A DNA stretch of 64,000 nucleotides, from assembly GCF_001183965.1 (NCBI RefSeq), contig NZ_LFZV01000001.1, positions 1,222,438 to 1,286,437 of the forward strand, given 5' to 3'. Under the pieces are notes generated by a model. The model saw only the letters and a list, made by a program, of their open reading frames with translations. It was not told the DNA's origin and did not search any database. Positions 1 through 64,000 of the stretch are shown here, piece by piece. Each line of letters opens with the position of its first letter. Within the stretch, counting starts at the first letter, position 1. A program made the position numbers and the translations under genes. This stretch comes from Bacillus sp. FJAT-27916. GTDB taxonomy: Bacteria; Bacillota; Bacilli; Bacillales; Pradoshiaceae.

Positions 1-1
1 A

Positions 2-838
2 ATGAAAAAAGAACGAATTGATGTTTTATTAGTAGAAAGAGGCCTTGCTGAGACAAGGGAAAAGGCAAAAAGGGCAGTGATGGCAGGCTTGGTTTATTCC
101 AATGAACTTCGGATGGATAAGCCTGGTGAAAAGATTGCCCAGGATGCCCCTCTTACCATAAAAGGACAGGTCATGCCCTATGTATCAAGGGGCGGATACA
201 AGCTTGAAAAAGCCTTGTCCGAATTTGATTTATCTGTAAAGGATAAATTAATGATTGATATTGGCTCCTCCACTGGCGGATTCACCGATTGCGCCCTGCA
301 AAATGGGGCCAAGAAATCCTATGCGGTGGATGTAGGATATAATCAGCTTGCCTGGAAGCTTCGCAATGACGAGCGTGTTATTGTCATGGAAAGAACGAAT
401 TTCCGTCATTCTGTTCCGGAGGACTTTACCGAGGGAATGCCTGAATTTGCCTCTATTGATGTTTCGTTTATTTCTTTGCGGCTAATCCTTCCAGCCTTAA
501 AAAGGATATTAGTACCTGGGGGAGATGTTGTCTGCCTTGTGAAACCACAGTTTGAGGCAGGACGCGAGCAAGTAGGAAAGAAAGGAATTGTTCGTGACAA
601 GAAGGTGCATTTGCAGGTTGTAGAGGATATGCGTGACTTTGTGGTAAGTGAGGGTTATATTCTGAAGGAGGCAACCTACAGTCCTATTACGGGTGGAGAC
701 GGGAATATTGAATTCTTATTCCATCTATACTGGCCGGGTGAAGACAAAGAGCTGACAGCCGATTTGCCTCATATAGACTTGGCTGAAGTCGTCGAGGAAG
801 CTCATCAGACCTTAAAAGCAAAGAACGAAGAATCCTAA
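2..838 (+). CDS. tlyA: TlyA/YqxC family rRNA 2'-O-methyltransferase
   Basis: The 278-residue product matches the TlyA (hemolysin A-like) family, which methylates the 2'-O of rRNA cytidines. An S4 RNA-binding domain fills residues 1-60 (RIDVLLVERGLAETREKAKR). A FtsJ-like Rossmann methyltransferase follows, with the SAM motif DIGSSTGGFTDCALQ near residue 87 and the catalytic-type lysine in CLVKPQFEAGR near 180. The ATG is the second base of the window, so its ribosome binding site cannot be seen, but the N-terminus aligns with B. subtilis YqxC as I recall it. It precedes ahrC and recN as in B. subtilis, with a terminator between. Bacterial TlyA is often called a hemolysin, but the methyltransferase fold is the secure part of the annotation. 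Confidence 0.93.
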   Translation: MKKERIDVLLVERGLAETREKAKRAVMAGLVYSNELRMDKPGEKIAQDAPLTIKGQVMPYVSRGGYKLEKALSEFDLSVKDKLMIDIGSSTGGFTDCALQNGAKKSYAVDVGYNQLAWKLRNDERVIVMERTNFRHSVPEDFTEGMPEFASIDVSFISLRLILPALKRILVPGGDVVCLVKPQFEAGREQVGKKGIVRDKKVHLQVVEDMRDFVVSEGYILKEATYSPITGGDGNIEFLFHLYWPGEDKELTADLPHIDLAEVVEEAHQTLKAKNEES

Positions 839-854
839 TATAGAGATATCTATT

Positions 855-890
855 CCCCCGCCGGCGTTTGTGCCGCGGGGGTTTGCTTTG
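855..890 (+). terminator. Intrinsic terminator after tlyA
   Basis: A GC-rich hairpin (CCCCCG arm, CGGGGG arm, inner CGGC/GCCG) lies 17 nt after the tlyA stop and is followed by a short T-rich tract. It separates tlyA from ahrC. Confidence 0.7.
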
Positions 891-901
891 TATACATCCT
901 A

Positions 902-915
902 TGCATAAAAATACA
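902..915 (+). promoter_or_regulatory. Candidate ARG box upstream of ahrC
   Basis: TGCATAAAAATACA differs at two positions from the ArgR/AhrC operator core TGAAT-N4-ATTCA. It lies about 75 bp before the ahrC start, where autoregulation would place it. The match is by eye only. Confidence 0.35.
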
Positions 916-988
916 TGTACATTTACGACAAAATCCGCTAACATTAAGGGAGACGAAAGATCAACGTATAATGAGGGGTGTCAAAACC

Positions 989-1438
989 ATGAATAAGGGA
1001 CAAAGACATATAAAAATCCGCGATATCATTGCGAATAACAATATAGAGACACAGGATGATTTAGTTGATATTTTACGTGCTGAAGGGGTAAATGTAACCC
1101 AAGCAACCGTTTCAAGGGATATCAAGGAATTACATTTAGCGAAGGTACCTATGCAGGATGGGCGTTATAAATACAGTCTGCCTGCAGATCAGCGCTTCAA
1201 CCCTTTGCAGAAATTAAAGCGGTCATTAATGGATGCCTTCGTTCGGATCGATTCTGCTAATAATCTGTTAGTTATGAAAACTTTGCCTGGCAATGCACAA
1301 GCTATTGGTGCGCTCATTGACAATTTGGATTGGGAAGAGATTCTTGGAACCATCTGTGGAGATGATACATGCTTAATTATTTGCCGGGAAAAGGAACAGG
1401 CAGATATTATAACAGAACGTTTCTTAGACATGTTGTAG
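989..1438 (+). CDS. ahrC: Arginine repressor ArgR/AhrC
   Basis: This 149-residue protein is the arginine-sensing transcription factor. It has an N-terminal winged helix (residues 1-70, with [19 protein letters not shown]) and a C-terminal hexamerization/arginine-binding domain (residues 80-149) carrying [14 protein letters not shown] and the [12 protein letters not shown] signature. Start choice: an in-frame ATG exists at 971, but GAGGGGTG at 973-980 is correctly spaced for ATG 989, giving the family N-terminus [14 protein letters not shown]. It is 16 nt from recN, suggesting co-transcription. Expected role: arginine-dependent repression of biosynthesis and activation of catabolism or uptake. 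A possible operator lies in front of artP, the arginine transporter gene at 23,453. Confidence 0.95.
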
Positions 1439-1454
1439 AAAGTGGGATGAAAAT

Positions 1455-3158
1455 ATGTTATTGGAGCTATCCATTCGTAATTTCGCCATCATAGAGAAGC
1501 AGACTCTCGCTCTTCATCAAGGGCTGACAGTCCTGACAGGGGAAACTGGCGCAGGGAAGTCGATTATTATCGATGCCATTCAATTGTTAGTGGGAGGAAG
1601 AGGGTCTGCAGAGTTCATCCGTCACGGAGAAGACAAAGCAGAAATTGAAGGTTTTTTCCAATTACCTGACAATTCGCACCCGGCAATTTTAAAAGCACAG
1701 GAATTTGGCATTGAGTCAGAAGACAATGCAATCATCATTCAGCGTGCCATGTATATGTCCGGTAAAAGTATATGCCGTATAAACGGCAAGATGGTTACGA
1801 TTTCAACGTTGAGAGAAATAGGGCGTAAGCTGATTGATATTCATGGCCAGCATGAGCATCAGGAGCTAATGGACCCCGATTATCACCTGCCGCTTCTTGA
1901 TGAGTTCGGTGGACATGAAATCAATGAGGCTCTTGGGGAATATAAGCACCATTACAAGCAATACCATGAAACAAGACAATCGCTTAATAAACTGAGCGAA
2001 AATGAGCAAACGATGGCCCATCGGCTTGATTTGATCCAATTCCAATACAATGAGATAAAGAATGCGGGTCTTGAGCCTGATGAAGAAGACAGGCTGCTTG
2101 AAGAAAGGCAGAAGCTCAGCAATTTCGAGAGAGTCCATCAGAGCTTGAATAATGCTTATGGCTCCCTCAACAACGAGAATACCGGCCTTGACTGGGTTGG
2201 AAATGCGATGACAGAGCTCGAGAGAATTGAAAGCTTGGATGAAGAGTACCGGCAATTATCAGAAACAGTCAAGAATGCCTTTTATTTGTTGGAGGATGCG
2301 AAAAGCTCGGTTCGTACGCAGCTCGATATGCTTGAGTATGAACCGGAACGGCTGCATGATATAGAAGCCCGTTTGAATGAAATCAATCACCTGAAACGGA
2401 AATATGGCAATACAATTGATAAGATTCTTGAATATGGTGCGGCCATTGAAGAAGAAATAGACACGATATTAAACAGGGAAAGCCATATTGAGAAGCTGTC
2501 TAAACAGCTGGATTCTATAAAGAAGGAAGTACTGCTTGCTGGTGCTGAATTGACGGATAGAAGGAAGAAATACGCCATGTCCTTGACAGATGCCATTCAT
2601 CAAGAGCTCAAGGAGCTATATATGGATAAAGCTGTATTTGATGTTCGATTCCTTGAACTGAAGGAATATGATGATTCCATTCATGAAAACGGATTGGATA
2701 CAGTTGAATTTTATATATCCGCCAACCCGGGTGAACCTTTGAAGCCGCTTTCGAAAACTGCTTCAGGCGGGGAGCTTTCAAGAATTATGCTTGCCTTGAA
2801 GAATATTTTCTCCAAGCATCAAGGAATTACATCCATTATCTTTGATGAGGTGGATACAGGTGTCAGCGGGAGAGTTGCGCAGGCGATTGCTGAGAAGATC
2901 TATCGAGTCTCGAACGGTTCGCAGGTCCTTTGCATCAGCCATTTACCGCAGGTCGCCGCTATGGCTGATACTCATTTGTTCATTTCCAAGGAAATTATTG
3001 AAGGAAGAACGAAAACAAGCGTGAAACCTCTTGAGAAAGCGGAGCGTGTGGAAGAAATCGGCCGCATGATTTCTGGGAAGGAGCTCACATCCTTGACTGA
3101 GGAGCATGTCCGGGAAATGCTTGATCAGGCGGAACATATTAAAGCTGCTATGGTATAA
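1455..3158 (+). CDS. recN: DNA repair protein RecN
   Basis: This 567-residue SMC-like ATPase acts early in double-strand break repair. The Walker A motif GETGAGKSIIIDAIQ lies near residue 31. The ABC signature TASGGELSRIMLALK and Walker B SIIFDEVDTGVSG are in the C-terminal half near residues 435-470. The centre (residues 160-370) is a long heptad-rich coiled coil. Length and the start MLLELSIRNFAIIEKQ match the family. It begins 16 nt after ahrC and is followed by a terminator at 3204-3235. The ahrC-recN order is conserved in Bacillus. Confidence 0.96.
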   Translation: MLLELSIRNFAIIEKQTLALHQGLTVLTGETGAGKSIIIDAIQLLVGGRGSAEFIRHGEDKAEIEGFFQLPDNSHPAILKAQEFGIESEDNAIIIQRAMYMSGKSICRINGKMVTISTLREIGRKLIDIHGQHEHQELMDPDYHLPLLDEFGGHEINEALGEYKHHYKQYHETRQSLNKLSENEQTMAHRLDLIQFQYNEIKNAGLEPDEEDRLLEERQKLSNFERVHQSLNNAYGSLNNENTGLDWVGNAMTELERIESLDEEYRQLSETVKNAFYLLEDAKSSVRTQLDMLEYEPERLHDIEARLNEINHLKRKYGNTIDKILEYGAAIEEEIDTILNRESHIEKLSKQLDSIKKEVLLAGAELTDRRKKYAMSLTDAIHQELKELYMDKAVFDVRFLELKEYDDSIHENGLDTVEFYISANPGEPLKPLSKTASGGELSRIMLALKNIFSKHQGITSIIFDEVDTGVSGRVAQAIAEKIYRVSNGSQVLCISHLPQVAAMADTHLFISKEIIEGRTKTSVKPLEKAERVEEIGRMISGKELTSLTEEHVREMLDQAEHIKAAMV

Positions 3159-3203
3159 GAAAAGCTTATGGCGGAGAAACTGAATAGATAGGAATAATCA
3201 CGG

Positions 3204-3235
3204 AAAACTGATGAATCCCTTCATCAGTTTTTTGT
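3204..3235 (+). terminator. Intrinsic terminator after recN
   Basis: AAAACTGATGA / TCATCAGTTTT stem with a 5-nt loop followed by a T-tract, 46 nt after the recN stop. Confidence 0.85.
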
Positions 3236-3353
3236 TATTCATGATGTTATTCCTATCCAGAATGGGCAGCTTTTTATTTGCAGGGAAGGTTATAAAGAAG
3301 CCCTCTCCCGGAAAAATTAAAGACGTAGCCAAAGAAACGAGGAGTGTGGATGG

Positions 3354-4640
3354 ATGAAAAGAATACCATTAAGAAAAACAGCTGGTATAATCCTCCTTGT
3401 TTCATTGTTAGCGATTTTCTTTAGCCACCCATTACAACAATATTTTGCAATTCCCACCCATGTAACCCTTTTTGAAGGACAAGAAAAAGCTTTAACGAAG
3501 AGTGATCTGCTGAAGGCAGAAGTGGTCTCTGCCAGCAACAGCGTGTCGATTGCAAAAGAGTCAGATGCATTAAGCATCCATGCAGCAAAAAGTGGATACG
3601 ATCAAGTTGTCCTGAATATTGCAGGTATCCCGGTCAAGAAAATGAATATCGAGGTTTTGAAGGATTTTAAGGTCATTCCAGGAGGCCAATCGATTGGCGT
3701 GAAATTAAATACGCTTGGCGTGCTGGTCGTCGGACATCACCAAATAACAACTGAAAAGGGCGCTCTGTCCCCGGGCGAAATTGCCGGGATTAAGGTCGGA
3801 GATATCATTATGGCCATAAACGGACAGAAAATCACGAAAATGCAGGATGTAGCCCCGTTCGTCAACGGATATCGAGGATCTGCAGAACCTTTGGTTGTAG
3901 ATATATTTCGTGATAATGAAAAGATTACCAGGAAGATTGAGCCTTTAAAAGATAAAAACGAGGAAGTATATAAGCTTGGTCTCTATATTCGCGATTCTGC
4001 GGCAGGAATCGGAACGATGACCTTCTATCACCCGGAAACAAGGAAATACGGAGCATTGGGACATGTCATCTCTGATATGGATACAAAGAAACCGATTGTG
4101 GTGAAGGATGGGCAGATTGTGAAATCTACCGTCACCTCGATCGAAAAGGGAAGCAACGGAAATCCAGGTGAAAAGCTGGCCCGGTTCGCGGCTGATCGTG
4201 AAGTGATTGGGAATATCACTCGTAATTCCCCATTCGGTATTTTCGGCCGTTTGACAAAGCAGATGGAAAACGGCATTAAGAACACACCACTTCCAATCGC
4301 TTTATCCAATGAGGTAGAAGAAGGTCCGGCAGAGATTTATACAGTTGTGGAAGGAAATAAGGTTGAAAAGTTCGGGATTGAAATTATCAGTACTATACCT
4401 CAAAAGTTTCCTGCAACAAAGGGCATGGTTCTGAAGGTGACAGACAAAAGATTATTGAGCAAGACCGGAGGAATCGTCCAAGGAATGAGCGGAAGTCCAA
4501 TCATTCAAAAGGGAAAAGTTGTTGGAGCGGTTACGCATGTATTCGTCAATGACCCGACAAGCGGGTACGGGGTTCATATTGAATGGATGCTCAACGAAGC
4601 AGGTATAGATATTTATCAAAAGGACTCGAAAGCAGGTTGA
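3354..4640 (+). CDS. spoIVB: SpoIVB serine peptidase (sigma-K checkpoint)
   Basis: This 428-residue forespore-secreted serine peptidase triggers processing of pro-sigma-K by cleaving SpoIVFA. Visible parts: an N-terminal membrane/signal segment ([14 protein letters not shown]), a PDZ domain at about 115-205 with [21 protein letters not shown], and an S55 peptidase domain. The likely catalytic histidine is in GALGHVISD (His237) and the serine in QGMSGSP (Ser379), close to His236 and Ser378 of B. subtilis. GAGGAGTGTGG precedes the ATG. It sits between recN and spo0A as in B. subtilis, with its own terminator. Confidence 0.96.
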
Positions 4641-4659
4641 TTAAAACCTGCTTTTTTTT
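4631..4659 (+). terminator. Intrinsic terminator overlapping the spoIVB stop
   Basis: AGCAGGTT / AACCTGCT hairpin followed by eight T residues. The stop codon lies inside the hairpin. Confidence 0.9.
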
Positions 4660-4696
4660 AGTCGAAACAGAGCGTTTTCACAGTGGATTCGACAAA
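4658..4696 (+). promoter_or_regulatory. 0A boxes upstream of spo0A
   Basis: TTCGACAAA at 4688-4696 is the exact reverse complement of the Spo0A box TTTGTCGAA. TTAGTCGAA at 4658-4666 matches 8 of 9 and AATGTCGAA at 4817-4825 matches 7 of 9. This pattern fits autoregulation by Spo0A~P. GTCGAATAT at 4820-4828 also fits the -10 pattern of sigma-H (RNNGAATWW), but the -35 spacing is not convincing. Confidence 0.6.
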
Positions 4697-4895
4697 TTTG
4701 GATGGAAGTTTGTAAAAAGATGTGAAAAAGGTCGAAAAAAGGAGTAAACAAAAGAGAAACTTGTTTAAATCATTCTTTTTAAGCATTTTTTGATTTTTAG
4801 GTACTTTTTATATTGCAATGTCGAATATCTCGGTTAGAATAAAGTATAGAAATACTAGTAAATATAGGAAAATGAGTTTTGAGGAGGATATCTGG

Positions 4896-5687
4896 TTGAA
4901 AAAAATAAAAGTATGTATTGTTGATGATAATCGTGAACTTGTTGCTTTATTGGAAGAGTATATTAGTGAACAGCCGGATATGGAAGTGATCGGGGTAGCC
5001 CATAATGGCCAGGATTGCCTGAGTATGCTTGAACAAGTAAGTCCAGACGTGTTGGTCCTTGATATCATTATGCCCCATTTAGATGGTTTGGCTGTTTTGG
5101 AAAGAATAAAGGACTCTCAAAAAGGCACTTCTATTCCTAATGTCATCATGCTGACTGCTTTTGGCCAGGAGGACGTGACAAAAAAAGCGGTAGAGCTTGG
5201 TGCTTCCTATTTCATCCTGAAGCCATTTGATATGGAAAACCTCGTCAATCATATTAGGCAATCCGGTGAAAAAGGCGCTGGAATTGCACGTTCAAACAGC
5301 TATGCCCCGAGGCAGCCTGTAGAGTCGAAACCAATTAACTTAGATGCGAGTATCACTAGTATTATCCATGAGATTGGTGTACCGGCACATATCAAGGGCT
5401 ATCTGTACTTAAGAGAAGCTATTTCTATGGTATACAATGATATCGAGCTGTTAGGGTCCATCACAAAGGTCCTCTATCCTGATATTGCCAAGAAATACAA
5501 TACAACTGCAAGCCGGGTGGAACGGGCTATCCGTCATGCAATTGAAGTGGCATGGAGCAGGGGGAATATTGAATCCATCTCTTCATTATTTGGCTATACA
5601 GTCAGCATGACAAAGGCGAAACCCACCAATTCAGAATTCATTGCGATGGTGGCTGATAAACTCCGCCTTGAACATAAAGCCTCATAA
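4896..5687 (+). CDS. spo0A: Spo0A, master response regulator of sporulation
   Basis: The 263-residue protein is nearly identical in its effector half to B. subtilis Spo0A. The receiver domain (residues 1-125) shows the acidic pair in VDDN, the phosphoacceptor Asp56 in [12 protein letters not shown], and the conserved Lys in FILKPFD. A short hinge leads to the DNA-binding domain (from about 145, starting [13 protein letters not shown]) with the [15 protein letters not shown] recognition helix. I chose TTG 4896: GAGGAGG at 4881-4887 is spaced for it and the N-terminus then reads [12 protein letters not shown]. Upstream in-frame ATGs at 4818 and 4872 lack such a site. Its upstream region carries 0A boxes. 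Confidence 0.97.
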
Positions 5688-5750
5688 GCCGTTATACCTC
5701 GCATTTATGATGAATAAATACTTAAAACGCTATCAAACTTTATGCAAAAG

Positions 5751-5799
5751 CACCATTACTGCCGAATTGTGATATTATGCGGTAATAATGGTGTTTTTT
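5751..5799 (+). terminator. Intrinsic terminator after spo0A
   Basis: Long hairpin CACCATTA...TAATAATGGTG followed by six T residues, 60 nt after the spo0A stop. Confidence 0.8.
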
Positions 5800-5845
5800 A
5801 TTGTATGCTAGAGAGGAATGAACTAGAGAGAACGGAGGTTTTTTC

Positions 5846-6571
5846 GTGACACTTATATTTGGACATAGGGGATATGCGGCCCTCTATCCCGAGAATACTA
5901 TGATATCGTTTAAGGAGGCTCTAAATGCAGGTGCGGACGGAATTGAGCTTGATGTGCAGCTGAGTCTGGACGGTGAATTAGTCGTGATTCATGATCCAAC
6001 AGTTGACCGTACGACAGATGGAACGGGCTCTGTCCGTGAGTTATCGCTTGAAGAGTTAAGGAAACTAAATGCAGCGAATAATTCCAAGACAGTGGAATTT
6101 GCGGGAATCCCGACATTAAGAGAAGTGATGGAATGGCTGTCTGGAACGAATCTCCTCCTGAATATTGAATTGAAGAATGCAATCTATCCATATGAGGGGA
6201 TGGAGGAGAAAGTGATTGAGCTGATACGAGAATTTGGTTTGGAGGATAGGGTCATTCTTTCTTCCTTCAATCATTACAGTCTTGTTTATTGCTACCGGCT
6301 TGCACCCGATATTGAGACGGCCCCTTTATACTCAGATGGACTTTATATGCCATGGGTGTATGCGGAATCGATTCGGGCAAAATCGATCCACCCAAAATTT
6401 CGCGCAGCACCTGATGGAATAATCAAGCAATGCCAGGAAGCAGGAATAGCGGTGAGACCTTATACGGTAAACCGAAAAGGGGATATGAAACGCTTATTTA
6501 AGGCAGGCTGCTCTGCTTTTATCACGGATGACCCCGACCTCGCCATCCAGCTGCGGAAGGATTATGAATGA
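5846..6571 (+). CDS. Glycerophosphodiester phosphodiesterase (YqiK-like)
   Basis: The 241-residue protein has the GDPD/GlpQ TIM-barrel signatures: GHRGYAALYPENTMISFKEA at the N-terminus (catalytic His in GHRG), the metal ligands in GADGIELDVQLSLDGELVVIHDP, and TDDPDLA near the C-terminus. It hydrolyses glycerophosphodiesters to glycerol-3-phosphate and an alcohol. No signal peptide is seen, so it should act in the cytoplasm. The start is GTG 5846, preceded by AACGGAGG at 5831-5838. Position after spo0A corresponds to B. subtilis yqiK. Confidence 0.92.
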   Translation: MTLIFGHRGYAALYPENTMISFKEALNAGADGIELDVQLSLDGELVVIHDPTVDRTTDGTGSVRELSLEELRKLNAANNSKTVEFAGIPTLREVMEWLSGTNLLLNIELKNAIYPYEGMEEKVIELIREFGLEDRVILSSFNHYSLVYCYRLAPDIETAPLYSDGLYMPWVYAESIRAKSIHPKFRAAPDGIIKQCQEAGIAVRPYTVNRKGDMKRLFKAGCSAFITDDPDLAIQLRKDYE

Positions 6572-6704
6572 CATAGGGGTTTGGAGGAATGTCAGTTTAC
6601 CGTTTATTTTGCGGGCTTTCTTTCTTCTTGCCTTCCTTGTCGATTCCGTTTCGGATATCGTCGGAAGGTTTAAAAAAAGAAATCTGATAAACCGACATAC
6701 ATAG
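6564..6704 (+). CDS. Possible small membrane protein overlapping the YqiK stop
   Basis: A 46-codon ORF starts at ATG 6564 and overlaps the last eight bases of the preceding phosphodiesterase gene, so translational coupling is possible. GGAAGG lies 3 nt ahead of the start, which is very close. The product has one hydrophobic stretch (LPFILRAFFLLAFLV) and a basic tail (GRFKKRNLINR), like a single-pass small membrane protein. I recognise no family. It may be spurious. Confidence 0.25.
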   Translation: MNDIGVWRNVSLPFILRAFFLLAFLVDSVSDIVGRFKKRNLINRHT

Positions 6705-6800
6705 CGAGTGAACCCCTTTCCGACATATAGAGGCTTGCATGGCCAAGAAATATGTAGGGAATATAGGTATAATGGACTATTTCTTTTTCGGGATGGACGA

Positions 6801-6849
6801 AAATAAAACCCGGCAATTGAGGCTCGACCTCTTTGCCGGGTTTATTTTT
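6801..6849 (-). terminator. Terminator between yqiK and yqzF (both strands)
   Basis: AAACCCGGCA / TGCCGGGTTT hairpin with A-rich and T-rich flanks. It can stop transcription of the minus-strand DUF2627 gene and of the plus-strand genes. Confidence 0.75.
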
Positions 6850-7090
6850 GGACAGGGCGTCTTTTGAAGCGATCCTGCACATTATTTCGTTTGCGATCTC
6901 GATAAAAAATAAATCCTCCAATAAAGGCTAAGCCGCCAGCAAACAAGAAAAAACCTACTAAAAATTGTACCCATAAAGCGGGTAAGAGAGGACTTAATTT
7001 CCCAAAAAGCATATCTCTCATCCACTTGATACCAAGTGCCGTGCAAAAGCCCGGAATCAATAAAAGGATAAACGCAACCGCACGCTGCAT
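6842..7090 (-). CDS. yqzF: DUF2627 family membrane protein YqzF
   Basis: This 82-residue protein matches the DUF2627 family of Bacillus, whose function is unknown. It has two hydrophobic segments (residues 5-22 and about 40-62) and a basic C-terminal tail (RDRKRNNVQDRFKRR). GGTGAGGGTG precedes the ATG at 7090. It is divergent from bkdR with about 140 bp between the start codons, the same neighbourhood as in B. subtilis. Confidence 0.85.
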   Translation of the reverse strand: MQRAVAFILLLIPGFCTALGIKWMRDMLFGKLSPLLPALWVQFLVGFFLFAGGLAFIGGFIFYRDRKRNNVQDRFKRRPVQK

Positions 7091-7231
7091 TTCATTTCAC
7101 CCTCACCTAATGAAAGTATCTTACTTATTCATCTTTATAAAATTCGGAAGTTATGTCAAGTTTTTTCAGGATAAATATGGTAGTATTAATGTGAAAAAAA
7201 TTGCATGCCGAGAGAAGCTTGGGGGGAGTAC

Positions 7232-9292
7232 ATGGAAAGAACAGTGCTGATTATCGGAGCAGGGAATGGAGGAACAGCTATTCTCAACTTCCTGCTGATG
7301 GCGAAGGATTACCGCGTAATCGGCGTCATTGATTCTAACCCGGATGCAGAAGGAATGAAGCTCGCACGCATATATCAGATTGAAACAGCAAGCAGCTGGT
7401 CTCGTTTGATTAAGCATCCGCCTGATATCATTTTTGAAGTAACAGGCAATGATAACGTCTATCAAGAAATTGCTCGTGAGAAGGAAGAAGAGACCATCCT
7501 AGTTCAGGGACGGGTTGCCTTTATTCTGGCAAACCTCATCCAGGAAAAAGAGGAATTAATGAAGAAATCCCAGGAAGAGGCATACTTGCGCGAGCTCGTT
7601 TTTAACATCTCGGATAATGGAATGATTGTGATCAATAAAGATGAACAAGTTGTTTTCTTTAATCAAGAAGCGGAGAATTTAACAGGAATAAAGGCAGAGA
7701 ACGCCGTTGGATATTCTATACAAGCGGTTATGCCCGCCTCTTCTCTCCCTCGCATTATCCGAACAGCAATGACAGAGAGCAATCAGCGGGCAAGGCTTGA
7801 TAATGGACGGGACATTCTTACGACAAGGATGCCCATCAAGAATGAACAAGGGGAGATCTTAGGCGCATTTGCCATTTTCAAAGGTATTACAGAAATGACC
7901 CGTCTTGCAGAAGAAATCACGAATTTAAAGCATATCCAAAAAATGCTTGAAGCAATCATTCATTCAAGCGATGATGCTATTTCTGTTGTCGATGAAAAGG
8001 GTGCAGGGCTCTTGATAAACCCAGCATATTCAAGGATTACCGGTCTCGAGGAATCAGATGTAATCGGCAAGCCTGCGACAGCAGACATCGTTGAAGGCGA
8101 GAGCATGCATATGCAGGTACTAAAAACCCAGAAGCCGGTTCGTGGAGCACGGATGAAGGTTGGTCCGGCTAAGCGGGATGTGATCGTTAATGTGGCGCCG
8201 ATCATGGTAAACGGCGAGCTGAAGGGCAGTGTCGGGGTCATCCATGATTTATCCGAGATCCAGAACTTAACGAAGGAACTGCAGCGCGCTCGTCAAATGA
8301 TTCGCAAGATTGAAGCAAAGTATACCTTTGACGATATCATTGGTGAATCAAAGGAAATGAGCCTATGCCTTGAACAAGCCAGGCTGTATGCGCGAACCTC
8401 TGCAACTGTCTTATTAAGAGGGGAATCGGGGACGGGCAAGGAATTATTTGCCCATGCAATCCATAATGCCAGCGATCGTAAATATAACCAATTTGTTCGT
8501 GTGAATTGTGCAGCAATCGCAGAATCCCTGCTTGAAAGCGAGTTGTTTGGCTATGAGGAGGGAGCCTTCTCCGGGGCTAAAAGAGGCGGAAAGAAAGGCT
8601 TTTTCGAGGAGGCTCATAAAGGGAGTATTTTCTTAGATGAGATTGGCGAACTAACTCCCGGTACACAGGCGAAATTACTCCGTGTACTTCAGGAGGGAGA
8701 AATCCTGCGCGTAGGTGGAACGAAACCGATTCAAATTGATGTACGGGTTATTGCTGCAACCAATGTCAATTTGGAGAAAGCCATTGCAAATGGGACATTT
8801 CGGGAGGATTTGTATTACCGAATAAACCGGATGCCCATCTATATACCGCCGCTGAGGGAAAGACCAAGGGATATAGCCCCTCTCAGCATTCATCTGCTTA
8901 AGAAGCTGAACGAAGAATATGGCCGTGATATTAAGACAATCAGCCCGGATGCCATTCAGGTTCTTGAAGGGTATAGCTGGCCAGGGAATGTACGGGAGCT
9001 GGAGAATATCCTGGGCAGAGCTATTATTTTCATGGATATGCATGAACGAATGCTTCAGAAAACCCATTTACCCTCTTTGTTTTTGAAAAATGAACAATAT
9101 GAGGAACGTAATCAAGAACATATCCGATTGGAAAACTCAGTGAGTCTGGCTGAACAGCTGGCAAATGTTGAAAAAGAAATCATCCAAAGGACGTTAAAAG
9201 AGCTGCATGGCAATAAAACGGCGACTGCCCGGCAATTGGGTCTTTCCATACGAAACCTATACTATAAATTAACGAAATATAATTCAGAATAA
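7232..9292 (+). CDS. bkdR: Sigma-54-dependent activator BkdR
   Basis: The 686-residue product is an enhancer-binding protein. In order: an N-terminal Rossmann-like segment ([12 protein letters not shown], residues 6-17), a PAS domain from about 119, a second PAS from about 239, an AAA+ domain with Walker A GESGTGKE (about 397), the sigma-54 contact motif as GAFSGA (about 444; the usual form is GAFTGA), Walker [10 protein letters not shown], and a Fis-type HTH at the C-terminus ([20 protein letters not shown]). Start: ATG 7232 follows GGGGGGAG at 7221-7228; ATG 7205 does not have such a site. It lies directly upstream of a -24/-12 promoter and the bkd genes, which it should activate in response to branched-chain substrates. 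Confidence 0.93.
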
Positions 9293-9297
9293 TTTTG

Positions 9298-9333
9298 CGT
9301 GCAAAAATTTTCATTTTTGAAATAAATTGCACG
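9298..9333 (+). promoter_or_regulatory. Dyad upstream of the bkd promoter, likely BkdR binding site
   Basis: CGTGCAA (9298-9304) and TTGCACG (9327-9333) are perfect inverted arms. TTTCA/TGAAA (9309-9322) is a second inverted repeat with exactly the same centre (9315.5). The dyad is about 62 bp upstream of the -24 GG, a normal distance for an enhancer-binding protein. Assignment to BkdR is inference. Confidence 0.6.
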
Positions 9334-9375
9334 ATTATTATATTATCTATATTCTTTTATTGAAGCATGATGGTT

Positions 9376-9393
9376 TTGGCATGATTCTTGCAT
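9376..9393 (+). promoter_or_regulatory. Sigma-54 (SigL) promoter of the bkd operon
   Basis: TTGGCATGATTCTTGCAT matches the -24/-12 consensus TGGCAC-N5-TTGCA with the invariant GG (9378-9379) and GC (9390-9391) ten bases apart. It lies 102 bp upstream of the bcd start and downstream of bkdR. Confidence 0.9.
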
Positions 9394-9494
9394 TATTTAT
9401 TATTGGCTTTCCGGAAAAGTAATATTTTCTCAAAATACAAAAAAGAGAACCGGAGTCTGCTAGACTTTGAAGAAGATGAGAGGGGAAATGACAG

Positions 9495-10592
9495 ATGGAG
9501 CTTTTCAAATATATGGAGCAATATGATTATGAGCAATTATTATTTGTACAGGATAGGCAATCTGGATTGAAGGCGATCATCGCTATTCATGATACAACGC
9601 TAGGGCCAGCTCTTGGCGGCACAAGAATGTGGACATATGAATCAGAGGATGCAGCTATTGAGGATGCCCTGCGTCTTGCTAAAGGGATGACGTATAAGAA
9701 TGCTGCTGCAGGCCTAAACCTTGGAGGAGGGAAAACCGTCATAATTGGCGATCCGCGCAAGGACAAGAACGAAGAAATGTTTCGTGCGTTCGGCCGTTAT
9801 ATCCAAGGGCTTAATGGTCGTTATATCACGGCTGAGGATGTAGGCACGACAGTAGCTGATATGGATATTATCCATGAAGAGACGGATTATGTTACAGGTA
9901 TCTCTCCGGCATTTGGTTCATCTGGCAATCCATCTCCAGTAACGGCATTTGGTGTTTACCGCGGGATGAAAGCAGCCGCTAAGGAAGCGTTTGGTACAGA
10001 CTCTCTTGAAGGAAAAGTCATCGCGGTCCAAGGTGTAGGCAATGTAGCCTTTAATTTATGCAAGCATCTGCATGAAGAGGGAGCTCAATTGATCGTAACC
10101 GACATCAACAAAGATAGCGTTCAAATGGCTGTAGAACAATTTGGTGCCAAAGCCGTTGACCCTAATGAGATTTATGGTGTTGACTGTGACATTTATGCTC
10201 CATGTGCACTAGGGGCAACGATTAATGATTACACAATTCCGCAATTAAAGGCGAAGGTCATTGCCGGTGCGGCCAATAATCAACTCAAAGAAACAAGACA
10301 TGGCGATGCCATCCATGAGATGGGGATTGTTTATGCTCCAGATTATGTCATCAATGCCGGCGGAGTCATCAATGTAGCTGATGAGCTCTATGGCTACAAT
10401 CAAGAGCGCGCATTAAAGAAGGTAGAGCTGATTTACAATAATATTGAACGAGTTATCGAAATTGCCAAACGTGACGGAATTCCAACCTATATGGCAGCAG
10501 ACCGTATGGCTGAGGAGCGAATTGAAAAGCTCAAGAATTCAAGAAGCCAATTTCTCATGAATGGGCGTCATATTTTAAATCGTCGCCGCTAA
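9495..10592 (+). CDS. bcd: Branched-chain amino acid (leucine) dehydrogenase
   Basis: The 365-residue NAD-dependent enzyme deaminates Leu, Val and Ile to 2-oxo acids. The Glu/Leu/Phe/Val dehydrogenase glycine-rich region [10 protein letters not shown] lies near residue 38. The catalytic lysine is in [16 protein letters not shown] (residues 72-87), and the NAD-binding motif GVGNVA is near 182. AGGGGAAA at 9481-9488 sets the start. It is the first gene behind the sigma-54 promoter. In B. subtilis ptb precedes and buk follows bcd; neither is present here. Confidence 0.96.
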
Positions 10593-10692
10593 AAGAGATG
10601 ATAGTCCTTCATCTCTTGGAGGCTGTCAGGATTGAACATAGATAATGACGCCGCCAAATAGGCGGCGATTCATACAGGGAAGGGTGTCTTTT

Positions 10693-12114
10693 ATGTCGAC
10701 AGAGTATGATCTTGTTATCCTCGGTGGAGGAACAGGCGGATATGTTGCTGCTATTCGAGCCTCTCAGCTCGGTTTAAAAACGGCTATTGTCGAAGCAGGT
10801 AAACTTGGGGGAACATGTCTTCATGCCGGATGCATTCCTTCAAAGGCATTGCTGAGAAGTGCTGAGGTATATCAAACCGTAAGAAAGTCTGCAGACTTTG
10901 GTGTACAGTCAGAAGGAGCAGCTCTCGACTTCAAAGCTGTACAAAAACGGAAGCAAAGCATTGTAGATAAACTGCATGCTGGTGTCCAATACTTAATCAA
11001 ACAAGGAAAGATTGATCTTTATGAGGGGTATGGCCGTCTTTTAGGTCCTTCGATTTTCTCGCCAATGCCTGGTACGGTTTCCGTCGAAATGAATAATGGC
11101 GAGGAAAATGAAATCCTTATTCCCAAAAATGTCCTTCTTGCCACTGGATCGAGACCGAGGACGCTTGCTGGTCTGGCCATTGATGGCGAAACGGTAATAA
11201 CCTCTGATGAGGCTTTAACACTTGATAAGCTGCCATCATCCATGCTGATAATCGGCGGTGGAGTCATTGGTGTTGAATGGGCGTCCATGCTTCGTGATTT
11301 TGATGTGGATGTGACGATTGTCGAATATGCGGATCGAATTCTGCCTTTAGAGGACAAGGATTTATCCAAAGCAATGGAAAAGGCATTGAAGAAAAAAGGA
11401 ATTAACATCATAACAGGGTCTAAAGTACTGCCTGAAACACTTTCAACCGAGAGTGGTCTGTCCATTTCAGCCCAGGAAAATGGAACTACTAAGGAGTATA
11501 AAGCAGAAAAAATGCTTGTGTCAGTTGGCCGTGATGCCAATACGAGTGGAATAGGGTTAGAGAATACCGATATCGAGATCAAGGGAGGATTCATATGTGT
11601 AAATGAATTCTTTCAAACGAAAGAATCCCATATTTATGCCATTGGTGATTGCATCGGCGGAATGCAGTTGGCCCATGTGGCAAGTCATGAGGGAATCAAG
11701 GCGGTGGAACATATGGCAGGCTTAAAGCCGGAGCCAATCCAATACGATTTCATCCCGCGCTGTATTTACAGCAGTCCAGAGGCAGCAAGCGTCGGTATTA
11801 CGGAAGAGGAAGCAAAGAAGAGAGGTCATAAGGTGAAGGTCGGGAAATTCCCGTTTCAAGCTTTAGGCAAGGCATTGGTGTTTGGAGAAACGGAGGGATT
11901 TGCGAAAATCATCTCTGATGAAGAAACCGATGATCTTCTGGGCGTTCATATGATTGGACCTCATGTAACTGACATGATATCAGAAGCAGGTCTTGCGCTT
12001 GTCTTGAATGCAACAGCATGGGAGGTTGCTTCAAGCATACATCCGCACCCTTCCTTGTCAGAGGTAATTGGGGAGGCGGCCCTTGCGGTGGATGGTATGG
12101 CACTGCATTTGTAA
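10693..12114 (+). CDS. lpdV: Dihydrolipoyl dehydrogenase (E3) of the branched-chain oxo acid complex
   Basis: The 473-residue flavoprotein reoxidises dihydrolipoamide. Features: FAD motif GGGTGGYVAA near residue 10, the redox disulfide in GGTCLHAGCIPSK near 40, a second nucleotide-binding GGGVIGVEWA near 180, and the C-terminal His-Glu pair in HPHPSLSEVIGEA. I start at ATG 10693, preceded by GGGAAGGGTG, giving MSTEYDLVILGGG; the upstream in-frame ATG at 10645 has no good site. It is 100 bp after bcd, where buk would sit in B. subtilis. Confidence 0.94.
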   Translation: MSTEYDLVILGGGTGGYVAAIRASQLGLKTAIVEAGKLGGTCLHAGCIPSKALLRSAEVYQTVRKSADFGVQSEGAALDFKAVQKRKQSIVDKLHAGVQYLIKQGKIDLYEGYGRLLGPSIFSPMPGTVSVEMNNGEENEILIPKNVLLATGSRPRTLAGLAIDGETVITSDEALTLDKLPSSMLIIGGGVIGVEWASMLRDFDVDVTIVEYADRILPLEDKDLSKAMEKALKKKGINIITGSKVLPETLSTESGLSISAQENGTTKEYKAEKMLVSVGRDANTSGIGLENTDIEIKGGFICVNEFFQTKESHIYAIGDCIGGMQLAHVASHEGIKAVEHMAGLKPEPIQYDFIPRCIYSSPEAASVGITEEEAKKRGHKVKVGKFPFQALGKALVFGETEGFAKIISDEETDDLLGVHMIGPHVTDMISEAGLALVLNATAWEVASSIHPHPSLSEVIGEAALAVDGMALHL

Positions 12115-12141
12115 TAAAAGAGATTGATAGGGGGAATTTAG

Positions 12142-13149
12142 ATGGCTGAGGCTAGACATGAATCGTTAGGATTATCCAATCAAACTGTATTAGATATGTA
12201 TGAAACCATGCTTTTGGCAAGAAGACTAGACGAGCGTATGTGGTTATTAAATCGTTCAGGCAAGATTCCATTTGTTATCTCCTGTCAGGGGCAGGAGGCA
12301 GCTCAGGTCGGTGCTGCCTTTGCGCTGGACAGGAAAAAAGATTATGTTCTTCCTTACTATCGGGATATGGGGGTTGTCTTGACCTTTGGAATGACAGCCA
12401 AGCAGCTCATGCTGTCAGGATTTGCGAAGGCAGAGGATCCCAATTCAGGCGGCAGACAGATGCCTGGTCACTTTGGACAGAAGGAAAACCGAATTGTTAC
12501 TGGGTCATCGCCTGTGACGACTCAAGTGCCGCATGCAGTCGGCATTGCGCTGGCAGGGAAGATGCAAAATAAAGATTTGGTGACATTTGTTACCTTCGGG
12601 GAAGGATCATCCAATCAAGGGGATTTCCATGAAGGGGCAAATTTTGCCGGGGTACATAAGCTGCCGGTCATCCTGATGTGTGAAAACAATCAATATGCCA
12701 TCTCTGTGCCGGTTGAAAAGCAGCTCGCCTGCGAACGGGTATCCGACCGGGCGTCAGGCTATGGAATGCCTGGAGTAACAGTTAACGGTAATGACCCGCT
12801 TGAGGTATATAAAGCGGTAAAGGAAGCGGCAGACAGAGCAAGAAACGGCGGCGGCCCAAGCTTGATTGAGACCGTATCTTACCGGCTGACCCCCCATTCA
12901 AGCGATGATGATGATCGTTCCTACCGTGCTCCTGATGAAGTGGCAGAGGCAAAAACAAATGACCCAATCATCACATTTGGCGCTTATTTGAAGGAGAACG
13001 GAGTTTTGAATGATGAACTTGAGGGAGAAATCAATAAACGTGTAATGAAGCTTGTGAACGAAGCGACGGAATATGCGGAAAATGCACCTTATGCACAGGC
13101 AGAGACTGCAATGAATCATGTGTATGACGAAGGGAAGGGGGCGGTTTAA
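12142..13149 (+). CDS. bkdAA: Branched-chain 2-oxo acid dehydrogenase E1 alpha
   Basis: The 335-residue thiamine-diphosphate-dependent subunit decarboxylates branched-chain 2-oxo acids with BkdAB. The ThDP signature is FGEGSSNQGDFHEGANFAGV (about 153-172) followed by ENNQYAIS. The C-terminal phosphorylation-loop region HSSDDDDRSYR is typical of BCKDH E1 alpha. AGGGGGAAT precedes ATG 12142. It overlaps bkdAB by one base (TAATG). Confidence 0.95.
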   Translation: MAEARHESLGLSNQTVLDMYETMLLARRLDERMWLLNRSGKIPFVISCQGQEAAQVGAAFALDRKKDYVLPYYRDMGVVLTFGMTAKQLMLSGFAKAEDPNSGGRQMPGHFGQKENRIVTGSSPVTTQVPHAVGIALAGKMQNKDLVTFVTFGEGSSNQGDFHEGANFAGVHKLPVILMCENNQYAISVPVEKQLACERVSDRASGYGMPGVTVNGNDPLEVYKAVKEAADRARNGGGPSLIETVSYRLTPHSSDDDDRSYRAPDEVAEAKTNDPIITFGAYLKENGVLNDELEGEINKRVMKLVNEATEYAENAPYAQAETAMNHVYDEGKGAV

Positions 13150-14132
13150 TGCCGGTTATATCTTATATTGATGCCGTGACCATGGCTTTAAGAGAAGAAA
13201 TGGAAAGAGACGAGAGGGTATTTGTTCTCGGTGAGGATGTAGGCAAAAAGGGAGGCGTCTTTAAGGCTACTGCTGGATTGTACGACCAATTCGGAGAGGC
13301 GCGTGTGCTTGACACGCCGCTTGCTGAATCGGCGATTGCTGGTGTCGGTATTGGTGCGGCCATGTATGGTATGCGCCCAGTCGCCGAGATGCAATTTGCT
13401 GATTTCATTATGCCGGCTGTGAACCAAATTATCTCTGAAGCAGCGAAAATACGCTATCGCTCCAATAATGACTGGCACTGTCCAATCGTGATAAGGGCCC
13501 CGTTTGGAGGAGGAGTTCATGGAGCGCTTTATCATTCGCAATCAGTTGAAGCCATCTTTGCCAATCAGCCGGGGCTGAAGGTTGTCATACCTTCCACACC
13601 ATACGATACGAAGGGGCTTTTGAAGGCTGCCATCCGAGACGAGGACCCCGTGTTGTTTTTTGAGCATAAGCGAGCGTATCGCTTAATTAAAGGCGAGGTC
13701 CCGACAGATGATTATGTTTTGCCAATCGGAAAGGCAGACGTGAAACGAGAGGGCGAAGATATCACGGTCATTACCTACGGGCTATGTGTCCATTTTGCTC
13801 TCCAAGCTGCAGAGAAGCTTGAAAAGGATGGTATCTCCGCTCATATTCTTGACCTTAGAACGGTCTATCCGCTTGATAAGGAAGCCATCATTGAAGCGGC
13901 AAGAAAAACCGGCAAGGTTCTATTGGTGACAGAGGATACAAAGGAAGGCAGCATCATGAGCGAGGTCTCGGCCATCATTGCGGAGCATTGCCTATTTGAT
14001 TTGGATGCGCCGATTAAGAGACTGGCCGGGCCGGATGTTCCTGCGATGCCTTACGCACCAACAATGGAGAAATTCTTCATGGTGAACCCTGATAAAGTGG
14101 AAAAGGCAATGAAGGAATTGGCAGAATTCTAG
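13149..14132 (+). CDS. bkdAB: Branched-chain 2-oxo acid dehydrogenase E1 beta
   Basis: This 327-residue transketolase-like subunit is the partner of BkdAA. It shows VFVLGEDVGKKGGVFKATAG near the N-terminus, AESAIAGVGIGAAMYGMRPVAEMQFADF around residue 60, and the C-terminal transketolase domain with LDLRTVYPLD. The start ATG shares its A with the bkdAA stop, so the two are translationally coupled and made in equal amounts, as expected for an alpha2-beta2 enzyme. Confidence 0.96.
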   Translation: MPVISYIDAVTMALREEMERDERVFVLGEDVGKKGGVFKATAGLYDQFGEARVLDTPLAESAIAGVGIGAAMYGMRPVAEMQFADFIMPAVNQIISEAAKIRYRSNNDWHCPIVIRAPFGGGVHGALYHSQSVEAIFANQPGLKVVIPSTPYDTKGLLKAAIRDEDPVLFFEHKRAYRLIKGEVPTDDYVLPIGKADVKREGEDITVITYGLCVHFALQAAEKLEKDGISAHILDLRTVYPLDKEAIIEAARKTGKVLLVTEDTKEGSIMSEVSAIIAEHCLFDLDAPIKRLAGPDVPAMPYAPTMEKFFMVNPDKVEKAMKELAEF

Positions 14133-14156
14133 ACAACTAGGAGGGAGGAGTTAACA

Positions 14157-15428
14157 ATGGCTATAGAAAAAATGAAAATGCCCCAGCTTGGGGAAAGCGT
14201 AACAGAGGGCACGATTTCTAACTGGCTAGTGAAGCCGGGCGACCATGTGGAGAAGTACGATCCAATAGCAGAGGTAATGACGGATAAAGTGAATGCTGAA
14301 GTACCTTCCTCGTTTACTGGAACCATCAAGGAATTGCTCATAGAAGAAGGGGAGACCGTGCCAGTCGGTGAGCTGATTTGCAGCATAGAAATAGAAACAG
14401 AAGGAACAGGAACTGATACAGAAGACAAACCGGAAACAGCTCCTGTGAAAGTGGAGAATCAAGAGGGAAAAGGGACCCCTTCAGAGGCGAAACCGCGTTT
14501 TTCACCAGCTGTGCTAAGACTTTCCGAAGAGCATAATATTGATTTGAAAACTCTCACAGGAACAGGTGCAGGGGGAAGAATTACTCGTAAGGATGTCTTG
14601 AATGCCGTTGAAAATGGTGTATCAAGGAAGATATCAGCTGAACCTGAGACAAAAGCGGAGGCATCAGCCCCTAAAGAACAAGAGCGAGAAACGGCTCAAA
14701 GAAAGGAAACGATTCAAACGGCCGCAAATGATACCATTATCCCGGTCACAGGTGTCCGTAAGGCCATTGCGAAGAATATGACTAGAACGAAGCAGGAGAT
14801 ACCTCATGCTTGGACAATGGTGGAAGCAGACGTCACCGGACTTGTATCTGCTCGTGATGCCTTGAAGAAAGCGTTTAAGGAGGGTGAGGGCTATAATCTG
14901 ACGTATTTTGCCTTCTTCGTTAAAGCTGTGGCACAAGCACTTAAGGAGTTCCCAGAAATGAATTCAATGTGGGATGGAGACAGAATTATCCACAAGAAAG
15001 ACATCAATTTATCGATTGCCGTGGCGACAGATGATGCATTGTATGTGCCGGTCATTAAGCATGCCGATGAGAAAACGATAAAAGGAATTGCCCGCGAGAT
15101 TCATGAACTGGCTGGTAAGGTGCGTTCCGGAAAGCTATCCGTGAATGATATGCAGGGAGGAACATTCACCGTAAATAATACCGGTTCATTTGGTTCCATC
15201 CAATCCATGGGTATTATCAACTATCCGCAGGCAGCCATCCTTCAGGTGGAATCCATTGTGAAGCGGCCGGTTGTGATGGAAGGGAATATGATTGCTATTA
15301 GAGATATGGTTAATCTTTGTCTTTCCATCGACCATCGTATGCTTGATGGTTTAGTGGCCGGACGTTTCTTGGCAAGGATTAAAGAAATCCTTGAAGGAAC
15401 AAGTGAAAAAACGGTTTCGATTTATTAA
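14157..15428 (+). CDS. bkdB: Lipoamide acyltransferase (E2) of the branched-chain complex
   Basis: The 423-residue core of the complex. A lipoyl domain occupies residues 1-78, with the lipoylated Lys in VMTDKVNAEVPS. Next come a linker, a peripheral subunit-binding domain (FSPAVLRLSEEHNIDLKTL, about 117-150), a second Glu/Ala/Lys-rich linker, and the acyltransferase domain ending in the DHRMLDGLVAG active-site motif. GGAGGGAGG precedes ATG 14157. A strong terminator lies 14 nt after the stop, and a group II intron is inserted immediately behind it. Confidence 0.96.
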   Translation: MAIEKMKMPQLGESVTEGTISNWLVKPGDHVEKYDPIAEVMTDKVNAEVPSSFTGTIKELLIEEGETVPVGELICSIEIETEGTGTDTEDKPETAPVKVENQEGKGTPSEAKPRFSPAVLRLSEEHNIDLKTLTGTGAGGRITRKDVLNAVENGVSRKISAEPETKAEASAPKEQERETAQRKETIQTAANDTIIPVTGVRKAIAKNMTRTKQEIPHAWTMVEADVTGLVSARDALKKAFKEGEGYNLTYFAFFVKAVAQALKEFPEMNSMWDGDRIIHKKDINLSIAVATDDALYVPVIKHADEKTIKGIAREIHELAGKVRSGKLSVNDMQGGTFTVNNTGSFGSIQSMGIINYPQAAILQVESIVKRPVVMEGNMIAIRDMVNLCLSIDHRMLDGLVAGRFLARIKEILEGTSEKTVSIY

Positions 15429-15441
15429 TGATTTCTGCTGG

Positions 15442-15472
15442 AACTGGATGAGCCTTTCATCCAGTTCTTTTT
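15442..15472 (+). terminator. Intrinsic terminator of the bkd operon, intron target
   Basis: A perfect 10-bp stem AACTGGATGA / TCATCCAGTT with a 5-nt loop is followed by CTTTTTA. The group II intron starts 7 nt after the stem (15474), the usual insertion geometry of class C introns. Confidence 0.92.
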
Positions 15473-15473
15473 A

Positions 15474-17360
15474 GTGTGCCCGGCATGGGTGTAAGCTTTA
15501 GGGTGAAAGTCCCGAGCCTCGAAGGCAGTAGTAGGGGTTAGCCAAAGACAAGGGTGTCCGTGGTGACGCGGAATCTGAAGGAAGTTGGAGGCAAATCTCC
15601 GCCCCAAGGAACACGAACTGCATACAAGGCTAGCTGTCATTGAGTGAGTTTGCTAAACAAAACAAAGCTCTTACTGCCGAAGGTGATAGAGAGTAAATGC
15701 AGTGGGGACATGGAGAGAAAGCGTGTGCCCTTACCCGGGGAGGTCTGATGGAGATGTGAAGTACCCTTCATAACCTGTCTAGTGATAGGCAGCTGAACCA
15801 TCAGAAGTCAGCTGAGGTCATAGTACGAATCGGTCTAGAACGATTCGGAAGGACCGAACAATCAAGAGAGAATAGCCCTTGGCATTCAGTCTGTCATGAT
15901 GACCATAGAAAACGTAAGAGACCTCACGAGAAGAAGGATGCGGTGAATCCCGCAGGGGACTTCCCGGAGGATGGAGTGACGGCTGGCATAAGAAGATAAG
16001 CTATTCACGGAAGGAAGAAACGAGATGCTTTTGAATCAAATCCTGTCACGGGAGAATATGCTTCTCGCATTAAAGCGAGTCGAAAAGAATAAAGGAAGTC
16101 ATGGAGTAGATAAGATGCCCGTACAAAACCTACGTCAGCACTTAGTCGAAAATTGGTCTTCCATCAGAGAAGCTATTCTGGAGGGAACCTACGAACCGAT
16201 GCCAGTCCGAAGAGTCGAAATCCCGAAACCTGATGGCGGCTTCCGGCTACTGGGAATCCCTACCGTGACAGACCGTTTGATTCAACAGGCGATAGCCCAA
16301 GTGGTATCGAAGATATACGACCCCATGTTCTCCGAACATAGTTATGGCTTCCGACCAAACCGGAGTGCCCATGACGCTGTACGGAAGGCGAAGGGCTACA
16401 TCCAAGAAGGATACAGATGGGTAGTAGACATGGACTTGGAGAAGTTCTTTGACAAGGTCAATCATGACCGACTAATGAGCACGTTGGCAAAGAGAATCGA
16501 TGAGAAACCTCTATTGAAACTAATTCGCCGGTATTTACAAGCTGGAGTGATGATCAATGGAGTGGTTACCAGTATGGAGAAAGGAACTCCTCAGGGAGGT
16601 CCCCTAAGCCCCTTACTTTCAAATATTGTCCTAGATGAATTGGATAAAGAATTAGAAAGCCGGGAACATCGATTCGTACGCTATGCGGATGATTGCAATA
16701 TCTACGTGAAATCCAAGCGTGCAGGTGAACGAACCTTGGCCAGCATTCAACGACTCATTGAGGGGAAGCTCCGATTGAAAGTGAATGAGAAGAAGTCAGC
16801 GGTAGGCCGACCTTGGAAACGTAAGTTTCTGGGGTTTACTTTCGCATCGACGAAAGAGCCAAAAATTCGCATCGCAAAAGCGAGCATCCAGCGAATGAAG
16901 GAGAAGGTCCGGAAAATCACTTCCAGGAAGATGCCTTACCCAATGGAATACCGGATTCAGAAACTGAACCAGTATCTAACCGGATGGTGTGGATACTTCG
17001 CGTTAGCCGATACGAAGGCTATTTTTGGATTGTTGGATAAATGGATACGCAGAAGGTTGCGAATGTGCTTGTGGAAGAACTGGAAGAACCCAAAGGCGAA
17101 GATAAGGTACCTCATGAACCTAGGTGTTCCGAAAGGAAAAGCTTATGAATGGGGGAACAGTCGGAAAGGCTATTGGCGTATCTCGAAAAGTCCAATATTA
17201 CACAAAGCCCTCGGCAATACCTATTGGTATTCCCAAGGGCTCAAAAGTCTACAAGGTCGGTATGAAACCTTGCGTCATCAACTTGATTGAACCGCCGTAT
17301 ACGGGACCGTACGTACGGTGGTCTGAGAGGTCGGGGGTTAGTCGCCCCCTCCTACTCGAT
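15474..17360 (+). mobile_element. Group IIC-type intron, full length
   Basis: The 5' end GTGTGCCCGGCATGGGTG fits the GUGYG start of group II introns. About 550 nt of structured RNA precede a reverse transcriptase ORF in domain IV (16025-17290). Domain V is visible at about 17289-17323, with the terminal GTACGTACGGTGGTC arm. Domain VI follows (GGGGG / CCCCC stem at 17332-17348, branch region CCTACTCGAT to about 17360). The total length of about 1.89 kb, lack of an endonuclease domain, and insertion just behind a terminator hairpin indicate class C. Both ends look intact, so it may be active. The exact 3' end is uncertain by a base or two. Confidence 0.9.
16025..17290 (+). CDS. ltrA: Group II intron reverse transcriptase/maturase (class C)
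   Basis: The 421-residue protein closely resembles the Geobacillus GsI-IIC and B. halodurans B.h.I1 enzymes as I recall them. RT blocks: VRRVEIPKPDGGFRLLGIP (RT-1), SYGFRPNRSAHDAV (RT-2), DMDLEKFFDKVNHD (RT-3), GTPQGGPLSPLLSNI (RT-4), catalytic RYADDCNIYV (RT-5, about residue 219). A maturase X domain follows, ending near HKALGNTYWYSQGLKSLQGRYE. There is no HNH endonuclease domain, as is normal for class C. GGAAGGAAG precedes the ATG. The stop codon lies at the start of domain V. The frame is intact. Confidence 0.95.
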   Translation: MLLNQILSRENMLLALKRVEKNKGSHGVDKMPVQNLRQHLVENWSSIREAILEGTYEPMPVRRVEIPKPDGGFRLLGIPTVTDRLIQQAIAQVVSKIYDPMFSEHSYGFRPNRSAHDAVRKAKGYIQEGYRWVVDMDLEKFFDKVNHDRLMSTLAKRIDEKPLLKLIRRYLQAGVMINGVVTSMEKGTPQGGPLSPLLSNIVLDELDKELESREHRFVRYADDCNIYVKSKRAGERTLASIQRLIEGKLRLKVNEKKSAVGRPWKRKFLGFTFASTKEPKIRIAKASIQRMKEKVRKITSRKMPYPMEYRIQKLNQYLTGWCGYFALADTKAIFGLLDKWIRRRLRMCLWKNWKNPKAKIRYLMNLGVPKGKAYEWGNSRKGYWRISKSPILHKALGNTYWYSQGLKSLQGRYETLRHQLD

Positions 17361-17468
17361 TGCGCTCACAGCCATTCAAAAGTTCTTTTTGTATCAAGAA
17401 GGAAGAGGTTTGGAAAATGTTGTGATAAAATGGAATTATCAGAAATAAATGACTGATGAGGGGAGGGA

Positions 17469-17504
17469 GCTTTCTTTCTCGGAGCATTCCGAACAAAAGA
17501 AAGC
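17469..17504 (+). promoter_or_regulatory. Hairpin between Shine-Dalgarno sequence and mutA start
   Basis: GCTTTCTTT (17469-17477) pairs perfectly with AAAGAAAGC (17496-17504), and the inner TCGGA (17479-17483) pairs with TCCGA (17488-17492) around a 4-nt loop. The purine-rich GAGGGGAGGGAG (17457-17468) lies directly before the stem and ATG 17510 lies 5 nt after it. Folding would bring a Shine-Dalgarno sequence to about 7 nt from the start codon. Confidence 0.6.
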
Positions 17505-17509
17505 AAGCT

Positions 17510-19285
17510 ATGAGTCTGGATATGTTGAGAAATCATGTATTTTCACAAAGTACTGAACAGGAATGGGAAGAGGCTGTTAAGCGTTCCTTAAAAGGGAAAG
17601 ATGCAGCTAGCTTACAAACGAAAACCTATGAAAACATTATTTTGAAACCGCTTTATTCCGAAAGCATAGATGATAGGGAGCACCCGGGTGTTCCTCCTTA
17701 TACAAGAGGAATCGGGACAAAGGAATTATGGATTTGCCAAGAGAATCAAGGCCGGGATGCTGAGGCTGTAAAGGAGGCTGTCCGGAAAGGAATAAGGGGC
17801 GGAGAGAATACCATTTCATTTAAGGCGGACTCTTTAAAGCCTGATGAGGTGATAAGGCTTCTGTCTGATTTGCCGATTGATGAATATCCCGTTTTTACCC
17901 AAGCGGGCAGGCTGCAGCAGGCGATCATGGAGAGCGGTTTGACTATCACTGGCTCCGTCACGCGTGATTTAATCATGGAATGGGTTCAAGCAGGCGGGCT
18001 GCCAATCAATGAAAAGAATGAATTAGCAAACTGGATTTCCCTCATAGGAGAATGGGGACTGAATCATCCTGATATAAAAACAATTATGGTCGATACAACT
18101 CCTTACCATGAAGCGGGGGCTGATGCGGCAAGTGAGATTGCCTATGCGCTTGCTGCTGGTGTGGAGTATATGAATGCTGTCCAGGCAGCAGGTCTTGATC
18201 AGAGGATGGGATCGAAGCAGATGGTCTTCTCATTCGCCGTCGATTCCCAATTCTTTATCCAAATTGGAAAGCTTAGAGCGGCTAGAAGGCTATGGAGTAC
18301 CGTTGGACAAGCTTATGGAGTTGAAGATTGTATGATGGTGATTCATGCTAAAACATCGGGTCGCAATAAATCAAGCTATGACCGCCATGTCAATCTTCTT
18401 CGAACGAGTAATGAAGCCTTTGCAGCATTGGCTGGAGGCTGTCAGTACATAACTGTTTCACCGTTTGATACGATGCTTTCTCAAGGGAGCTCGCTTGGTG
18501 TCCGAATGGCACGAAACATTGTTCATATCCTGAAGGAAGAGGCGGGTATTTGTCAAACGGAGGACCCGGGGGGCGGTTCCTACTATTTGGAGGCGCTGAC
18601 CGATAAACTATGCGAGAAAGCTTGGGAGCGGTTCCTTGAATTAGAACGCACCGGGGGTATTCTTGCAGCCTTGAAGAAGGGAACGATACAAACGGAGCTT
18701 TCCGGTCTGGCACGGAAGCGCCTTGAGAATGTATCTCTGCGAAAAGAGAAAATCATTGGGGTCAATGCGTATGCGAATCCAGCAGAGGCACGTCCTGATG
18801 TGGCTGTTAAACAGCCTATCGAACAGTCCGAAATGAAGATGAAAGAGATTACCCCGCTTAAACCGATTACCCTCTCTAGTGAATTTGAGGTAATCCGATT
18901 CATGAACTTGAGCTGGCATAACGAGGAAAAGGCGAAACGAATTGGCTTGGCTGGTATCGGAGAGCTGAAAGCGTATAAACCTTATATGGATTTTGCTAAA
19001 GAGATTCTGGCATCTGGCGGGTTAGGCTATCAAGCGGAAGAGGGAATCAGCAAAACAGAGGAAATCCAGCATTTTGTCAAGAAGTCTGAAGTCATGCATC
19101 TCATCATTTGCGGCAAAGAGGAGGATCTTCATGAGGAACTATCAGCATTAGCCCTGGCTCCTCATGTCCGTGTATATACAATTGGCGATTTCAGCGGTCA
19201 CACTAAATATCAGCAGATAGACCGGAGCGTGAATATGATTGAATGGCTCACGGTTCTTTCATCCACGCAGGAGGTAGAGGCATGA
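17510..19285 (+). CDS. mutA: Methylmalonyl-CoA mutase small (non-catalytic) subunit
   Basis: The 591-residue protein belongs to the MutA/MutB family. The TIM-barrel half shows [12 protein letters not shown] near residue 50 and [17 protein letters not shown] around 355. Its C-terminal domain lacks the DxHxxG cobalamin motif that MutB has, as expected for the small subunit. I prefer ATG 17510 ([13 protein letters not shown]) over ATG 17456 because the preceding 54 bases form a hairpin with a Shine-Dalgarno sequence in front of it, and the family N-terminus fits. The stop overlaps the mutB start (ATGA). Together with MutB it converts methylmalonyl-CoA to succinyl-CoA. Confidence 0.88.
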
Positions 19286-21441
19286 AGAGACCAGACTTTT
19301 CAAAGATTGATTGGAAAACAACCGCTCATCCTTCTTTAGAGAAGACAGACGAATATCAGGCGGTAAGTGAAACGAATGAACAAATCTCTATTAAGGCGGT
19401 TTATGGAAAAGAGGATCTTACGCAGCTTCCCCATATGCCGTCCTATCCGGGGATTGCCCCTTATACGAGAGGACCGTATGCAGCGATGTATGTCAACAGA
19501 CCATGGACGGTCAGGCAATATGCAGGTTTCTCTACGGCAGAGGAATCCAATGCTTTTTACAGAAGGAATCTGGAGATGGGGCAGAAGGGTCTGTCAGTGG
19601 CCTTTGATTTGGCCACTCACCGCGGGTATGACTCTGACCACCCTCGAGTAATTGGGGATGTAGGCAAGGCTGGTGTCGCTATCGACTCCATTGAGGATAT
19701 GAAAATCTTGTTTGAGGGGATCCCGCTTGAGAAAATGTCTGTTTCAATGACAATGAATGGGGCTGTGCTGCCTGTGATGGCCTTTTATATCGCGGCTGCC
19801 ATTGAACAGGGGGCAGAGGTCGGGAAACTATCAGGAACGATCCAAAATGATATTTTAAAAGAATACATGGTTCGTAATACATATATATACCCTCCGCAAA
19901 TGTCAATGAGAATTATTTCGGATATCTTTGCTTATACATCCTCGAAGATGCCGAAGTTTAACAGCATCTCCATCTCAGGCTATCATATGCAGGAAGCAGG
20001 CGCACCTGCTGATCTTGAACTTGCCTACACACTCGCTGACGGACTTGAGTATGTCCGTTCAGGGTTGGATGCGGGAATCCCGATTGATACATTTGCGCCA
20101 AGGCTCTCCTTCTTCTGGGGAATCGGCATGAATTATTTCATGGAGGTGGCGAAGCTTCGGGCGGCTCGCTATTTATGGGCAACCCTGATGACGCAATTTC
20201 ATCCGCAAAATGAGAAATCATTGGCCCTTCGCACCCACTCGCAAACATCTGGATGGAGTCTCTCGGAACAAGATCCCTTCAATAATGTTGCCCGAACCTT
20301 GATTGAAGCGCATGCAGCTGTAATGGGACATACGCAATCTCTTCATACGAATGCACTTGATGAGGCGATTGCCCTTCCGACTGATTTCTCTGCACGGATT
20401 GCACGTAACACTCAGCTGTTCCTGCAGGAGGAAACCGGCTTAACTAATGTCATTGATCCGTGGGGCGGCTCCTATTATGTAGAATCTTTGACCAAGAGTC
20501 TCATTGAGAAAGCGTGGGGTCATCTTGAAGAAATTGAGAAGCTTGGCGGTATGGCAAAGGCGATTGAGACCGGCATTCCGAAAATGCGCATTGAGGAGGC
20601 TGCCGCTAAAAGGCAGGCGAGAATTGATTCTGGAGAAGAGTCACTCATAGGGGTGAATCGGTACAGAAGTGATGAAACCGATGAATTTGACATTCTTGAA
20701 GTGGATAATTCAAAGGTGAGAAGCCAACAGATTGAGAGACTCCAGGCTATTAAGAAAGTACGTGATCATGAAAAAGTTCATGCAGCATTGGAGAAACTGA
20801 CAGAATCAGCCCGTACTGGCGAAGGCAATCTGCTCGAATATGCTGTAGAGGCAGCGATGCTGCGTGCCACTTTAGGAGAGATATCCGATGCAATTGAAGA
20901 AATATCAGGAAGACATCAGGCTGAAGTGAGAACAGTGAGCGGTGTATATGGACGTCATTATCAGCAGGAAGAGAAGATTCAGGAAGTTAGAGAGATGACG
21001 GAGGAGTTCATGGAGCATGAGGGCAGACGTCCGCGCATTCTTATTGCAAAAATGGGTCAGGACGGTCATGACAGAGGAGCAAAGGTAGTAGCAACCGCTT
21101 ATGCAGACCTAGGCTTTGACGTTGACATGGGACCGTTATTCCAAACACCTGAAGAAACAGCTAAGCAAGCCATCGAGAATGATGTGCATGTCATCGGGAT
21201 GAGCTCTCTTGCTGGCGGACATAAAACATTGCTTCCTCAGCTTAAACAGGAATTGAAACGATTAGGCCGAGAGGATATTATCATCATTGCCGGAGGAGTA
21301 ATCCCTAAACAGGATTATGATTATTTGCTCGAACATGGAGCGGCTGCAATTTTTGGACCAGGAACAGTTATTCCAGAGGCAGCTGTGACCATCATGGAAC
21401 AAATCTACAAAGAGCTTGGTTATGAGGAAGTGTCCGATTAA
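19282..21441 (+). CDS. mutB: Methylmalonyl-CoA mutase large catalytic subunit
   Basis: The 719-residue adenosylcobalamin enzyme interconverts (R)-methylmalonyl-CoA and succinyl-CoA. The substrate-binding barrel shows [38 protein letters not shown] and [11 protein letters not shown]. The C-terminal cobalamin domain carries [14 protein letters not shown] (DxHxxG) and GMSSLAGGH. The true start is ATG 19282, preceded by GGAGGTAGAGG and overlapping the mutA stop by four bases; the upstream in-frame ATG at 19243 lies inside mutA. The stop overlaps the next gene (TAATG). Confidence 0.96.
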
Positions 21442-22472
21442 TGAGTAAGAAGGAAGGAAGAAGATTTAAGAGAAAAGGGCCAGTAAACCTTCAAGTCCAT
21501 GATATAGCCTTAAATCTTCAGGAGGGGAACGTGAGCGTTCTCTCAAAGGCGATTACTTTAGTGGAGAGCAGACAGGAGAGCCATCAGCAAGCTGCGCAAG
21601 CCATTCTTGAGAAGGTGCTCCCGAGTACCGGAAATGCTGTGAGAATCGGGATATCAGGTGTGCCTGGGGCAGGAAAGAGCACCTTTATTGAAAGCTTTGG
21701 TCTTTATCTTTGTAGTCTAGGACATCGGGTGGCTGTTCTGGCTATTGATCCAAGCTCACCCGTCAGCGGCGGAAGTATCCTTGGCGATAAAACAAGAATG
21801 GAGAAGCTTTCCCGTCATCCAAGCGCCTTCATCCGTCCGACACCGTCAGATGGGGAGTTTGGCGGTGTGCATCGAAAGACAAGGGAAAGCCTTCTTTTAT
21901 GCGAAGCAGCAGGGTACTCTGTCATTATCGTTGAAACGGTTGGTGTCGGACAAAGTGAAGCAGAAGTAAGGGATATGGTTGATTTCTTCCTTCTGCTCGC
22001 CTTAACAGGAGCGGGAGACGAATTGCAAGGAATGAAAAAGGGGATTCTTGAGCTCGTTGATGCTATAGCAGTCAATAAGGCGGACGGGGATAATGAAGAG
22101 AAAGCCCTTATGGCAAAGGAAGAATACAGGCGTGTCACGATGGGGATTAATCCTGCGACTCCCGGATGGACTATTGCGGCGTTAACCTGTTCAGCTCTTT
22201 ATCAGCATGGATTGGATGATATTTGGAAGCTGATCTTATCCTTTATGGAAGAGACTAAAAAGTCTGGAATCTATGATAGCAGGAGAAGAACTCAGGCTGG
22301 GAAATGGCTGCATACTGAGATGAGGCGTCTCTTAGTAGAACGCTTCCTGAAGGATGAGGATATGAAAGTCTCTCTCCAAAGGCAGGAACAGAACGTTATA
22401 GAAGGAAAGGTCCTGCCTTTAGCGGCGGCTAGAGAACTAATAAATATTTATTTTTCTTTAAACAAGAAGTAA
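21441..22472 (+). CDS. meaB: MeaB/ArgK-type GTPase chaperone of methylmalonyl-CoA mutase
   Basis: The 343-residue G3E GTPase loads and protects the cobalamin cofactor of methylmalonyl-CoA mutase. The P-loop is GVPGAGKSTFIE (about residue 73). DPSSPVSGGSILGDKTRM (about 102-119) and the switch region VETVGVGQSEAEV (about 170) follow, with the guanine-specificity motif NKADGDN near 214. It was formerly called ArgK. The ATG overlaps the mutB stop by one base, so mutA-mutB-meaB form one coupled operon. Confidence 0.95.
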   Translation: MSKKEGRRFKRKGPVNLQVHDIALNLQEGNVSVLSKAITLVESRQESHQQAAQAILEKVLPSTGNAVRIGISGVPGAGKSTFIESFGLYLCSLGHRVAVLAIDPSSPVSGGSILGDKTRMEKLSRHPSAFIRPTPSDGEFGGVHRKTRESLLLCEAAGYSVIIVETVGVGQSEAEVRDMVDFFLLLALTGAGDELQGMKKGILELVDAIAVNKADGDNEEKALMAKEEYRRVTMGINPATPGWTIAALTCSALYQHGLDDIWKLILSFMEETKKSGIYDSRRRTQAGKWLHTEMRRLLVERFLKDEDMKVSLQRQEQNVIEGKVLPLAAARELINIYFSLNKK

Positions 22473-22559
22473 AATGAGCTTAGTGCCATAAAAAAAGGGA
22501 TAGCATAGAATGCCATCCTTCAATCAAGGGAGTATAGGGATAAATCTTAATTAAAGGTA

Positions 22560-22587
22560 GTTTACCCGCCGTAAAAGGTGGATAAAC
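22560..22587 (+). other. Imperfect hairpin in the meaB-brxB gap
   Basis: GTTTACCCGCC and GGTGGATAAAC can pair over 11 positions with one G-U and one mismatch around GTAAAA. A T-tract follows 20 nt later. It could be a weak terminator of the mut operon. Nothing else recognisable lies in 22473-22666. Confidence 0.3.
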
Positions 22588-22666
22588 CTATAGGCTGGAT
22601 TATTTTTTAATTCTATACTCATCTGGTAAAATGAAGGAAAAAGACCGGAAAGGAAGATCAAACGGC

Positions 22667-23104
22667 ATGAGCATGGATTTCAATTTGTTTATGAATGATG
22701 TAGTCCGCCAGGCAAGGCAGGAAATACAGAATGCTGGATATAAAGAACTTAAAACGACAGAAGAGGTAGACGAGGCCCTTCAAGCGAAAGGAACAACGCT
22801 TGTCATGGTCAATTCCGTCTGCGGCTGTGCAGGCGGGATCGCACGTCCGGCTGCTTATCACGCCGTGAATTACGATAAGCGCCCCGATCATCTTGTGACG
22901 GTATTCGCCGGGCAAGATAATGAAGCAACAGCAAGGGCACGAGAATATTTCACGGGTTATCCGCCATCCTCTCCTTCATTTGCTTTAATGAAGGACGGAG
23001 AGATTATTAAGATGATTGAAAGACATGAGATTGAAGGCCATGAGCCAATGCAAGTCATATCCGCATTGCAACAGGCTTTTGATGAATATTGTGAGGAAAT
23101 TTAA
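22667..23104 (+). CDS. brxB: Bacilliredoxin BrxB (YqiW, DUF1094)
   Basis: The 145-residue protein is a bacilliredoxin that removes bacillithiol from S-bacillithiolated proteins. The CxC active site is in [15 protein letters not shown] (Cys near residues 52 and 54), and the [12 protein letters not shown] motif is near the C-terminus. AAGGAAGA at 22650-22657 supports ATG 22667 and the N-terminus [11 protein letters not shown] matches the family; ATG 22631 is too early. It occupies the yqiW position of B. subtilis and ends in a strong terminator. Confidence 0.94.
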
Positions 23105-23113
23105 AACGTTAAG

Positions 23114-23149
23114 AAGCCAATGCTCCACGAAAAGAGCATTGGCTTTTTT
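23114..23149 (+). terminator. Intrinsic terminator after brxB
   Basis: AAGCCAATGCTC / GAGCATTGGCTT stem, 8-nt loop, six T residues. Confidence 0.93.
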
Positions 23150-23341
23150 GCGTAAAGAGGAAAGGAGCCATAAGTATATACTTTTTTATGCATAGATTTT
23201 GAATAAAGAAGAGTCATAGGGTTATAGAGACAGTGTTGTCTGAAAATGAAGATAATTGAAAATGTCGTTTGTATTCTCTTTTAGTGGAAGAATTATGTTA
23301 TTAATATAGAATGAAAACAAAACGTGCAATCTAAAAAATGA

Positions 23342-23355
23342 TGTGTTAAAATTCA
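23342..23355 (+). promoter_or_regulatory. Candidate ARG box upstream of artP
   Basis: TGTGTTAAAATTCA matches the AhrC operator core TGAAT-N4-ATTCA at 8 of 10 fixed positions. It lies about 98 bp before artP, an arginine transporter gene, in an AT-rich 300-bp leader (23150-23452) that otherwise shows no clear feature. Confidence 0.4.
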
Positions 23356-23452
23356 TTTTGTTGTATATATATAATTTTTATGGTTTAATAGTTTGTATGA
23401 AAATGAAGAGTGCATATGAATTTGATTAACAAACATATTGGGGGAAACACAC

Positions 23453-24238
23453 ATGAAAAAGTGGCTACTTAGTTTATTGACTATCGTATTCGCTGGGGTA
23501 TTATTAAGCGCCTGCGGCAGCGAAGAATCTGGAAGCGAAAACGCAAGTGATAAAAAGGTCTTGAAAATGGCGACCTCCGCTGATTACAAGCCTTTTGAAT
23601 ACATTGATACGGCCAAGAGTGATGAAATCATCGGATTTGATGTTGATTTAGCGAAGACATTGGCTGAAAAGCTCGGCTATGAATTAGAAGTCTCTGACAT
23701 GGACTTTGGCGGATTGATTACCGCACTGAAAAATGGACAGGCTGATCTCGTGCTGGCTGGAATGACACCGAACGAGAAAAGGGAAAAGAGTGTTGATTTC
23801 TCAGACATTTATTATACATCCAATCACATGGTTGTAACAACAAAAGACAGCGGAATCTCCAGTGCGGAAGACCTTGAAGGAAAAACAGTCGGCGCACAGA
23901 TGGGATCCATCCAGGAAACAAAAGCCGATGAGCTTGCTGAAACAATCAATATAAAAGTTGAAGACCGTAACCGAATTCCTGAACTTGTACAAGAAATTAA
24001 AGCTGGCCGTTTTGATGCAGCAATCATTGAAGATACAGTAGCAGAGGGGTATCTCGAAAAGAATGATGACCTGACAGGCTTTTTACTTGAGCAGAACGAA
24101 GAGGGAGTCGGCTATGCAATGGCCTTTCCAAAGAACAGTGAATTACGCGGACAATTCAATGAAGAACTTCAAAAAATGAAGGAAAACGGAGAATTGGAAG
24201 AATTAATCGTGAAATGGTTTGACGAAGACGCTGAATAA
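23453..24238 (+). CDS. artP: Arginine ABC transporter substrate-binding lipoprotein
   Basis: The 261-residue product is a family 3 solute-binding protein. A lipoprotein signal peptide ends in the lipobox LLSACGS (Cys near residue 19). The mature part shows MATSADYKPFEYID, GFDVDLAKTLAEKLG and the typical DLVLAGMTPNEKREKSVDFSD. GGGGGAAA precedes ATG 23453. Position after brxB corresponds to B. subtilis yqiX (artP), the arginine-binding protein. A hairpin between it and artQ probably lowers transcription of the downstream genes so that binding protein is in excess. Confidence 0.92.
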   Translation: MKKWLLSLLTIVFAGVLLSACGSEESGSENASDKKVLKMATSADYKPFEYIDTAKSDEIIGFDVDLAKTLAEKLGYELEVSDMDFGGLITALKNGQADLVLAGMTPNEKREKSVDFSDIYYTSNHMVVTTKDSGISSAEDLEGKTVGAQMGSIQETKADELAETINIKVEDRNRIPELVQEIKAGRFDAAIIEDTVAEGYLEKNDDLTGFLLEQNEEGVGYAMAFPKNSELRGQFNEELQKMKENGELEELIVKWFDEDAE

Positions 24239-24248
24239 GCAGGACGGG

Positions 24249-24291
24249 AGAATTTCAGAAGGGCTTGATCCCTCTGAAATTCTTCTTTTAT
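24249..24291 (+). terminator. Partial terminator/attenuator between artP and artQ
   Basis: AATTTCAGAAGGG pairs with CCCTCTGAAATT (one bulged A), followed by CTTCTTTTATT. Placed inside the operon directly behind the binding-protein gene. Confidence 0.65.
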
Positions 24292-24352
24292 TATCTGCTT
24301 TTCATGTCCACCTATGACACGATAGATGAATCATGAAGAAGGAGAACCTATT

Positions 24353-25009
24353 ATGAATTTAGATTTTACGGGAATTATCCCATCGATGCCTTATATTTTG
24401 GAAGGGGTGAAAATCACCCTTCAAATCGCAGCACTTGCAGCTGTTTTTGGTTTTATTCTAGGAACCTTGCTTGCTCTGTGTAAAATCTCTAAGCTTAAAG
24501 CCCTGATCTGGCTGGCTGATTTCTATACAAGTATATTCCGCGGTACACCACTTGTCCTTCAATTGATGATTATATACTTTGCATCACCACAATTATTCGG
24601 GTTTCAGATTGAAGGATATTGGGCCGCTGTGCTATCTTTTTCCTTGAATTCAGGAGCTTATATTTCAGAAATTATCCGCGGCGGGATCTTGGCCGTTGAT
24701 AAAGGACAAAAGGAAGCAGCGATGGCGCTGGGCGTTCCTTATACAAGTATGATGGCGAACATCATCCTGCCGCAGGCATATAAAAACATCCTTCCGGCCT
24801 TGATGAATGAATTTATTACGTTAACGAAGGAATCAGCAATCGTGACAACAATCGGTGTCATGGATATTATGAGAAGGGCCTATCAGGTCGGGGGAGAGAC
24901 ATTCCAATATTTAGAACCGCTCTTGTTTGCGGGTCTCATCTATTATGTCCTCGTCATGATTCTCACGTTTATTGGAAAAATGGTTGAAAAGAGGTTGCAG
25001 CATTCATGA
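24353..25009 (+). CDS. artQ: Arginine ABC transporter permease
   Basis: The 218-residue integral membrane protein belongs to the HisMQ family of polar amino acid permeases. It has about five hydrophobic segments and the EAA loop [22 protein letters not shown] near residue 123. [14 protein letters not shown] is also a family motif. ATG 24353 follows AAGGAGAA. The stop overlaps artR by four bases (ATGA). Corresponds to B. subtilis yqiY. Confidence 0.94.
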
Positions 25010-25728
25010 TTAAAGTAGAGAATCTACAAAAAAGCTTCGGCAAACTAGAAGTGTTAAAAGGAATTACGACAGAAATCAAGGAAGGGGAAGTAATTGCTGT
25101 TATTGGCCCTTCCGGTTCCGGAAAATCAACATTCCTTCGCTGTCTCAACTTAATGGAAACTCCGACTGGCGGAGCCATTTGGATTAAGGGAGAAGAAATT
25201 ACCGCTCCTAAGACGAATGTCCTTGCAATGCGCCAAAATGTTGGAATGGTGTTCCAGCATTTTAACCTTTTCCCGCATAAGACCGTTCTTGAAAATGTCA
25301 CATACGCACCTATGAAGGTGAAGAAGATGAAAAAGGATGAGGCTAAGAAGGAAGCGATGGATATTCTCACCAAGGTTGGAATGGCAGAAAAAGCAAATGA
25401 GTATCCAGGACAGCTTTCAGGCGGACAAAAGCAGCGTGTCGCCATTGCGCGTGCGCTTGCAATGAAGCCGGAGATTATGCTGTTTGATGAGCCAACCTCT
25501 GCTCTTGACCCTGAAATGGTCAAAGAGGTTCTTGAGGTTATGAAATCCTTGGCAAATTCAGGGATGACGATGGCCATTGTAACGCATGAAATGGGCTTTG
25601 CGAAAGAAGTGGCTGACAGAGTCCTCTTCCTTGATGGGGGAGTTATTGTGGAGGACAGCGCTCCTGAGCTTTTCTTTACAGCACCATCATCCCAGCGCGC
25701 AAAAGAGTTCTTGCAGAAAGTATTGTAA
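25006..25728 (+). CDS. artR: Arginine ABC transporter ATP-binding protein
   Basis: The 240-residue ATPase of the arginine importer. Walker [13 protein letters not shown] (about 33-44), Q-loop [10 protein letters not shown], signature [15 protein letters not shown], Walker [15 protein letters not shown], and the switch His in [10 protein letters not shown] are all intact. Corresponds to B. subtilis yqiZ. A terminator follows at 25746-25777. Confidence 0.95.
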
Positions 25729-25745
25729 ATAGCATATTCTAAAGA

Positions 25746-25777
25746 AAGATATTCTGATATTCAGAATGTCTTTTTTT
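25746..25777 (+). terminator. Intrinsic terminator after artR
   Basis: GATATTCTG / CAGAATGTC stem (one G-U pair) followed by seven T residues. Confidence 0.8.
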
Positions 25778-25807
25778 GGGTACATTACTTATCGGGGTGA
25801 TACATAC

Positions 25808-26782
25808 ATGTTCAAAATTGGCTATCGAACGATCAAAACGGCAATTGGGACACCAATGGCCATTTATCTTGCACAATTGATCGGTCTGCAAAGCTTTGCT
25901 TCGGCTGGAATCATTACTATTTTGTGTATCCAGCGTACGAAAAAGAAATCGCTCAGGGCAGCTGGAGACCGTTTTGCAGCCTGTTTGATTGCGATGGCCT
26001 ATTCCTATTTATTCTTTGAGTGGCTTGGATATACACCGCCCGTCATCGGGTTAATGCTCCTATTATTTATCCCGACAACTGTCGCGTTGAAGGTGTCCGG
26101 CGGTATCGTGACGAGCTCCGTCATAATCCTTCATCTATATGCTTCAACCTCGATTACCATGGCGACTTTGTTTAATGAGTTCTGCCTTGTCGTCATCGGA
26201 ATCAGCGTTGCTTTTCTTGTGAACTTCTATATGCCAAGCATGGACCGCGAAATCATTTCGTATAAAGAAAAGATTGAGGACTTATACAGGATTATATTAA
26301 AGGAACTGAGTGAATACTTAGTGACAGGTAATAGCATCTGGACAGGAAAGGAAATTATTGAGGCAGATAACGCCATCAAAAAAGCGGTCTTTTATGCTGC
26401 CGTTGATTTAGAGAATCATATTACCGGAAGCGAGGATTCCTATTATCATTACTTCAAGCTCAGGGAAAGACAGCTTGGCATCTTGAAGCGTATTCTTCCG
26501 CTCGCAGGGAAAATGGATTTATCCGAGCATGAGGGCAGTCGTGAAATGGGTGAATTCATTGGACATTTGAGTGATAATGTTCATCACAGGAATACGACAG
26601 AAGAACATATCAAACAGCTTGAAGATCTGCTGGATGAATTGAAGAAAAAGGATATTCCGGCGAATTTTGATGAATTTGAACGCCGTGCGGCTCTTTTCCA
26701 ATTGGGAAAGGAACTGAAGGATTACCTCATTATCAAGAGCACGGTCAAACCATTGCCCTATACGAGAGTGAGAAGAGGCTGA
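25808..26782 (+). CDS. yqjA: Aromatic acid exporter family membrane protein YqjA
   Basis: The 324-residue protein resembles B. subtilis YqjA and the ArAE_1/DUF939 family. The first 140 residues hold about four to five membrane segments (e.g. PPVIGLMLLLFIPTTVAL, FCLVVIGISVAFLVNFYM). The rest is a helical cytoplasmic domain rich in charged heptads. CGGGGTGA at 25793-25800 supports ATG 25808; ATG 25766 lies inside the artR terminator. Export of aromatic acids is a family name, not proven for this group. Confidence 0.82.
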   Translation: MFKIGYRTIKTAIGTPMAIYLAQLIGLQSFASAGIITILCIQRTKKKSLRAAGDRFAACLIAMAYSYLFFEWLGYTPPVIGLMLLLFIPTTVALKVSGGIVTSSVIILHLYASTSITMATLFNEFCLVVIGISVAFLVNFYMPSMDREIISYKEKIEDLYRIILKELSEYLVTGNSIWTGKEIIEADNAIKKAVFYAAVDLENHITGSEDSYYHYFKLRERQLGILKRILPLAGKMDLSEHEGSREMGEFIGHLSDNVHHRNTTEEHIKQLEDLLDELKKKDIPANFDEFERRAALFQLGKELKDYLIIKSTVKPLPYTRVRRG

Positions 26783-26830
26783 ATAAGACGGGTGAGAAGG
26801 TCAGATACTATGTGAAAAAGGGGATTCCCT

Positions 26831-27355
26831 ATGAACTGGCTCTCACTCGTTTTTGTTTTGCAAATCATCTCGCCGCTCTGGCCCCTTGGACCGAATCCGC
26901 TTCCTGGCGATCCGTTCATCATTATTAATAAACAGGAAAATGAATTGTATTATTATGAGGATGAACAGGAACTGATGCGTTTCTCGGTAGCGACAGGAAA
27001 AGAAGCAGGCGATACCCCTGAAGGACTATTTACGATTGTGACGAAATTTACGGACCCTGAATATTCCGCTAAGCGGATACCCGCAAATAGTCCGCGCAAT
27101 CCATTAGGCTCAAGATGGATGGGCATTGATGCACGAGAGACAAATGGGCGGGTGTATGGAATCCACGGAACCAATAGAGAAGACTCCATCGGCAAACATA
27201 TTTCAAATGGCTGCATACGCATGAAAAATGAAGATGCCGAACGATTATTCACCCATGCTCCACTCGCCACAAAGGTATACATATACTCAGGAGATGAGGA
27301 CCCGCTTATCTTTGCCATTAAATATGGTGCCGTCAGTAAAGCGGCAAAGCCTTGA
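26831..27355 (+). CDS. L,D-transpeptidase (YkuD domain)
   Basis: The 174-residue protein carries the YkuD catalytic signature: the His in YGIHGTN, followed by HISNGCIRM with the nucleophilic Cys. An N-terminal hydrophobic segment (MNWLSLVFVLQIISPLW) should export or anchor it. The catalytic domain (FIIINKQENELYYYED onward) fills nearly the whole mature part and there is no LysM or peptidoglycan-binding domain. It should cross-link or modify peptidoglycan. Gene order places it where B. subtilis has yqjB. AAAAGGGGA precedes the ATG; a terminator follows. Confidence 0.88.
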   Translation: MNWLSLVFVLQIISPLWPLGPNPLPGDPFIIINKQENELYYYEDEQELMRFSVATGKEAGDTPEGLFTIVTKFTDPEYSAKRIPANSPRNPLGSRWMGIDARETNGRVYGIHGTNREDSIGKHISNGCIRMKNEDAERLFTHAPLATKVYIYSGDEDPLIFAIKYGAVSKAAKP

Positions 27356-27363
27356 TAAAAGAT

Positions 27364-27397
27364 AAAAAAACACCAGCTATGAGAAAGCTGGTGTTTT
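27364..27397 (+). terminator. Intrinsic terminator after the L,D-transpeptidase gene
   Basis: AAACACCAGCT / AGCTGGTGTTTT hairpin. A-rich on the 5' side, so it may also serve the minus-strand Prli42 gene. Confidence 0.88.
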
Positions 27398-27410
27398 CTA
27401 ATACGACCGA

Positions 27411-27506
27411 TTATAGAAAAGCGGAAATCCCTGATAGCAAGGTAACAACCACCATAGAGATGATCATTAAATAGACAATGACTTTTCGGGTACGCTTATT
27501 AGACAT
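27411..27506 (-). CDS. prli42: Prli42, stressosome-associated membrane miniprotein
   Basis: Read on the minus strand, a 31-codon ORF encodes a basic start MSNKRTRKVIVYLMIIS followed by a hydrophobic helix ending LLSGISAFL. This matches Prli42, the miniprotein found in Listeria and conserved in Bacillus, which tethers the stressosome to the membrane. AAGGAG (27515-27520) is 8 nt from the ATG. It is convergent with the L,D-transpeptidase gene and divergent from mce. It is too short for routine gene callers. Confidence 0.88.
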   Translation of the reverse strand: MSNKRTRKVIVYLMIISMVVVTLLSGISAFL

Positions 27507-27658
27507 GAATTCCACTCCTTATTTGCTCTTATTTCGATACTACTATGTTTCGCATTCCTCCTCAAGTGAAAAAAATTTCTGCTCATTCAAGCTATATGTC
27601 TTTATAGAATTTTACGAATGTTCTATTATTTAAATAGGCAAAAAAAGGGAGGATGAGT

Positions 27659-28072
27659 ATGCATAGGGGAATTGATCATATAGGCGTTGCCGTGAAATCA
27701 ATTTCGAAAGCGCTTCCTATTTATGAGGATGTACTTGGAATGATTCACGAAGGGGAAGAAATTGTTCAAGGTCAAAAGGTAAGGGTTGCCTTCCTATCGG
27801 CAGGAAATACCCGGATTGAGCTGCTAGAACCTCTTGATGAGACAAGCCCAATTGCGAAGTTTATCGAAACAAAAGGGGAGGGCATTCACCATATTGCTCT
27901 TGAAGTTACGAGTATTAAAGATAGAATTGCTGAACTGAAAGAAAAAGGATTACAGTTGATTGATGAAGAACCGAGGCCTGGTGCACATCATACAGAAGTG
28001 GCATTCATACATCCTAAGTCAGTACATAGGGTTTTGGTTGAATTATGTGAGAAACCGAAACGGGAGGAATAA
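27659..28072 (+). CDS. mce: Methylmalonyl-CoA epimerase
   Basis: The 137-residue vicinal-oxygen-chelate enzyme converts (S)- to (R)-methylmalonyl-CoA. The motif GIDHIGVAVKSI gives the first metal ligand, and GEGIHHIALEV the second (His in HHIAL). RVLVELCE holds the C-terminal Glu ligand. GGGAGG at 27647-27652 touches ATG 27653 and is better placed for ATG 27659, which gives MHRGIDHIG. It is two bases from the carboxylase gene and corresponds to B. subtilis yqjC. Confidence 0.93.
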   Translation: MHRGIDHIGVAVKSISKALPIYEDVLGMIHEGEEIVQGQKVRVAFLSAGNTRIELLEPLDETSPIAKFIETKGEGIHHIALEVTSIKDRIAELKEKGLQLIDEEPRPGAHHTEVAFIHPKSVHRVLVELCEKPKREE

Positions 28073-28074
28073 GG

Positions 28075-29622
28075 GTGGATATTTACGAGAAGATCACGGA
28101 GCTGTATGACAGAAGGAATGATATTGAGCTTGGCGGTGGATTCGAGAAGATTGAGAAGCAGCATGATAAGGGAAAATTAACGGCCAGGGAACGGATTGAC
28201 CTTCTTGTAGATGAGGATAGCTTTGTAGAACTATATGCATTTGTTGAACATCGTAATAAAGATTTCGGGCTGGATCAGGTAAAGGGGCCGGGAGATGGTG
28301 TAGTAACCGGGTACGGCAAAATTGATGGCAGGCCTGTATACATATTCTCACAGGATTTCACGGTATTTGGAGGAGCTCTTGGTGAGATGCATGCCAAGAA
28401 AATCTCCAATATTATGGACTTGGCTGCGAAAAACGGTGCGCCGATTATCGGCCTGAATGACTCAGGCGGGGCGAGAATTCAAGAAGGTGTCACATCACTT
28501 GATGGATATGGACATGTCTTCTATCGGAATGTCATCTATTCGGGGGTTGTTCCGCAAATATCTGTCATCATGGGGCCGTGCGCGGGCGGTGCCGTCTATT
28601 CGCCGGCTATTACGGATTTTGTTTTCATGGTTGATAAGACAAGCCAGATGTTCATTACAGGACCAAAGGTAATTGAAACCGTTACAGGTGAGAAGATCAG
28701 CTCAGAGGACCTCGGCGGAGCTAAGGTTCATAATACAGTGAGCGGGAATGCTCATTTCGAAGGGAAAACAGAAGAGGAGACTTTGCTGATGGTCAGACAG
28801 CTTGTGTCTTATCTGCCTCTCAATAACGAGCAATCTCCCCCTCGCAAAGACTGGAATGATAACGATGATGACCGGCCGGACCTCTGTGATATCGTGCCGT
28901 TTGATGGTGTTCGACCATATGATGTTAGAAAGGTTGTGCGAGAGGTAGTGGATGAAGGATCCTTTATGGAGATCCAGGAGGGATTTGCGAAGAATATTGT
29001 GATTGGTTTAGCCCGCCTCCGCGGGGAAACGATTGGCCTTGTTTGTAACCAGCCTAAAAACATGGCAGGGGGACTTGATATTAATTCGTCCGATAAGGCA
29101 GCACGATTCATCCGTTTTTGTGACTCCTTCAATATTCCGATTGTCACCTTTGAAGATGTATCCGGCTTCTTCCCTGGAATTAAGCAGGAGCATGGGGGAA
29201 TCATTCGACATGGTGCGAAGATTCTGTATGCGTACTCAGAGGCAACAGTACCAAAGCTGACAGTCATCCTGCGCAAAGCGTACGGAGGGGCTTATGTCGC
29301 CCTCAACAGCAAATCGATTGGGGCAGATCTAGTATATGCTTGGCCAAATGCGGAAATAGCCGTTATGGGACCACAGGGTGCCGCTAACATCATCTTTGCG
29401 AGAGAAATAAATAATAGTCCAGACCCAGAGAAGGTCCGTCAGCAAAAAATTGAGGAATACCGGGAAAAGTTTGCGAATCCTTATGTGGCAGCCAGCCAAG
29501 GGATGGTTGACGATGTCATCGACCCGCGCGAGACAAGGCTCAAAATTGCTCAGGCACTAGAGATCCTAAGAACGAAGAAGGAAGTTCGCCCGGCGAAAAA
29601 GCATGGCAATATACCATTATGA
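28075..29622 (+). CDS. pccB: Propionyl-CoA carboxylase-type carboxyltransferase (beta subunit)
   Basis: The 515-residue protein is a biotin-dependent carboxyltransferase. It has GKLTARERIDLLVDEDSF at the N-terminus, the first oxyanion motif GGARIQEGV, MGPCAGGAVYSPA, and the second GGAYVALNSK with AVMGPQGAANI. With a biotinylated alpha subunit it carboxylates propionyl-CoA to (S)-methylmalonyl-CoA. No alpha (biotin carboxylase) gene is in the window, so it must use one encoded elsewhere. Start GTG 28075 follows GGGAGG. Corresponds to B. subtilis yqjD. Confidence 0.92.
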   Translation: MDIYEKITELYDRRNDIELGGGFEKIEKQHDKGKLTARERIDLLVDEDSFVELYAFVEHRNKDFGLDQVKGPGDGVVTGYGKIDGRPVYIFSQDFTVFGGALGEMHAKKISNIMDLAAKNGAPIIGLNDSGGARIQEGVTSLDGYGHVFYRNVIYSGVVPQISVIMGPCAGGAVYSPAITDFVFMVDKTSQMFITGPKVIETVTGEKISSEDLGGAKVHNTVSGNAHFEGKTEEETLLMVRQLVSYLPLNNEQSPPRKDWNDNDDDRPDLCDIVPFDGVRPYDVRKVVREVVDEGSFMEIQEGFAKNIVIGLARLRGETIGLVCNQPKNMAGGLDINSSDKAARFIRFCDSFNIPIVTFEDVSGFFPGIKQEHGGIIRHGAKILYAYSEATVPKLTVILRKAYGGAYVALNSKSIGADLVYAWPNAEIAVMGPQGAANIIFAREINNSPDPEKVRQQKIEEYREKFANPYVAASQGMVDDVIDPRETRLKIAQALEILRTKKEVRPAKKHGNIPL

Positions 29623-29629
29623 GAAAGAG

Positions 29630-29665
29630 GAAGAGAAATCCATTGCGGATTTCTCTTCTTTTCAT
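29630..29665 (+). terminator. Intrinsic terminator after pccB
   Basis: AAGAGAAATCC / GGATTTCTCTT stem followed by CTTTTC, 8 nt after the stop. Confidence 0.85.
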
Positions 29666-29816
29666 GAAAGGGCTTAAACGTTCTATCTATTCAGAATTGT
29701 TACGCTTAATAGGCAAAATATGTCTAGGGCAGCAGGGGGCTCCGCCCTTTTCTTATCAGAAAAACATCGGTATACTTAAAAAGGTAAAGCTTATTCCTGG
29801 TTAGGAGGAAGATAGA

Positions 29817-30947
29817 ATGATTAATGAAGAAAGATTATTGCAGGAATTCCTAGAATTAGTCCAAATCGATTCTGAAACAAAAAATGAAGGCCAAATCTCA
29901 AAAGTATTAAAAGATAAATTCACGGCGCTTGGCCTGGATGTATACGAAGACAATGCCAAAGAAGCTACAGGCTTTGGGGCTGGAAACTTAATTTGTACAC
30001 TTCCTGGAAATGTGGAGGGTGCGGATACCATTTACTTCACATCCCATATGGATACCGTAACACCAGGAGTCGGCGTTAAGCCAAGCATTAAGGATGGCTA
30101 TGTTGTAACTGATGGGACAACCATCCTTGGAGCGGATGATAAGACTGGTCTTTCAGTCATGCTTGAGGTACTTCGTGTAATCAAAGAGAATGACTTGAAG
30201 CACGGAACAATCCAATTCATTATTACAGTGGGAGAAGAATCCGGCCTTGTAGGTGCGAAGGCGCTAGATCCATCTCTTATTAAAGCTACATACGGTTTTG
30301 CACTAGACAGCGATGAAGCGGTAGGAAATATTATCGTTGCTGCTCCGACACAAGCAAAAATTAAAGCGGTGATTAAAGGGAAAACAGCTCATGCAGGCGT
30401 GGCTCCTGAAAAGGGCGTTTCAGCAATCACGATTGCTGCAAAAGCTATCGCAAAAATGCCGCTTGGCCGCATTGATGAAGAAACAACTGCGAATATCGGT
30501 CGTTTTGATGGCGGTAATCAGCAAACAAATATCGTAGTAGACCATGTTGAAATCTTGGCAGAAGCACGTTCATTAATTACAGAGAAGATGGAAGCTCAAG
30601 CAGCTCTCATGAAGGAAGCGTTTGAATCTGTGGCAGCTGAGATGGGCGGTACAGCAGAGGTGGAAATCGATGTCATGTACCCTGGCTTCAAATATGGAGA
30701 CGGTGACCATGTCGTAGAAGTAGCCAAGAAGGCTGCACGAAAAATCGGAAGAGAACCTGAATTAAAGCATAGCGGCGGCGGTTCTGACGCAAACGTCATT
30801 GCCGGACATGGCATTCCGACAGTCAACCTGGCAGTAGGCTATGAAGAAATTCATACAACCAATGAAAAAATGCCAATTGCTGAACTATATAAATTAGGTG
30901 AAATGGTCCTGGCCATCATTGAAGAAGTAGCTGCTCCAACGAAGTAA
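29817..30947 (+). CDS. M20 family peptidase, PepT-like (YqjE)
   Basis: The 376-residue protein is an M20 zinc peptidase of the PepT-like group. Metal ligand motifs: TSHMDTVTPG (His near 78), LGADDKTGLSV (Asp), catalytic Glu pair in VGEESGLVGAK, Asp in ALDSDEAV, and the final His in NLAVGYEEIHTTNE. The inserted lid/dimerisation domain spans about 180-290. AGGAGG at 29803-29808 sets the start. It is probably cytoplasmic and cleaves di- or tripeptides. Equivalent to B. subtilis yqjE by order. Confidence 0.9.
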   Translation: MINEERLLQEFLELVQIDSETKNEGQISKVLKDKFTALGLDVYEDNAKEATGFGAGNLICTLPGNVEGADTIYFTSHMDTVTPGVGVKPSIKDGYVVTDGTTILGADDKTGLSVMLEVLRVIKENDLKHGTIQFIITVGEESGLVGAKALDPSLIKATYGFALDSDEAVGNIIVAAPTQAKIKAVIKGKTAHAGVAPEKGVSAITIAAKAIAKMPLGRIDEETTANIGRFDGGNQQTNIVVDHVEILAEARSLITEKMEAQAALMKEAFESVAAEMGGTAEVEIDVMYPGFKYGDGDHVVEVAKKAARKIGREPELKHSGGGSDANVIAGHGIPTVNLAVGYEEIHTTNEKMPIAELYKLGEMVLAIIEEVAAPTK

Positions 30948-30962
30948 TCTATAAAGGAAATC

Positions 30963-30991
30963 GGCCACCGGGGGATACCGGTGGCTTCTTT
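30963..30991 (+). terminator. Intrinsic terminator after the M20 peptidase
   Basis: GGCCACCGG / CCGGTGGC hairpin followed by TTCTTT. Confidence 0.8.
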
Positions 30992-31035
30992 GCCATGATA
31001 CTAGTTCATAGCAGATGGAGTAGGGAGTGATTGAC

Positions 31036-32298
31036 ATGACAGTAAAAGGGCAGCCCAAAAGAGGAGGGCGCATTATTCTGCACGTAGATATGAATAGCTT
31101 TTATGCTTCGGTCGAAATCGCCTTTGACCCAGCACTCAAAGGGAAGCCTCTGGCCATTGCGGGAAATGCAAAGGAGCGCAGAGGCATTATCGTGACCTGC
31201 AGTTACGAGGCACGGAAGTTTGGCGTTAAGACGACCATGCCTATTTGGCAGGCGCAAAAGCTTTGCCCGAAACTGATTGTGATGGAACCTAATTTTGACC
31301 GTTACCGCTCAGCCTCCCAAGGGATCTTTGAACTGCTTCGAACATTTACTCCATTAGTGGAGCCGGTATCCATTGATGAGGGCTATTTAGATATCACGGA
31401 TTATTGTGAAGGAAAGTCACCCATCAAGATTGCACAAACGATTCAGGAGCGCATTATGGAGACGATGGGTCTTCCGTGCAGCATTGGGATTGCACCGAAT
31501 AAATTCCTAGCCAAAACTGCCTCTGACATGAAGAAGCCGATGGGCATCACCATCCTCCGCAAACGTGAAGTAAAGGACAAGCTTTGGCCTCTTCCGGTCG
31601 GGGAAATGCATGGAGTCGGTGAGAAAACAGCTGAAAAGCTGGCAACACTGCAAATCAAAACCATCGGCGACCTAGCAAATGCCTATGAAGGAGCACTAGA
31701 GAAGCTCCTCGGCATCAATGGGCTCCGCCTGAAGGAACGGGCAAACGGGATAGACCGCCGAGAGGTAGACCCCGAATCAATCTATGATTACAAAAGTGTC
31801 GGTAACTCGACAACACTTCCGAGAGATGTTGCCAATCAGCAGGAATTATTTGCTGTGCTGAAGCGTTTGAGTGAAAAAGTCGGGGCAAGACTCAAGAAAA
31901 AAGAGCTATTAGCGGCAAAAGTTCAAATAATGATACGTTATAAGGATAGAAGAACCGTAACTCGGGGTAAAACATTGGTAAACCCTATCGTCAAAGGCGA
32001 TGATTTGTACACACATGCGAAGGAATTGTTCATGAAGCATTGGAGCGGCGATCCCGTCCGTCTGCTCGGTGTTACTGCCAATGAAGTCGTCGACGCCCAC
32101 GAGGCCATGAAGCAGCTCGATTTATTTTCCTACACACAGGATGTGAAGGAAGTGAAGCTTGAGTCTGCCATGGATGCCATTACGAAGAAGTTCGGAAGCC
32201 AAATCATTCAAAAAGGCATTGAAGTCAAAGATTCCAATGCCGCTAGCAATACGAGCTTCAGCAAGGATTTTTTGCATCGTCCAAAGCAAGGGGAGTGA
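31036..32298 (+). CDS. dinB: DNA polymerase IV (Y-family)
   Basis: The 420-residue translesion polymerase shows the Y-family palm motifs ILHVDMNSFYASVE (catalytic Asp) and PVSIDEGYLDIT (catalytic Asp-Glu), the thumb region with GIAPNKFLAKTASDMKKP, and a little-finger domain. KQLDLFSYT near residue 360 looks like a beta-clamp binding motif (QLDLF). TAGGGAG at 31021-31027 fits ATG 31036 better than GTG 31027. Corresponds to yqjH (polY1/polY2 type) of B. subtilis. Confidence 0.93.
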   Translation: MTVKGQPKRGGRIILHVDMNSFYASVEIAFDPALKGKPLAIAGNAKERRGIIVTCSYEARKFGVKTTMPIWQAQKLCPKLIVMEPNFDRYRSASQGIFELLRTFTPLVEPVSIDEGYLDITDYCEGKSPIKIAQTIQERIMETMGLPCSIGIAPNKFLAKTASDMKKPMGITILRKREVKDKLWPLPVGEMHGVGEKTAEKLATLQIKTIGDLANAYEGALEKLLGINGLRLKERANGIDRREVDPESIYDYKSVGNSTTLPRDVANQQELFAVLKRLSEKVGARLKKKELLAAKVQIMIRYKDRRTVTRGKTLVNPIVKGDDLYTHAKELFMKHWSGDPVRLLGVTANEVVDAHEAMKQLDLFSYTQDVKEVKLESAMDAITKKFGSQIIQKGIEVKDSNAASNTSFSKDFLHRPKQGE

Positions 32299-32399
32299 CC
32301 TTTGAAATAATGGTTTAAGAACTTGCACAAATGGTGTAAAATTGCTAAGGTTAATACGGTTTATACAAGTGAAATCCATGAGTGAAAGGAATGTTAGCA

Positions 32400-33809
32400 A
32401 TGGGAAAACAACAAATCGGTGTCATCGGTCTAGCCGTCATGGGCAAAAACCTAGCATTTAATATAGAAAGCCGCGGGTATTCCATTTCCGTTTATAATCG
32501 TTCTTCTGATAAGACAGACGCAATGATGAAAGAGGCGGAAGGCAAAAATGTGCTGCCTACATATTCAATTGAGGAATTCGTCAATTCTCTAGAAAAACCT
32601 CGTAAAATACTAATTATGGTTAAAGCAGGTGCCGCTACAGATGCGACAATTGCACAATTAACTCCTTACCTTGATAAAGGTGATATTATCATTGACGGCG
32701 GCAACACATTCTACAAAGACACACAACGCCGTAATGAAGAGCTCAGCAAGCAAGGCTTCTACTTCATCGGTACCGGTGTTTCCGGCGGTGAAGAGGGAGC
32801 ATTGAAAGGTCCTTCCATCATGCCGGGCGGGCAAAAAGAAGCGTATGAGCTTGTTGCTCCTATCTTGAAGGCGATCTCTGCTAAAGTCGGCGAAGATGAT
32901 TGCTGCACATACATCGGTCCGGATGGAGCAGGACATTATGTCAAAATGGTCCATAACGGAATCGAATATGGAGACATGCAATTGATCTCTGAATCCTATT
33001 CCTTGCTCCGCCATATTCTTGGACTTAACGCTGAGGAATTACATGAAGTGTTCTCTGAGTGGAATAAAGGTGAACTAGACAGCTACCTAATTGAAATCAC
33101 AGCTGATATCTTTACGAAAAAGGATGAAGAAACAGGCAAGCCAATGGTTGACATCATTCTTGATAAAGCAGGCCAAAAAGGTACTGGAAAATGGACAAGC
33201 CAAAGTGCACTTGACCTTGGTGTTCCGCTTCCAATCATCACAGAATCCGTATTTGCACGCTTCTTGTCTGCCTTGAAGGATGAGCGTGTTGCTGCTTCTA
33301 AAGTATTATCTGGTCCTGCACAGAAAGAATTTACTGGTGATAAAGAAGCATTCATCGAATCTATCCGCAAGGCCCTTTATATGAGTAAAATTTGCTCTTA
33401 TGCACAAGGATTCGCTCAAATGAAAGCTGCATCTGATGAATTCGGCTGGGATCTTCAATACGGTGATATCGCGATGATCTTCCGCGGCGGCTGTATCATC
33501 CGTGCGCAATTCCTGCAAAAAATCAAGGATGCCTATGACCGCAATCCTGAGCTGAAGAACCTTCTTCTTGACGATTACTTCAAAGAAATCGTGACTAGCT
33601 ACCAGGATGCGCTTCGTGAAGTGATTGGCGCAGCAATCCAAGCAGGTATTCCTGTACCATGCTTCAGCGCTGCCCTTTCATACTATGACAGCTACCGTGC
33701 AGAAACATTGCCTGCAAACCTATTGCAAGCACAACGTGACTACTTTGGTGCTCATACGTATGAGCGTGTGGATAAAGAAGGTATCTTCCATACAGAATGG
33801 ATGGAATAA
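32400..33809 (+). CDS. gndA: 6-phosphogluconate dehydrogenase, decarboxylating
   Basis: The 469-residue enzyme of the oxidative pentose phosphate pathway makes ribulose-5-phosphate, CO2 and NADPH. NADP motif [12 protein letters not shown] near residue 9, substrate loop [21 protein letters not shown], catalytic Lys in [16 protein letters not shown], and the C-terminal [23 protein letters not shown] at 32385-32391 supports ATG 32400, which matches the family N-terminus [15 protein letters not shown]; the in-frame ATG at 32382 is too early. Corresponds to B. subtilis yqjI. The zwf gene that follows in B. subtilis is absent. Confidence 0.96.
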
Positions 33810-33819
33810 GAGACCTAAG

Positions 33820-33863
33820 AAAAAAAGCATTCAGAACACAATATGTTCTGAATGCTTTTTTTG
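33820..33863. terminator. Bidirectional terminator between gndA and the symporter
   Basis: AAAAAAGCATTCAGAACA / TGTTCTGAATGCTTTTTT is a perfect long stem with A and T tracts on either side, between two convergent genes. Confidence 0.95.
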
Positions 33864-33864
33864 A

Positions 33865-35064
33865 TTAGATGACCTGTTCCTCTCGTTCGATTTGAAGCTT
33901 GGAGGAGTCCTCCTTAGGAGCGAAACGACCTGCAAGGGCCGATATCGCTCCGTCGCCTGTCACGTTGCAGGCAGTCCCAAAGCTATCCTGTGCGAGATAG
34001 AGGGCAATCATGAGTGAAAGCATATTATCAGAGAAACCAAGCATGGATTCCAGCAGACCTAGTGCCGCCATGACCGCACCGCCGGGAACCCCGGGAGCCG
34101 CGATCATTGTTACGCCAAGCATCAAAATGAATGGAAGCATCTGCATAAATCCAGTATCTATGCCTTGAAGCATCATGACCGCCATCGCACAACTGACTAA
34201 TGTAATCGTACTGCCAGATAGATGAATGGTTGCTAATAGAGGCACCGTGAAATCAGCGACTTTTTTGTTCACGCCCATTTTCTTCGTGAACTTCAGGGTA
34301 ACCGGAATGGTTGAAGCAGATGACTGTGTTCCAAGGGCGGTGAAATAAGCTGGCAGCATCCCTTTTAGCATCTGGTATGGATTATTCTTTGTGACAGAGC
34401 CTGCCATCGTATATTGGAATGCCAGCATAATGAGATGGAGTGCGATAATCATGACGAACACTTTTGCGAATACACTCATAATGGAAGCAATCTGTCCGCC
34501 TTGTGTCATATTGGCGAAGATGCCGAATATATGAAGTGGCAAAAGCGGGATGATGATTACATTAATCACTTTGACGACAATCTCTTTAAACTCTTCCATC
34601 ACATTCAGCAGGGCATCACCCTTAATAGATGCCATCCCGAGTCCAATTGTAAAGGCTACTAAAAGGGCCGTCATAACACCCATTACAGCGGGCATTTCAA
34701 TCGTGAAATAAGGGGACAGCAAGGCCTCCTCAGGGCTTGTGAAGCTTTTGGATACCTGGTTTTGCAGAAGGGATGGATACAATGTCTTGGCAGCCAGGAA
34801 GGCAAATATTCCGGCAAGGATGGTTGAAGCATAGGCAAGACCGGTTGTAATGCCAAGCATTTTTCCAGCTCCTCTTCCCATCATTCCGATTCCCGAAGCG
34901 ATGAAGCCAATAATAATGAACGGAATGATGAATTCAAGAAAGGTAGAGAATAACCCATTAAAGGTTGCGAATATGCGAACCAGCCAGGCTGGTGCAATAA
35001 GACCAATCATAATTCCTAAGAAAATGGCAGCGATAATTTTCGGTAAAATCCCAAATTGTTTCAT
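33865..35064 (-). CDS. Dicarboxylate/amino acid:cation symporter (DAACS family)
   Basis: The 399-residue protein belongs to the glutamate/aspartate/serine symporter fold. About eight hydrophobic segments are visible, the HP1 motif is ALGTQSSASTIPVT (about residue 270), and VPGGAVMAALGLL and QDSFGTACNVTGDGA mark TM7-TM8. GAGGAGGAC (35069-35076 on the complementary strand) supports the ATG at 35064; the upstream in-frame start at 35145 is too far. Substrate (Glu/Asp, Ser/Thr or C4 acids) cannot be told from sequence. Confidence 0.9.
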   Translation of the reverse strand: MKQFGILPKIIAAIFLGIMIGLIAPAWLVRIFATFNGLFSTFLEFIIPFIIIGFIASGIGMMGRGAGKMLGITTGLAYASTILAGIFAFLAAKTLYPSLLQNQVSKSFTSPEEALLSPYFTIEMPAVMGVMTALLVAFTIGLGMASIKGDALLNVMEEFKEIVVKVINVIIIPLLPLHIFGIFANMTQGGQIASIMSVFAKVFVMIIALHLIMLAFQYTMAGSVTKNNPYQMLKGMLPAYFTALGTQSSASTIPVTLKFTKKMGVNKKVADFTVPLLATIHLSGSTITLVSCAMAVMMLQGIDTGFMQMLPFILMLGVTMIAAPGVPGGAVMAALGLLESMLGFSDNMLSLMIALYLAQDSFGTACNVTGDGAISALAGRFAPKEDSSKLQIEREEQVI

Positions 35065-35229
35065 GATGTCCTCCTCGAACGTACAATTGTTCTTTATGTG
35101 TGGATTATACATGAAATAGCCAGGAATCGAAACCCTTTTGCGCAAATTGATGACAAAATCCTAGTCTTTTTTTGAAAAGAGTGCCGAAAGCGGCAGGAAT
35201 CAAAGGAATGAATATTGGCTATACGCCCA

Positions 35230-35259
35230 TTGACAAGGAGGAAATTGGAAGATTATACT
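35230..35259 (+). promoter_or_regulatory. Sigma-A promoter of the ABC-F leader
   Basis: TTGACA (35230-35235), an 18-nt spacer and TATACT (35254-35259). The predicted start near 35266 leaves a leader of about 268 nt before the ABC-F start codon. Confidence 0.7.
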
Positions 35260-35265
35260 GTTGGT

Positions 35266-35533
35266 AACTTATTTGAAAAGGACTGATTTGGGACAATGAA
35301 ATTCTAATCTGATTTTACAGGTCGTTTGAAATTTAAAACAGAAACCTGAAAAATTGGATTAGTGCGCCCTTTTCACCCTCTAACATATGGAATGGCAGAA
35401 GGTCTCCATGATTGATTCATGGGGTGTTCTTTCCTGTATTCCGGTTTATAGGCGCATTCCTCCCTGGCAGGTTTCTGTTCCAGGGCTTTTTGTTTTGCGT
35501 TAGCCCTGCCTGAAATATGATGGAGGTGATTGG
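35266..35533 (+). promoter_or_regulatory. Structured leader/attenuator of the ABC-F gene
   Basis: The leader contains CTAATC/GATTAG outer pairing (about 35304-35362) enclosing a CAGGT/ACCTG hairpin. A CCATGA/TCATGG hairpin (35406-35422) follows, then an intrinsic terminator (CCCTGG 35462-35467 with CCAGGG 35480-35485, then CTTTTTGTTTT). GGCAGG (35466-35471) can instead pair with CCTGCC (35505-35510), which excludes the terminator. A short ORF (ATG 35387 or 35408, stop 35501-35503) runs through the terminator. This resembles antibiotic-induced attenuators of ABC-F genes such as vmlR. The mechanism here is inferred. Confidence 0.6.
35462..35495 (+). terminator. Leader terminator in front of the ABC-F gene
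   Basis: CCCTGG / CCAGGG stem with an inner CAG/CTG extension and a T-rich tail, 39 nt before the ABC-F ATG and downstream of the only clear promoter. Confidence 0.7.
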
Positions 35534-37231
35534 ATGAATGTCATCAGTCTAAGAGGAATAAAAAAATCGTACGGAGATAAAGATGTTCTGACAGGAATGG
35601 AGCTGCATGTCCGCATAAAGGAACGGATTGGACTTATAGGGATAAATGGAGCGGGAAAAACTACTGCAGCTAATATTTTGGCAGGTGAGCTTGAACCGGA
35701 TGAGGGAGTAATAGAATCATCATCAGATCATTTGAACATCGGCTATTTACGCCAGTCGGTTGAATACTCCAGCAAAACATTTAAAGCAATCGAAGAGGCG
35801 GGGCATGATAAAGGATTTTACACTTTTGCAAGCTTGATGGGACTTCGAAAGCTCAAGAAATGGAATGAAGAGGATTTCGGACATTTAAGCGGAGGAGAGA
35901 GAATCAAGCTCGCACTTGCTCATGTATGGGCCTCATCGCCTGATTTATTGATTCTAGATGAACCGACCAACCATTTGGACCAGGAGGGAATCGAATGGCT
36001 GATTGGGGAATTGCAGGTCTTTCCTGGTGCCGTGGTCATTATATCCCACGACCGTTATTTTCTCGACGAAACAGTTACAAGAATCTTTGAATTGGAGAAA
36101 GGGGAAGCAAAAGCCTACGACGGCAATTATTCTGCCTATCATGCACAGAAAGCGGAGAATAGACGTATTGAACAAATTGCCTATGAGAATCAGCAGAAGG
36201 ACATCCGCCGAATTGAGTCACAAATGGAGCAATTGCAGAATTGGTCTGAAAAGGCCCATAAAGAATCTACCAAGCAGGGAGGAACCATCGGGGCGAAAGA
36301 ATACCATCGTGTGAAGGCAAAGAAGATGGATATACAAGTCAAATCAAAAAGAAAACGTCTTGAATCAGAACTGAGGAAGCATAAAGCCGAAAAACCGGAG
36401 GAAGAGCCTCAAGTTGATTTCCGCTTCTTGGACGCTGGAAAGCATGGGAAGAGAATAATAGAGGTGAAGAAATTAAAGAAGCATTATGGAGAAGAAGTTT
36501 TGTTCGAAAATAGCCATTTCTACGTGAAGCGAGGAGAGAGATTTGCATTGACTGGGAGTAATGGTTCTGGCAAAACAACCTTGCTCCGCATCCTTTGTCA
36601 GGAGGAAAACGCGACAGACGGGGAAGTATGGGTGAGCCCTGGTGTATCCTTTGGATATATGAGTCAGGATGTCGGTGATCTGCCGGCTGACAAGTCAGCA
36701 ATCGAAGTCATTGGTTTACATGACAGAGAGGAGCAGCAAAGAGCAAAGCTGATTCTGACCCATTTAGGTTTGTCCAGAGATGACATAATCAAGCCGATGC
36801 AAGCTCTGTCCCTCGGTCAACGGACAAAAGTGAAGCTTGCCTGTCTGCTTCTTCAAGGCTATGAGCTATTGATTTTGGATGAACCGACTAATCATCTTGA
36901 CCTTATCAGCAGGGAGAGACTTGAAAGCGCATTAGCCTCCTACCAGGGAACCGTCATAGCCGTATCTCATGACCGTTTTTTCTTAAATAAGATATGTGAT
37001 AAACGCCTGCATATTGAGAATAAACAAATTAAGCGGCTGGAAGATAACGTTATAATGGAAGAAAAGACTGATTCGCTTGAGGAACAGCTAATGGTAATGG
37101 AAACCGAAATGACGGCTCTTCTCGGCAAGCTGAGTGAAAGGACAGCGGGTGATGGGATATATGAACAGCTTGATGAAAGGTTCAATGCCCTTGCCAGCCA
37201 GAAGAAAGACCTCCTGAAAAATAAAAGATAA
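35534..37231 (+). CDS. ABC-F ribosomal protection ATPase (VmlR/Vga-like)
   Basis: The 565-residue soluble protein has two ATPase domains and no membrane segments. Walker A motifs: GINGAGKTTAAN (about 38) and GSNGSGKTTLL (about 345). Signatures: HLSGGERIKLALA and ALSLGQRTKVKLA. Walker B/ABC-F motifs: LILDEPTNHLDQ and LILDEPTNHLDL. The interdomain linker (about 190-285) with NWSEKAHKESTKQGG and KEYHRVKAKKMDIQVKSKRKRLESEL matches the VmlR-type linker as I recall it. A charged C-terminal extension follows. Such proteins displace antibiotics from the peptidyl transferase centre. The drug class is unknown. GATGGAGGTGATTGG precedes the ATG. Confidence 0.88.
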   Translation: MNVISLRGIKKSYGDKDVLTGMELHVRIKERIGLIGINGAGKTTAANILAGELEPDEGVIESSSDHLNIGYLRQSVEYSSKTFKAIEEAGHDKGFYTFASLMGLRKLKKWNEEDFGHLSGGERIKLALAHVWASSPDLLILDEPTNHLDQEGIEWLIGELQVFPGAVVIISHDRYFLDETVTRIFELEKGEAKAYDGNYSAYHAQKAENRRIEQIAYENQQKDIRRIESQMEQLQNWSEKAHKESTKQGGTIGAKEYHRVKAKKMDIQVKSKRKRLESELRKHKAEKPEEEPQVDFRFLDAGKHGKRIIEVKKLKKHYGEEVLFENSHFYVKRGERFALTGSNGSGKTTLLRILCQEENATDGEVWVSPGVSFGYMSQDVGDLPADKSAIEVIGLHDREEQQRAKLILTHLGLSRDDIIKPMQALSLGQRTKVKLACLLLQGYELLILDEPTNHLDLISRERLESALASYQGTVIAVSHDRFFLNKICDKRLHIENKQIKRLEDNVIMEEKTDSLEEQLMVMETEMTALLGKLSERTAGDGIYEQLDERFNALASQKKDLLKNKR

Positions 37232-37236
37232 AGAAA

Positions 37237-37274
37237 GGCCGGCTTTTAAGGATAAACGAAAGCCGGCTTTTTCG
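37237..37274 (+). terminator. Intrinsic terminator after the ABC-F gene
   Basis: GCCGGCTTT / AAAGCCGGC stem followed by TTTTT. Confidence 0.88.
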
Positions 37275-37384
37275 ATTCAATTATTCATTCTAAGCCATAC
37301 AGGTTCCATCCATTATTTCCTCTCTTTCTCTCATTCAATTTTTGAAGTTCGTTCTAACAAAAATGGGGCATACTCAGTAAGAGT

Positions 37385-37423
37385 AGTGATGATTGATCAC
37401 CACTCGAAGCAGTTTTTACTGCT
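37385..37423 (+). promoter_or_regulatory. Two palindromes upstream of tetR, possible operators
   Basis: AGTG-A-TGAT-N2-ATCA-C-CACT (37385-37404) and AGCAGT-N4-ACTGCT (37408-37423) lie about 90-130 bp before the TetR gene. Either could be its operator or an RNA hairpin. The rest of 37275-37514 shows nothing recognisable. Confidence 0.35.
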
Positions 37424-37514
37424 AGGAGAATCGAAAAGTTCTAAGGCCCTTTGACGATGGATAAGGTAAAGGTTGAATAGGCTATGAATGTAAAAAATAA
37501 GCGGGAGATTAGTG

Positions 37515-38081
37515 ATGAAAATCGATAGACGAACAATTAAAACAAGGCATTTGATCAAGCGTGCATTTACTGACATTGTTCATGAAAAACCAATCAATAA
37601 AATAACCGTGAAAGAAATTGCCAATCTGGCTGGGGTGAATAGAAGCACCTTTTATCAGCATTTCAAGGATGTATATGAGGTGCACGAGGCCGTATTAGAG
37701 GATTTTGCGACTGAATTTATTAGGTTATTCAGGGAGCGAGGATACCAATATCATAAGGAAGACACGGAACGGTCATTAAGGGGGTTAATAAACTACATGC
37801 AGGATAATGAAAAAATTTTTAAAATCCTTGTCAGGCATGATGAGAGTGTCCTTGTCGACAAAATGTCCCGAAAACTCATTTACTATGCAAAAGAAAGTAA
37901 ATATGAAGGATATGTAAGAAATCCTGAACAATTCGTTTGTGCTGTTTATTTCCTTATGCATGGAATCATAGGGTTATTGAAGAAATGGTTTGATCAAGAG
38001 TTGGATTACTTCCTGGCTGAGGTAGGAAATCTCATTTATACATTCATCATCAATGGATTTGTCTTAAGAAACCAGCACTAA
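37515..38081 (+). CDS. TetR/AcrR family transcriptional regulator
   Basis: The 188-residue protein has the TetR HTH at the N-terminus: RTIKTRHLIKRAFTDIVHEK, then ITVKEIANLAGVNRSTFYQHFKDVYEVHE. A helical ligand domain follows that resembles the TetR_C family with YFLMHGIIGLLKKWF. GGGAG at 37503-37507 fits ATG 37515 better than GTG 37512. The neighbouring genes point away or lie behind terminators, so its target is unknown; the upstream ABC-F gene is a possibility but there is no direct evidence. Confidence 0.88.
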   Translation: MKIDRRTIKTRHLIKRAFTDIVHEKPINKITVKEIANLAGVNRSTFYQHFKDVYEVHEAVLEDFATEFIRLFRERGYQYHKEDTERSLRGLINYMQDNEKIFKILVRHDESVLVDKMSRKLIYYAKESKYEGYVRNPEQFVCAVYFLMHGIIGLLKKWFDQELDYFLAEVGNLIYTFIINGFVLRNQH

Positions 38082-38210
38082 GCTGGCTTAAGGAGTGATT
38101 TGGCTGTGCTTCAGGTTTCCTGCATCATGGACCCTAAAAAATGAAAAAAACCTAGTCAAGCAGACCTGTTTAGCAAGTGGATATGCAGCATTGATATTTA
38201 GCAGATAATA

Positions 38211-38256
38211 AAGAAGGAGTTTGAACAGAAATAAACGTTCAAACTCCTTCTTTTAT
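38211..38256. terminator. Bidirectional terminator between tetR and the MOSC gene
   Basis: AGAAGGAGTTTGAAC / GTTCAAACTCCTTCT is a perfect 15-bp stem flanked by A and T runs. It overlaps the stop codon of the minus-strand MOSC gene. Confidence 0.93.
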
Positions 38257-38978
38257 GATAAAAGGCGAATATCATCACCTATATGAATCGGCCCGGTTGC
38301 AATGACCGAGGCATATACACCAAAATAATTCTTCCGAGTATTAGCGACAAGCTTTAAAAGAGAGGGATCTCTTAGTCCGGTTTCGGGATCAACGGTAATA
38401 ATCATGCAGCGCTCGCAAGGTTTATTGATGGAGATTCTCACGGTATCGCCAATTAAGAGTGTCTTCTCAATCCATTGTTCCTCACCAAATGGCTGCTGTT
38501 CAGTTAGCGAGAGAAGAATATTTGGCCGGAAGCGTCTGTAATCAAGTGCTTTTCCCCATTCCTCAGATAAGGATTGAATGGAAGCTTCCGAGACTAGGAG
38601 TAAATGGTCCTCCTCAAGCGGTCCGATTGGAACCTCATTAGTAGTGTATTGTACAGGCTGGATTGGCCTTTTGGATAATGTCTCCAGTTCTTCTAGCAGT
38701 ATTGGGTCATCCCATTCAAGTTCAACGCCATTTGGTGTTCGGACTGCAATGGCCGGATAGCGCTCTAAATCATCTTCTCCTTGAAAGGACGCTGTGTAGC
38801 AGGCCATTTGCGGTGCCTGGGTGATGGTCAAAAATTTGTCTATCCGGGAAAGATCACGATAAGCATGACTCCGGTCCCCGTATAATCCATAAGGCATGAC
38901 ATTCGTTTGCGTCACTTCCTCACCCGTAAATGATTTAACCGGGTGCCGCATTAGTCCTTTTACATGACCAACCAACAA
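38253..38978 (-). CDS. MOSC domain protein
   Basis: The protein of about 241 residues has an N-terminal MOSC_N beta-barrel (VGHVKGLMRHPVKSFTGEEV) and a MOSC domain with FRPNILL, the conserved Cys region KPCERCMIITVDPETG, and a GDDIRLL end. MOSC proteins bind the molybdenum cofactor or carry sulfur. GAGGTG (38985-38990, complementary strand) fits TTG 38978 better than GTG 38987, so the exact start is uncertain. It lies directly behind the ktr genes on the same strand, possibly only by read-through. Confidence 0.85.
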   Translation of the reverse strand: MLVGHVKGLMRHPVKSFTGEEVTQTNVMPYGLYGDRSHAYRDLSRIDKFLTITQAPQMACYTASFQGEDDLERYPAIAVRTPNGVELEWDDPILLEELETLSKRPIQPVQYTTNEVPIGPLEEDHLLLVSEASIQSLSEEWGKALDYRRFRPNILLSLTEQQPFGEEQWIEKTLLIGDTVRISINKPCERCMIITVDPETGLRDPSLLKLVANTRKNYFGVYASVIATGPIHIGDDIRLLS

Positions 38979-38993
38979 GACACTCACCTCGAA

Positions 38994-39647
38994 TTATTTA
39001 TATTTTTTCTTGAATTTATCAATGCTTGTATTCGACCCAATGAGCAGAAAGTCATCGCCAGGCTGGAGCTGCAAATCAGCAAAGTGTGAGAGAATAGGTT
39101 CACCATTGCGAAGCACCAAGGATACAGTAATGTCAAACTTCCTTGAGAAGTTCATTTCATTCAATGACTTCCCATGCATCAATTCCGGAACCTCCATTTC
39201 AATCGCGGAAATATCTTTCGTAATCTCAATATATTCAATCACACCTGTAAGCATTTCTTGTCGGGCAACCTTTCTACCGGCCTCTTCTTCAGGAAGGATG
39301 ACACGGTCAGCGCCCAAGCTTTGCAGGATTTCCCCGATTTCCCGGTTATTTGCCTTCGCTATGATTTTTTTCGCTTTTCGTTCCTTGACCTTTTTTGTGA
39401 TAAGAATCGCGGAATAAGCGTCAGAACCAATTGCAATGAATACAGCGTTGAACTGATCAATCTTCAATTCATCGAGCACATCGCCTTCGCGGAGGTCCCC
39501 AACGATGGCATGTGTTGAATACTCATCAAGCAGCTCAAGGTTTCGTTCATCCTTGTCACTGACAACCACTTCACAGTGCTGTTTGTGAAGCTCCTTGACA
39601 ATCCCAGTTCCAAATCGTCCGGCTCCAATGACTAAATATGACTTCAT
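38994..39647 (-). CDS. ktrA: Ktr potassium uptake regulatory subunit (RCK domain)
   Basis: The 217-residue cytoplasmic gating subunit of the Ktr K+ channel has an RCK_N Rossmann domain (VIGAGRFGTGIVKELHKQH, acidic end of beta2 in VSDKDERN) that binds ATP/ADP. An RCK_C domain (about 135-217) is expected to bind c-di-AMP. AGAGGAGA precedes the ATG. It is 26 nt downstream of the membrane subunit gene on the same strand. KtrA and KtrC cannot be distinguished by eye. Confidence 0.92.
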   Translation of the reverse strand: MKSYLVIGAGRFGTGIVKELHKQHCEVVVSDKDERNLELLDEYSTHAIVGDLREGDVLDELKIDQFNAVFIAIGSDAYSAILITKKVKERKAKKIIAKANNREIGEILQSLGADRVILPEEEAGRKVARQEMLTGVIEYIEITKDISAIEMEVPELMHGKSLNEMNFSRKFDITVSLVLRNGEPILSHFADLQLQPGDDFLLIGSNTSIDKFKKKYK

Positions 39648-39673
39648 GATTTTGTATCTCCTCTTTGTTTAGA

Positions 39674-40987
39674 TTAGCCCACAGCTAAATCTTCTTTTAA
39701 GTATCTAGCTTTAAATTTTTCTGCTTTAAAAATCGTATAGATGAAACTGAAAATACCAATCCGGCCAATAATCATCAACAAGATTAGTATGGTTTTCGAT
39801 GCACCTGTCAATTCGTTTGTAATGCCAAATGAGAGCCCTGTATTCGTCAATGCAGACAGAACCTCAAACATAATTGGCTCAAGTTCCTGCGGCTGCCATG
39901 TTGTCAGCAAAATGGTGGATACGAAAAAGAGCGTGATAAAGGTAAAGAAAATCATAAATGATTTATCGATCGTATCCTGTGTAATCGTCTTGCGCATGAT
40001 GACCACTTCTTTGCGTGATTTAGCCACGGCACCAATCTTTGCGATTAAGACGGCTGCCGTTGTCAGCCGGATTCCTCCCCCGGTACTTGATGATGCTCCC
40101 CCGATAAACATAAGAAACATCAGGCATAGAACAGTCGTAATGGTCAGCCCTGACACATCAATTGTCGTCAAACCGCCATTTCTTGAAGTTGCCGAAAAGA
40201 AAAATGCATTGGTCAGCTTGTCCCAGAAAGAAAATCCCTCCAGAATATTCTTTGATTCGAGCAAGAGATAAAGGACGGTTCCTGCAAACAGCAGCAGAAG
40301 ATGCATCCGGATATTGATCCGGGTAAACAAGGTCTTCTTCTTTCTGAAGGAAAGGATGTATTCCATCATGGTTGGATAACCAAGACTGCCAAGGAAAATC
40401 GTGATTGCCGTTGTGGTCAGGAACAAATTATTGTGCTTGAATGAGACAAGGCTATCTCCGAATAAATCGAATCCTGAATTGGTAAAGCTTGCGACAGAAT
40501 GGAAAGCAGTCACGAAGACAGCATCACCGAAATCATCAAAGCGCGGCCGAATCTCGCCAAAAAGAATGAAAAAACAAATCGTCTCCACAATCGATGCGAT
40601 AATTAAGACCGAAACTCCCAAAGCTGTAATGGAACCCAGCTTATGATGATTCTGGTCTTTTGATAAAAGAAGCATATTTGAGACGGTAATTCGTTTATCC
40701 ATTACTAAGAATAGATAACTGATGATGATAACAATTCCGATTCCCCCAAGCTGCATCTCCACCATTAAAATGGATTGTCCCACTCTTGTTAATTCCGTAC
40801 CAATATCAATAGGGGTTAATCCTGTCACACTTAAAGCGCTCGTTGATAGGAATAATGAATCAATAACAGCCAAATCAGCCGTTTTTGACACAGGAAGCAG
40901 ATATAGACAAGCAAATATAATGACACAGCCTATGTACAAAAAGAAAATCTGCCTAAATGAGTGGATAGAAGATTTGCTTTGCGGCAT
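39674..40987 (-). CDS. ktrB: Ktr potassium uptake membrane subunit
   Basis: The 437-residue protein belongs to the TrkH/KtrB family, with four M1-P-M2 repeats. Selectivity-filter segments: ALSVTGLTPID, SFTNSGFDLFG, TSRNGGLTTIDV, and ALTNTGLSFGIT. The conserved Gly of each filter is visible, and the GGASSSTGGGIRLTT stretch in the third M2 region is the gating loop. ATG 40987 has GGAGA 9 nt upstream; ATG 41092 is too far. With KtrA it forms a Na+-dependent K+ uptake system. Confidence 0.92.
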   Translation of the reverse strand: MPQSKSSIHSFRQIFFLYIGCVIIFACLYLLPVSKTADLAVIDSLFLSTSALSVTGLTPIDIGTELTRVGQSILMVEMQLGGIGIVIIISYLFLVMDKRITVSNMLLLSKDQNHHKLGSITALGVSVLIIASIVETICFFILFGEIRPRFDDFGDAVFVTAFHSVASFTNSGFDLFGDSLVSFKHNNLFLTTTAITIFLGSLGYPTMMEYILSFRKKKTLFTRINIRMHLLLLFAGTVLYLLLESKNILEGFSFWDKLTNAFFFSATSRNGGLTTIDVSGLTITTVLCLMFLMFIGGASSSTGGGIRLTTAAVLIAKIGAVAKSRKEVVIMRKTITQDTIDKSFMIFFTFITLFFVSTILLTTWQPQELEPIMFEVLSALTNTGLSFGITNELTGASKTILILLMIIGRIGIFSFIYTIFKAEKFKARYLKEDLAVG

Positions 40988-41062
40988 TAAAAAATCTCCA
41001 TTCTTAAGTAAAATAATGTCATGATTTTTATTATAACGATAACATATCATAGCATATTTTGA

Positions 41063-41083
41063 GTGGATATACCTAGTGGATAT
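41063..41083 (-). repeat. Direct repeat upstream of the ktr operon
   Basis: GTGGATAT occurs at 41063-41070 and 41076-41083, 13 bp apart, within the ktrB upstream region. The second copy extends to the palindrome GGATATCC. It could be an operator or chance. Confidence 0.3.
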
Positions 41084-41285
41084 CCATTTCAAGTATCACT
41101 TCAAACAATTCATAACTTTACCACAAAACTCAGCAATTTCAAATAGTGAATGTCAGCAACCTTTACCGTTTCCTGACAGATGATTTTTTATATAAAAAAA
41201 GCTGAGATTAATAGTTAAATAGATGGGGAATTTAATGAATTTCTTGAATATACATAACCTGAGGACTGAGGGAGGGGAATCATGT

Positions 41286-41465
41286 ATGGATCATATTCGT
41301 GAAGTATATGACCGTTATAAAAAAGGCGAACGATTTGCAGAGCCGTTCTCAGAGAAGAAAATTCGGGTGAAGGACCCAAGCGAGCTCGCCGCCAATAATC
41401 AAATCGTGCAAGAGATGCTGAAGCGGCATTCCACGCATTTTCACAAAACAAAACCCCTCGCATAA
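41286..41465 (+). CDS. Small hypothetical protein, 59 residues
   Basis: GAGGGAGGGG at 41269-41278 is well spaced for ATG 41286. The product is charged and soluble (DHIREVYDRYKKGERFAEP, VKDPSELAANNQIVQEML), with no membrane segment or known motif. The strong ribosome binding site argues that it is translated. It is convergent with yuzA. I do not recognise a family. Confidence 0.55.
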   Translation: MDHIREVYDRYKKGERFAEPFSEKKIRVKDPSELAANNQIVQEMLKRHSTHFHKTKPLA

Positions 41466-41472
41466 GGAGGGG
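41442..41472 (-). terminator. Terminator of the DUF378 gene
   Basis: On the minus strand CCCCTC / GAGGGG forms a hairpin followed by TTTTGTTTTG. It overlaps the stop codon of the plus-strand small ORF. Confidence 0.6.
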
Positions 41473-41493
41473 CCATTTCTGTTTGTTCACTTA

Positions 41494-41706
41494 TTAGGCA
41501 GTTCTTGTTTCTTTTGCAGGTGCAAACAATAGTCCAATATTGATTAAACCAGCAATTCCGACTAATGCATAAACAATGCGCGAAAGGATGGCGTCTTGGC
41601 CTCCAAATAAGGCAGCAACAAGATCAAATTGGAAGAAACCGACTAATCCCCAGTTAACCGCTCCAATAATAGTTAAGACAAGTGCAATTTTTTGAACAAT
41701 ACTCAT
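41494..41706 (-). CDS. yuzA: DUF378 membrane protein (YuzA-like)
   Basis: This 70-residue protein matches the DUF378 family: IALVLTIIGAVNWGLVGFFQFDLV and ILSRIVYALVGIAGLINIGLL form two membrane segments around a short loop with FGGQDA. Function unknown. AAGGGGAT precedes the ATG at 41706. It is monocistronic by its position between a terminator and an AT-rich gap. Confidence 0.88.
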   Translation of the reverse strand: MSIVQKIALVLTIIGAVNWGLVGFFQFDLVAALFGGQDAILSRIVYALVGIAGLINIGLLFAPAKETRTA

Positions 41707-41821
41707 TTTGATTATCCCCTTTTCTTAAATATTTTGTAATCATTTGGTATATTCACTTAATTCGAGATAGTTAAACCTTTTTGTATAAAAAAAATATATG
41801 TTTTGTATAATTATATTGTAA

Positions 41822-42691
41822 TCAAAGGGGAGTTTTCAAAAATGGCCATTCTTCTTTTTCAAGCTGCATGGCATATTCGATGTTTTCGGATTGTGACATG
41901 AGAGCGTAATGGAGGAAGAGGATGTTCTGCTTATCAATGATATCGAACTGTGCTGAGTGGCTTGAGAGTATAGTCACTTTTTCTATGCCCTTATAAAGAA
42001 AATGGAAAATCAGGCGGTTCTTTTTGAATTTTTCAAGCGGCCGCTCCCAATTAACGACCTCAGGTTCACCGGTTTCCTTTGATAACTCAGCATAGCTGCG
42101 TTCGACTCCTTTTAGTTGGTCGAACTGACAGGTAATGAATTCGAAGGGAATCTGATAGTGACGGTGGTAGCTTATTTTTAAATCCTCAAGGAAATAGGCC
42201 AGAGCGGACTCATAATCCACTTCCATGGATTCCTCATCAAGGAATGTGAAGAGCTTTCCGATAAAGATATCAGAATACATATGAGAAAGGATCGTAGCTT
42301 TTGCACTTTGAAGCTCAATAAACTCTACAGCAGCTGTTTCCTTATCCTCGACCTCAAACTCCATCTGGAATAAACGGAAGCGCTTTAATTGGCGGGTAGT
42401 TAAAGGAATAATCATAAACAAAGAAATCCAGACCAATAGATAGAAGAATCCCTGGAATAGGAGCCGGTTCACCTGTGATGAAACAATCGGCTTGATGATA
42501 TACTCCGTCCACCAGGTTGGAGGGACGGCTGGGTCAGCCTGGAGTGGAGCAGGATCTAAGAAAAACAACTGGGCAAGGGTCCACCCGATGATGATGAAAA
42601 TCCCAGAATAATAAATGAGCGATAAAACTTGAGGCAGAAATTCTTTGCAAAAAAAGACAAGCTGACTCATACCTTTTAGAATCTTGTTCAC
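41822..42691 (-). CDS. Two-TM membrane protein, paralogue of the gene at 58229
   Basis: The 289-residue protein has two membrane segments (about 20-42 and 82-100) and then a large domain. I recognise no named family, but it is clearly related to the product at 58229-59161. Shared blocks are TRQLKRFRLFQMEFEVED, DYESALAYFLE, FDIIDKQNILFLHY and SENIEYAMQLE. Start GTG 42691 follows AGAGGTGACC. Downstream of it on the minus strand (41707-41821) there is only AT-rich sequence. Confidence 0.7.
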   Translation of the reverse strand: MNKILKGMSQLVFFCKEFLPQVLSLIYYSGIFIIIGWTLAQLFFLDPAPLQADPAVPPTWWTEYIIKPIVSSQVNRLLFQGFFYLLVWISLFMIIPLTTRQLKRFRLFQMEFEVEDKETAAVEFIELQSAKATILSHMYSDIFIGKLFTFLDEESMEVDYESALAYFLEDLKISYHRHYQIPFEFITCQFDQLKGVERSYAELSKETGEPEVVNWERPLEKFKKNRLIFHFLYKGIEKVTILSSHSAQFDIIDKQNILFLHYALMSQSENIEYAMQLEKEEWPFLKTPL

Positions 42692-42757
42692 TAGCGGTCA
42701 CCTCTTTGTTATAGAAACAAAATTAACCACTAAATAGGTATGCGCCAACATGCTCTT

Positions 42758-44416
42758 TTATGACAGATGATTGGTTTTTCCGGCAAATTTAATCGATGTT
42801 TGATAGCCCGCTGTTTCAATATTAGCTAAACGGGCAGATGGCTCTGCCACTTGAATGGCAGCCATACCGTTCTCTCTCCTTGCAGTGACAGAGGAAACGG
42901 TAATATTCTTAACCTTAGGACCAATGTCGATGGCAATGGGTGCTGAATCAGTAAAGATTAGCCCTTCAAGCTGAATATGGTCAGAATGCTGAGGCCCCCC
43001 GAAGATTTTTATGTCGGCGGAAGCCGTCTTGAAATGTCGGGAAGAAGCATGTCGGATCGTAATCGACCTCGATTTATATTGAATCGCGGCCATCGGTTCA
43101 CCCTTGTAATCGTATTCAGAATCGCCAATCATCGTAAAATGATTCATGACGACATTTTGATAAGCCGATACAACCAGGCAACGGGGCGCTGAGTCTTTGT
43201 ATAAGTCTGTAAAGACAGGTGCCATCGATACGAGATTTACCGCACTGATGTTAAAGGCTGACAGAGAATCCGGGTCGGTTTGCAGATGATGGCCGATATG
43301 GCGGAAATTAAAGGAGCGATTATCATGGACCGACAAATGCCCGTATATATGGACGTTGCTAGCAGCAGAAGCTGTCGCATGTGCTTTTATTTCGATGCCG
43401 CCGAAGCAATGGCTGGAGGAATTATGAATGAGCCATACATCATTCGACCCGTCATCAATCTCAAAGCCGTTTGAATTCGAAAAGCCCTCCGCATGGGCCC
43501 TGCCGCTCGGGAAGCACATATGGCTGTTCGTAATCAGCAGATGGCTGCTGTGATGGGTTGTCACACCGTCATCCCCGAAGCCATAGCCTGTTACATGGTC
43601 GACCCAAATATATCGGCTTGCCCCGCGCGACCATGTACCGTCACCGAGATATGTATAAAAGCTGGAGGAAAGATCAAACCCATGCAGTCCGGCATTCACA
43701 GCCTCCACATCCTTTACCCAGCCGTAGGTGACATGCGCATAGGTCAGGCAGCTGGAGCGATTATTCCCTGCACTTGTTCTCTGCCCGGCAGGAATCCGGC
43801 CTGAATTCCAATCAAGCGTAAGAGCTTGCACGAGAATATGGTGATTACCCCTAATAGGATTAGCATTTCTAAGAAGCGTGCTTGAAACAACCGCATCATC
43901 TGATAGCTTCAGAATAGACCTGCCCTTGCCCTCGCCGACAAAGCACGTGAAGGAAGGGAGTTTGACGCCTTTGACGATATACGTTCCTTCAGGGACAAAC
44001 ACCATTCTTCGTCCATGCCCAACTGCCTCCGCAAAAGCCTTCGTACAATCCGTCACCCCGTCGCCGACAGCACCATAATCAACTACATTCACTTGCTTGT
44101 TGATTGCTTGATTCAGAACTTCATACTCATCATCAAGCGTATCCTTCCACTGCGGATAAAGAGTCCCTTCCTTAAGGGCAGGGGGATGAGTTAAATCTGG
44201 CCCCTTTGTTGTCGTCAAGAAAAGACGCGGAAAAAAATAAGCGAACCGCTTTGTCATGGCAGGAAACGAATGCTTCGGTTCATTTTGGCGAATCGCCTCC
44301 TTTAAAACCTGCTCCGTTTCTGACGCCAGATTAGCCATTGTCCGTCCCTTCGGAAGCCATTTCGATAACAAAAGCTCATTCTTCTTCGGATCATGATTCC
44401 TCGATAAGCTAAGCAT
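42758..44416 (-). CDS. Right-handed beta-helix protein, pectate lyase-3/GH28-related
   Basis: The 552-residue protein has a Pectate_lyase_3-type entry motif VNVVDYGAVGDGVTDCTKAFAEAV (about 105-128) with FVPEGTYIVKG. Parallel beta-helix-like repeats then run to the end, including GFEIDDGSNDVWLIHNSS and HCFGGIEIKAHATAS. No signal peptide or membrane segment is seen, although such enzymes are usually exported. The first 95 residues are charged and unlike the helix. It could be a polysaccharide lyase/hydrolase or a spore- or phage-type appendage protein. No catalytic triad could be assigned with confidence. Confidence 0.72.
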   Translation of the reverse strand: MLSLSRNHDPKKNELLLSKWLPKGRTMANLASETEQVLKEAIRQNEPKHSFPAMTKRFAYFFPRLFLTTTKGPDLTHPPALKEGTLYPQWKDTLDDEYEVLNQAINKQVNVVDYGAVGDGVTDCTKAFAEAVGHGRRMVFVPEGTYIVKGVKLPSFTCFVGEGKGRSILKLSDDAVVSSTLLRNANPIRGNHHILVQALTLDWNSGRIPAGQRTSAGNNRSSCLTYAHVTYGWVKDVEAVNAGLHGFDLSSSFYTYLGDGTWSRGASRYIWVDHVTGYGFGDDGVTTHHSSHLLITNSHMCFPSGRAHAEGFSNSNGFEIDDGSNDVWLIHNSSSHCFGGIEIKAHATASAASNVHIYGHLSVHDNRSFNFRHIGHHLQTDPDSLSAFNISAVNLVSMAPVFTDLYKDSAPRCLVVSAYQNVVMNHFTMIGDSEYDYKGEPMAAIQYKSRSITIRHASSRHFKTASADIKIFGGPQHSDHIQLEGLIFTDSAPIAIDIGPKVKNITVSSVTARRENGMAAIQVAEPSARLANIETAGYQTSIKFAGKTNHLS

Positions 44417-44637
44417 GAAAACCCGTCCTCTCTTTCACACACTTCAAAATAGTCTACCTGCTTTTCTCTTCTTCATTTTATTCCCCTGAAGCAAACAAGC
44501 AAACCGTAACACAAATGTAAAGGGTAAGTGAATGCCGTCCCGAAGAAAAAAAGAGTTTAACATGATACAATAAAAGATATGAATATACCAACTAATCCAG
44601 AAAGCCAATAGCTAGAAACCAAAAAAGGGTGACACAC

Positions 44638-45186
44638 ATGAAAAAAATCATGAAATCTGAACTGTTCAGTTGGATAACCGCCTTAACCATTGCCCTCATA
44701 TTGGCTCTCGGCGTTCGAGCATTCCTATTTGAACCATTTATCGTAGAAGGCGCCTCCATGGAGCCAACATTAAATAATAATGAAAAACTACTCGTCAATA
44801 AGGTAGTAGCCTATACCGGCTCAGTCAACCGGCAAGATATCATCATCATTGACGGGAAAAACCGAGACATCAATTATGTCAAACGCGTCATCGGCCTCCC
44901 AGGTGACACAGTAGAAATGACCAATGACCACCTATACATTAACGGCGAAGAAGTAAATGAACCCTACCTCGCCGAAGAAATCGAAAAAGCCCATGCAGTT
45001 GACATGAATTACACCGGAGACTTTGGACCCGTCACTATCCCCGACCACCAATACTTCGTCCTCGGTGACAACCGATTAAACAGCATGGACAGCCGCAATG
45101 GCCTAGGGTACATTGACAAGGACCAAATTGTCGGTGTAAGTGAATATGTCCTTATGCCAATCAAGGAAGCCCGCAAGACAGAGTGA
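44638..45186 (+). CDS. lepB: Type I signal peptidase
   Basis: The 182-residue enzyme is anchored by one N-terminal membrane segment (WITALTIALILALGVRAFLF). The catalytic Ser40 is in VEGASMEPTL and the general base Lys82 in YVKRVIGLPGD. Boxes D/E are GDNRLNSMDSRNGLGY. AAAAGGGTG at 44623-44631 favours ATG 44638 over GTG 44629. It removes signal peptides from secreted proteins such as the subtilisin at 56843. A terminator follows. Confidence 0.95.
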   Translation: MKKIMKSELFSWITALTIALILALGVRAFLFEPFIVEGASMEPTLNNNEKLLVNKVVAYTGSVNRQDIIIIDGKNRDINYVKRVIGLPGDTVEMTNDHLYINGEEVNEPYLAEEIEKAHAVDMNYTGDFGPVTIPDHQYFVLGDNRLNSMDSRNGLGYIDKDQIVGVSEYVLMPIKEARKTE

Positions 45187-45201
45187 AGAGGAGCGGGAAT
45201 G

Positions 45202-45230
45202 GAAGCAGGAGAAACCCTGCTTCTTTTTTA
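45202..45230 (+). terminator. Intrinsic terminator after signal peptidase
   Basis: GAAGCAGG / CCTGCTTC stem followed by six T residues. Confidence 0.88.
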
Positions 45231-45290
45231 TGGTATAGGGAGGAGGGGGAACTCAGGCAAAGGGATAATGAGGATGGAAGGTAGAGAGGT

Positions 45291-45490
45291 ATGGGAGTAG
45301 CCAGGCACCTCCCGTCCAAGGCCCATGCAAGGGGTAGGAAGGGTGGACAAAGGGTGGGCATCGTCAGAGAAAGCCCACCCAATGCCCATGCAAAGGGGAT
45401 GAAGGGTGGACAAAGGGTGGGCATCGTCAGAGAAAGCCCACCCAATGCCCATGCAAAGGGGGTGAAGGGTGGACAAAGGGTGGGCACACA
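45291..45490. repeat. 63-bp tandem repeat array
   Basis: The unit beginning GTGGGCATCGTCAGAGAAAG recurs at 45354 and 45417, with a truncated third unit at 45480 and a degenerate copy before 45354. The period is exactly 63 bp. Each unit contains GGTGGGC and GCCCACC arms able to form a hairpin. It lies between two convergent genes. The same unit, extended by 11 bp, forms the array at 59447-59965. Confidence 0.9.
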
Positions 45491-45523
45491 AAAAAACTGG
45501 CCCAATCACTTTCCGGGCCAGTA
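45489..45523 (-). terminator. Terminator of the minus-strand gene at 45530
   Basis: CTGGCCC / GGGCCAG stem; on the minus strand it is followed by TTTTTTTG. Confidence 0.82.
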
Positions 45524-45529
45524 TCTTCA

Positions 45530-45733
45530 TTAAATATTCCGCTTATAGGTTTCTTTTGTCAGCACCGGGTATTCAGGAACCGGTTCGTTTAATTTCTGGA
45601 CATTGAATACTTCTGCATATTTTTCTAAATCGTTGGCAATCTCGTCCTGCATCTGTCTTGTTGGCAGTTCGATGTTATACTTCGTGCCTTCATGTAAAAG
45701 GCGAGATTCTGTTTCGAAAAATATATAAAACAT
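45530..45733 (-). CDS. Small hypothetical protein, 67 residues
   Basis: GGAGGGG (45739-45745, complementary strand) is spaced for ATG 45733, giving MFYIFFETESRLLHEGTKYN. The product is soluble and acidic, with no motif I know. It is the last gene behind the GntR-ABC operon on the same strand, 74 nt after the previous stop. Confidence 0.6.
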   Translation of the reverse strand: MFYIFFETESRLLHEGTKYNIELPTRQMQDEIANDLEKYAEVFNVQKLNEPVPEYPVLTKETYKRNI

Positions 45734-45806
45734 ATAGTCCCCTCCGCTTAAAAGTATTTTTTTCTTTATTCCCTTATTAAGGGAGGGGTCAAACGCCGAC
45801 AGCAGG

Positions 45807-47042
45807 TTAAATGCCGCCAATACTGTCTAAGGACATATCCAGCTCTTTGAAGTTAACGGCATCTTTGTCTTTCGCTTCAATTCGACCTTCGAACTTCAGC
45901 TTGCCATCATCAAGATTATAGATGCTAAAGATAGGATGGCTTTCGGAATCGCGGCCGAATAACTGGATGTGATCATCGCGTAGTGTAATGTATTCAATTT
46001 GCTTGTTGTCACGAAGGTTTAGTTTGAGTTTGTCAACCACTTTACCTGTTTTCCAATCTATTTTATAGACTGTTGCGGTTGTTTGCTGTTCCTCATATAA
46101 GGTGAGATTTGCATATAAATAGTCTTCATCGTATAGATAAGAGACATCGGAATTTGGCTGGTTTTGCAGTTCGTCAGGCAATTTAAGCTCAGATAGCTTT
46201 CCTTTCTTATACTGGAAGACATAAATAGATTTATTTGACGGCTGCGGTTCGGCCTCATCATCATCACTAATTGGACTTTCCTCCGTTTCGAACATCATGA
46301 TGCTGGACGGCTGGGTGGCATTCCGTTCCATCAAGGAATAGGTTGAGTGATAATTTTCTTGTGTATCTTTGTGTGTGAAAATAACCTCGTCATTTGTGAC
46401 TTTTTCCTTTTTTAAATCAATGGAATATTGATGGACCTCTGTTACGTAAGGATTAGATTGTTGATTGGCTGTAATGATGCGCATTTCATTGTAATGATAT
46501 TGAACATCATAAACTTCCATTATATTGATGTTCTTTTGTTTTGGAACATCGATCTTGTAGGAGCTTGCTTTCTCATTCTGTTTGTTCAATCGATCAATGG
46601 TGAAGTGGTAGCTTTTTCTCTCACCCCTAATGGACGTGGAATAATCAACCTCTGCATAGATGACGTGGTTATCATCTTCGAATAATGATCCCGTATCATA
46701 TTTTCCTCTCATGAAGCTTGGGTAGTCTTTTTTTAGTTTCTGGAATTGCTTGCTTCTAAAGCTTAAATCTTCGTAATCCATTTGTTTGAAATAGGGAAGA
46801 TCTGTTACATAGGATGTTTCATCATCCTTGATGGTCATGGTTTGGTACCTGCTGTTGTACCTGCCGCCAATATTATATGCACCACTGACACTTATATCCT
46901 TGATTATCTCCTTGTCTCCGCCTGTTTGTTCAATATAGAATTGGAGCTTGTCATCTTTTGCTAAGGCCGATTGAATATAGTAGATGGAGAAGGTTGCGAG
47001 CAGGAAGACAGTCAGAATCGTTAAAGTTAAATATTTTTTCAT
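45807..47042 (-). CDS. Secreted or membrane-anchored protein of the GntR-ABC operon
   Basis: The 411-residue protein starts with a signal or anchor segment (LTLTILTVFLLATFSIYYIQSALA) and continues as a hydrophilic extracytoplasmic domain rich in Tyr, Asp and Lys. It includes an acidic stretch ESPISDDDEAEPQPSN around residue 255. Repeated YxxD/YVTD-type strands suggest a beta-propeller-like fold, but no family is recognised. AGGAGGAAG precedes the ATG. It is 13 nt behind the permease gene, so it probably works with the transporter, for example in envelope-stress sensing. Confidence 0.65.
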   Translation of the reverse strand: MKKYLTLTILTVFLLATFSIYYIQSALAKDDKLQFYIEQTGGDKEIIKDISVSGAYNIGGRYNSRYQTMTIKDDETSYVTDLPYFKQMDYEDLSFRSKQFQKLKKDYPSFMRGKYDTGSLFEDDNHVIYAEVDYSTSIRGERKSYHFTIDRLNKQNEKASSYKIDVPKQKNINIMEVYDVQYHYNEMRIITANQQSNPYVTEVHQYSIDLKKEKVTNDEVIFTHKDTQENYHSTYSLMERNATQPSSIMMFETEESPISDDDEAEPQPSNKSIYVFQYKKGKLSELKLPDELQNQPNSDVSYLYDEDYLYANLTLYEEQQTTATVYKIDWKTGKVVDKLKLNLRDNKQIEYITLRDDHIQLFGRDSESHPIFSIYNLDDGKLKFEGRIEAKDKDAVNFKELDMSLDSIGGI

Positions 47043-47055
47043 CTATTACTTCCTC

Positions 47056-47889
47056 CTATACGGTAACTTTCTTATTTAATAGATAATGGCTGATCCATAC
47101 AGACAGGGCTCCGGTAACCATACTTGAGGCAATCGTCATGTAGACGACTTCTGATGGATAGAAATAGTCGGCTTTATCGAGCATAATTAAAACTCCGATT
47201 GGTGATAAAGTCAGGAATACCGCAAAGGCGATATAAATCAAACCGAGGAATAGCCCCTTCCATCTGAACGAACGTTCCATCAGGATAGCTGCAAATAATA
47301 CCGTCAGGACGATGAATCCGCCACCATAGTAGAGGATAAATTCTGTGAAGGTACCTGGGATGATGTAATACAAATATATATTATAGCTGGCCATCTGGCT
47401 GATGGTCGCTTCTTTTAAATACTCAGCTGGTGTGAGCAATTCCATGAAGCTGCTTTCGATTAGGATGAAGACCATTTGAGCGGCAACCATTGTGAAGATA
47501 ATAATCATTATAGCGGTTGCTTTGGCAAAATAAACGGAAAGTCGAGCGGTCGGCAGCATAAGAAGGCGATAGATGAACGTATTCTTACCGCTCCAGTCCC
47601 GGTACCAAATCAAAAAGATATAAAAGAAGACAGCACCCACACAAAGAGCGATAGGTCCGATAAAATAAATTTTATCACTGAAGCTAAGCATGCTCATATA
47701 AGAATAATTGTCTACAATCGATTGAACGCTCTCTCCGTTCATAATGGCCTCGTTCGCACGGCTCATATATTGATTGGATGTTATCCATACTCCAATCATT
47801 TGAATGATGAATAGAGCAGCCAAGCCCCCAAATAATACTTTCGCTACCCGTGAAACTTCCAGGTTCACTAGCTTTAAATATCGATTCAT
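47056..47889 (-). CDS. ABC transporter permease (YtrC/D-like)
   Basis: The 277-residue membrane protein shows about six hydrophobic segments (e.g. VLFGGLAALFIIQMIGVWI, IALCVGAVFFYIFLIWY, IMIIIFTMVAAQMVFILI, LFLGLIYIAFAVFLTL). The ATG overlaps the stop of the ATPase gene by four bases, so the two are coupled. It resembles the permeases of YtrA-regulated transporters that respond to cell-wall antibiotics. Substrate unknown. Confidence 0.78.
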   Translation of the reverse strand: MNRYLKLVNLEVSRVAKVLFGGLAALFIIQMIGVWITSNQYMSRANEAIMNGESVQSIVDNYSYMSMLSFSDKIYFIGPIALCVGAVFFYIFLIWYRDWSGKNTFIYRLLMLPTARLSVYFAKATAIMIIIFTMVAAQMVFILIESSFMELLTPAEYLKEATISQMASYNIYLYYIIPGTFTEFILYYGGGFIVLTVLFAAILMERSFRWKGLFLGLIYIAFAVFLTLSPIGVLIMLDKADYFYPSEVVYMTIASSMVTGALSVWISHYLLNKKVTV

Positions 47890-48575
47890 TGTATATACAC
47901 CTCTCTCAGTACATCCACGACGGATTTCCCTTCCTTGATCCGCATGTCCTCTGCGTTAAACTCCTTATAGACGGTGCCATGGTTTAATACGACTACTTTA
48001 TCAATTAAGTGTTCTATATCATTGATTTCATGAGTTGTGATGATGACGCCTCGGTCTTCAATTAAATGACTCGTGAATACATTGGCAATTTGTTCTCGGC
48101 TGAAGATATCAATTCCGGAGAACGGTTCATCCATGAGGACATAGTCTGTATCCTGAGCAAGACCTAATAGGAGATTAACCTTGGCTGTATTTCCTTTTGA
48201 AAGGGTGGAAATACGGTGTTCCTCGTTTAACTTAAAGAATTGAAGCAATTCATCAGCACGGTCTTGGTTCCAGCTTTCATAGAAATCAGTCATGAAATCC
48301 ATTGCCTGTTTTATCGTAAAGCCTGGAAGCATGGTTAATGCATCCGGAATGAAAGTTAATTTCTCATAGGTGCTCTTCTTTCGGTGTTCTCCATCAATGA
48401 GGATTTCGCCGCCATTGACGGGTGTAAGTCCAAGGATGGCTTTCATGATGGTCGTCTTTCCGACGCCGTTAATACCGATCAGGCAGGTGATTTCACCTTT
48501 ATTCGCCGTGAAGCTTACATCGTCCAATACACGTTTCCTGCCGAACTTTTTTGTTACGTTCTTTACCTGCAGCAT
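47886..48575 (-). CDS. ABC transporter ATP-binding protein (YtrB-like)
   Basis: The 229-residue ATPase has Walker A GINGVGKTTIMK (about 33-44), a signature in the variant form TLSKGNTAKVNLLLGLA (LSKGN rather than LSGGQ), Walker B YVLMDEPFSGID and the His switch IITTHEIND. The LSKG variant is common in YtrB/EcsA-type exporters. GGAGGAGAA precedes the ATG. It lies 11 nt after the GntR gene. Confidence 0.9.
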   Translation of the reverse strand: MLQVKNVTKKFGRKRVLDDVSFTANKGEITCLIGINGVGKTTIMKAILGLTPVNGGEILIDGEHRKKSTYEKLTFIPDALTMLPGFTIKQAMDFMTDFYESWNQDRADELLQFFKLNEEHRISTLSKGNTAKVNLLLGLAQDTDYVLMDEPFSGIDIFSREQIANVFTSHLIEDRGVIITTHEINDIEHLIDKVVVLNHGTVYKEFNAEDMRIKEGKSVVDVLREVYIQ

Positions 48576-48586
48576 AGTTCTCCTCC

Positions 48587-48958
48587 TTATTTCTCTTCGG
48601 TAAGATAATTCTTTTTCACAATATCAACCAATTCGTCAACTGGTACTTGAATGGGCTTGACGGCTAGGATGAAGGCATCGACTGCCTCTTGAATCAATTC
48701 CTCGCGGACGCCGTTTAAGATCTTTTCATCTGTCGTAACACGGCTTGGGAAATTGCGCTCTGTATAAATCAATCCTTGTTCCTCCATTTCCTTATAGGCT
48801 TTTTGTGCGGTATTCGGGTTGATTTTCAATAAACCGGCCAGTTCACGGCGAGATGGGATTTCCTGTCCTCCTGCCAATTCTCCAGTCGCAATTCGTTCCT
48901 TGAAGTAACGGACAACCTGTAAGTAAACGGGATCGCGGTTATTAATGAGGAATGACAT
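48587..48958 (-). CDS. GntR family regulator, YtrA subfamily
   Basis: The 123-residue repressor has a winged HTH (PVYLQVVRYFKERIATGELAGGQEIPSRRELAGLLKINPNTAQKAYKEMEEQGLIYTE in the family order) and only a short helical C-terminal tail, which defines the YtrA subfamily. It is the first gene of the operon. Two operator-like sequences lie 26-77 bp upstream of its start, so autoregulation is likely. TTAGGAGGTGAATGG precedes the ATG. Confidence 0.92.
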   Translation of the reverse strand: MSFLINNRDPVYLQVVRYFKERIATGELAGGQEIPSRRELAGLLKINPNTAQKAYKEMEEQGLIYTERNFPSRVTTDEKILNGVREELIQEAVDAFILAVKPIQVPVDELVDIVKKNYLTEEK

Positions 48959-48983
48959 CCATTCACCTCCTAATTCTTGGTGT

Positions 48984-49035
48984 GTGTACTATATGGTTCA
49001 TACACTCCTTAAGGTGTACTATACTGGTAATACAC
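48984..49035 (-). promoter_or_regulatory. Two GntR/YtrA operators
   Basis: Two 22-bp elements of the form GTGTACTATA...TACAC lie at 48984-49005 and 49014-49035. Each has GTGTA and TACAC arms around 12 bp, and their centres are 30 bp apart. They sit in the promoter region of the GntR-ABC operon and probably bind the YtrA-like repressor. Confidence 0.7.
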
Positions 49036-49140
49036 CATAGATGTCAATAACTTCTATGAAAATAATGCTTATTTTTTAATTGAAAGAGGGAAAAAGTAGG
49101 ATGACACCGGTATAGACACTAAGCCAAGGAGATGGTGCAT

Positions 49141-49986
49141 ATGCAGAATACAGGGCTTGTTTTGGAGGGGGGCGGAATGCGAGGAGCTTTCACTGCGGGT
49201 GTCCTGAGGTATTTGATGGAGGAGGATATCTATATCCCGTATACCATTGGAGTTTCAGCAGGGGCATGTAATGGCAGCTCCTATATTGCCCGCCAAATGA
49301 ATCGGAATCATCAGGTGATCATTGAATACAGTCGACATCCTGAATACATCTCCTTTAAGCGCTTTTTGCGAAATAGGGAATTGTTTGGAATGGATTTAAT
49401 TTTTGACAAAATGCCAAATGAGCTAATTCCTTTTGATATGGAAACATTCTGCAGCTCAAAGGAAGGCTTTGTCGTTGGAACGACCGATTGTGAGACTGGC
49501 GAAGCTGTTTATTTTGATAAACAATCATATAGTAAGGATATGCTTACCATACTAAGGGCTTCCAGCTCCTTGCCGTTGTTTGCACCGGAGGTATCCTTTA
49601 ATGGACGATATCTCCTTGATGGGGGTGTGACCGATCCTATTCCCATTAAGAAATCGGTGAAAGACGGAAACACGAAAAACATTGTTGTATTAACGAAGAA
49701 TAAAGGATATAGAGAGGCACCATCAAATTGGAATTGGCTTGCCTCAAGGAAATATGGGAAATATGCGGGACTTTTGAAAGCAATGAAAAACCATCATATC
49801 GTCTATAATGACACGATAAAGTATCTTAAGGAGGAAGAGGAGAAGGGGAACGTTGTTATTATCCAGCCAATACGGAGGCTTGATGTTTCCACCATCGGAC
49901 GGAATCCGCAAAAGCTTGAGAATCTGTATGAGGAAGGCTACCGGGAAGCAAAGAAAGCATATGGAAAATTGAAGGAGTTATTATGA
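49141..49986 (+). CDS. Patatin-like phospholipase
   Basis: The 281-residue protein shows the patatin motifs: oxyanion loop LVLEGGGMRGAFTAGVL, nucleophile Ser39 in GVSAGACNG, and the catalytic Asp in LLDGGVTDPIP. It is a cytoplasmic-type lipase of the RssA/YlbK-like group. AAGGAG at 49126-49131 abuts ATG 49132 and is better spaced for ATG 49141. It is convergent with the M42 peptidase gene. Confidence 0.92.
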   Translation: MQNTGLVLEGGGMRGAFTAGVLRYLMEEDIYIPYTIGVSAGACNGSSYIARQMNRNHQVIIEYSRHPEYISFKRFLRNRELFGMDLIFDKMPNELIPFDMETFCSSKEGFVVGTTDCETGEAVYFDKQSYSKDMLTILRASSSLPLFAPEVSFNGRYLLDGGVTDPIPIKKSVKDGNTKNIVVLTKNKGYREAPSNWNWLASRKYGKYAGLLKAMKNHHIVYNDTIKYLKEEEEKGNVVIIQPIRRLDVSTIGRNPQKLENLYEEGYREAKKAYGKLKELL

Positions 49987-49989
49987 GAT

Positions 49990-50033
49990 AAAAAGGGGGA
50001 GGAATAGACCCATCTATTCCCACCCCTTTTTTA
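49990..50033. terminator. Bidirectional terminator between patatin and M42 genes
   Basis: AAAAAGGGG...GGAATA / TATTCC...CCCCTTTTTT imperfect long stem between convergent genes. Confidence 0.78.
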
Positions 50034-50041
50034 GGCAATAA

Positions 50042-51088
50042 TCAGACGACTAGCTCTGACTGCAAATAATGCCAAATCAAATTGGCCGTATGTTCAATGG
50101 AACTGATATGTGTGCGCTCAAACGCATGAGAGGCGTCAATCCCCGGTCCGATTAATCCATGAACGATATCATACCCGGCCCGGATGGCAGCGGAGGCATC
50201 AGATCCATAAAAAGGATATATATCAACACGGTAATCAATATCATGCTCCTGGGCTAATTTGACAAGATGCTGGCGCAGGCCATAATGATAAGGACCGCTT
50301 GAATCCTTCGCGCAGATGGATACGCTATACTCGTCCGTTGTTTGGCCGTCTCCAATTGCGCCCATATCCACAGCTAAATACTCAACAGTTTCGTCCGGAA
50401 TATTAGAGTTTCCGCCATAGCCGATTTCTTCATTATTGGAAATAAGGAAATGGGTAGTGTATGGAAGGGCGATGTTTTGTTCCTTCAGTTGTTTTATCAA
50501 GTAGAGTAGGATGCCGACACTCGCTTTGTCATCCAGATGCCTTGACTTTAAGAAGCCGTCCCCAGCAAGCTCTGCCCGAGGCTCAAATGAGACAAAATCA
50601 CCGACCTCAATACCGAGTGCTTGCGTATCTGATTTTGATTTGGTGATCGCATCAATCCGAACTTCCATATGGTCATCGTCGCGTTTCACTTCACTCATTT
50701 TCTGGTAAACGTGGACAGAGGTTTGGTTTAGTAAAATCGTTCCTGTGTACACATTACCGTCTGCTGTATGAATCTTGCAGTATTCTCCCTCACAGGCATT
50801 CCAGCGAAAGCCGCCGATCATCGTCAGCTTTAAACGCCCGCTTGGTTTGATTTCCTTGACCATTGCTCCCAAAGTATCCACATGGGCTGTCAGGAAGCGG
50901 TGTTTAGAATCATCTTGGCCTTTAATTGTCGCAAGCAAGGCCCCTTTATTCGTCCGTTTGTTTCCAATTCCGCATGTATTCAGAAAGTTCTCTGTATAAC
51001 GAATGGCCTCTTCCGTATAGCCAGTCGGGCTTGGAATGGAAACCAAATCTTTTATGTAGCCGTATATCTCTTGACCGTCTGCTTTCAT
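50042..51088 (-). CDS. M42 family aminopeptidase/glutamyl aminopeptidase-like
   Basis: The 348-residue metallopeptidase shows TAHVDTLGAMVK (zinc-ligand His/Asp), SRHLDDKASVGILL (bridging Asp), SNNEEIGYGGNS (catalytic Glu pair), AVDMGAIGD, and a final His in GIDASHAFERTHISS. M42 enzymes form tetrahedral dodecamers that trim peptides in the cytoplasm. GAGGAGTG precedes ATG 51088. Divergent from metI; the S-box leader lies between. Confidence 0.9.
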   Translation of the reverse strand: MKADGQEIYGYIKDLVSIPSPTGYTEEAIRYTENFLNTCGIGNKRTNKGALLATIKGQDDSKHRFLTAHVDTLGAMVKEIKPSGRLKLTMIGGFRWNACEGEYCKIHTADGNVYTGTILLNQTSVHVYQKMSEVKRDDDHMEVRIDAITKSKSDTQALGIEVGDFVSFEPRAELAGDGFLKSRHLDDKASVGILLYLIKQLKEQNIALPYTTHFLISNNEEIGYGGNSNIPDETVEYLAVDMGAIGDGQTTDEYSVSICAKDSSGPYHYGLRQHLVKLAQEHDIDYRVDIYPFYGSDASAAIRAGYDIVHGLIGPGIDASHAFERTHISSIEHTANLIWHYLQSELVV

Positions 51089-51221
51089 TTGTAGACACTC
51101 CTCTTATTAGTGAATAGCTCTATTATATACCTCCGTGGAAAAAGGGTACAATAGATGAGAAATTTCTTGCCTTTTTTAGGATATCCATGTAAATTATAGT
51201 TAAATGAATATTCAAACAAAT

Positions 51222-51386
51222 CTTATCGCGAGAGACGGAGGGACGGGCCCGATGATGTCTCAGCAACCGCCGATGCATTCGGAAAGGTGCTAAATCCTGC
51301 AAGGCATATGCATATTTATGTGCCTCGAGAGATAAGAAGGAGAGTAAAGCTCGATAAGTCTTCTTCTTGGAAGGCTTTTTTATTTT
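51222..51386 (+). ncRNA. SAM riboswitch (S-box) of metI
   Basis: The aptamer runs from CTTATC (51222) to GATAAG (51331-51336), which close P1. The core reads GAGAGACGGAGGGACGGGCC and GATGTCTCAGCAACC, the hallmark of the S-box class. The expression platform ends in a terminator, AGTCTTC (51357-51363) with GAAGGCT (51370-51376) and a T-tract. SAM binding should cause termination before metI. Confidence 0.96.
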
Positions 51387-51406
51387 TATTTGGGAGGGGC
51401 AGAACA

Positions 51407-52522
51407 ATGACCGCATGGAAGATTGAAACAGTATTAGCCCAAATCGGCAATCGAAGTGAAACACAAACAGGTACGGTGAACACGCCCGTTTATTTCTCGA
51501 CCGCATACAGGCATGAGGGGATTGGACAATCAACAGGCTATGACTATACCAGGACAGGAAATCCGACCCGAGAGGTTTTGGAAAAGGCCATCGCGGCCCT
51601 TGAAGGCGGTGAGCAAGGCTTTGCCTATAGTTCTGGCATGGCAGCCATCCATGCTTTGCTCACATTATTCGAACCGGGTGATGAGATCCTTGTTTCAGCT
51701 GATTTATATGGAGGTACATATCGTTTATTCGAAAAAACATGGAAGAAATACGGCATCACTTTTGTTCAATGCCAGTCCTATAGAGATTTTGCTGAATCCA
51801 TTTCAAGTCAGACAAAAGCCTTTTTTATTGAAACACCGACAAACCCTTTAATGCAGGAAATCGATATCCGGGCAATTGCTGATTTAAGTCAAGAGAATAA
51901 CCTCCTTTTGATTGTTGATAATACTTTTTACACACCAATCTTGCAGCGTCCGCTTGAACTCGGTGCTGATATTGTTGTTCACAGTGCGACAAAATATATT
52001 GCCGGTCATAATGATGTTCTTGCTGGCCTCATTGTCGCAAAGGGAGAGGATGTCTGCCAAAAGCTTGATGAATATCAAAATGCAACAGGGGCCATCCTTT
52101 CGCCATTTGATTCCTGGCTTGTCATGAGAGGAATGAAGACATTGAGCCTCCGCATGAAGCAGCATGAGGAGAACGCTGGGAAAATCGCGGCTTTCTTACA
52201 GGAGCGGGAGGAGGTCATCGATGTCCTCTATCCGGGAAAAGGCGGCATGATTTCGTTTAGGCTTCAATCTGAGAAATGGGTCAATCACTTCCTGAAAAGC
52301 CTTGGTGTCATCACCTTCGCTGAGAGTCTTGGAGGGGTTGAAAGCCTTATGACCTACCCGGCTACACAAACGCATGCCGATATCCCGGAGGAGGTCCGCA
52401 TAGCAGGTGGTGTTTGTAACCGGCTGCTCCGCTTCTCCGTTGGTATCGAACATGCTGATGATTTAATTGCCGACCTGAAGAACGCCTTTGAAGCGGTTAG
52501 CAGCAAACAAGTGCAAGCATAA
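51407..52522 (+). CDS. metI: Cystathionine gamma-synthase / O-acetylhomoserine thiolyase MetI
   Basis: The 371-residue PLP enzyme of methionine synthesis belongs to the Cys/Met metabolism family: YDYTRTGNPTREVLEKAIAALEGGE, SSGMAAIHALL, VDNTFYTPILQRPLELGADIVVHSATKY with the PLP Lys196, and GGVCNRLLRFSVGIE at the end. GGGAGGGG precedes ATG 51407; the longer reading frame from 51287 runs through the riboswitch and is not used. In B. subtilis metC follows metI; here a terminator follows, so metI stands alone. Confidence 0.95.
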   Translation: MTAWKIETVLAQIGNRSETQTGTVNTPVYFSTAYRHEGIGQSTGYDYTRTGNPTREVLEKAIAALEGGEQGFAYSSGMAAIHALLTLFEPGDEILVSADLYGGTYRLFEKTWKKYGITFVQCQSYRDFAESISSQTKAFFIETPTNPLMQEIDIRAIADLSQENNLLLIVDNTFYTPILQRPLELGADIVVHSATKYIAGHNDVLAGLIVAKGEDVCQKLDEYQNATGAILSPFDSWLVMRGMKTLSLRMKQHEENAGKIAAFLQEREEVIDVLYPGKGGMISFRLQSEKWVNHFLKSLGVITFAESLGGVESLMTYPATQTHADIPEEVRIAGGVCNRLLRFSVGIEHADDLIADLKNAFEAVSSKQVQA

Positions 52523-52530
52523 TATCCGTT

Positions 52531-52565
52531 CAGCCAGTCCATTTTGCAGGGCTGGCTTTTCTTAT
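52531..52565 (+). terminator. Intrinsic terminator after metI
   Basis: CAGCCAG / CTGGCT stem extended by CC/GG with a tail TTTTCTT. Confidence 0.8.
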
Positions 52566-52761
52566 GGAGTAATGATGGTGATTTTAGGAAAATGTAAGAG
52601 ATAAGCAGCTTAAAGCTGGCAAGAAGGAAAAAACGGGTGAAGAAGCGGAAATCTTCTGTCTTAAATGGTAGAATAGCTGTAAAATTATTTGTAAAGACAT
52701 CTCGCATGATTTTTTGTTATGCTGATGACAGTCCAACCATAAATTCAGAGGAGTGATTCGG

Positions 52762-53307
52762 TTGAAGGCGCTGATTAATATCGATTATACATACGACTTT
52801 GTGGCAGATGAGGGAAGATTGACCTGCGGTGAGCCAGGGCAGCGAATTGAGGATTATATTGTTTCATTGACAGAAGAATTCATTAAACGGAAGGATTATG
52901 TCGTATTTGCCATTGATGTGCATGAAGAGAATGATCCTTACCACCCGGAAACGAAATTGTTCCCGCCCCATAATATCCGTTTCACTGCTGGCAGAGATTT
53001 ATTTGGAAATCTGCAAAATGTGTATAATAGGAACAAGGACGAAGACCATGTCCTTTGGATTGACAAGACGCGTTATTCTGCTTTCGCCGGCACGGACCTT
53101 GATATCAAGCTTCGTGAGCGGGGAATCACCGAGCTTCATTTAGTCGGGGTTTGTACAGATATTTGTGTCCTCCATACAGCGGTGGATGCTTACAATAAAG
53201 GCTACAAGATTATCGTCCATAAAGATGGAGTGGCAAGCTTCAATGAGGCCGGCCATCAATGGGCTCTTGGCCATTTTGAACAAACACTTGGAGCAGATGT
53301 TTTATAA
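52762..53307 (+). CDS. pncA: Nicotinamidase
   Basis: The 181-residue isochorismatase-fold enzyme deamidates nicotinamide to nicotinate. The catalytic Asp is in NIDYTYDFV, metal ligands in DVHEENDPYHPET, the catalytic Lys region in DKTRYSAFAGTDL, and the nucleophile in GVCTDICVLHTA. Start: AGAGGAGTG at 52748-52755 is spaced for TTG 52762, giving MKALINIDYTYDF as in B. subtilis PncA; GTG 52753 overlaps the site. It is 17 bp from pncB, and the two enzymes act in sequence in NAD salvage. Confidence 0.93.
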   Translation: MKALINIDYTYDFVADEGRLTCGEPGQRIEDYIVSLTEEFIKRKDYVVFAIDVHEENDPYHPETKLFPPHNIRFTAGRDLFGNLQNVYNRNKDEDHVLWIDKTRYSAFAGTDLDIKLRERGITELHLVGVCTDICVLHTAVDAYNKGYKIIVHKDGVASFNEAGHQWALGHFEQTLGADVL

Positions 53308-53324
53308 ATTAAGGAGGAAGCTTG

Positions 53325-54812
53325 ATGAAACACTATCAAGATGACAGCTTTGCGTTACATACAGATCTATACCAAATTAATATGATGGAAACATACTTCC
53401 GGGATGGCATCCATAACAGAAAAGCCGTCTTTGACGTTTACTTTAGACGTAACCCATTTGGGAACGGCTATGCCGTTTTTGCAGGACTTGAGCGTGTCAT
53501 TACGTATATTAAAGAGCTGCGTTTTACAGACACTGATATTGAATATTTACGTAATGAAGTAGGTTATGCTGATGACTTCCTGTCCTACCTTAAGGAACTA
53601 AAATTTACAGGAACAATTAGAAGCATGAAGGAAGGGGAGCTCGTATTTGAGAATGAGCCTCTTATGCGTATTGAAGCCCCGCTAGCTCAGGCACAGCTTG
53701 TTGAGACGGCTATCCTCAATGTCGTCAACTACCAGACATTGATTGCAACAAAGGCCTCAAGGCTCACCATGGTAGCCGATGGCGATCCATTATTTGAGTT
53801 TGGGACAAGAAGAGCTCAGGAAACCGAAGCGGCCATTTGGGGGACACGCGCGGCCTTTATCGGCGGATTCCAAGCGACAAGCAATGTCCGCGCAGGTAAA
53901 TTATTCGGCATACCAGTCGTAGGAACGCATGCCCATGCCCTTGTCCAAACCTATCGTGACGAATACACAGCCTTCAAGAAATACGCGGAATCCCATTATG
54001 ACTGCACCTTCCTCGTCGACACCTATGACACATTACGCTCAGGTGTACCGACAGCCATCAAGGTTGCCAAGGAAATGGGTGACAAGATTAAATTCAAAGC
54101 CATCCGCCTAGACAGCGGCGACTTAGCTTACCTATCTAAAAAAGCAAGAATCATGCTGGATGAAGCCGGCTATACCGACACGATGATCACCGCCTCTAAT
54201 GACCTGGATGAAGTAACTATTCTCAACCTGAAAGCCCAAGGTGCCAAAATTGACATGTGGGGAGTCGGTACAAAGCTCATCACTGCTTATGACCAGCCGG
54301 CATTAGGTGCTGTTTACAAAATGGTCAGCATTGAAGATGATAACGGAAGAATGGCTGACACCATCAAAATCAGCGGAAACCCTGAAAAAGTTACAACACC
54401 AGGGATGAAAAACGTTTACCGTATCATCAACCGTGAAACCAAAAAATCCGAGGGGGACTACATCACCCTAGACGGCGAAAACCCGCAGGAAGAAAAAATA
54501 TTGACTATGTTCCATCCAGTGCACACCTTCATCTGCAAGGAAGTCACCGACTTCGAAGCCGTGCCGCTGCATGAAACTATTTTCGAAAACGGCGAACTGA
54601 AATATAAAACACCAGAGCTCACTGATATCCAGAAATTTGCCCATGATAACCTCTCCTTGCTATGGGATGAATACAAACGTTTCTTGAATCCGGAGAAATA
54701 CCCGGTTGACCTCAGTCCAAAATGCTGGGAAAACAAGCGTGTCCTTATTCAGGAAGTACAGGATCAGGTTAGACGGAACCGAGAGATTGTTAAGAACTGG
54801 GAAAATGAATAG
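53325..54812 (+). CDS. pncB: Nicotinate phosphoribosyltransferase
   Basis: The 495-residue enzyme makes nicotinate mononucleotide from nicotinate and PRPP. It shows LHTDLYQINMMETYFRDG at the N-terminus, FGTRRAQETEAAIWGTRAAFIGGFQATSNV, GTHAHALVQTY with the autophosphorylated-type His, and the phosphate-binding KAIRLDSGDLAYLSK. AAGGAGGAAG at 53311-53320 sets ATG 53325. It forms an operon with pncA. Note long runs of C-ending codons in the second half, unlike the first, possibly a mosaic. Confidence 0.95.
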   Translation: MKHYQDDSFALHTDLYQINMMETYFRDGIHNRKAVFDVYFRRNPFGNGYAVFAGLERVITYIKELRFTDTDIEYLRNEVGYADDFLSYLKELKFTGTIRSMKEGELVFENEPLMRIEAPLAQAQLVETAILNVVNYQTLIATKASRLTMVADGDPLFEFGTRRAQETEAAIWGTRAAFIGGFQATSNVRAGKLFGIPVVGTHAHALVQTYRDEYTAFKKYAESHYDCTFLVDTYDTLRSGVPTAIKVAKEMGDKIKFKAIRLDSGDLAYLSKKARIMLDEAGYTDTMITASNDLDEVTILNLKAQGAKIDMWGVGTKLITAYDQPALGAVYKMVSIEDDNGRMADTIKISGNPEKVTTPGMKNVYRIINRETKKSEGDYITLDGENPQEEKILTMFHPVHTFICKEVTDFEAVPLHETIFENGELKYKTPELTDIQKFAHDNLSLLWDEYKRFLNPEKYPVDLSPKCWENKRVLIQEVQDQVRRNREIVKNWENE

Positions 54813-54820
54813 TAAAGGAA

Positions 54821-54852
54821 GAAGAAGGAGCTGTCAGCCTCCTTCTTTTTTA
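54821..54852 (+). terminator. Intrinsic terminator after pncB
   Basis: AAGAAGGAG / CTCCTTCTT stem with a T-tract. Confidence 0.9.
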
Positions 54853-54885
54853 TAAGTGTCAAGATTGTGAATTTTCACTAAATTC

Positions 54886-54915
54886 GTTTACGCTTTAACG
54901 CATTAATGTTAAAAT
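54886..54915 (+). promoter_or_regulatory. Promoter of the candidate small RNA
   Basis: TTTACG (54887-54892), 17 nt and TAAAAT (54910-54915) fit a weak sigma-A promoter. The same bases read as GTTTA-N16-TGTTAAAAT, which resembles the sigma-F/sigma-G forespore pattern (GTATA-type -35, GGnnAAAAT-type -10). Which one is used cannot be told from sequence. Confidence 0.5.
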
Positions 54916-54921
54916 GAAGGT

Positions 54922-55000
54922 GTTATCGTACGCGATGACCTCCTAAAGGGAAATGTATAGAAGCCGCTCCTGATTGATATGCTGGGGGCGGTGCTTTTTT
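54922..55000 (+). ncRNA. Candidate trans-acting small RNA with anti-SD motif
   Basis: Between a promoter and an intrinsic terminator lies about 79 nt without a plausible ORF. It starts with an ATCG-TACG-CGAT hairpin (54925-54936, UNCG-type loop). An unpaired linker carries GACCTCCTAAAGGG, complementary to Shine-Dalgarno sequences. It ends in a terminator, AAGC(2-nt bulge opposite)CGCTCC with GGGGCGGTGCTT and six T residues. The layout is that of Gram-positive base-pairing small RNAs. No Rfam family could be assigned. The rest of the 54853-55199 gap is AT-rich with no other feature apart from a TATAAT at about 55166 before the next gene. Confidence 0.5.
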
Positions 55001-55199
55001 GTGTGCAAAGAAATCGGAGGTCTTAGTATTTTTATATAATATTAAGGATTTTGCCATTAATAAAGAATCGACTTGGGCTTGTCCAATATTGTAGAAAGAT
55101 CAATCCTGTTTTAAGCAAAAAAAATCAGTAAAGTCGACTCATAGCAAGGGTTGAAAGCTTGTTGTATAATATTGGAAATAAGGATAAGAAGGTGGGGAC

Positions 55200-56423
55200 A
55201 TGAATGTTGGTTCGCTGATTAAATATTATCGAACAAAGCAGGGAATGACACAAAGTGAACTGGTGGAAGGCATTTGCTCGGTACCTCATCTTAGCAAAAT
55301 CGAGAATAATGGGAAGGAGGCGAATGAACAAACCATTGATTTGCTTTTGAATAGGCTTGGCGCGAATTTGAAGGAAGTGCAACAAAAGAATGGGATGATA
55401 GAGGAGCTGCTCGATGAGTGGATCCATAATATCAATTATTTGCAGGTAGATAAAGCAAGAGGACTATATGAACGGCTTTCAGAGCTGTCAGGCTTTATTG
55501 CTTATACGCCGCATCTCTATTTGTACGAGCTTTATAAGCTAAGGTATTATCTTTTGGTGCGCGAGATTGAGGAGGCGAAGCTGCATTATAAGTGGCTTGA
55601 GAAGCATAAGAAGAATTTCTCCTACCAAGAGTTGTACCTATTTCACTACTATCATGCCATTTGTTTGATTGTCCAGAATAAGTATCGTCAAGCGAATGAT
55701 GTTTTGGATGATTTGGTCCTTTCTCAAGGGGAGGGTGTCAATGCCTCTGGTGATGTGTACTATCATTTGGCTCTCGTCAAATGTCATATTGAACAGCCGG
55801 GCTACGCCATTTTTTACGGTAAGCATGCTTTGACCTCTTTTACAGCTGACTATAATATTAAGCGAATGCTCCATACGCTGATGATAATGGGAATCAGTTA
55901 TACGGATTCTAATATCCATGAGGTGGCGCTGGATTGCTATAAGCATCTCGAACGGAATGCAGAGATTCTTGGAGAAATGGATATGCTGGCACTCACGTAT
56001 CACAATATCGGGTATTTGAAGCAGAAGATGGGGAATTTGGCAGAAGCACGAGATTACTTCAAGAAGGCATTGGATTCGGGGATAGATGATGCCTACTCGT
56101 ACATGGTCAGCTTGTATGCCTATGCAGAAACATCTTATTATCTTGAGGATTATGTTGTGGCAAAAGAAAGCTTTGACCAATTAAAAAAGAATGCTGCTCG
56201 ATCAAACACGAAAATCTATCAAATTCTCCCGAACTATTATTTATACATGATGGAGGGGGAAGAGGAGAGAGCCATTCGATATTTAGAAGATTATACCCTT
56301 CCTTTTTTATACGATAAGGAGCTGAGCTTTACAGATATTAGGTCGGTTAATAAAATTTTAGCTGATTATTATAAAAAAGAAGGAAAGTTTAAAGAAGCGC
56401 TGCAATATACTTATATGGAATAA
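55200..56423 (+). CDS. RRNPP-type HTH-TPR transcriptional regulator
   Basis: The 407-residue protein has an N-terminal XRE HTH (residues 1-60: IKYYRTKQGMTQSELVEGICSVPHLSKIENNGKEANEQTIDLLL) and then about nine helical TPR-like repeats to the end, such as ALTYHNIGYLKQKMGNLAEARDYFKKALD. This is the layout of NprR, PlcR and related quorum-sensing regulators, which bind short re-imported peptides in the TPR groove. GGTGGGGACATG gives the start. Twenty nt downstream is a 12-codon ORF with a strong ribosome binding site, and next comes a secreted protease gene. NprR, PlcR or RopB orthology is not claimed. Confidence 0.88.
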   Translation: MNVGSLIKYYRTKQGMTQSELVEGICSVPHLSKIENNGKEANEQTIDLLLNRLGANLKEVQQKNGMIEELLDEWIHNINYLQVDKARGLYERLSELSGFIAYTPHLYLYELYKLRYYLLVREIEEAKLHYKWLEKHKKNFSYQELYLFHYYHAICLIVQNKYRQANDVLDDLVLSQGEGVNASGDVYYHLALVKCHIEQPGYAIFYGKHALTSFTADYNIKRMLHTLMIMGISYTDSNIHEVALDCYKHLERNAEILGEMDMLALTYHNIGYLKQKMGNLAEARDYFKKALDSGIDDAYSYMVSLYAYAETSYYLEDYVVAKESFDQLKKNAARSNTKIYQILPNYYLYMMEGEEERAIRYLEDYTLPFLYDKELSFTDIRSVNKILADYYKKEGKFKEALQYTYME

Positions 56424-56443
56424 GAACATAAGGGGGAGTAGAG

Positions 56444-56482
56444 ATGAACATGAAAGCGCCCATCTTGCCGCCGGTAACTTAA
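56444..56482 (+). CDS. Candidate 12-residue signal peptide gene
   Basis: ATG 56444 follows GGGGGAG (56432-56438) at 5 nt and encodes MNMKAPILPPVT before TAA. It starts 20 nt after the RRNPP regulator stop and is followed 24 nt later by a strong terminator, so it seems to end the regulator transcript. The peptide is short, hydrophobic, proline-rich and has no secretion signal. The position is where RRNPP systems encode their peptide. Whether it is translated, exported or sensed is inference. Confidence 0.5.
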   Translation: MNMKAPILPPVT

Positions 56483-56506
56483 ATACATCGTATCTGAATA
56501 CATGGG

Positions 56507-56538
56507 AAAAGCCGATTGCATAAGCAGTCGGCTTTTTT
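56507..56538 (+). terminator. Intrinsic terminator after the micro-ORF
   Basis: AAAAGCCGA / TCGGCTTTT stem with an inner TGC/GCA extension, then six T residues. Confidence 0.92.
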
Positions 56539-56718
56539 ATGTATAAATTTTGTTGGGAAAATAAAAAAATGATAGGCACAAACACCTGTTTTGTTTTTGG
56601 TCGGGTTGGTACTTCTTCCACGGTGAAAAACAAGAGATTTGTTGAAAAATAATGTAATAAGTAAAAATATGGTAGAAATATGGTGTTATTTATTTGGGAA
56701 ATTTTAGAACATTTTAAC

Positions 56719-56743
56719 AATTCAATCTATTCATTTTTGAATT
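56719..56743 (+). promoter_or_regulatory. Inverted repeat upstream of the subtilisin gene
   Basis: AATTCAA (56719-56725) and TTGAATT (56737-56743) form an inverted repeat, and ATTCA-N4-TGAAT (56729-56742) a second overlapping one. They lie just upstream of TATAGT/TAAAAT promoter-like sequences about 100 bp before the protease start. A regulator site is likely; assignment to the RRNPP protein is inference. The remaining gap (56539-56842) is AT-rich with nothing else recognised. Confidence 0.4.
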
Positions 56744-56842
56744 ATAGTAAAATCGCTCCGTTTCCAAGAAAAAAAATAATCAATATACTAGTTTTACATC
56801 AAAGAGAGCCATCAAAAATAAATATGTGAGAGGAGAGGAAAC

Positions 56843-58099
56843 ATGAAGTCAAAAAGATTAATCAGTACGGTCGTGTTGAGTTTGGCAATGGTGTTCAGTG
56901 GAGCATCCTTCTCATCAGCAGCAGAAATGGGGAAGGCTCCGAAAGAGTCAGTTCAGAAGGAAACAATCCGGGTCCTTATTAAGGGATCTCAAAGTGAACG
57001 GGCACAGGCGAAGAAAGATATGGGTGTCCATCATGATTTCAACGGCCAAGGCTTTACAGTCGATGTCTCTGAAAAAGAGTATGAGAAGCTAGTCAAAAAT
57101 AATGACATCGAAGTCAAGAAAGTACCAGAATTCAAGATTGCCGCGACCAACCAATTAAAGGCAACGTCAAGTCCTACCACTCGCGTACCTTGGGGAATAA
57201 AAGCCATTTATAATAATAGTTCACTAACGTCTACTTCGGGTGGTAGCGGCATAAAGGTCGCTGTATTGGATACAGGTGTTCTGAAAACACATAAGGATTT
57301 ATCGTCCAATGTGGAGCAATGTAAAGATTTTACGACTAGCAGCACATACGTGAATAATTCTTGTGCTGACCGAAATGGACATGGTACACACGTAGCTGGT
57401 ACCGTTCTTGGTAATGGCGGAGGAGGCACAGGGGTATATGGTGTTGCTCCACAAGCGAAGCTATGGGCCTATAAGGTTCTAACGGACAGCGGCTCTGGAT
57501 ATTCTGATGATATTGCAGCTGCTATCAGACATGCGGCCGACCAAGCCACATCGACAGGTTCGAAGCTGATTATCTCCATGTCACTCGGTTCTAGCGCAAA
57601 TGATTCCTTGATCTCAAGCGCGGTAACGTATGCACAAGGAAAAGGGGTTCTTATCATTGCGGCTGCAGGCAACAGCGGTTCTGCTGCCAATACAATCGGC
57701 TACCCTGGTGCACTTGCGAATGTCGTAGCAGTAGCAGCCCTTGAAAATGTACAAGCTAATGGCACATACCGTGTGGCAAATTATTCTTCCCGCGGAAATC
57801 CGAACACAGACGGTGACTATGTAATCGGCGTGAAAGATATTGAAGTCTCTGCTCCTGGTTCAGCTGTTGAATCTACTTGGTATACAGGCGGATACAACAC
57901 AATCAGCGGTACATCCATGGCAACGCCTCATGTTTCCGGCTTAGCTGCGAAAATCTGGGCGTCTAACACTGGATATACAGCAAACCAAGTTCGCACTGTG
58001 CTTCAAAACAGGGCGAAAGCCAATGACATTTTGGGTGGAGTTGGCGCCGCAGTTGGCGATGATTATGCCTCTGGCTTCGGATTCCCTCGAGTCCAATAA
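56843..58099 (+). CDS. Secreted subtilisin-like serine protease (S8)
   Basis: The 418-residue preproprotein has a signal peptide (residues 1 to about 27, cleavage near SSAA), an inhibitor I9 propeptide (about 40-105, TIRVLIKGSQSERAQAKKDMG) and a mature S8 domain. Catalytic residues: Asp143 in AVLDTGV, His180 in NGHGTHVAG, Ser358 in GTSMATPHVSG, with oxyanion Asn in AAAGNSG. Two cysteines (QCKDF, NSCADR) could form a disulfide, as in the cold-adapted subtilisins S39/S41 it resembles. GAGAGGAGAGG precedes the ATG. It lies directly after the RRNPP regulator and micro-ORF. Confidence 0.93.
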   Translation: MKSKRLISTVVLSLAMVFSGASFSSAAEMGKAPKESVQKETIRVLIKGSQSERAQAKKDMGVHHDFNGQGFTVDVSEKEYEKLVKNNDIEVKKVPEFKIAATNQLKATSSPTTRVPWGIKAIYNNSSLTSTSGGSGIKVAVLDTGVLKTHKDLSSNVEQCKDFTTSSTYVNNSCADRNGHGTHVAGTVLGNGGGGTGVYGVAPQAKLWAYKVLTDSGSGYSDDIAAAIRHAADQATSTGSKLIISMSLGSSANDSLISSAVTYAQGKGVLIIAAAGNSGSAANTIGYPGALANVVAVAALENVQANGTYRVANYSSRGNPNTDGDYVIGVKDIEVSAPGSAVESTWYTGGYNTISGTSMATPHVSGLAAKIWASNTGYTANQVRTVLQNRAKANDILGGVGAAVGDDYASGFGFPRVQ

Positions 58100-58115
58100 A
58101 ACAATTCGGTTCAAA

Positions 58116-58194
58116 AGCAGCCTCTCCATGGACGGGAGGCTGCTTGTCACACATTAGGCCGCATCTTGTCTAACAAGAAGAAGCGGCCTTTTTT
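58116..58194 (+). terminator. Two hairpins/terminator after the subtilisin gene
   Basis: AGCAGCCTC / GAGGCTGCT (58116-58144) has no T-tract. AGGCCGC / GCGGCC (58156-58188) is followed by TTTTTTG and is the likely terminator. The second hairpin overlaps the beginning of the longest reading frame of the next gene, supporting a later start there. Confidence 0.75.
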
Positions 58195-58228
58195 GTCTAA
58201 AAAAATCCCGATAAAGGAATTGGTTGTA

Positions 58229-59161
58229 ATGAAAATATGGTTTCGATTAAAGGAATCGATCAATTTATTTCGTTTACTAGCCAAGAAGGGGTATATATGT
58301 CTGTATCAGCTTGGCATTATGGTCATTGCGCTTTGGACGCTGGCCTCTCTTGCCATCACCTATCGCAAGGTCTTTCTCAATCCATTTGAGGCACTGACAG
58401 TTAATGAAATGCCGGCAATGGACCAAGGATGGTTTGTCGCCATGATGACCAATATTGTCTCATCAGAGGCAAACCGCATTGTCGGAAAGGGGCTCTTGTT
58501 TTTACTGATTTGGATTCTCTTATTTTTATTCATTCCGCTCGCGACCCGGAGCCTGAAAAGATTCCGTCTTTTCCAATTTGAACTTGAACTCGAAGACAGC
58601 AATGAAGCAGAAGAATCTGATAATCTGAACATGGAAGAAAGATTCCGTCTGTTAGGAGACCTCTACAGCGATCACAGCAAAGGAACGCTCTTTCTTTTTT
58701 ATCAAGAGGATGCAGGAAGAGCTGACTATGAAGGTGCCATCGCCTATTTTCTAGAGAAATACGCTGCAGAAGGATTCAAGAAGCAAGGAGTCGGCATCAA
58801 TTGGGCTTTATACGAGTGGGCTGCCTTACCCGATGAATGGATGCGACTTGCCCAAATCTCAGCCGAAAAAGGAAAACCGTACATGGAGAATCAAGAATCT
58901 ACAGTAAACTTCAAAAAGAAGAATATTGTGGTTTACACCTACCATCATTTGGATAAATTACTAGTATCTATCCTATGGAGCTATACATGCCGCTTTGACA
59001 TCATGGATCAACAATATTTATATATCCTGCATCATTCAGCCGCAGCACAGCTCGAAAATATAGAATACGTATGCTGGATTGAACGATTAGTCAGCCAGGA
59101 AGCCATGAACGAATGTGCCTACGTAAACACAGAAGGAGTGGATTTACAAGTTGGTGGATAA
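58229..59161 (+). CDS. Two-TM membrane protein, paralogue of the gene at 41822
   Basis: The 310-residue protein has membrane segments at about 24-47 (LYQLGIMVIALWTLASLAI) and 90-112 (KGLLFLLIWILLFLFIPLA), then a large soluble domain. It shares TRSLKRFRLFQFELELED, DYEGAIAYFLE, FDIMDQQYLYILHH and LENIEYVCWIE with the minus-strand gene at 41822-42691. No family is recognised. I start at ATG 58229 (AAAGGA at 58213-58218); the frame opens at 58166 but that part lies in a terminator. Confidence 0.7.
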   Translation: MKIWFRLKESINLFRLLAKKGYICLYQLGIMVIALWTLASLAITYRKVFLNPFEALTVNEMPAMDQGWFVAMMTNIVSSEANRIVGKGLLFLLIWILLFLFIPLATRSLKRFRLFQFELELEDSNEAEESDNLNMEERFRLLGDLYSDHSKGTLFLFYQEDAGRADYEGAIAYFLEKYAAEGFKKQGVGINWALYEWAALPDEWMRLAQISAEKGKPYMENQESTVNFKKKNIVVYTYHHLDKLLVSILWSYTCRFDIMDQQYLYILHHSAAAQLENIEYVCWIERLVSQEAMNECAYVNTEGVDLQVGG

Positions 59162-59309
59162 TATCGTCATAAGAGCCAGATTCAGTGCAGAGAAATATAG
59201 ACAATTAGCGAAAATGTGCCTCGACGGGCCGAACGATGGCATTGTGGAGAATAAGCCAATACTAGAGAGTGGCTGCACAAATGAGAAATTCTATTACAAA
59301 ATCAAATGA
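59151..59309 (+). CDS. Possible small protein coupled to the membrane protein gene
   Basis: A 52-codon ORF starts at TTG 59151 (or GTG 59154), overlapping the end of the membrane protein gene by 11 bases. AAGGAG at 59133-59138 is 12 nt ahead, a little far. The product is basic at the start (DNIVIRARFSAEKYRQLAKM) and has no membrane segment. A terminator follows directly. No known family. Confidence 0.4.
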   Translation: MVDNIVIRARFSAEKYRQLAKMCLDGPNDGIVENKPILESGCTNEKFYYKIK

Positions 59310-59311
59310 AT

Positions 59312-59354
59312 AAACCTTCTAATCAAAGTGATGATTGGAAGGTTTATTTTTTTG
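59312..59354 (+). terminator. Intrinsic terminator after 59309
   Basis: AAACCTTC...AATCA / TGATT...GAAGGTTT stem followed by ATTTTTTT. Confidence 0.85.
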
Positions 59355-59446
59355 TTTTGACGGGAGGAACGGTCCAGGCTATGTACAGGAAAAGCGGGAT
59401 AAGTCAGTGTCTCATTCAGGGTGGGTGGGATAAAGGTGGGAGAAAG

Positions 59447-59965
59447 ATGGGGTAAGACACGCAATGCCCATGCTTTCCCCAGGCAACGGGGGTAAAGGGT
59501 GGGCCAAGGGTGGACCAAAGGTGGGCATCGTCAGAGAAAGCCCACCCAATGCCCAGGCAACAGTGGCAAAGGGTGGGCCAAGGGTGGACCAAAGGTGGGC
59601 ATCGCCAGAGAAAGCCCGCCCAATACCCAGGCAACGGGGGTAAAGAGTGGGCCAAGGGTGGACGCAAGATGGGCATCGTCAGAGAAAGCCCACCCAATAC
59701 CCAGGCAACGGTGGTAAAGGGTGGGCCAAGGGTGGACGAAAGGTGGGCATCGTCAGAGAAAGCCCACCCAATGCCCAGGCAACGGTGGTAAAGGGTGGGC
59801 CAAGGGTGGACGAAAGGTGGGCATCGCCAGAGAAAGCCCACCCAATGCCCAGGCAACGGTGGTAAAGGGTGGGCCAAGGGTGGACGAAAGGTGGGCATCG
59901 TCAGAGAAAGCCCGCCCAATGCCCAGGCAATGGTGGTAAAGGGTGGACAACAGAGTAGCCAAAAA
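59447..59965. repeat. 74-bp tandem repeat array
   Basis: Six units begin at 59521, 59595, 59669, 59743, 59817 and 59891, all exactly 74 bp apart, with a degenerate unit before and a truncated one after. Each unit holds GGTGGGC and GCCCACC (or GCCCGCC) arms and GGGTGGGCCAAGGGTGGAC. It equals the 63-bp unit at 45291-45490 plus an 11-bp insertion (GCCAAGGGTGG). It fills most of the 59310-60002 gap between convergent genes. Long open frames on both strands are a by-product of its composition. Confidence 0.95.
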
Positions 59966-59969
59966 CAAA

Positions 59970-60003
59970 AAAGCATCGCCCAAATTTCGGGCAATGCTTT
60001 TTT
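59970..60003. terminator. Terminator after the repeat array (both strands)
   Basis: AAAAAGCAT-GCCC / GGGC-ATGCTTTTTT stem with one internal mismatch pair, flanked by A and T runs, directly at the stop of the MFS gene. Confidence 0.85.
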
Positions 60004-61211
60004 CATTGAACCTGGTCTTTCCAGACTGGCTTGGTTGTTTTTATCTCGGTTGTTCGCCCGTGTGCGAAGTAGTACATTACAATTCCGACAATGGCGATTG
60101 CCCCCATTGTGAAGTATAACCCGCGGTAGCCGAAGTGCGGGATGTAGAGTCCTTGCAGGAATGGTCCGGTGCCGATGCCGATGTCATACATGACGAAAAA
60201 GGTTGATGTAGCAAGGCCGATTCGGTGTGGCGGTGCTTCTTTAATGGCAATTGTCTGGGCGCTTGATTGAAAGGTGCCCAGGCCGATGCCCATGATGGCT
60301 CCTGCAAAGAGCAGCATGGCGCTGTTCATTGTACCGCCGAGTAATAATAGGCTGGCGGCATATAATAATAGCGAAGGGTAGATGACGAAGTTCTCCCCGC
60401 GTATGTCAAACCAGCGGCCGGTGAATGGTCTTGTGATCAGCAGGCAAGCTGCATAGATGACAAAGAAAAAGCTTGCGGCGCCTGCTAAGTTGATTTCCGC
60501 CGAAAATGATGTCATGTGAGACAGGACACTTGAATACGTAAAGCCGATGACTCCTGCTGTGATGGAGATCGGGATAGCGGAGAATTCAAAGTAGTCGCGA
60601 AGCTTATTGCTTTTCAGGCTTTCCATCTGTTCCTTGGTGAGAGCGGGCTGCTTGTACGTCAAAAGGATAGAGGCCAGCAGGCTGAAGAAGGCAAATACTA
60701 CACTCACGGTGAAGACCATAGTGTATTCATAGGCATTGCTGATATAGAGCCCGATAAAGGGGCCAATAGCCATGGCGATATTTGTGCTGATAGCAAAATA
60801 GCCCATCCCTTCCCCTCTTCTGGATGGGGGAATAATCTCAGCGACAATGGTGCCGGTTGCGGTGGAAGAGACGCCAAATGCCGCGCCGTGAATCAGTCTT
60901 AAGCCTAACAGGAGGATCAAGTTATCAGCGGCAAAATATAAAAGGGTTGACGCAAAGAATACGCAAAGGCTTGCGACAAGCATTTTCTTCGGACCAATAA
61001 GGGCAAGTTTTTTTCCGGCCAGCGGACGTACTAAGACGGCTCCGATGACAAATATACTTGAAGCGAGCCCGGCGATGCTGGCACTTGTATGGAACTTGTC
61101 CATTGTATAGACCGTAAGTGTGACCATCAGGCTGTAAAAGCATAGGAAGATAAATAAGTTTGTTGAGGCGACGAGCAGGAAGTCCTTCGTCCAAAGTTTG
61201 GGTCTAGTCAT
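60003..61211 (-). CDS. MFS transporter (12 TM)
   Basis: The 402-residue protein has twelve predicted membrane segments, the MFS loop 2-3 motif as RPLAGKKLALIGPKK, and GMGYFAISTNIAMAIGPFIGLY in TM5. It looks like a drug-efflux type transporter of the YfkL/YttB-like group. Its start overlaps the end of the MarR gene by eight bases, so the two are co-transcribed. MarR-MFS pairs usually form inducible efflux systems. The substrate cannot be inferred. Confidence 0.88.
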   Translation of the reverse strand: MTRPKLWTKDFLLVASTNLFIFLCFYSLMVTLTVYTMDKFHTSASIAGLASSIFVIGAVLVRPLAGKKLALIGPKKMLVASLCVFFASTLLYFAADNLILLLGLRLIHGAAFGVSSTATGTIVAEIIPPSRRGEGMGYFAISTNIAMAIGPFIGLYISNAYEYTMVFTVSVVFAFFSLLASILLTYKQPALTKEQMESLKSNKLRDYFEFSAIPISITAGVIGFTYSSVLSHMTSFSAEINLAGAASFFFVIYAACLLITRPFTGRWFDIRGENFVIYPSLLLYAASLLLLGGTMNSAMLLFAGAIMGIGLGTFQSSAQTIAIKEAPPHRIGLATSTFFVMYDIGIGTGPFLQGLYIPHFGYRGLYFTMGAIAIVGIVMYYFAHGRTTEIKTTKPVWKDQVQ

Positions 61212-61644
61212 GCGGGTTCACATCCTCTTGTTGTAGCTGTTTTTGCATTTTTTTAAGTACATTCATGGCGATGTCCAATTCTTCCTCCGTTACATCGGCA
61301 ATGACGGTTTTCTCGTAATCCATGGTCGTTTTCTTGCAGAGCTCGTACATTTCTTGACCGGCCTTTGTCAGGTCAATCCTCTTCAGCCGTTTATCCGTCG
61401 ATTCAAGCTGCTCAATCAGCTTCCGTTCTTCAAGTCGGCTAACGGTGCGGGTGACGGTCGGTTTCTCAACGTTCAAGTATTGGACGATTTCACTCAAGGA
61501 TGCCGGGCCATTCTTCTTTAAGAAATGAATAATAGCCCATTGTGAATGAAACATGGCATGGGCTGCAAGATGTTCATTTAAGTTTTTCGTAAAGGATCGA
61601 GATACCTGTAAATATTGATGGAAGAAGTGCTGGGAATCTGTCAT
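61204..61644 (-). CDS. MarR family transcriptional regulator
   Basis: The 146-residue protein has the MarR winged helix: QWAIIHFLKKNGPASLSEIVQYLNVEKPTVTRTVSRLEERKLIEQLES, followed by RLKRIDLTKAGQEMYE. AAAAGGCGGTG precedes the ATG. A perfect 18-bp palindrome lies 16-33 bp upstream of its start and is probably its own operator. It should repress itself and the MFS gene. Confidence 0.92.
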   Translation of the reverse strand: MTDSQHFFHQYLQVSRSFTKNLNEHLAAHAMFHSQWAIIHFLKKNGPASLSEIVQYLNVEKPTVTRTVSRLEERKLIEQLESTDKRLKRIDLTKAGQEMYELCKKTTMDYEKTVIADVTEEELDIAMNVLKKMQKQLQQEDVNPHD

Positions 61645-61659
61645 AAGTTCACCGCCTTT

Positions 61660-61677
61660 TAGTTACCTAGGTAACTA
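61660..61677 (-). promoter_or_regulatory. Perfect 18-bp palindrome, MarR operator
   Basis: TAGTTACCTAGGTAACTA is a perfect palindrome between the MarR start (61644) and the divergent CDF gene. Size and symmetry fit a MarR dimer site. Confidence 0.78.
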
Positions 61678-61854
61678 TACTCCTCTATCGAATAAAAATC
61701 CAGTCTATTGTTTAAAAAAGGATAAATAGGAGCGAAAGGTACCCCTCGACAGTGTAAAAAGTTAAGGGATAGGATGTTATTTTTCCTGCATTTGGGTATA
61801 GAGTGATATATTTGTTTCTGTGAAAACATTATAAATAGGATAAGGGGCAGTAAT

Positions 61855-62841
61855 ATGAGAGAATTATTCACCATGTTAAAAAAAGGAAATGTAAGTGCGT
61901 TTATGGCGGCAATTGTTAACTTCATCATCTCCGTTATTAAAGGAACGGCCTACATTTTTACCGGAAATGTGGCATTGTTTGCAGAGACGCTTCACAGCTT
62001 AGGAGATGCCGCTAATCAATTTTTCGTATTCATCGGTTCTGCCCTTTCGAAAAAGGCACCGACAGGGAGATTTCCCAATGGATTTGGGCGTCTGGTCAAT
62101 TTAGTGCTTCTTGGTGCCGTTCTAATTGTAGGGATCATGTCTTATGAAACGATTAAAGAAGGATACCTTCATATTATCGATCCGACAGAATCTAGTTATT
62201 TTCTTGTCAGTTTAGGGGTCTTGTTCATCAGCGTCGTTCTTGAGTCTTTCGTTCTGTTGAAGGCGATGCGCGAGATTATGCATGAGACCGGTGAAGAGGT
62301 ACAGGGGATTTCGTATATTTACAAGAGCTTTAGCAGGTTCAAGGATGCTAAACCAGCTACAAGGCTTGTTTTTCTAGAGGATTTGGTCGCAACAAGCGGC
62401 GGTCTTTTGGCCATTATTGCTATCATCATTTCACACTATACTCCGTTTCATGCAGCAGAGGGTCTGGCCTCCATCATGATTGGGCTTCTTATGCTGATTG
62501 TTGTCGGGAAGGTTTTCCTTGATAATGCTGCGGGTGCGCTCGGTGAGGCAGATGAGGTGATGGAGCAATATATAGGGGATAAGGTAATCAATGAACAGGG
62601 TATCAGAGATGTACAGGATGTTGTGGTCATCAAAGAGGGCGAGGATTTCCATGTGGAAGTCAGCGTAGAGATTGATCCTAGTATGACCGTGGCAGAAATG
62701 GATGATATTAAAGATCGTTTGAAGGAAAAGCTTCTTCAGGAAAAAGGCGTTGTAGATGTATTGGTTGATTTTGATGAGGATGATGGAGTCCGTACATGGA
62801 AGAAATCGAGTAAACCGCTTGAAGAAATCTATGAGAAATAA
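61855..62841 (+). CDS. Cation diffusion facilitator family transporter
   Basis: The 328-residue protein has the CDF layout: six membrane segments in the first 220 residues, metal-site motifs HSLGDAANQF in TM2 and FLEDLVATSGG in TM5 (Glu-Asp in place of the common His-Asp), and a C-terminal cytoplasmic domain (VVVIKEGEDFHVEVSVEIDP). The TM5 variant suggests a metal preference other than zinc, or a divergent subgroup. The ATG at 61855 follows AAGGGG. The divergent MarR operator lies about 180 bp away. Confidence 0.86.
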   Translation: MRELFTMLKKGNVSAFMAAIVNFIISVIKGTAYIFTGNVALFAETLHSLGDAANQFFVFIGSALSKKAPTGRFPNGFGRLVNLVLLGAVLIVGIMSYETIKEGYLHIIDPTESSYFLVSLGVLFISVVLESFVLLKAMREIMHETGEEVQGISYIYKSFSRFKDAKPATRLVFLEDLVATSGGLLAIIAIIISHYTPFHAAEGLASIMIGLLMLIVVGKVFLDNAAGALGEADEVMEQYIGDKVINEQGIRDVQDVVVIKEGEDFHVEVSVEIDPSMTVAEMDDIKDRLKEKLLQEKGVVDVLVDFDEDDGVRTWKKSSKPLEEIYEK

Positions 62842-62920
62842 CGATAAATCATTTTTGGCAGATATATGAGGGCTTCCTATTTCATATGTCTGCCGTATGT
62901 ATGACAGGAGGTTAGAGCTT

Positions 62921-63595
62921 TTGGGGAAGAAGAAAAAGGCGTTGATTATTGGGGCCACAGGTTTGGTGGGGAATGAACTTTTACATAGATTGCTTGATTC
63001 AGATTTGTATGGCCACGTAACCGCACTCGTCCGTCGTCCGATGGGTCTTGCGAATCCAAAGCTCCATGAGCGAATCATTGATTTTGACAATATGGAGTCA
63101 ATGGCGAGTGAATTTGCAGTAGATGAGGTGTTTTGCTGCCTCGGCACTACCATCAAGAAGGCCGGATCAAAGGAGGCTTTTCGGAAGGTCGATTATGAGT
63201 ATCCATTAAAGGCAGCTGAGTTAGCGAAGGCACAAGGAGTGAGTCAATACTTGGTCATTTCAGCCATTGGGGCAAATCCTGAGACAAAGGTTTTCTATTC
63301 AAGGGTGAAGGGGGAGCTTGAGAGTGCTTTAATTACTCTGCAATTTGATTCCTTGCAGCTCATACATCCTTCCTTGCTTCTTGGAAAAAGAGATGAATTC
63401 CGTACAGCAGAAGCATTGAGCGGATGGTTAAGCCCTGTGTTTTCCCCTCTTCTACGAGGAAGGCTTGCTAGATTTAAGCCGATTAAGGCAGAGGAAGTTG
63501 CAGCAGCTATGGTTCAAATCGCTGCTGATAGTGAAAAAGGAACTAATATATATGAATGGCCGGAGCTTCATGAAGCGGCAAAGAGAAACCCATAA
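62921..63595 (+). CDS. NAD(P)-binding protein, HTATIP2/TIP30-like
   Basis: The 224-residue protein has a Rossmann motif IIGATGLVGNELLHRLL at the N-terminus, VFCCLGTTIKKAGSKEAFRKVDYEYPLKAAELAKAQG, the active-site-like ISAIGANPETKVFYSRVKGELE (Tyr-x3-Lys), and LIHPSLLLGKRDE. This is typical of atypical short-chain reductases close to HTATIP2. AGGAGGT at 62906-62912 points to TTG 62921 as the start; ATG 62897 overlaps the site. The natural substrate is unknown. Confidence 0.85.
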   Translation: MGKKKKALIIGATGLVGNELLHRLLDSDLYGHVTALVRRPMGLANPKLHERIIDFDNMESMASEFAVDEVFCCLGTTIKKAGSKEAFRKVDYEYPLKAAELAKAQGVSQYLVISAIGANPETKVFYSRVKGELESALITLQFDSLQLIHPSLLLGKRDEFRTAEALSGWLSPVFSPLLRGRLARFKPIKAEEVAAAMVQIAADSEKGTNIYEWPELHEAAKRNP

Positions 63596-63596
63596 G

Positions 63597-63634
63597 AAAG
63601 GCACGAATGCAGATGGAGCATTCGTGCCTTTTTA
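63597..63634. terminator. Bidirectional terminator before cydC
   Basis: AAAGGCACGAATGC / GCATTCGTGCCTTT is a perfect 14-bp stem with a T-tract, between convergent genes. Confidence 0.95.
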
Positions 63635-63638
63635 AAGG

Positions 63639-64000
63639 CTATAATTCCGGCATATCCAATCGATACAGGCTCTGATAGGTCTCATTTGTTTGCATGAGCT
63701 CTGTATGTGAGCCATCCATGCTGATTGTACCATCTTCAAGGAAAAGGATACGATCCATGCTCTCAGCCCCTGCCAGATGGTGGGTAATCCAAATGATGGT
63801 TTTCGCTCGAAGGGTATCAAAGATCGTCTTCAATAGCTGCCTTTCTGTTAGGGCATCGAGTCCAACTGTCGGTTCATCCAGGATAACGATTGGTGTATTC
63901 TGAAGAAGAATGCGGGCAAGCGCAATTCGCTGTCTTTCTCCCCCGGAAAACCGGCTGCCAAGCTCATGCATTCTTGTCTCATATCCTTTAGGCAGGGAAG
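63639..64000 (-). CDS. cydC: Thiol reductant ABC exporter CydC, C-terminal part (cut by window edge)
   Basis: The last 120 codons of an ABC exporter ATPase are visible: FSGGERQRIALARIL (signature), VILDEPTVGLD (Walker B), IIWITHHLAGAESMDRILFLEDG (His switch) and a DGSHTELMQTNETYQSLYRLD end. The THHLAGxExMDRI wording matches the CydC half of the CydDC cysteine/glutathione exporter needed for cytochrome bd assembly. The reading frame is open to base 64000, so the gene continues outside; the ATG at 63971 is internal. Confidence 0.8.
   Translation of the reverse strand, partial: SLPKGYETRMHELGSRFSGGERQRIALARILLQNTPIVILDEPTVGLDALTERQLLKTIFDTLRAKTIIWITHHLAGAESMDRILFLEDGTISMDGSHTELMQTNETYQSLYRLDMPEL

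Follow-up and report, generated by a model that had tools for sequence, protein, structure and literature searches.

In the NprR-NprX-NprA system of the Bacillus cereus group, the signal NprX is secreted, processed (presumably to SSKPDIVG) and re-imported (PMC4970707). A different kind of signal is known from the RopB clan, in which the mature peptide is encoded without a leader. Most of these LCPs have 8-10 residues, are very hydrophobic and are of an evolutionary origin stated as unknown (PMC10518010), and neither origin nor export is described as known for the leaderless signals of the RopB/Rgg side of the RRNPP regulators (PMC10518010, PMC12700828). The LCP survey lists Bacillaceae, inside the RopB clan (PMC10518010), and a structural phylogeny assigns signals of the leaderless kind to the Rgg/ComR/PrgX/TraA clade (PMC12700828). 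Since a published pheromone screen demanded a signal peptide (PMC9765709), a leaderless form would have been missed by it. Here we describe a locus that is very probably a self-contained, NprR-type peptide-controlled protease switch whose pheromone has no secretion leader.

The locus lies in a 64,000-nt stretch of DNA from Bacillus sp. FJAT-27916, which was analysed as a whole (the window). A sequence-only reading had described, in this order, a regulator gene, a gap of 20 nt, a micro-ORF with a strong ribosome binding site, a terminator and a secreted subtilisin gene, and all of these are present where it had placed them (Table 1). The 20 nt separate the regulator stop codon from the micro-ORF start. 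The terminator hairpin was absent from the list of a consensus terminator scan but was detected by folding (-21.7 kcal/mol; z -6.6 against shuffles), and the subtilisin, a member of the S8 family, has a signal-like N-terminal sequence. For comparison within the genus we used three genomes, namely that of the window (G000), G001 and G002, which constitute the entire sampled family and all belong to one genus; we refer to them as the three congeners. A hairpin similar to that of the window is present in G001. Further 3', a 331-aa protein with no Pfam or NCBIfam match is encoded at window positions 58166-59161, and this gene follows the subtilisin gene in all three congeners. The window also contains a tandem array at 59478-59946 (74-bp unit, 6.3 copies, 93% match), in which several frames are open on both strands.

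Table 1. Features of the regulator-peptide-protease locus, in window coordinates
Feature	Position	Strand	Evidence
NprR-type RRNPP regulator, HTH + TPR superhelix, 407 aa	55200..56423	+	Pfam, PDB profile search, AlphaFold model, fold match
Micro-ORF ribosome binding site, GGGGGAG	56432..56438	+	Sequence; GGAGG-type site in both other congeners
Leaderless 12-codon peptide ORF MNMKAPILPPVT, ATG to stop codon	56444..56482	+	Kept in G001 and G002; match to propeptide C-terminus at 79 other loci
Intrinsic terminator hairpin	56505..56538	+	Folding
Distal TTGGGAAA box, candidate operator	56553..56560	+	Box pair in all three congeners
Proximal TTGGGAAA box, candidate operator, 149 nt 5' of the protease ATG	56694..56701	+	Box pair in all three congeners
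Subtilisin-family serine protease, secreted, 418 aa, presumed target	56843..58099	+	PF00082, 4.8e-52; linkage at 59/83 loci

The regulator has the Pfam domains HTH_3 (PF01381; residues 7-58) and TPR_12. In a profile search its best PDB sequence matches were to NprR (4GPK, 1.5e-40; 5DBK, 1.3e-38), followed by designed TPR proteins and Rap. The best fold match of its AlphaFold model (pLDDT 89.6) was again NprR (5DBK; Z 32.5 over 347 residues), with Rap chains next and PlcR far lower (Z 18.7 over 266 residues). No Rgg chain was among the matches listed for the regulator in either the PDB profile search or the fold search, the nearest being NprR and Rap. Thus, its nearest sequence and fold relatives speak against membership in the RopB/Rgg clade, and sequence and fold together place it with NprR. 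It follows that the initial description of the locus as a counterpart of RopB-SIP holds for functional likeness and for the leaderless signal, but probably not for descent, the regulator appearing to be NprR-type.

Several features of the NprR subfamily are indeed present: the N-terminal HTH, the nine-repeat NprR/Rap-type TPR superhelix and a pheromone gene adjacent to that of the receptor. The propeptide with a Sec signal peptide is not, the window's micro-ORF encoding 12 residues with no hydrophobic segment; what it has is the leaderless encoding of the mature signal, a feature of the RopB-clan LCPs. The locus thus appears to be NprR by its regulator, yet departs from the family in its propeptide. 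In an alignment, the peptide contacts N306 and D309 of NprR have no counterpart in the window regulator, and of the Spo0F contacts D107, Y118, E188 and Y223 only Y223 is matched. Since these contact residues are mostly not kept, the mechanics of NprR are not simply transferable: the peptide specificity of the window regulator probably differs from that of NprR, and it is questionable whether this regulator acts as a Rap-like phosphatase.

Each of the three congeners has a single full-length regulator (identities 86% and 66%). Directly 3' of it lies MNMKAPILPPVT, MKKAPILPPVT or MKRKAPILPPIV, in each case with a strong ribosome binding site. The codons for APILPP show 5 synonymous and 0 non-synonymous changes among the three species; about 30% of the possible changes in this segment are synonymous, giving p ~0.002 for 5:0 under neutral expectation. 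The APILPP pattern occurs once in the window's genome. That the micro-ORF, its ribosome binding site and the APILPP core are kept across the genus indicates more than chance. In the window, the frame 5' of the micro-ORF ATG stays open for four codons before a stop and contains no ATG, GTG or TTG, and no such in-frame codon precedes the micro-ORF in either of the other congeners. With the upstream frame closed and devoid of a start codon, there is no longer, leadered version of the micro-ORF. Motif patterns also gave no credible copy of a second, leadered PI-x-PP gene in the three genomes; one pattern match in G001 was CCTATAAAACCACCCTATAA.

To look beyond the genus, we collected loci by the regulator without use of the peptide. 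A scan of the named genomes with a single regulator protein gave no relatives, but an alignment-based scan gave 80 named loci, which with the three congeners make 83. L117 was left out of the peptide count, its contig ending before the ORF site, so that 79 other loci were usable. In all 79, an ORF with a good ribosome binding site begins at or just past the regulator stop codon, and its product terminates in PI-x-PP followed by a hydrophobic residue (V, I, L or A), in some cases with a final Gly or a short tail; one variant reads AIRPPV. Examples are MKKMLTALMTSAMALGVLVAGMPPILPPA (L062) and a sequence ending in HPIQPPV (L069). The same motif at the same site in relatives argues that the window's micro-ORF is not a chance ORF. 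Eight loci (L055, L058, L059, L070, L072, L073, L092 and L113) encode leadered propeptides in which the PI-x-PP unit stands two to five times in tandem, that of L058 containing TPIYPPL five times, and such repetition marks the unit as the mature signal. Judged from these sequences, the window's micro-ORF encodes the signal portion of a widespread pheromone family, whose leadered forms occur in Neobacillus, Mesobacillus, Lysinibacillus, Psychrobacillus and Solibacillus. The expectation that the micro-ORF and its ribosome binding site would accompany the regulator is therefore borne out in 3/3 congeners, with a matching ORF in 79/79 other usable loci, and a rival leadered partner ORF was found in none of the three genomes, each with its one full-length regulator.

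Three more distant NprR-like regulators (L048, L049 and L050; ~30% identical) are followed by sequence encoding the ends DRTVLPPAR, RVVMPPV and KPPGS, and PP-ending signals may extend beyond the PI-x-PP family. A near-identical Mesobacillus-type locus titled Chryseobacterium sp. ISL-80 (L066) is probably mislabelled or contaminated. The literature searched contained no description of the motif strings and none tying Mesobacillus to RRNPP; the supplements of large RRNPP surveys lay outside that search, and the leadered form may be listed there.

We scored as a leader any 10-residue segment ahead of the motif with a hydropathy of 2.0 or more. The resulting distribution was bimodal: 75 loci reach at least 2.0, L106 and L118 reach 0.7-1.0, and five ORFs are too short for the segment. 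A hydrophobic segment is lacking in the three congeners, in Bacillus mediterraneensis (MNKTIQTAMVPIQPPI; L076), in Bacillus sp. REN3 (MEKRRASNPPIQPPV; L107) and in Mesobacillus zeae (MTQFFQTVVSRSASLGPIWPPI; L106), the cases outside the window's genus being represented by one assembly each. In L118 (MKKMVTALQTSAMAASMPPILPPA) the leader is shorter than in the neighbouring L061 (MKKMLTALMTGAMALGVLAASMPPILPPA), apparently owing to an in-frame deletion within the hydrophobic part. On well supported branches of the regulator tree, four changes of leader label are forced if L118 is taken as leaderless and three if it is left aside. We conclude that the window's micro-ORF most probably represents the mature part of a pheromone that has lost its leader, and that such loss would have happened independently at least three times. 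The MKK or MNMK of the window's genus may be a remnant of the basic start of the leader.

Loss of the leader would break a classic exported pheromone, and the stem branch of the window's genus in the regulator tree is long (0.83), as could be the case if the signal had been inactivated and the regulator now worked without a peptide. We regard such a degenerate remnant as improbable, since the core is under purifying selection across 66-86% regulator identity, the ribosome binding site is kept, and the several independent leader losses have all left the motif in place.

At 59 of the 83 loci the regulator has a homologous subtilisin gene linked to it, in three gene orders: the subtilisin gene lies 3' of the peptide in the 3 congeners, in 44 loci it is upstream and on the same strand, and in 12 it is upstream and divergent. 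Since the neighbourhood is kept while the gene order changes, a functional link between regulator and subtilisin can be argued. At the remaining 24 loci a linked subtilisin is absent from the stretch covered, and the regulator may thus act on other targets as well. Ribosomes can be slowed by PP motifs, and the terminator begins 22 nt past the micro-ORF stop codon, which together could suggest that the micro-ORF is a regulatory leader peptide whose proline-rich stalling ahead of the terminator controls read-through into the subtilisin gene. However, the same C-terminal motif is found where the protease is upstream, divergent or absent, and leaders and tandem motif copies would be senseless under such a mechanism. 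Attenuation by the micro-ORF, which we hold to be most unlikely, was rejected on the ground that loci with no downstream protease retain the motif.

The gene orders also have a sequence element in common. We searched for a TTTCCCAA/TTGGGAAA box within 350 nt 5' of the protease, or of the regulator where no protease is linked, and found it in 82/83 presumed target promoters (dinucleotide shuffles: mean 3.8, maximum 8), a ratio that overstates the independent observations, the loci being related; they span many genera. For a protease upstream on the same strand, the distance from the nearest box to the protease start is ~89-118 nt. The boxes of the window's genus have an inverted orientation with respect to the gene and lie at a greater distance upstream than those of relatives. 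All three congeners have two TTGGGAAA boxes with starts exactly 141 nt apart, and this pair pattern has a single occurrence each in G000 and G001 and two in G002. The regulator-protease link read from the window thus gains from two other gene orders that keep the synteny and share the promoter box, and the motif in relatives, the protease linkage and the shared box together support the reading of the locus as a protease cassette with a leaderless signal.

No box was found 5' of the regulator-peptide unit in the three congeners; the signal operon therefore seems to stand outside the loop in this genus. Just 5' of the regulator (window 55125-55199, and the corresponding place in L031 and L032), all three congeners have TATAATATTGGAAA. 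It contains TTGGAAA, one base short of the TTGGGAAA box and beside the -10 region, and this is perhaps a degenerate operator. Many loci have a box at regulator position +418, which was discounted because it falls inside the coding sequence, where the encoded peptide stretch is conserved. A second gene marked by the box, in Mesobacillus, encodes a helicase (PF13307), which we do not claim as a target.

The conserved ORF, the shared motif, the leader loss, the protease linkage and the boxes, all apparent in the DNA itself, suggest the following model. The micro-ORF would be made with the regulator and would encode the signal directly, with an active part of approximately xPILPPV. We infer that this peptide binds in the TPR groove of the regulator, that the complex, probably a tetramer as in NprR-NprX, would bridge the two TTGGGAAA boxes, and that the direction of control would be activation of the downstream subtilisin gene. 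For the NprR-NprX tetramer, simultaneous binding to two DNA sites has been suggested (PMC4970707), and by analogy the paired boxes would fit two-site binding by a tetramer. In the ancestor the same signal would have been released from a Sec-exported propeptide, and in-frame loss of the hydrophobic region would have joined MKK or MNMK to the mature part. We think it rather likely that in-frame deletion has repeatedly removed the leader of an NprR-type pheromone and that this genus has in addition lost the box 5' of the signal operon, leaving a protease switch that acts cell-autonomously or, outside the RopB clade, uses a route of export that needs no leader, and providing a traceable origin for leaderless communication peptides.

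Both of these modes are sub-cases of the protease switch, and the confidence placed in each overlaps with that placed in the switch itself. In the first, the leaderless peptide would stay inside and bind the regulator in the cytoplasm of the producing cell, as an intracellular cofactor or timer and not a population signal. Consistent with this, a leader and a longer frame are absent in three species, no other PI-x-PP precursor was found in their genomes, and, with no box 5' of the regulator-peptide unit, positive feedback, a usual feature of quorum sensing, also seems to have been lost. However, the peptides of the RopB clan undergo secretion and re-import despite lacking leaders (PMC10518010), six matches to OppA-type binding proteins in the genome indicate a capacity for import, and other leader-loss lineages retain a box near the protease, which there precedes the regulator. 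Given the missing feedback box, a cell-autonomous circuit is about as likely as not to be at work, and we place it just short of an even chance. In the second mode, the peptide would leave by an uncharacterised route and be taken up again, as a SIP/LCP-like signal, and the circuit would be one of quorum sensing. There is functional precedent for this in Streptococcus, Enterococcus and Limosilactobacillus (PMC10518010), and the target would be a protease, as in RopB-SIP-SpeB. Against it, no conserved exporter gene was seen in the neighbourhood, and the N-terminus of the peptide is basic whereas LCPs are very hydrophobic; we consider export slightly less likely than not.

Among spore-forming Bacillaceae, related regulators go with leadered and with leaderless versions of one signal, and intermediates occur as well, which shows how leaderless signals can arise. 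Two questions thereby become directly testable, namely the origin of leaderless signals and the need for the peptide to leave the cell. In addition, a broadly conserved candidate protease-control system is gained, with a defined signal motif and a candidate operator.

Of the known systems, NprR-NprX-NprA is closest in regulator sequence and fold, and shares with the locus the HTH and TPR architecture, the adjacent peptide gene and an extracellular protease as target, presumed here. It differs in that the window's signal, PILPPV, has no leader, that the presumed target is an S8 subtilisin, and that N306, D309 and most Spo0F-contacting residues of NprR are not kept in the alignment. With RopB-SIP-SpeB and the LCP class the locus has in common a leaderless, ultrasmall ORF beside an RRNPP regulator and a secreted protease; RopB, however, is Rgg-type whereas sequence and fold place the window regulator with NprR, and for the window system leadered forms of the signal can be seen in relatives. 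These leadered PI-x-PP systems differ in their Sec-type leader, in sometimes having tandem signals and in an upstream or divergent protease, but they have a related regulator (38-48% identical) and share the peptide core, the protease family (mostly 56-65% identical) and the TTTCCCAA box.
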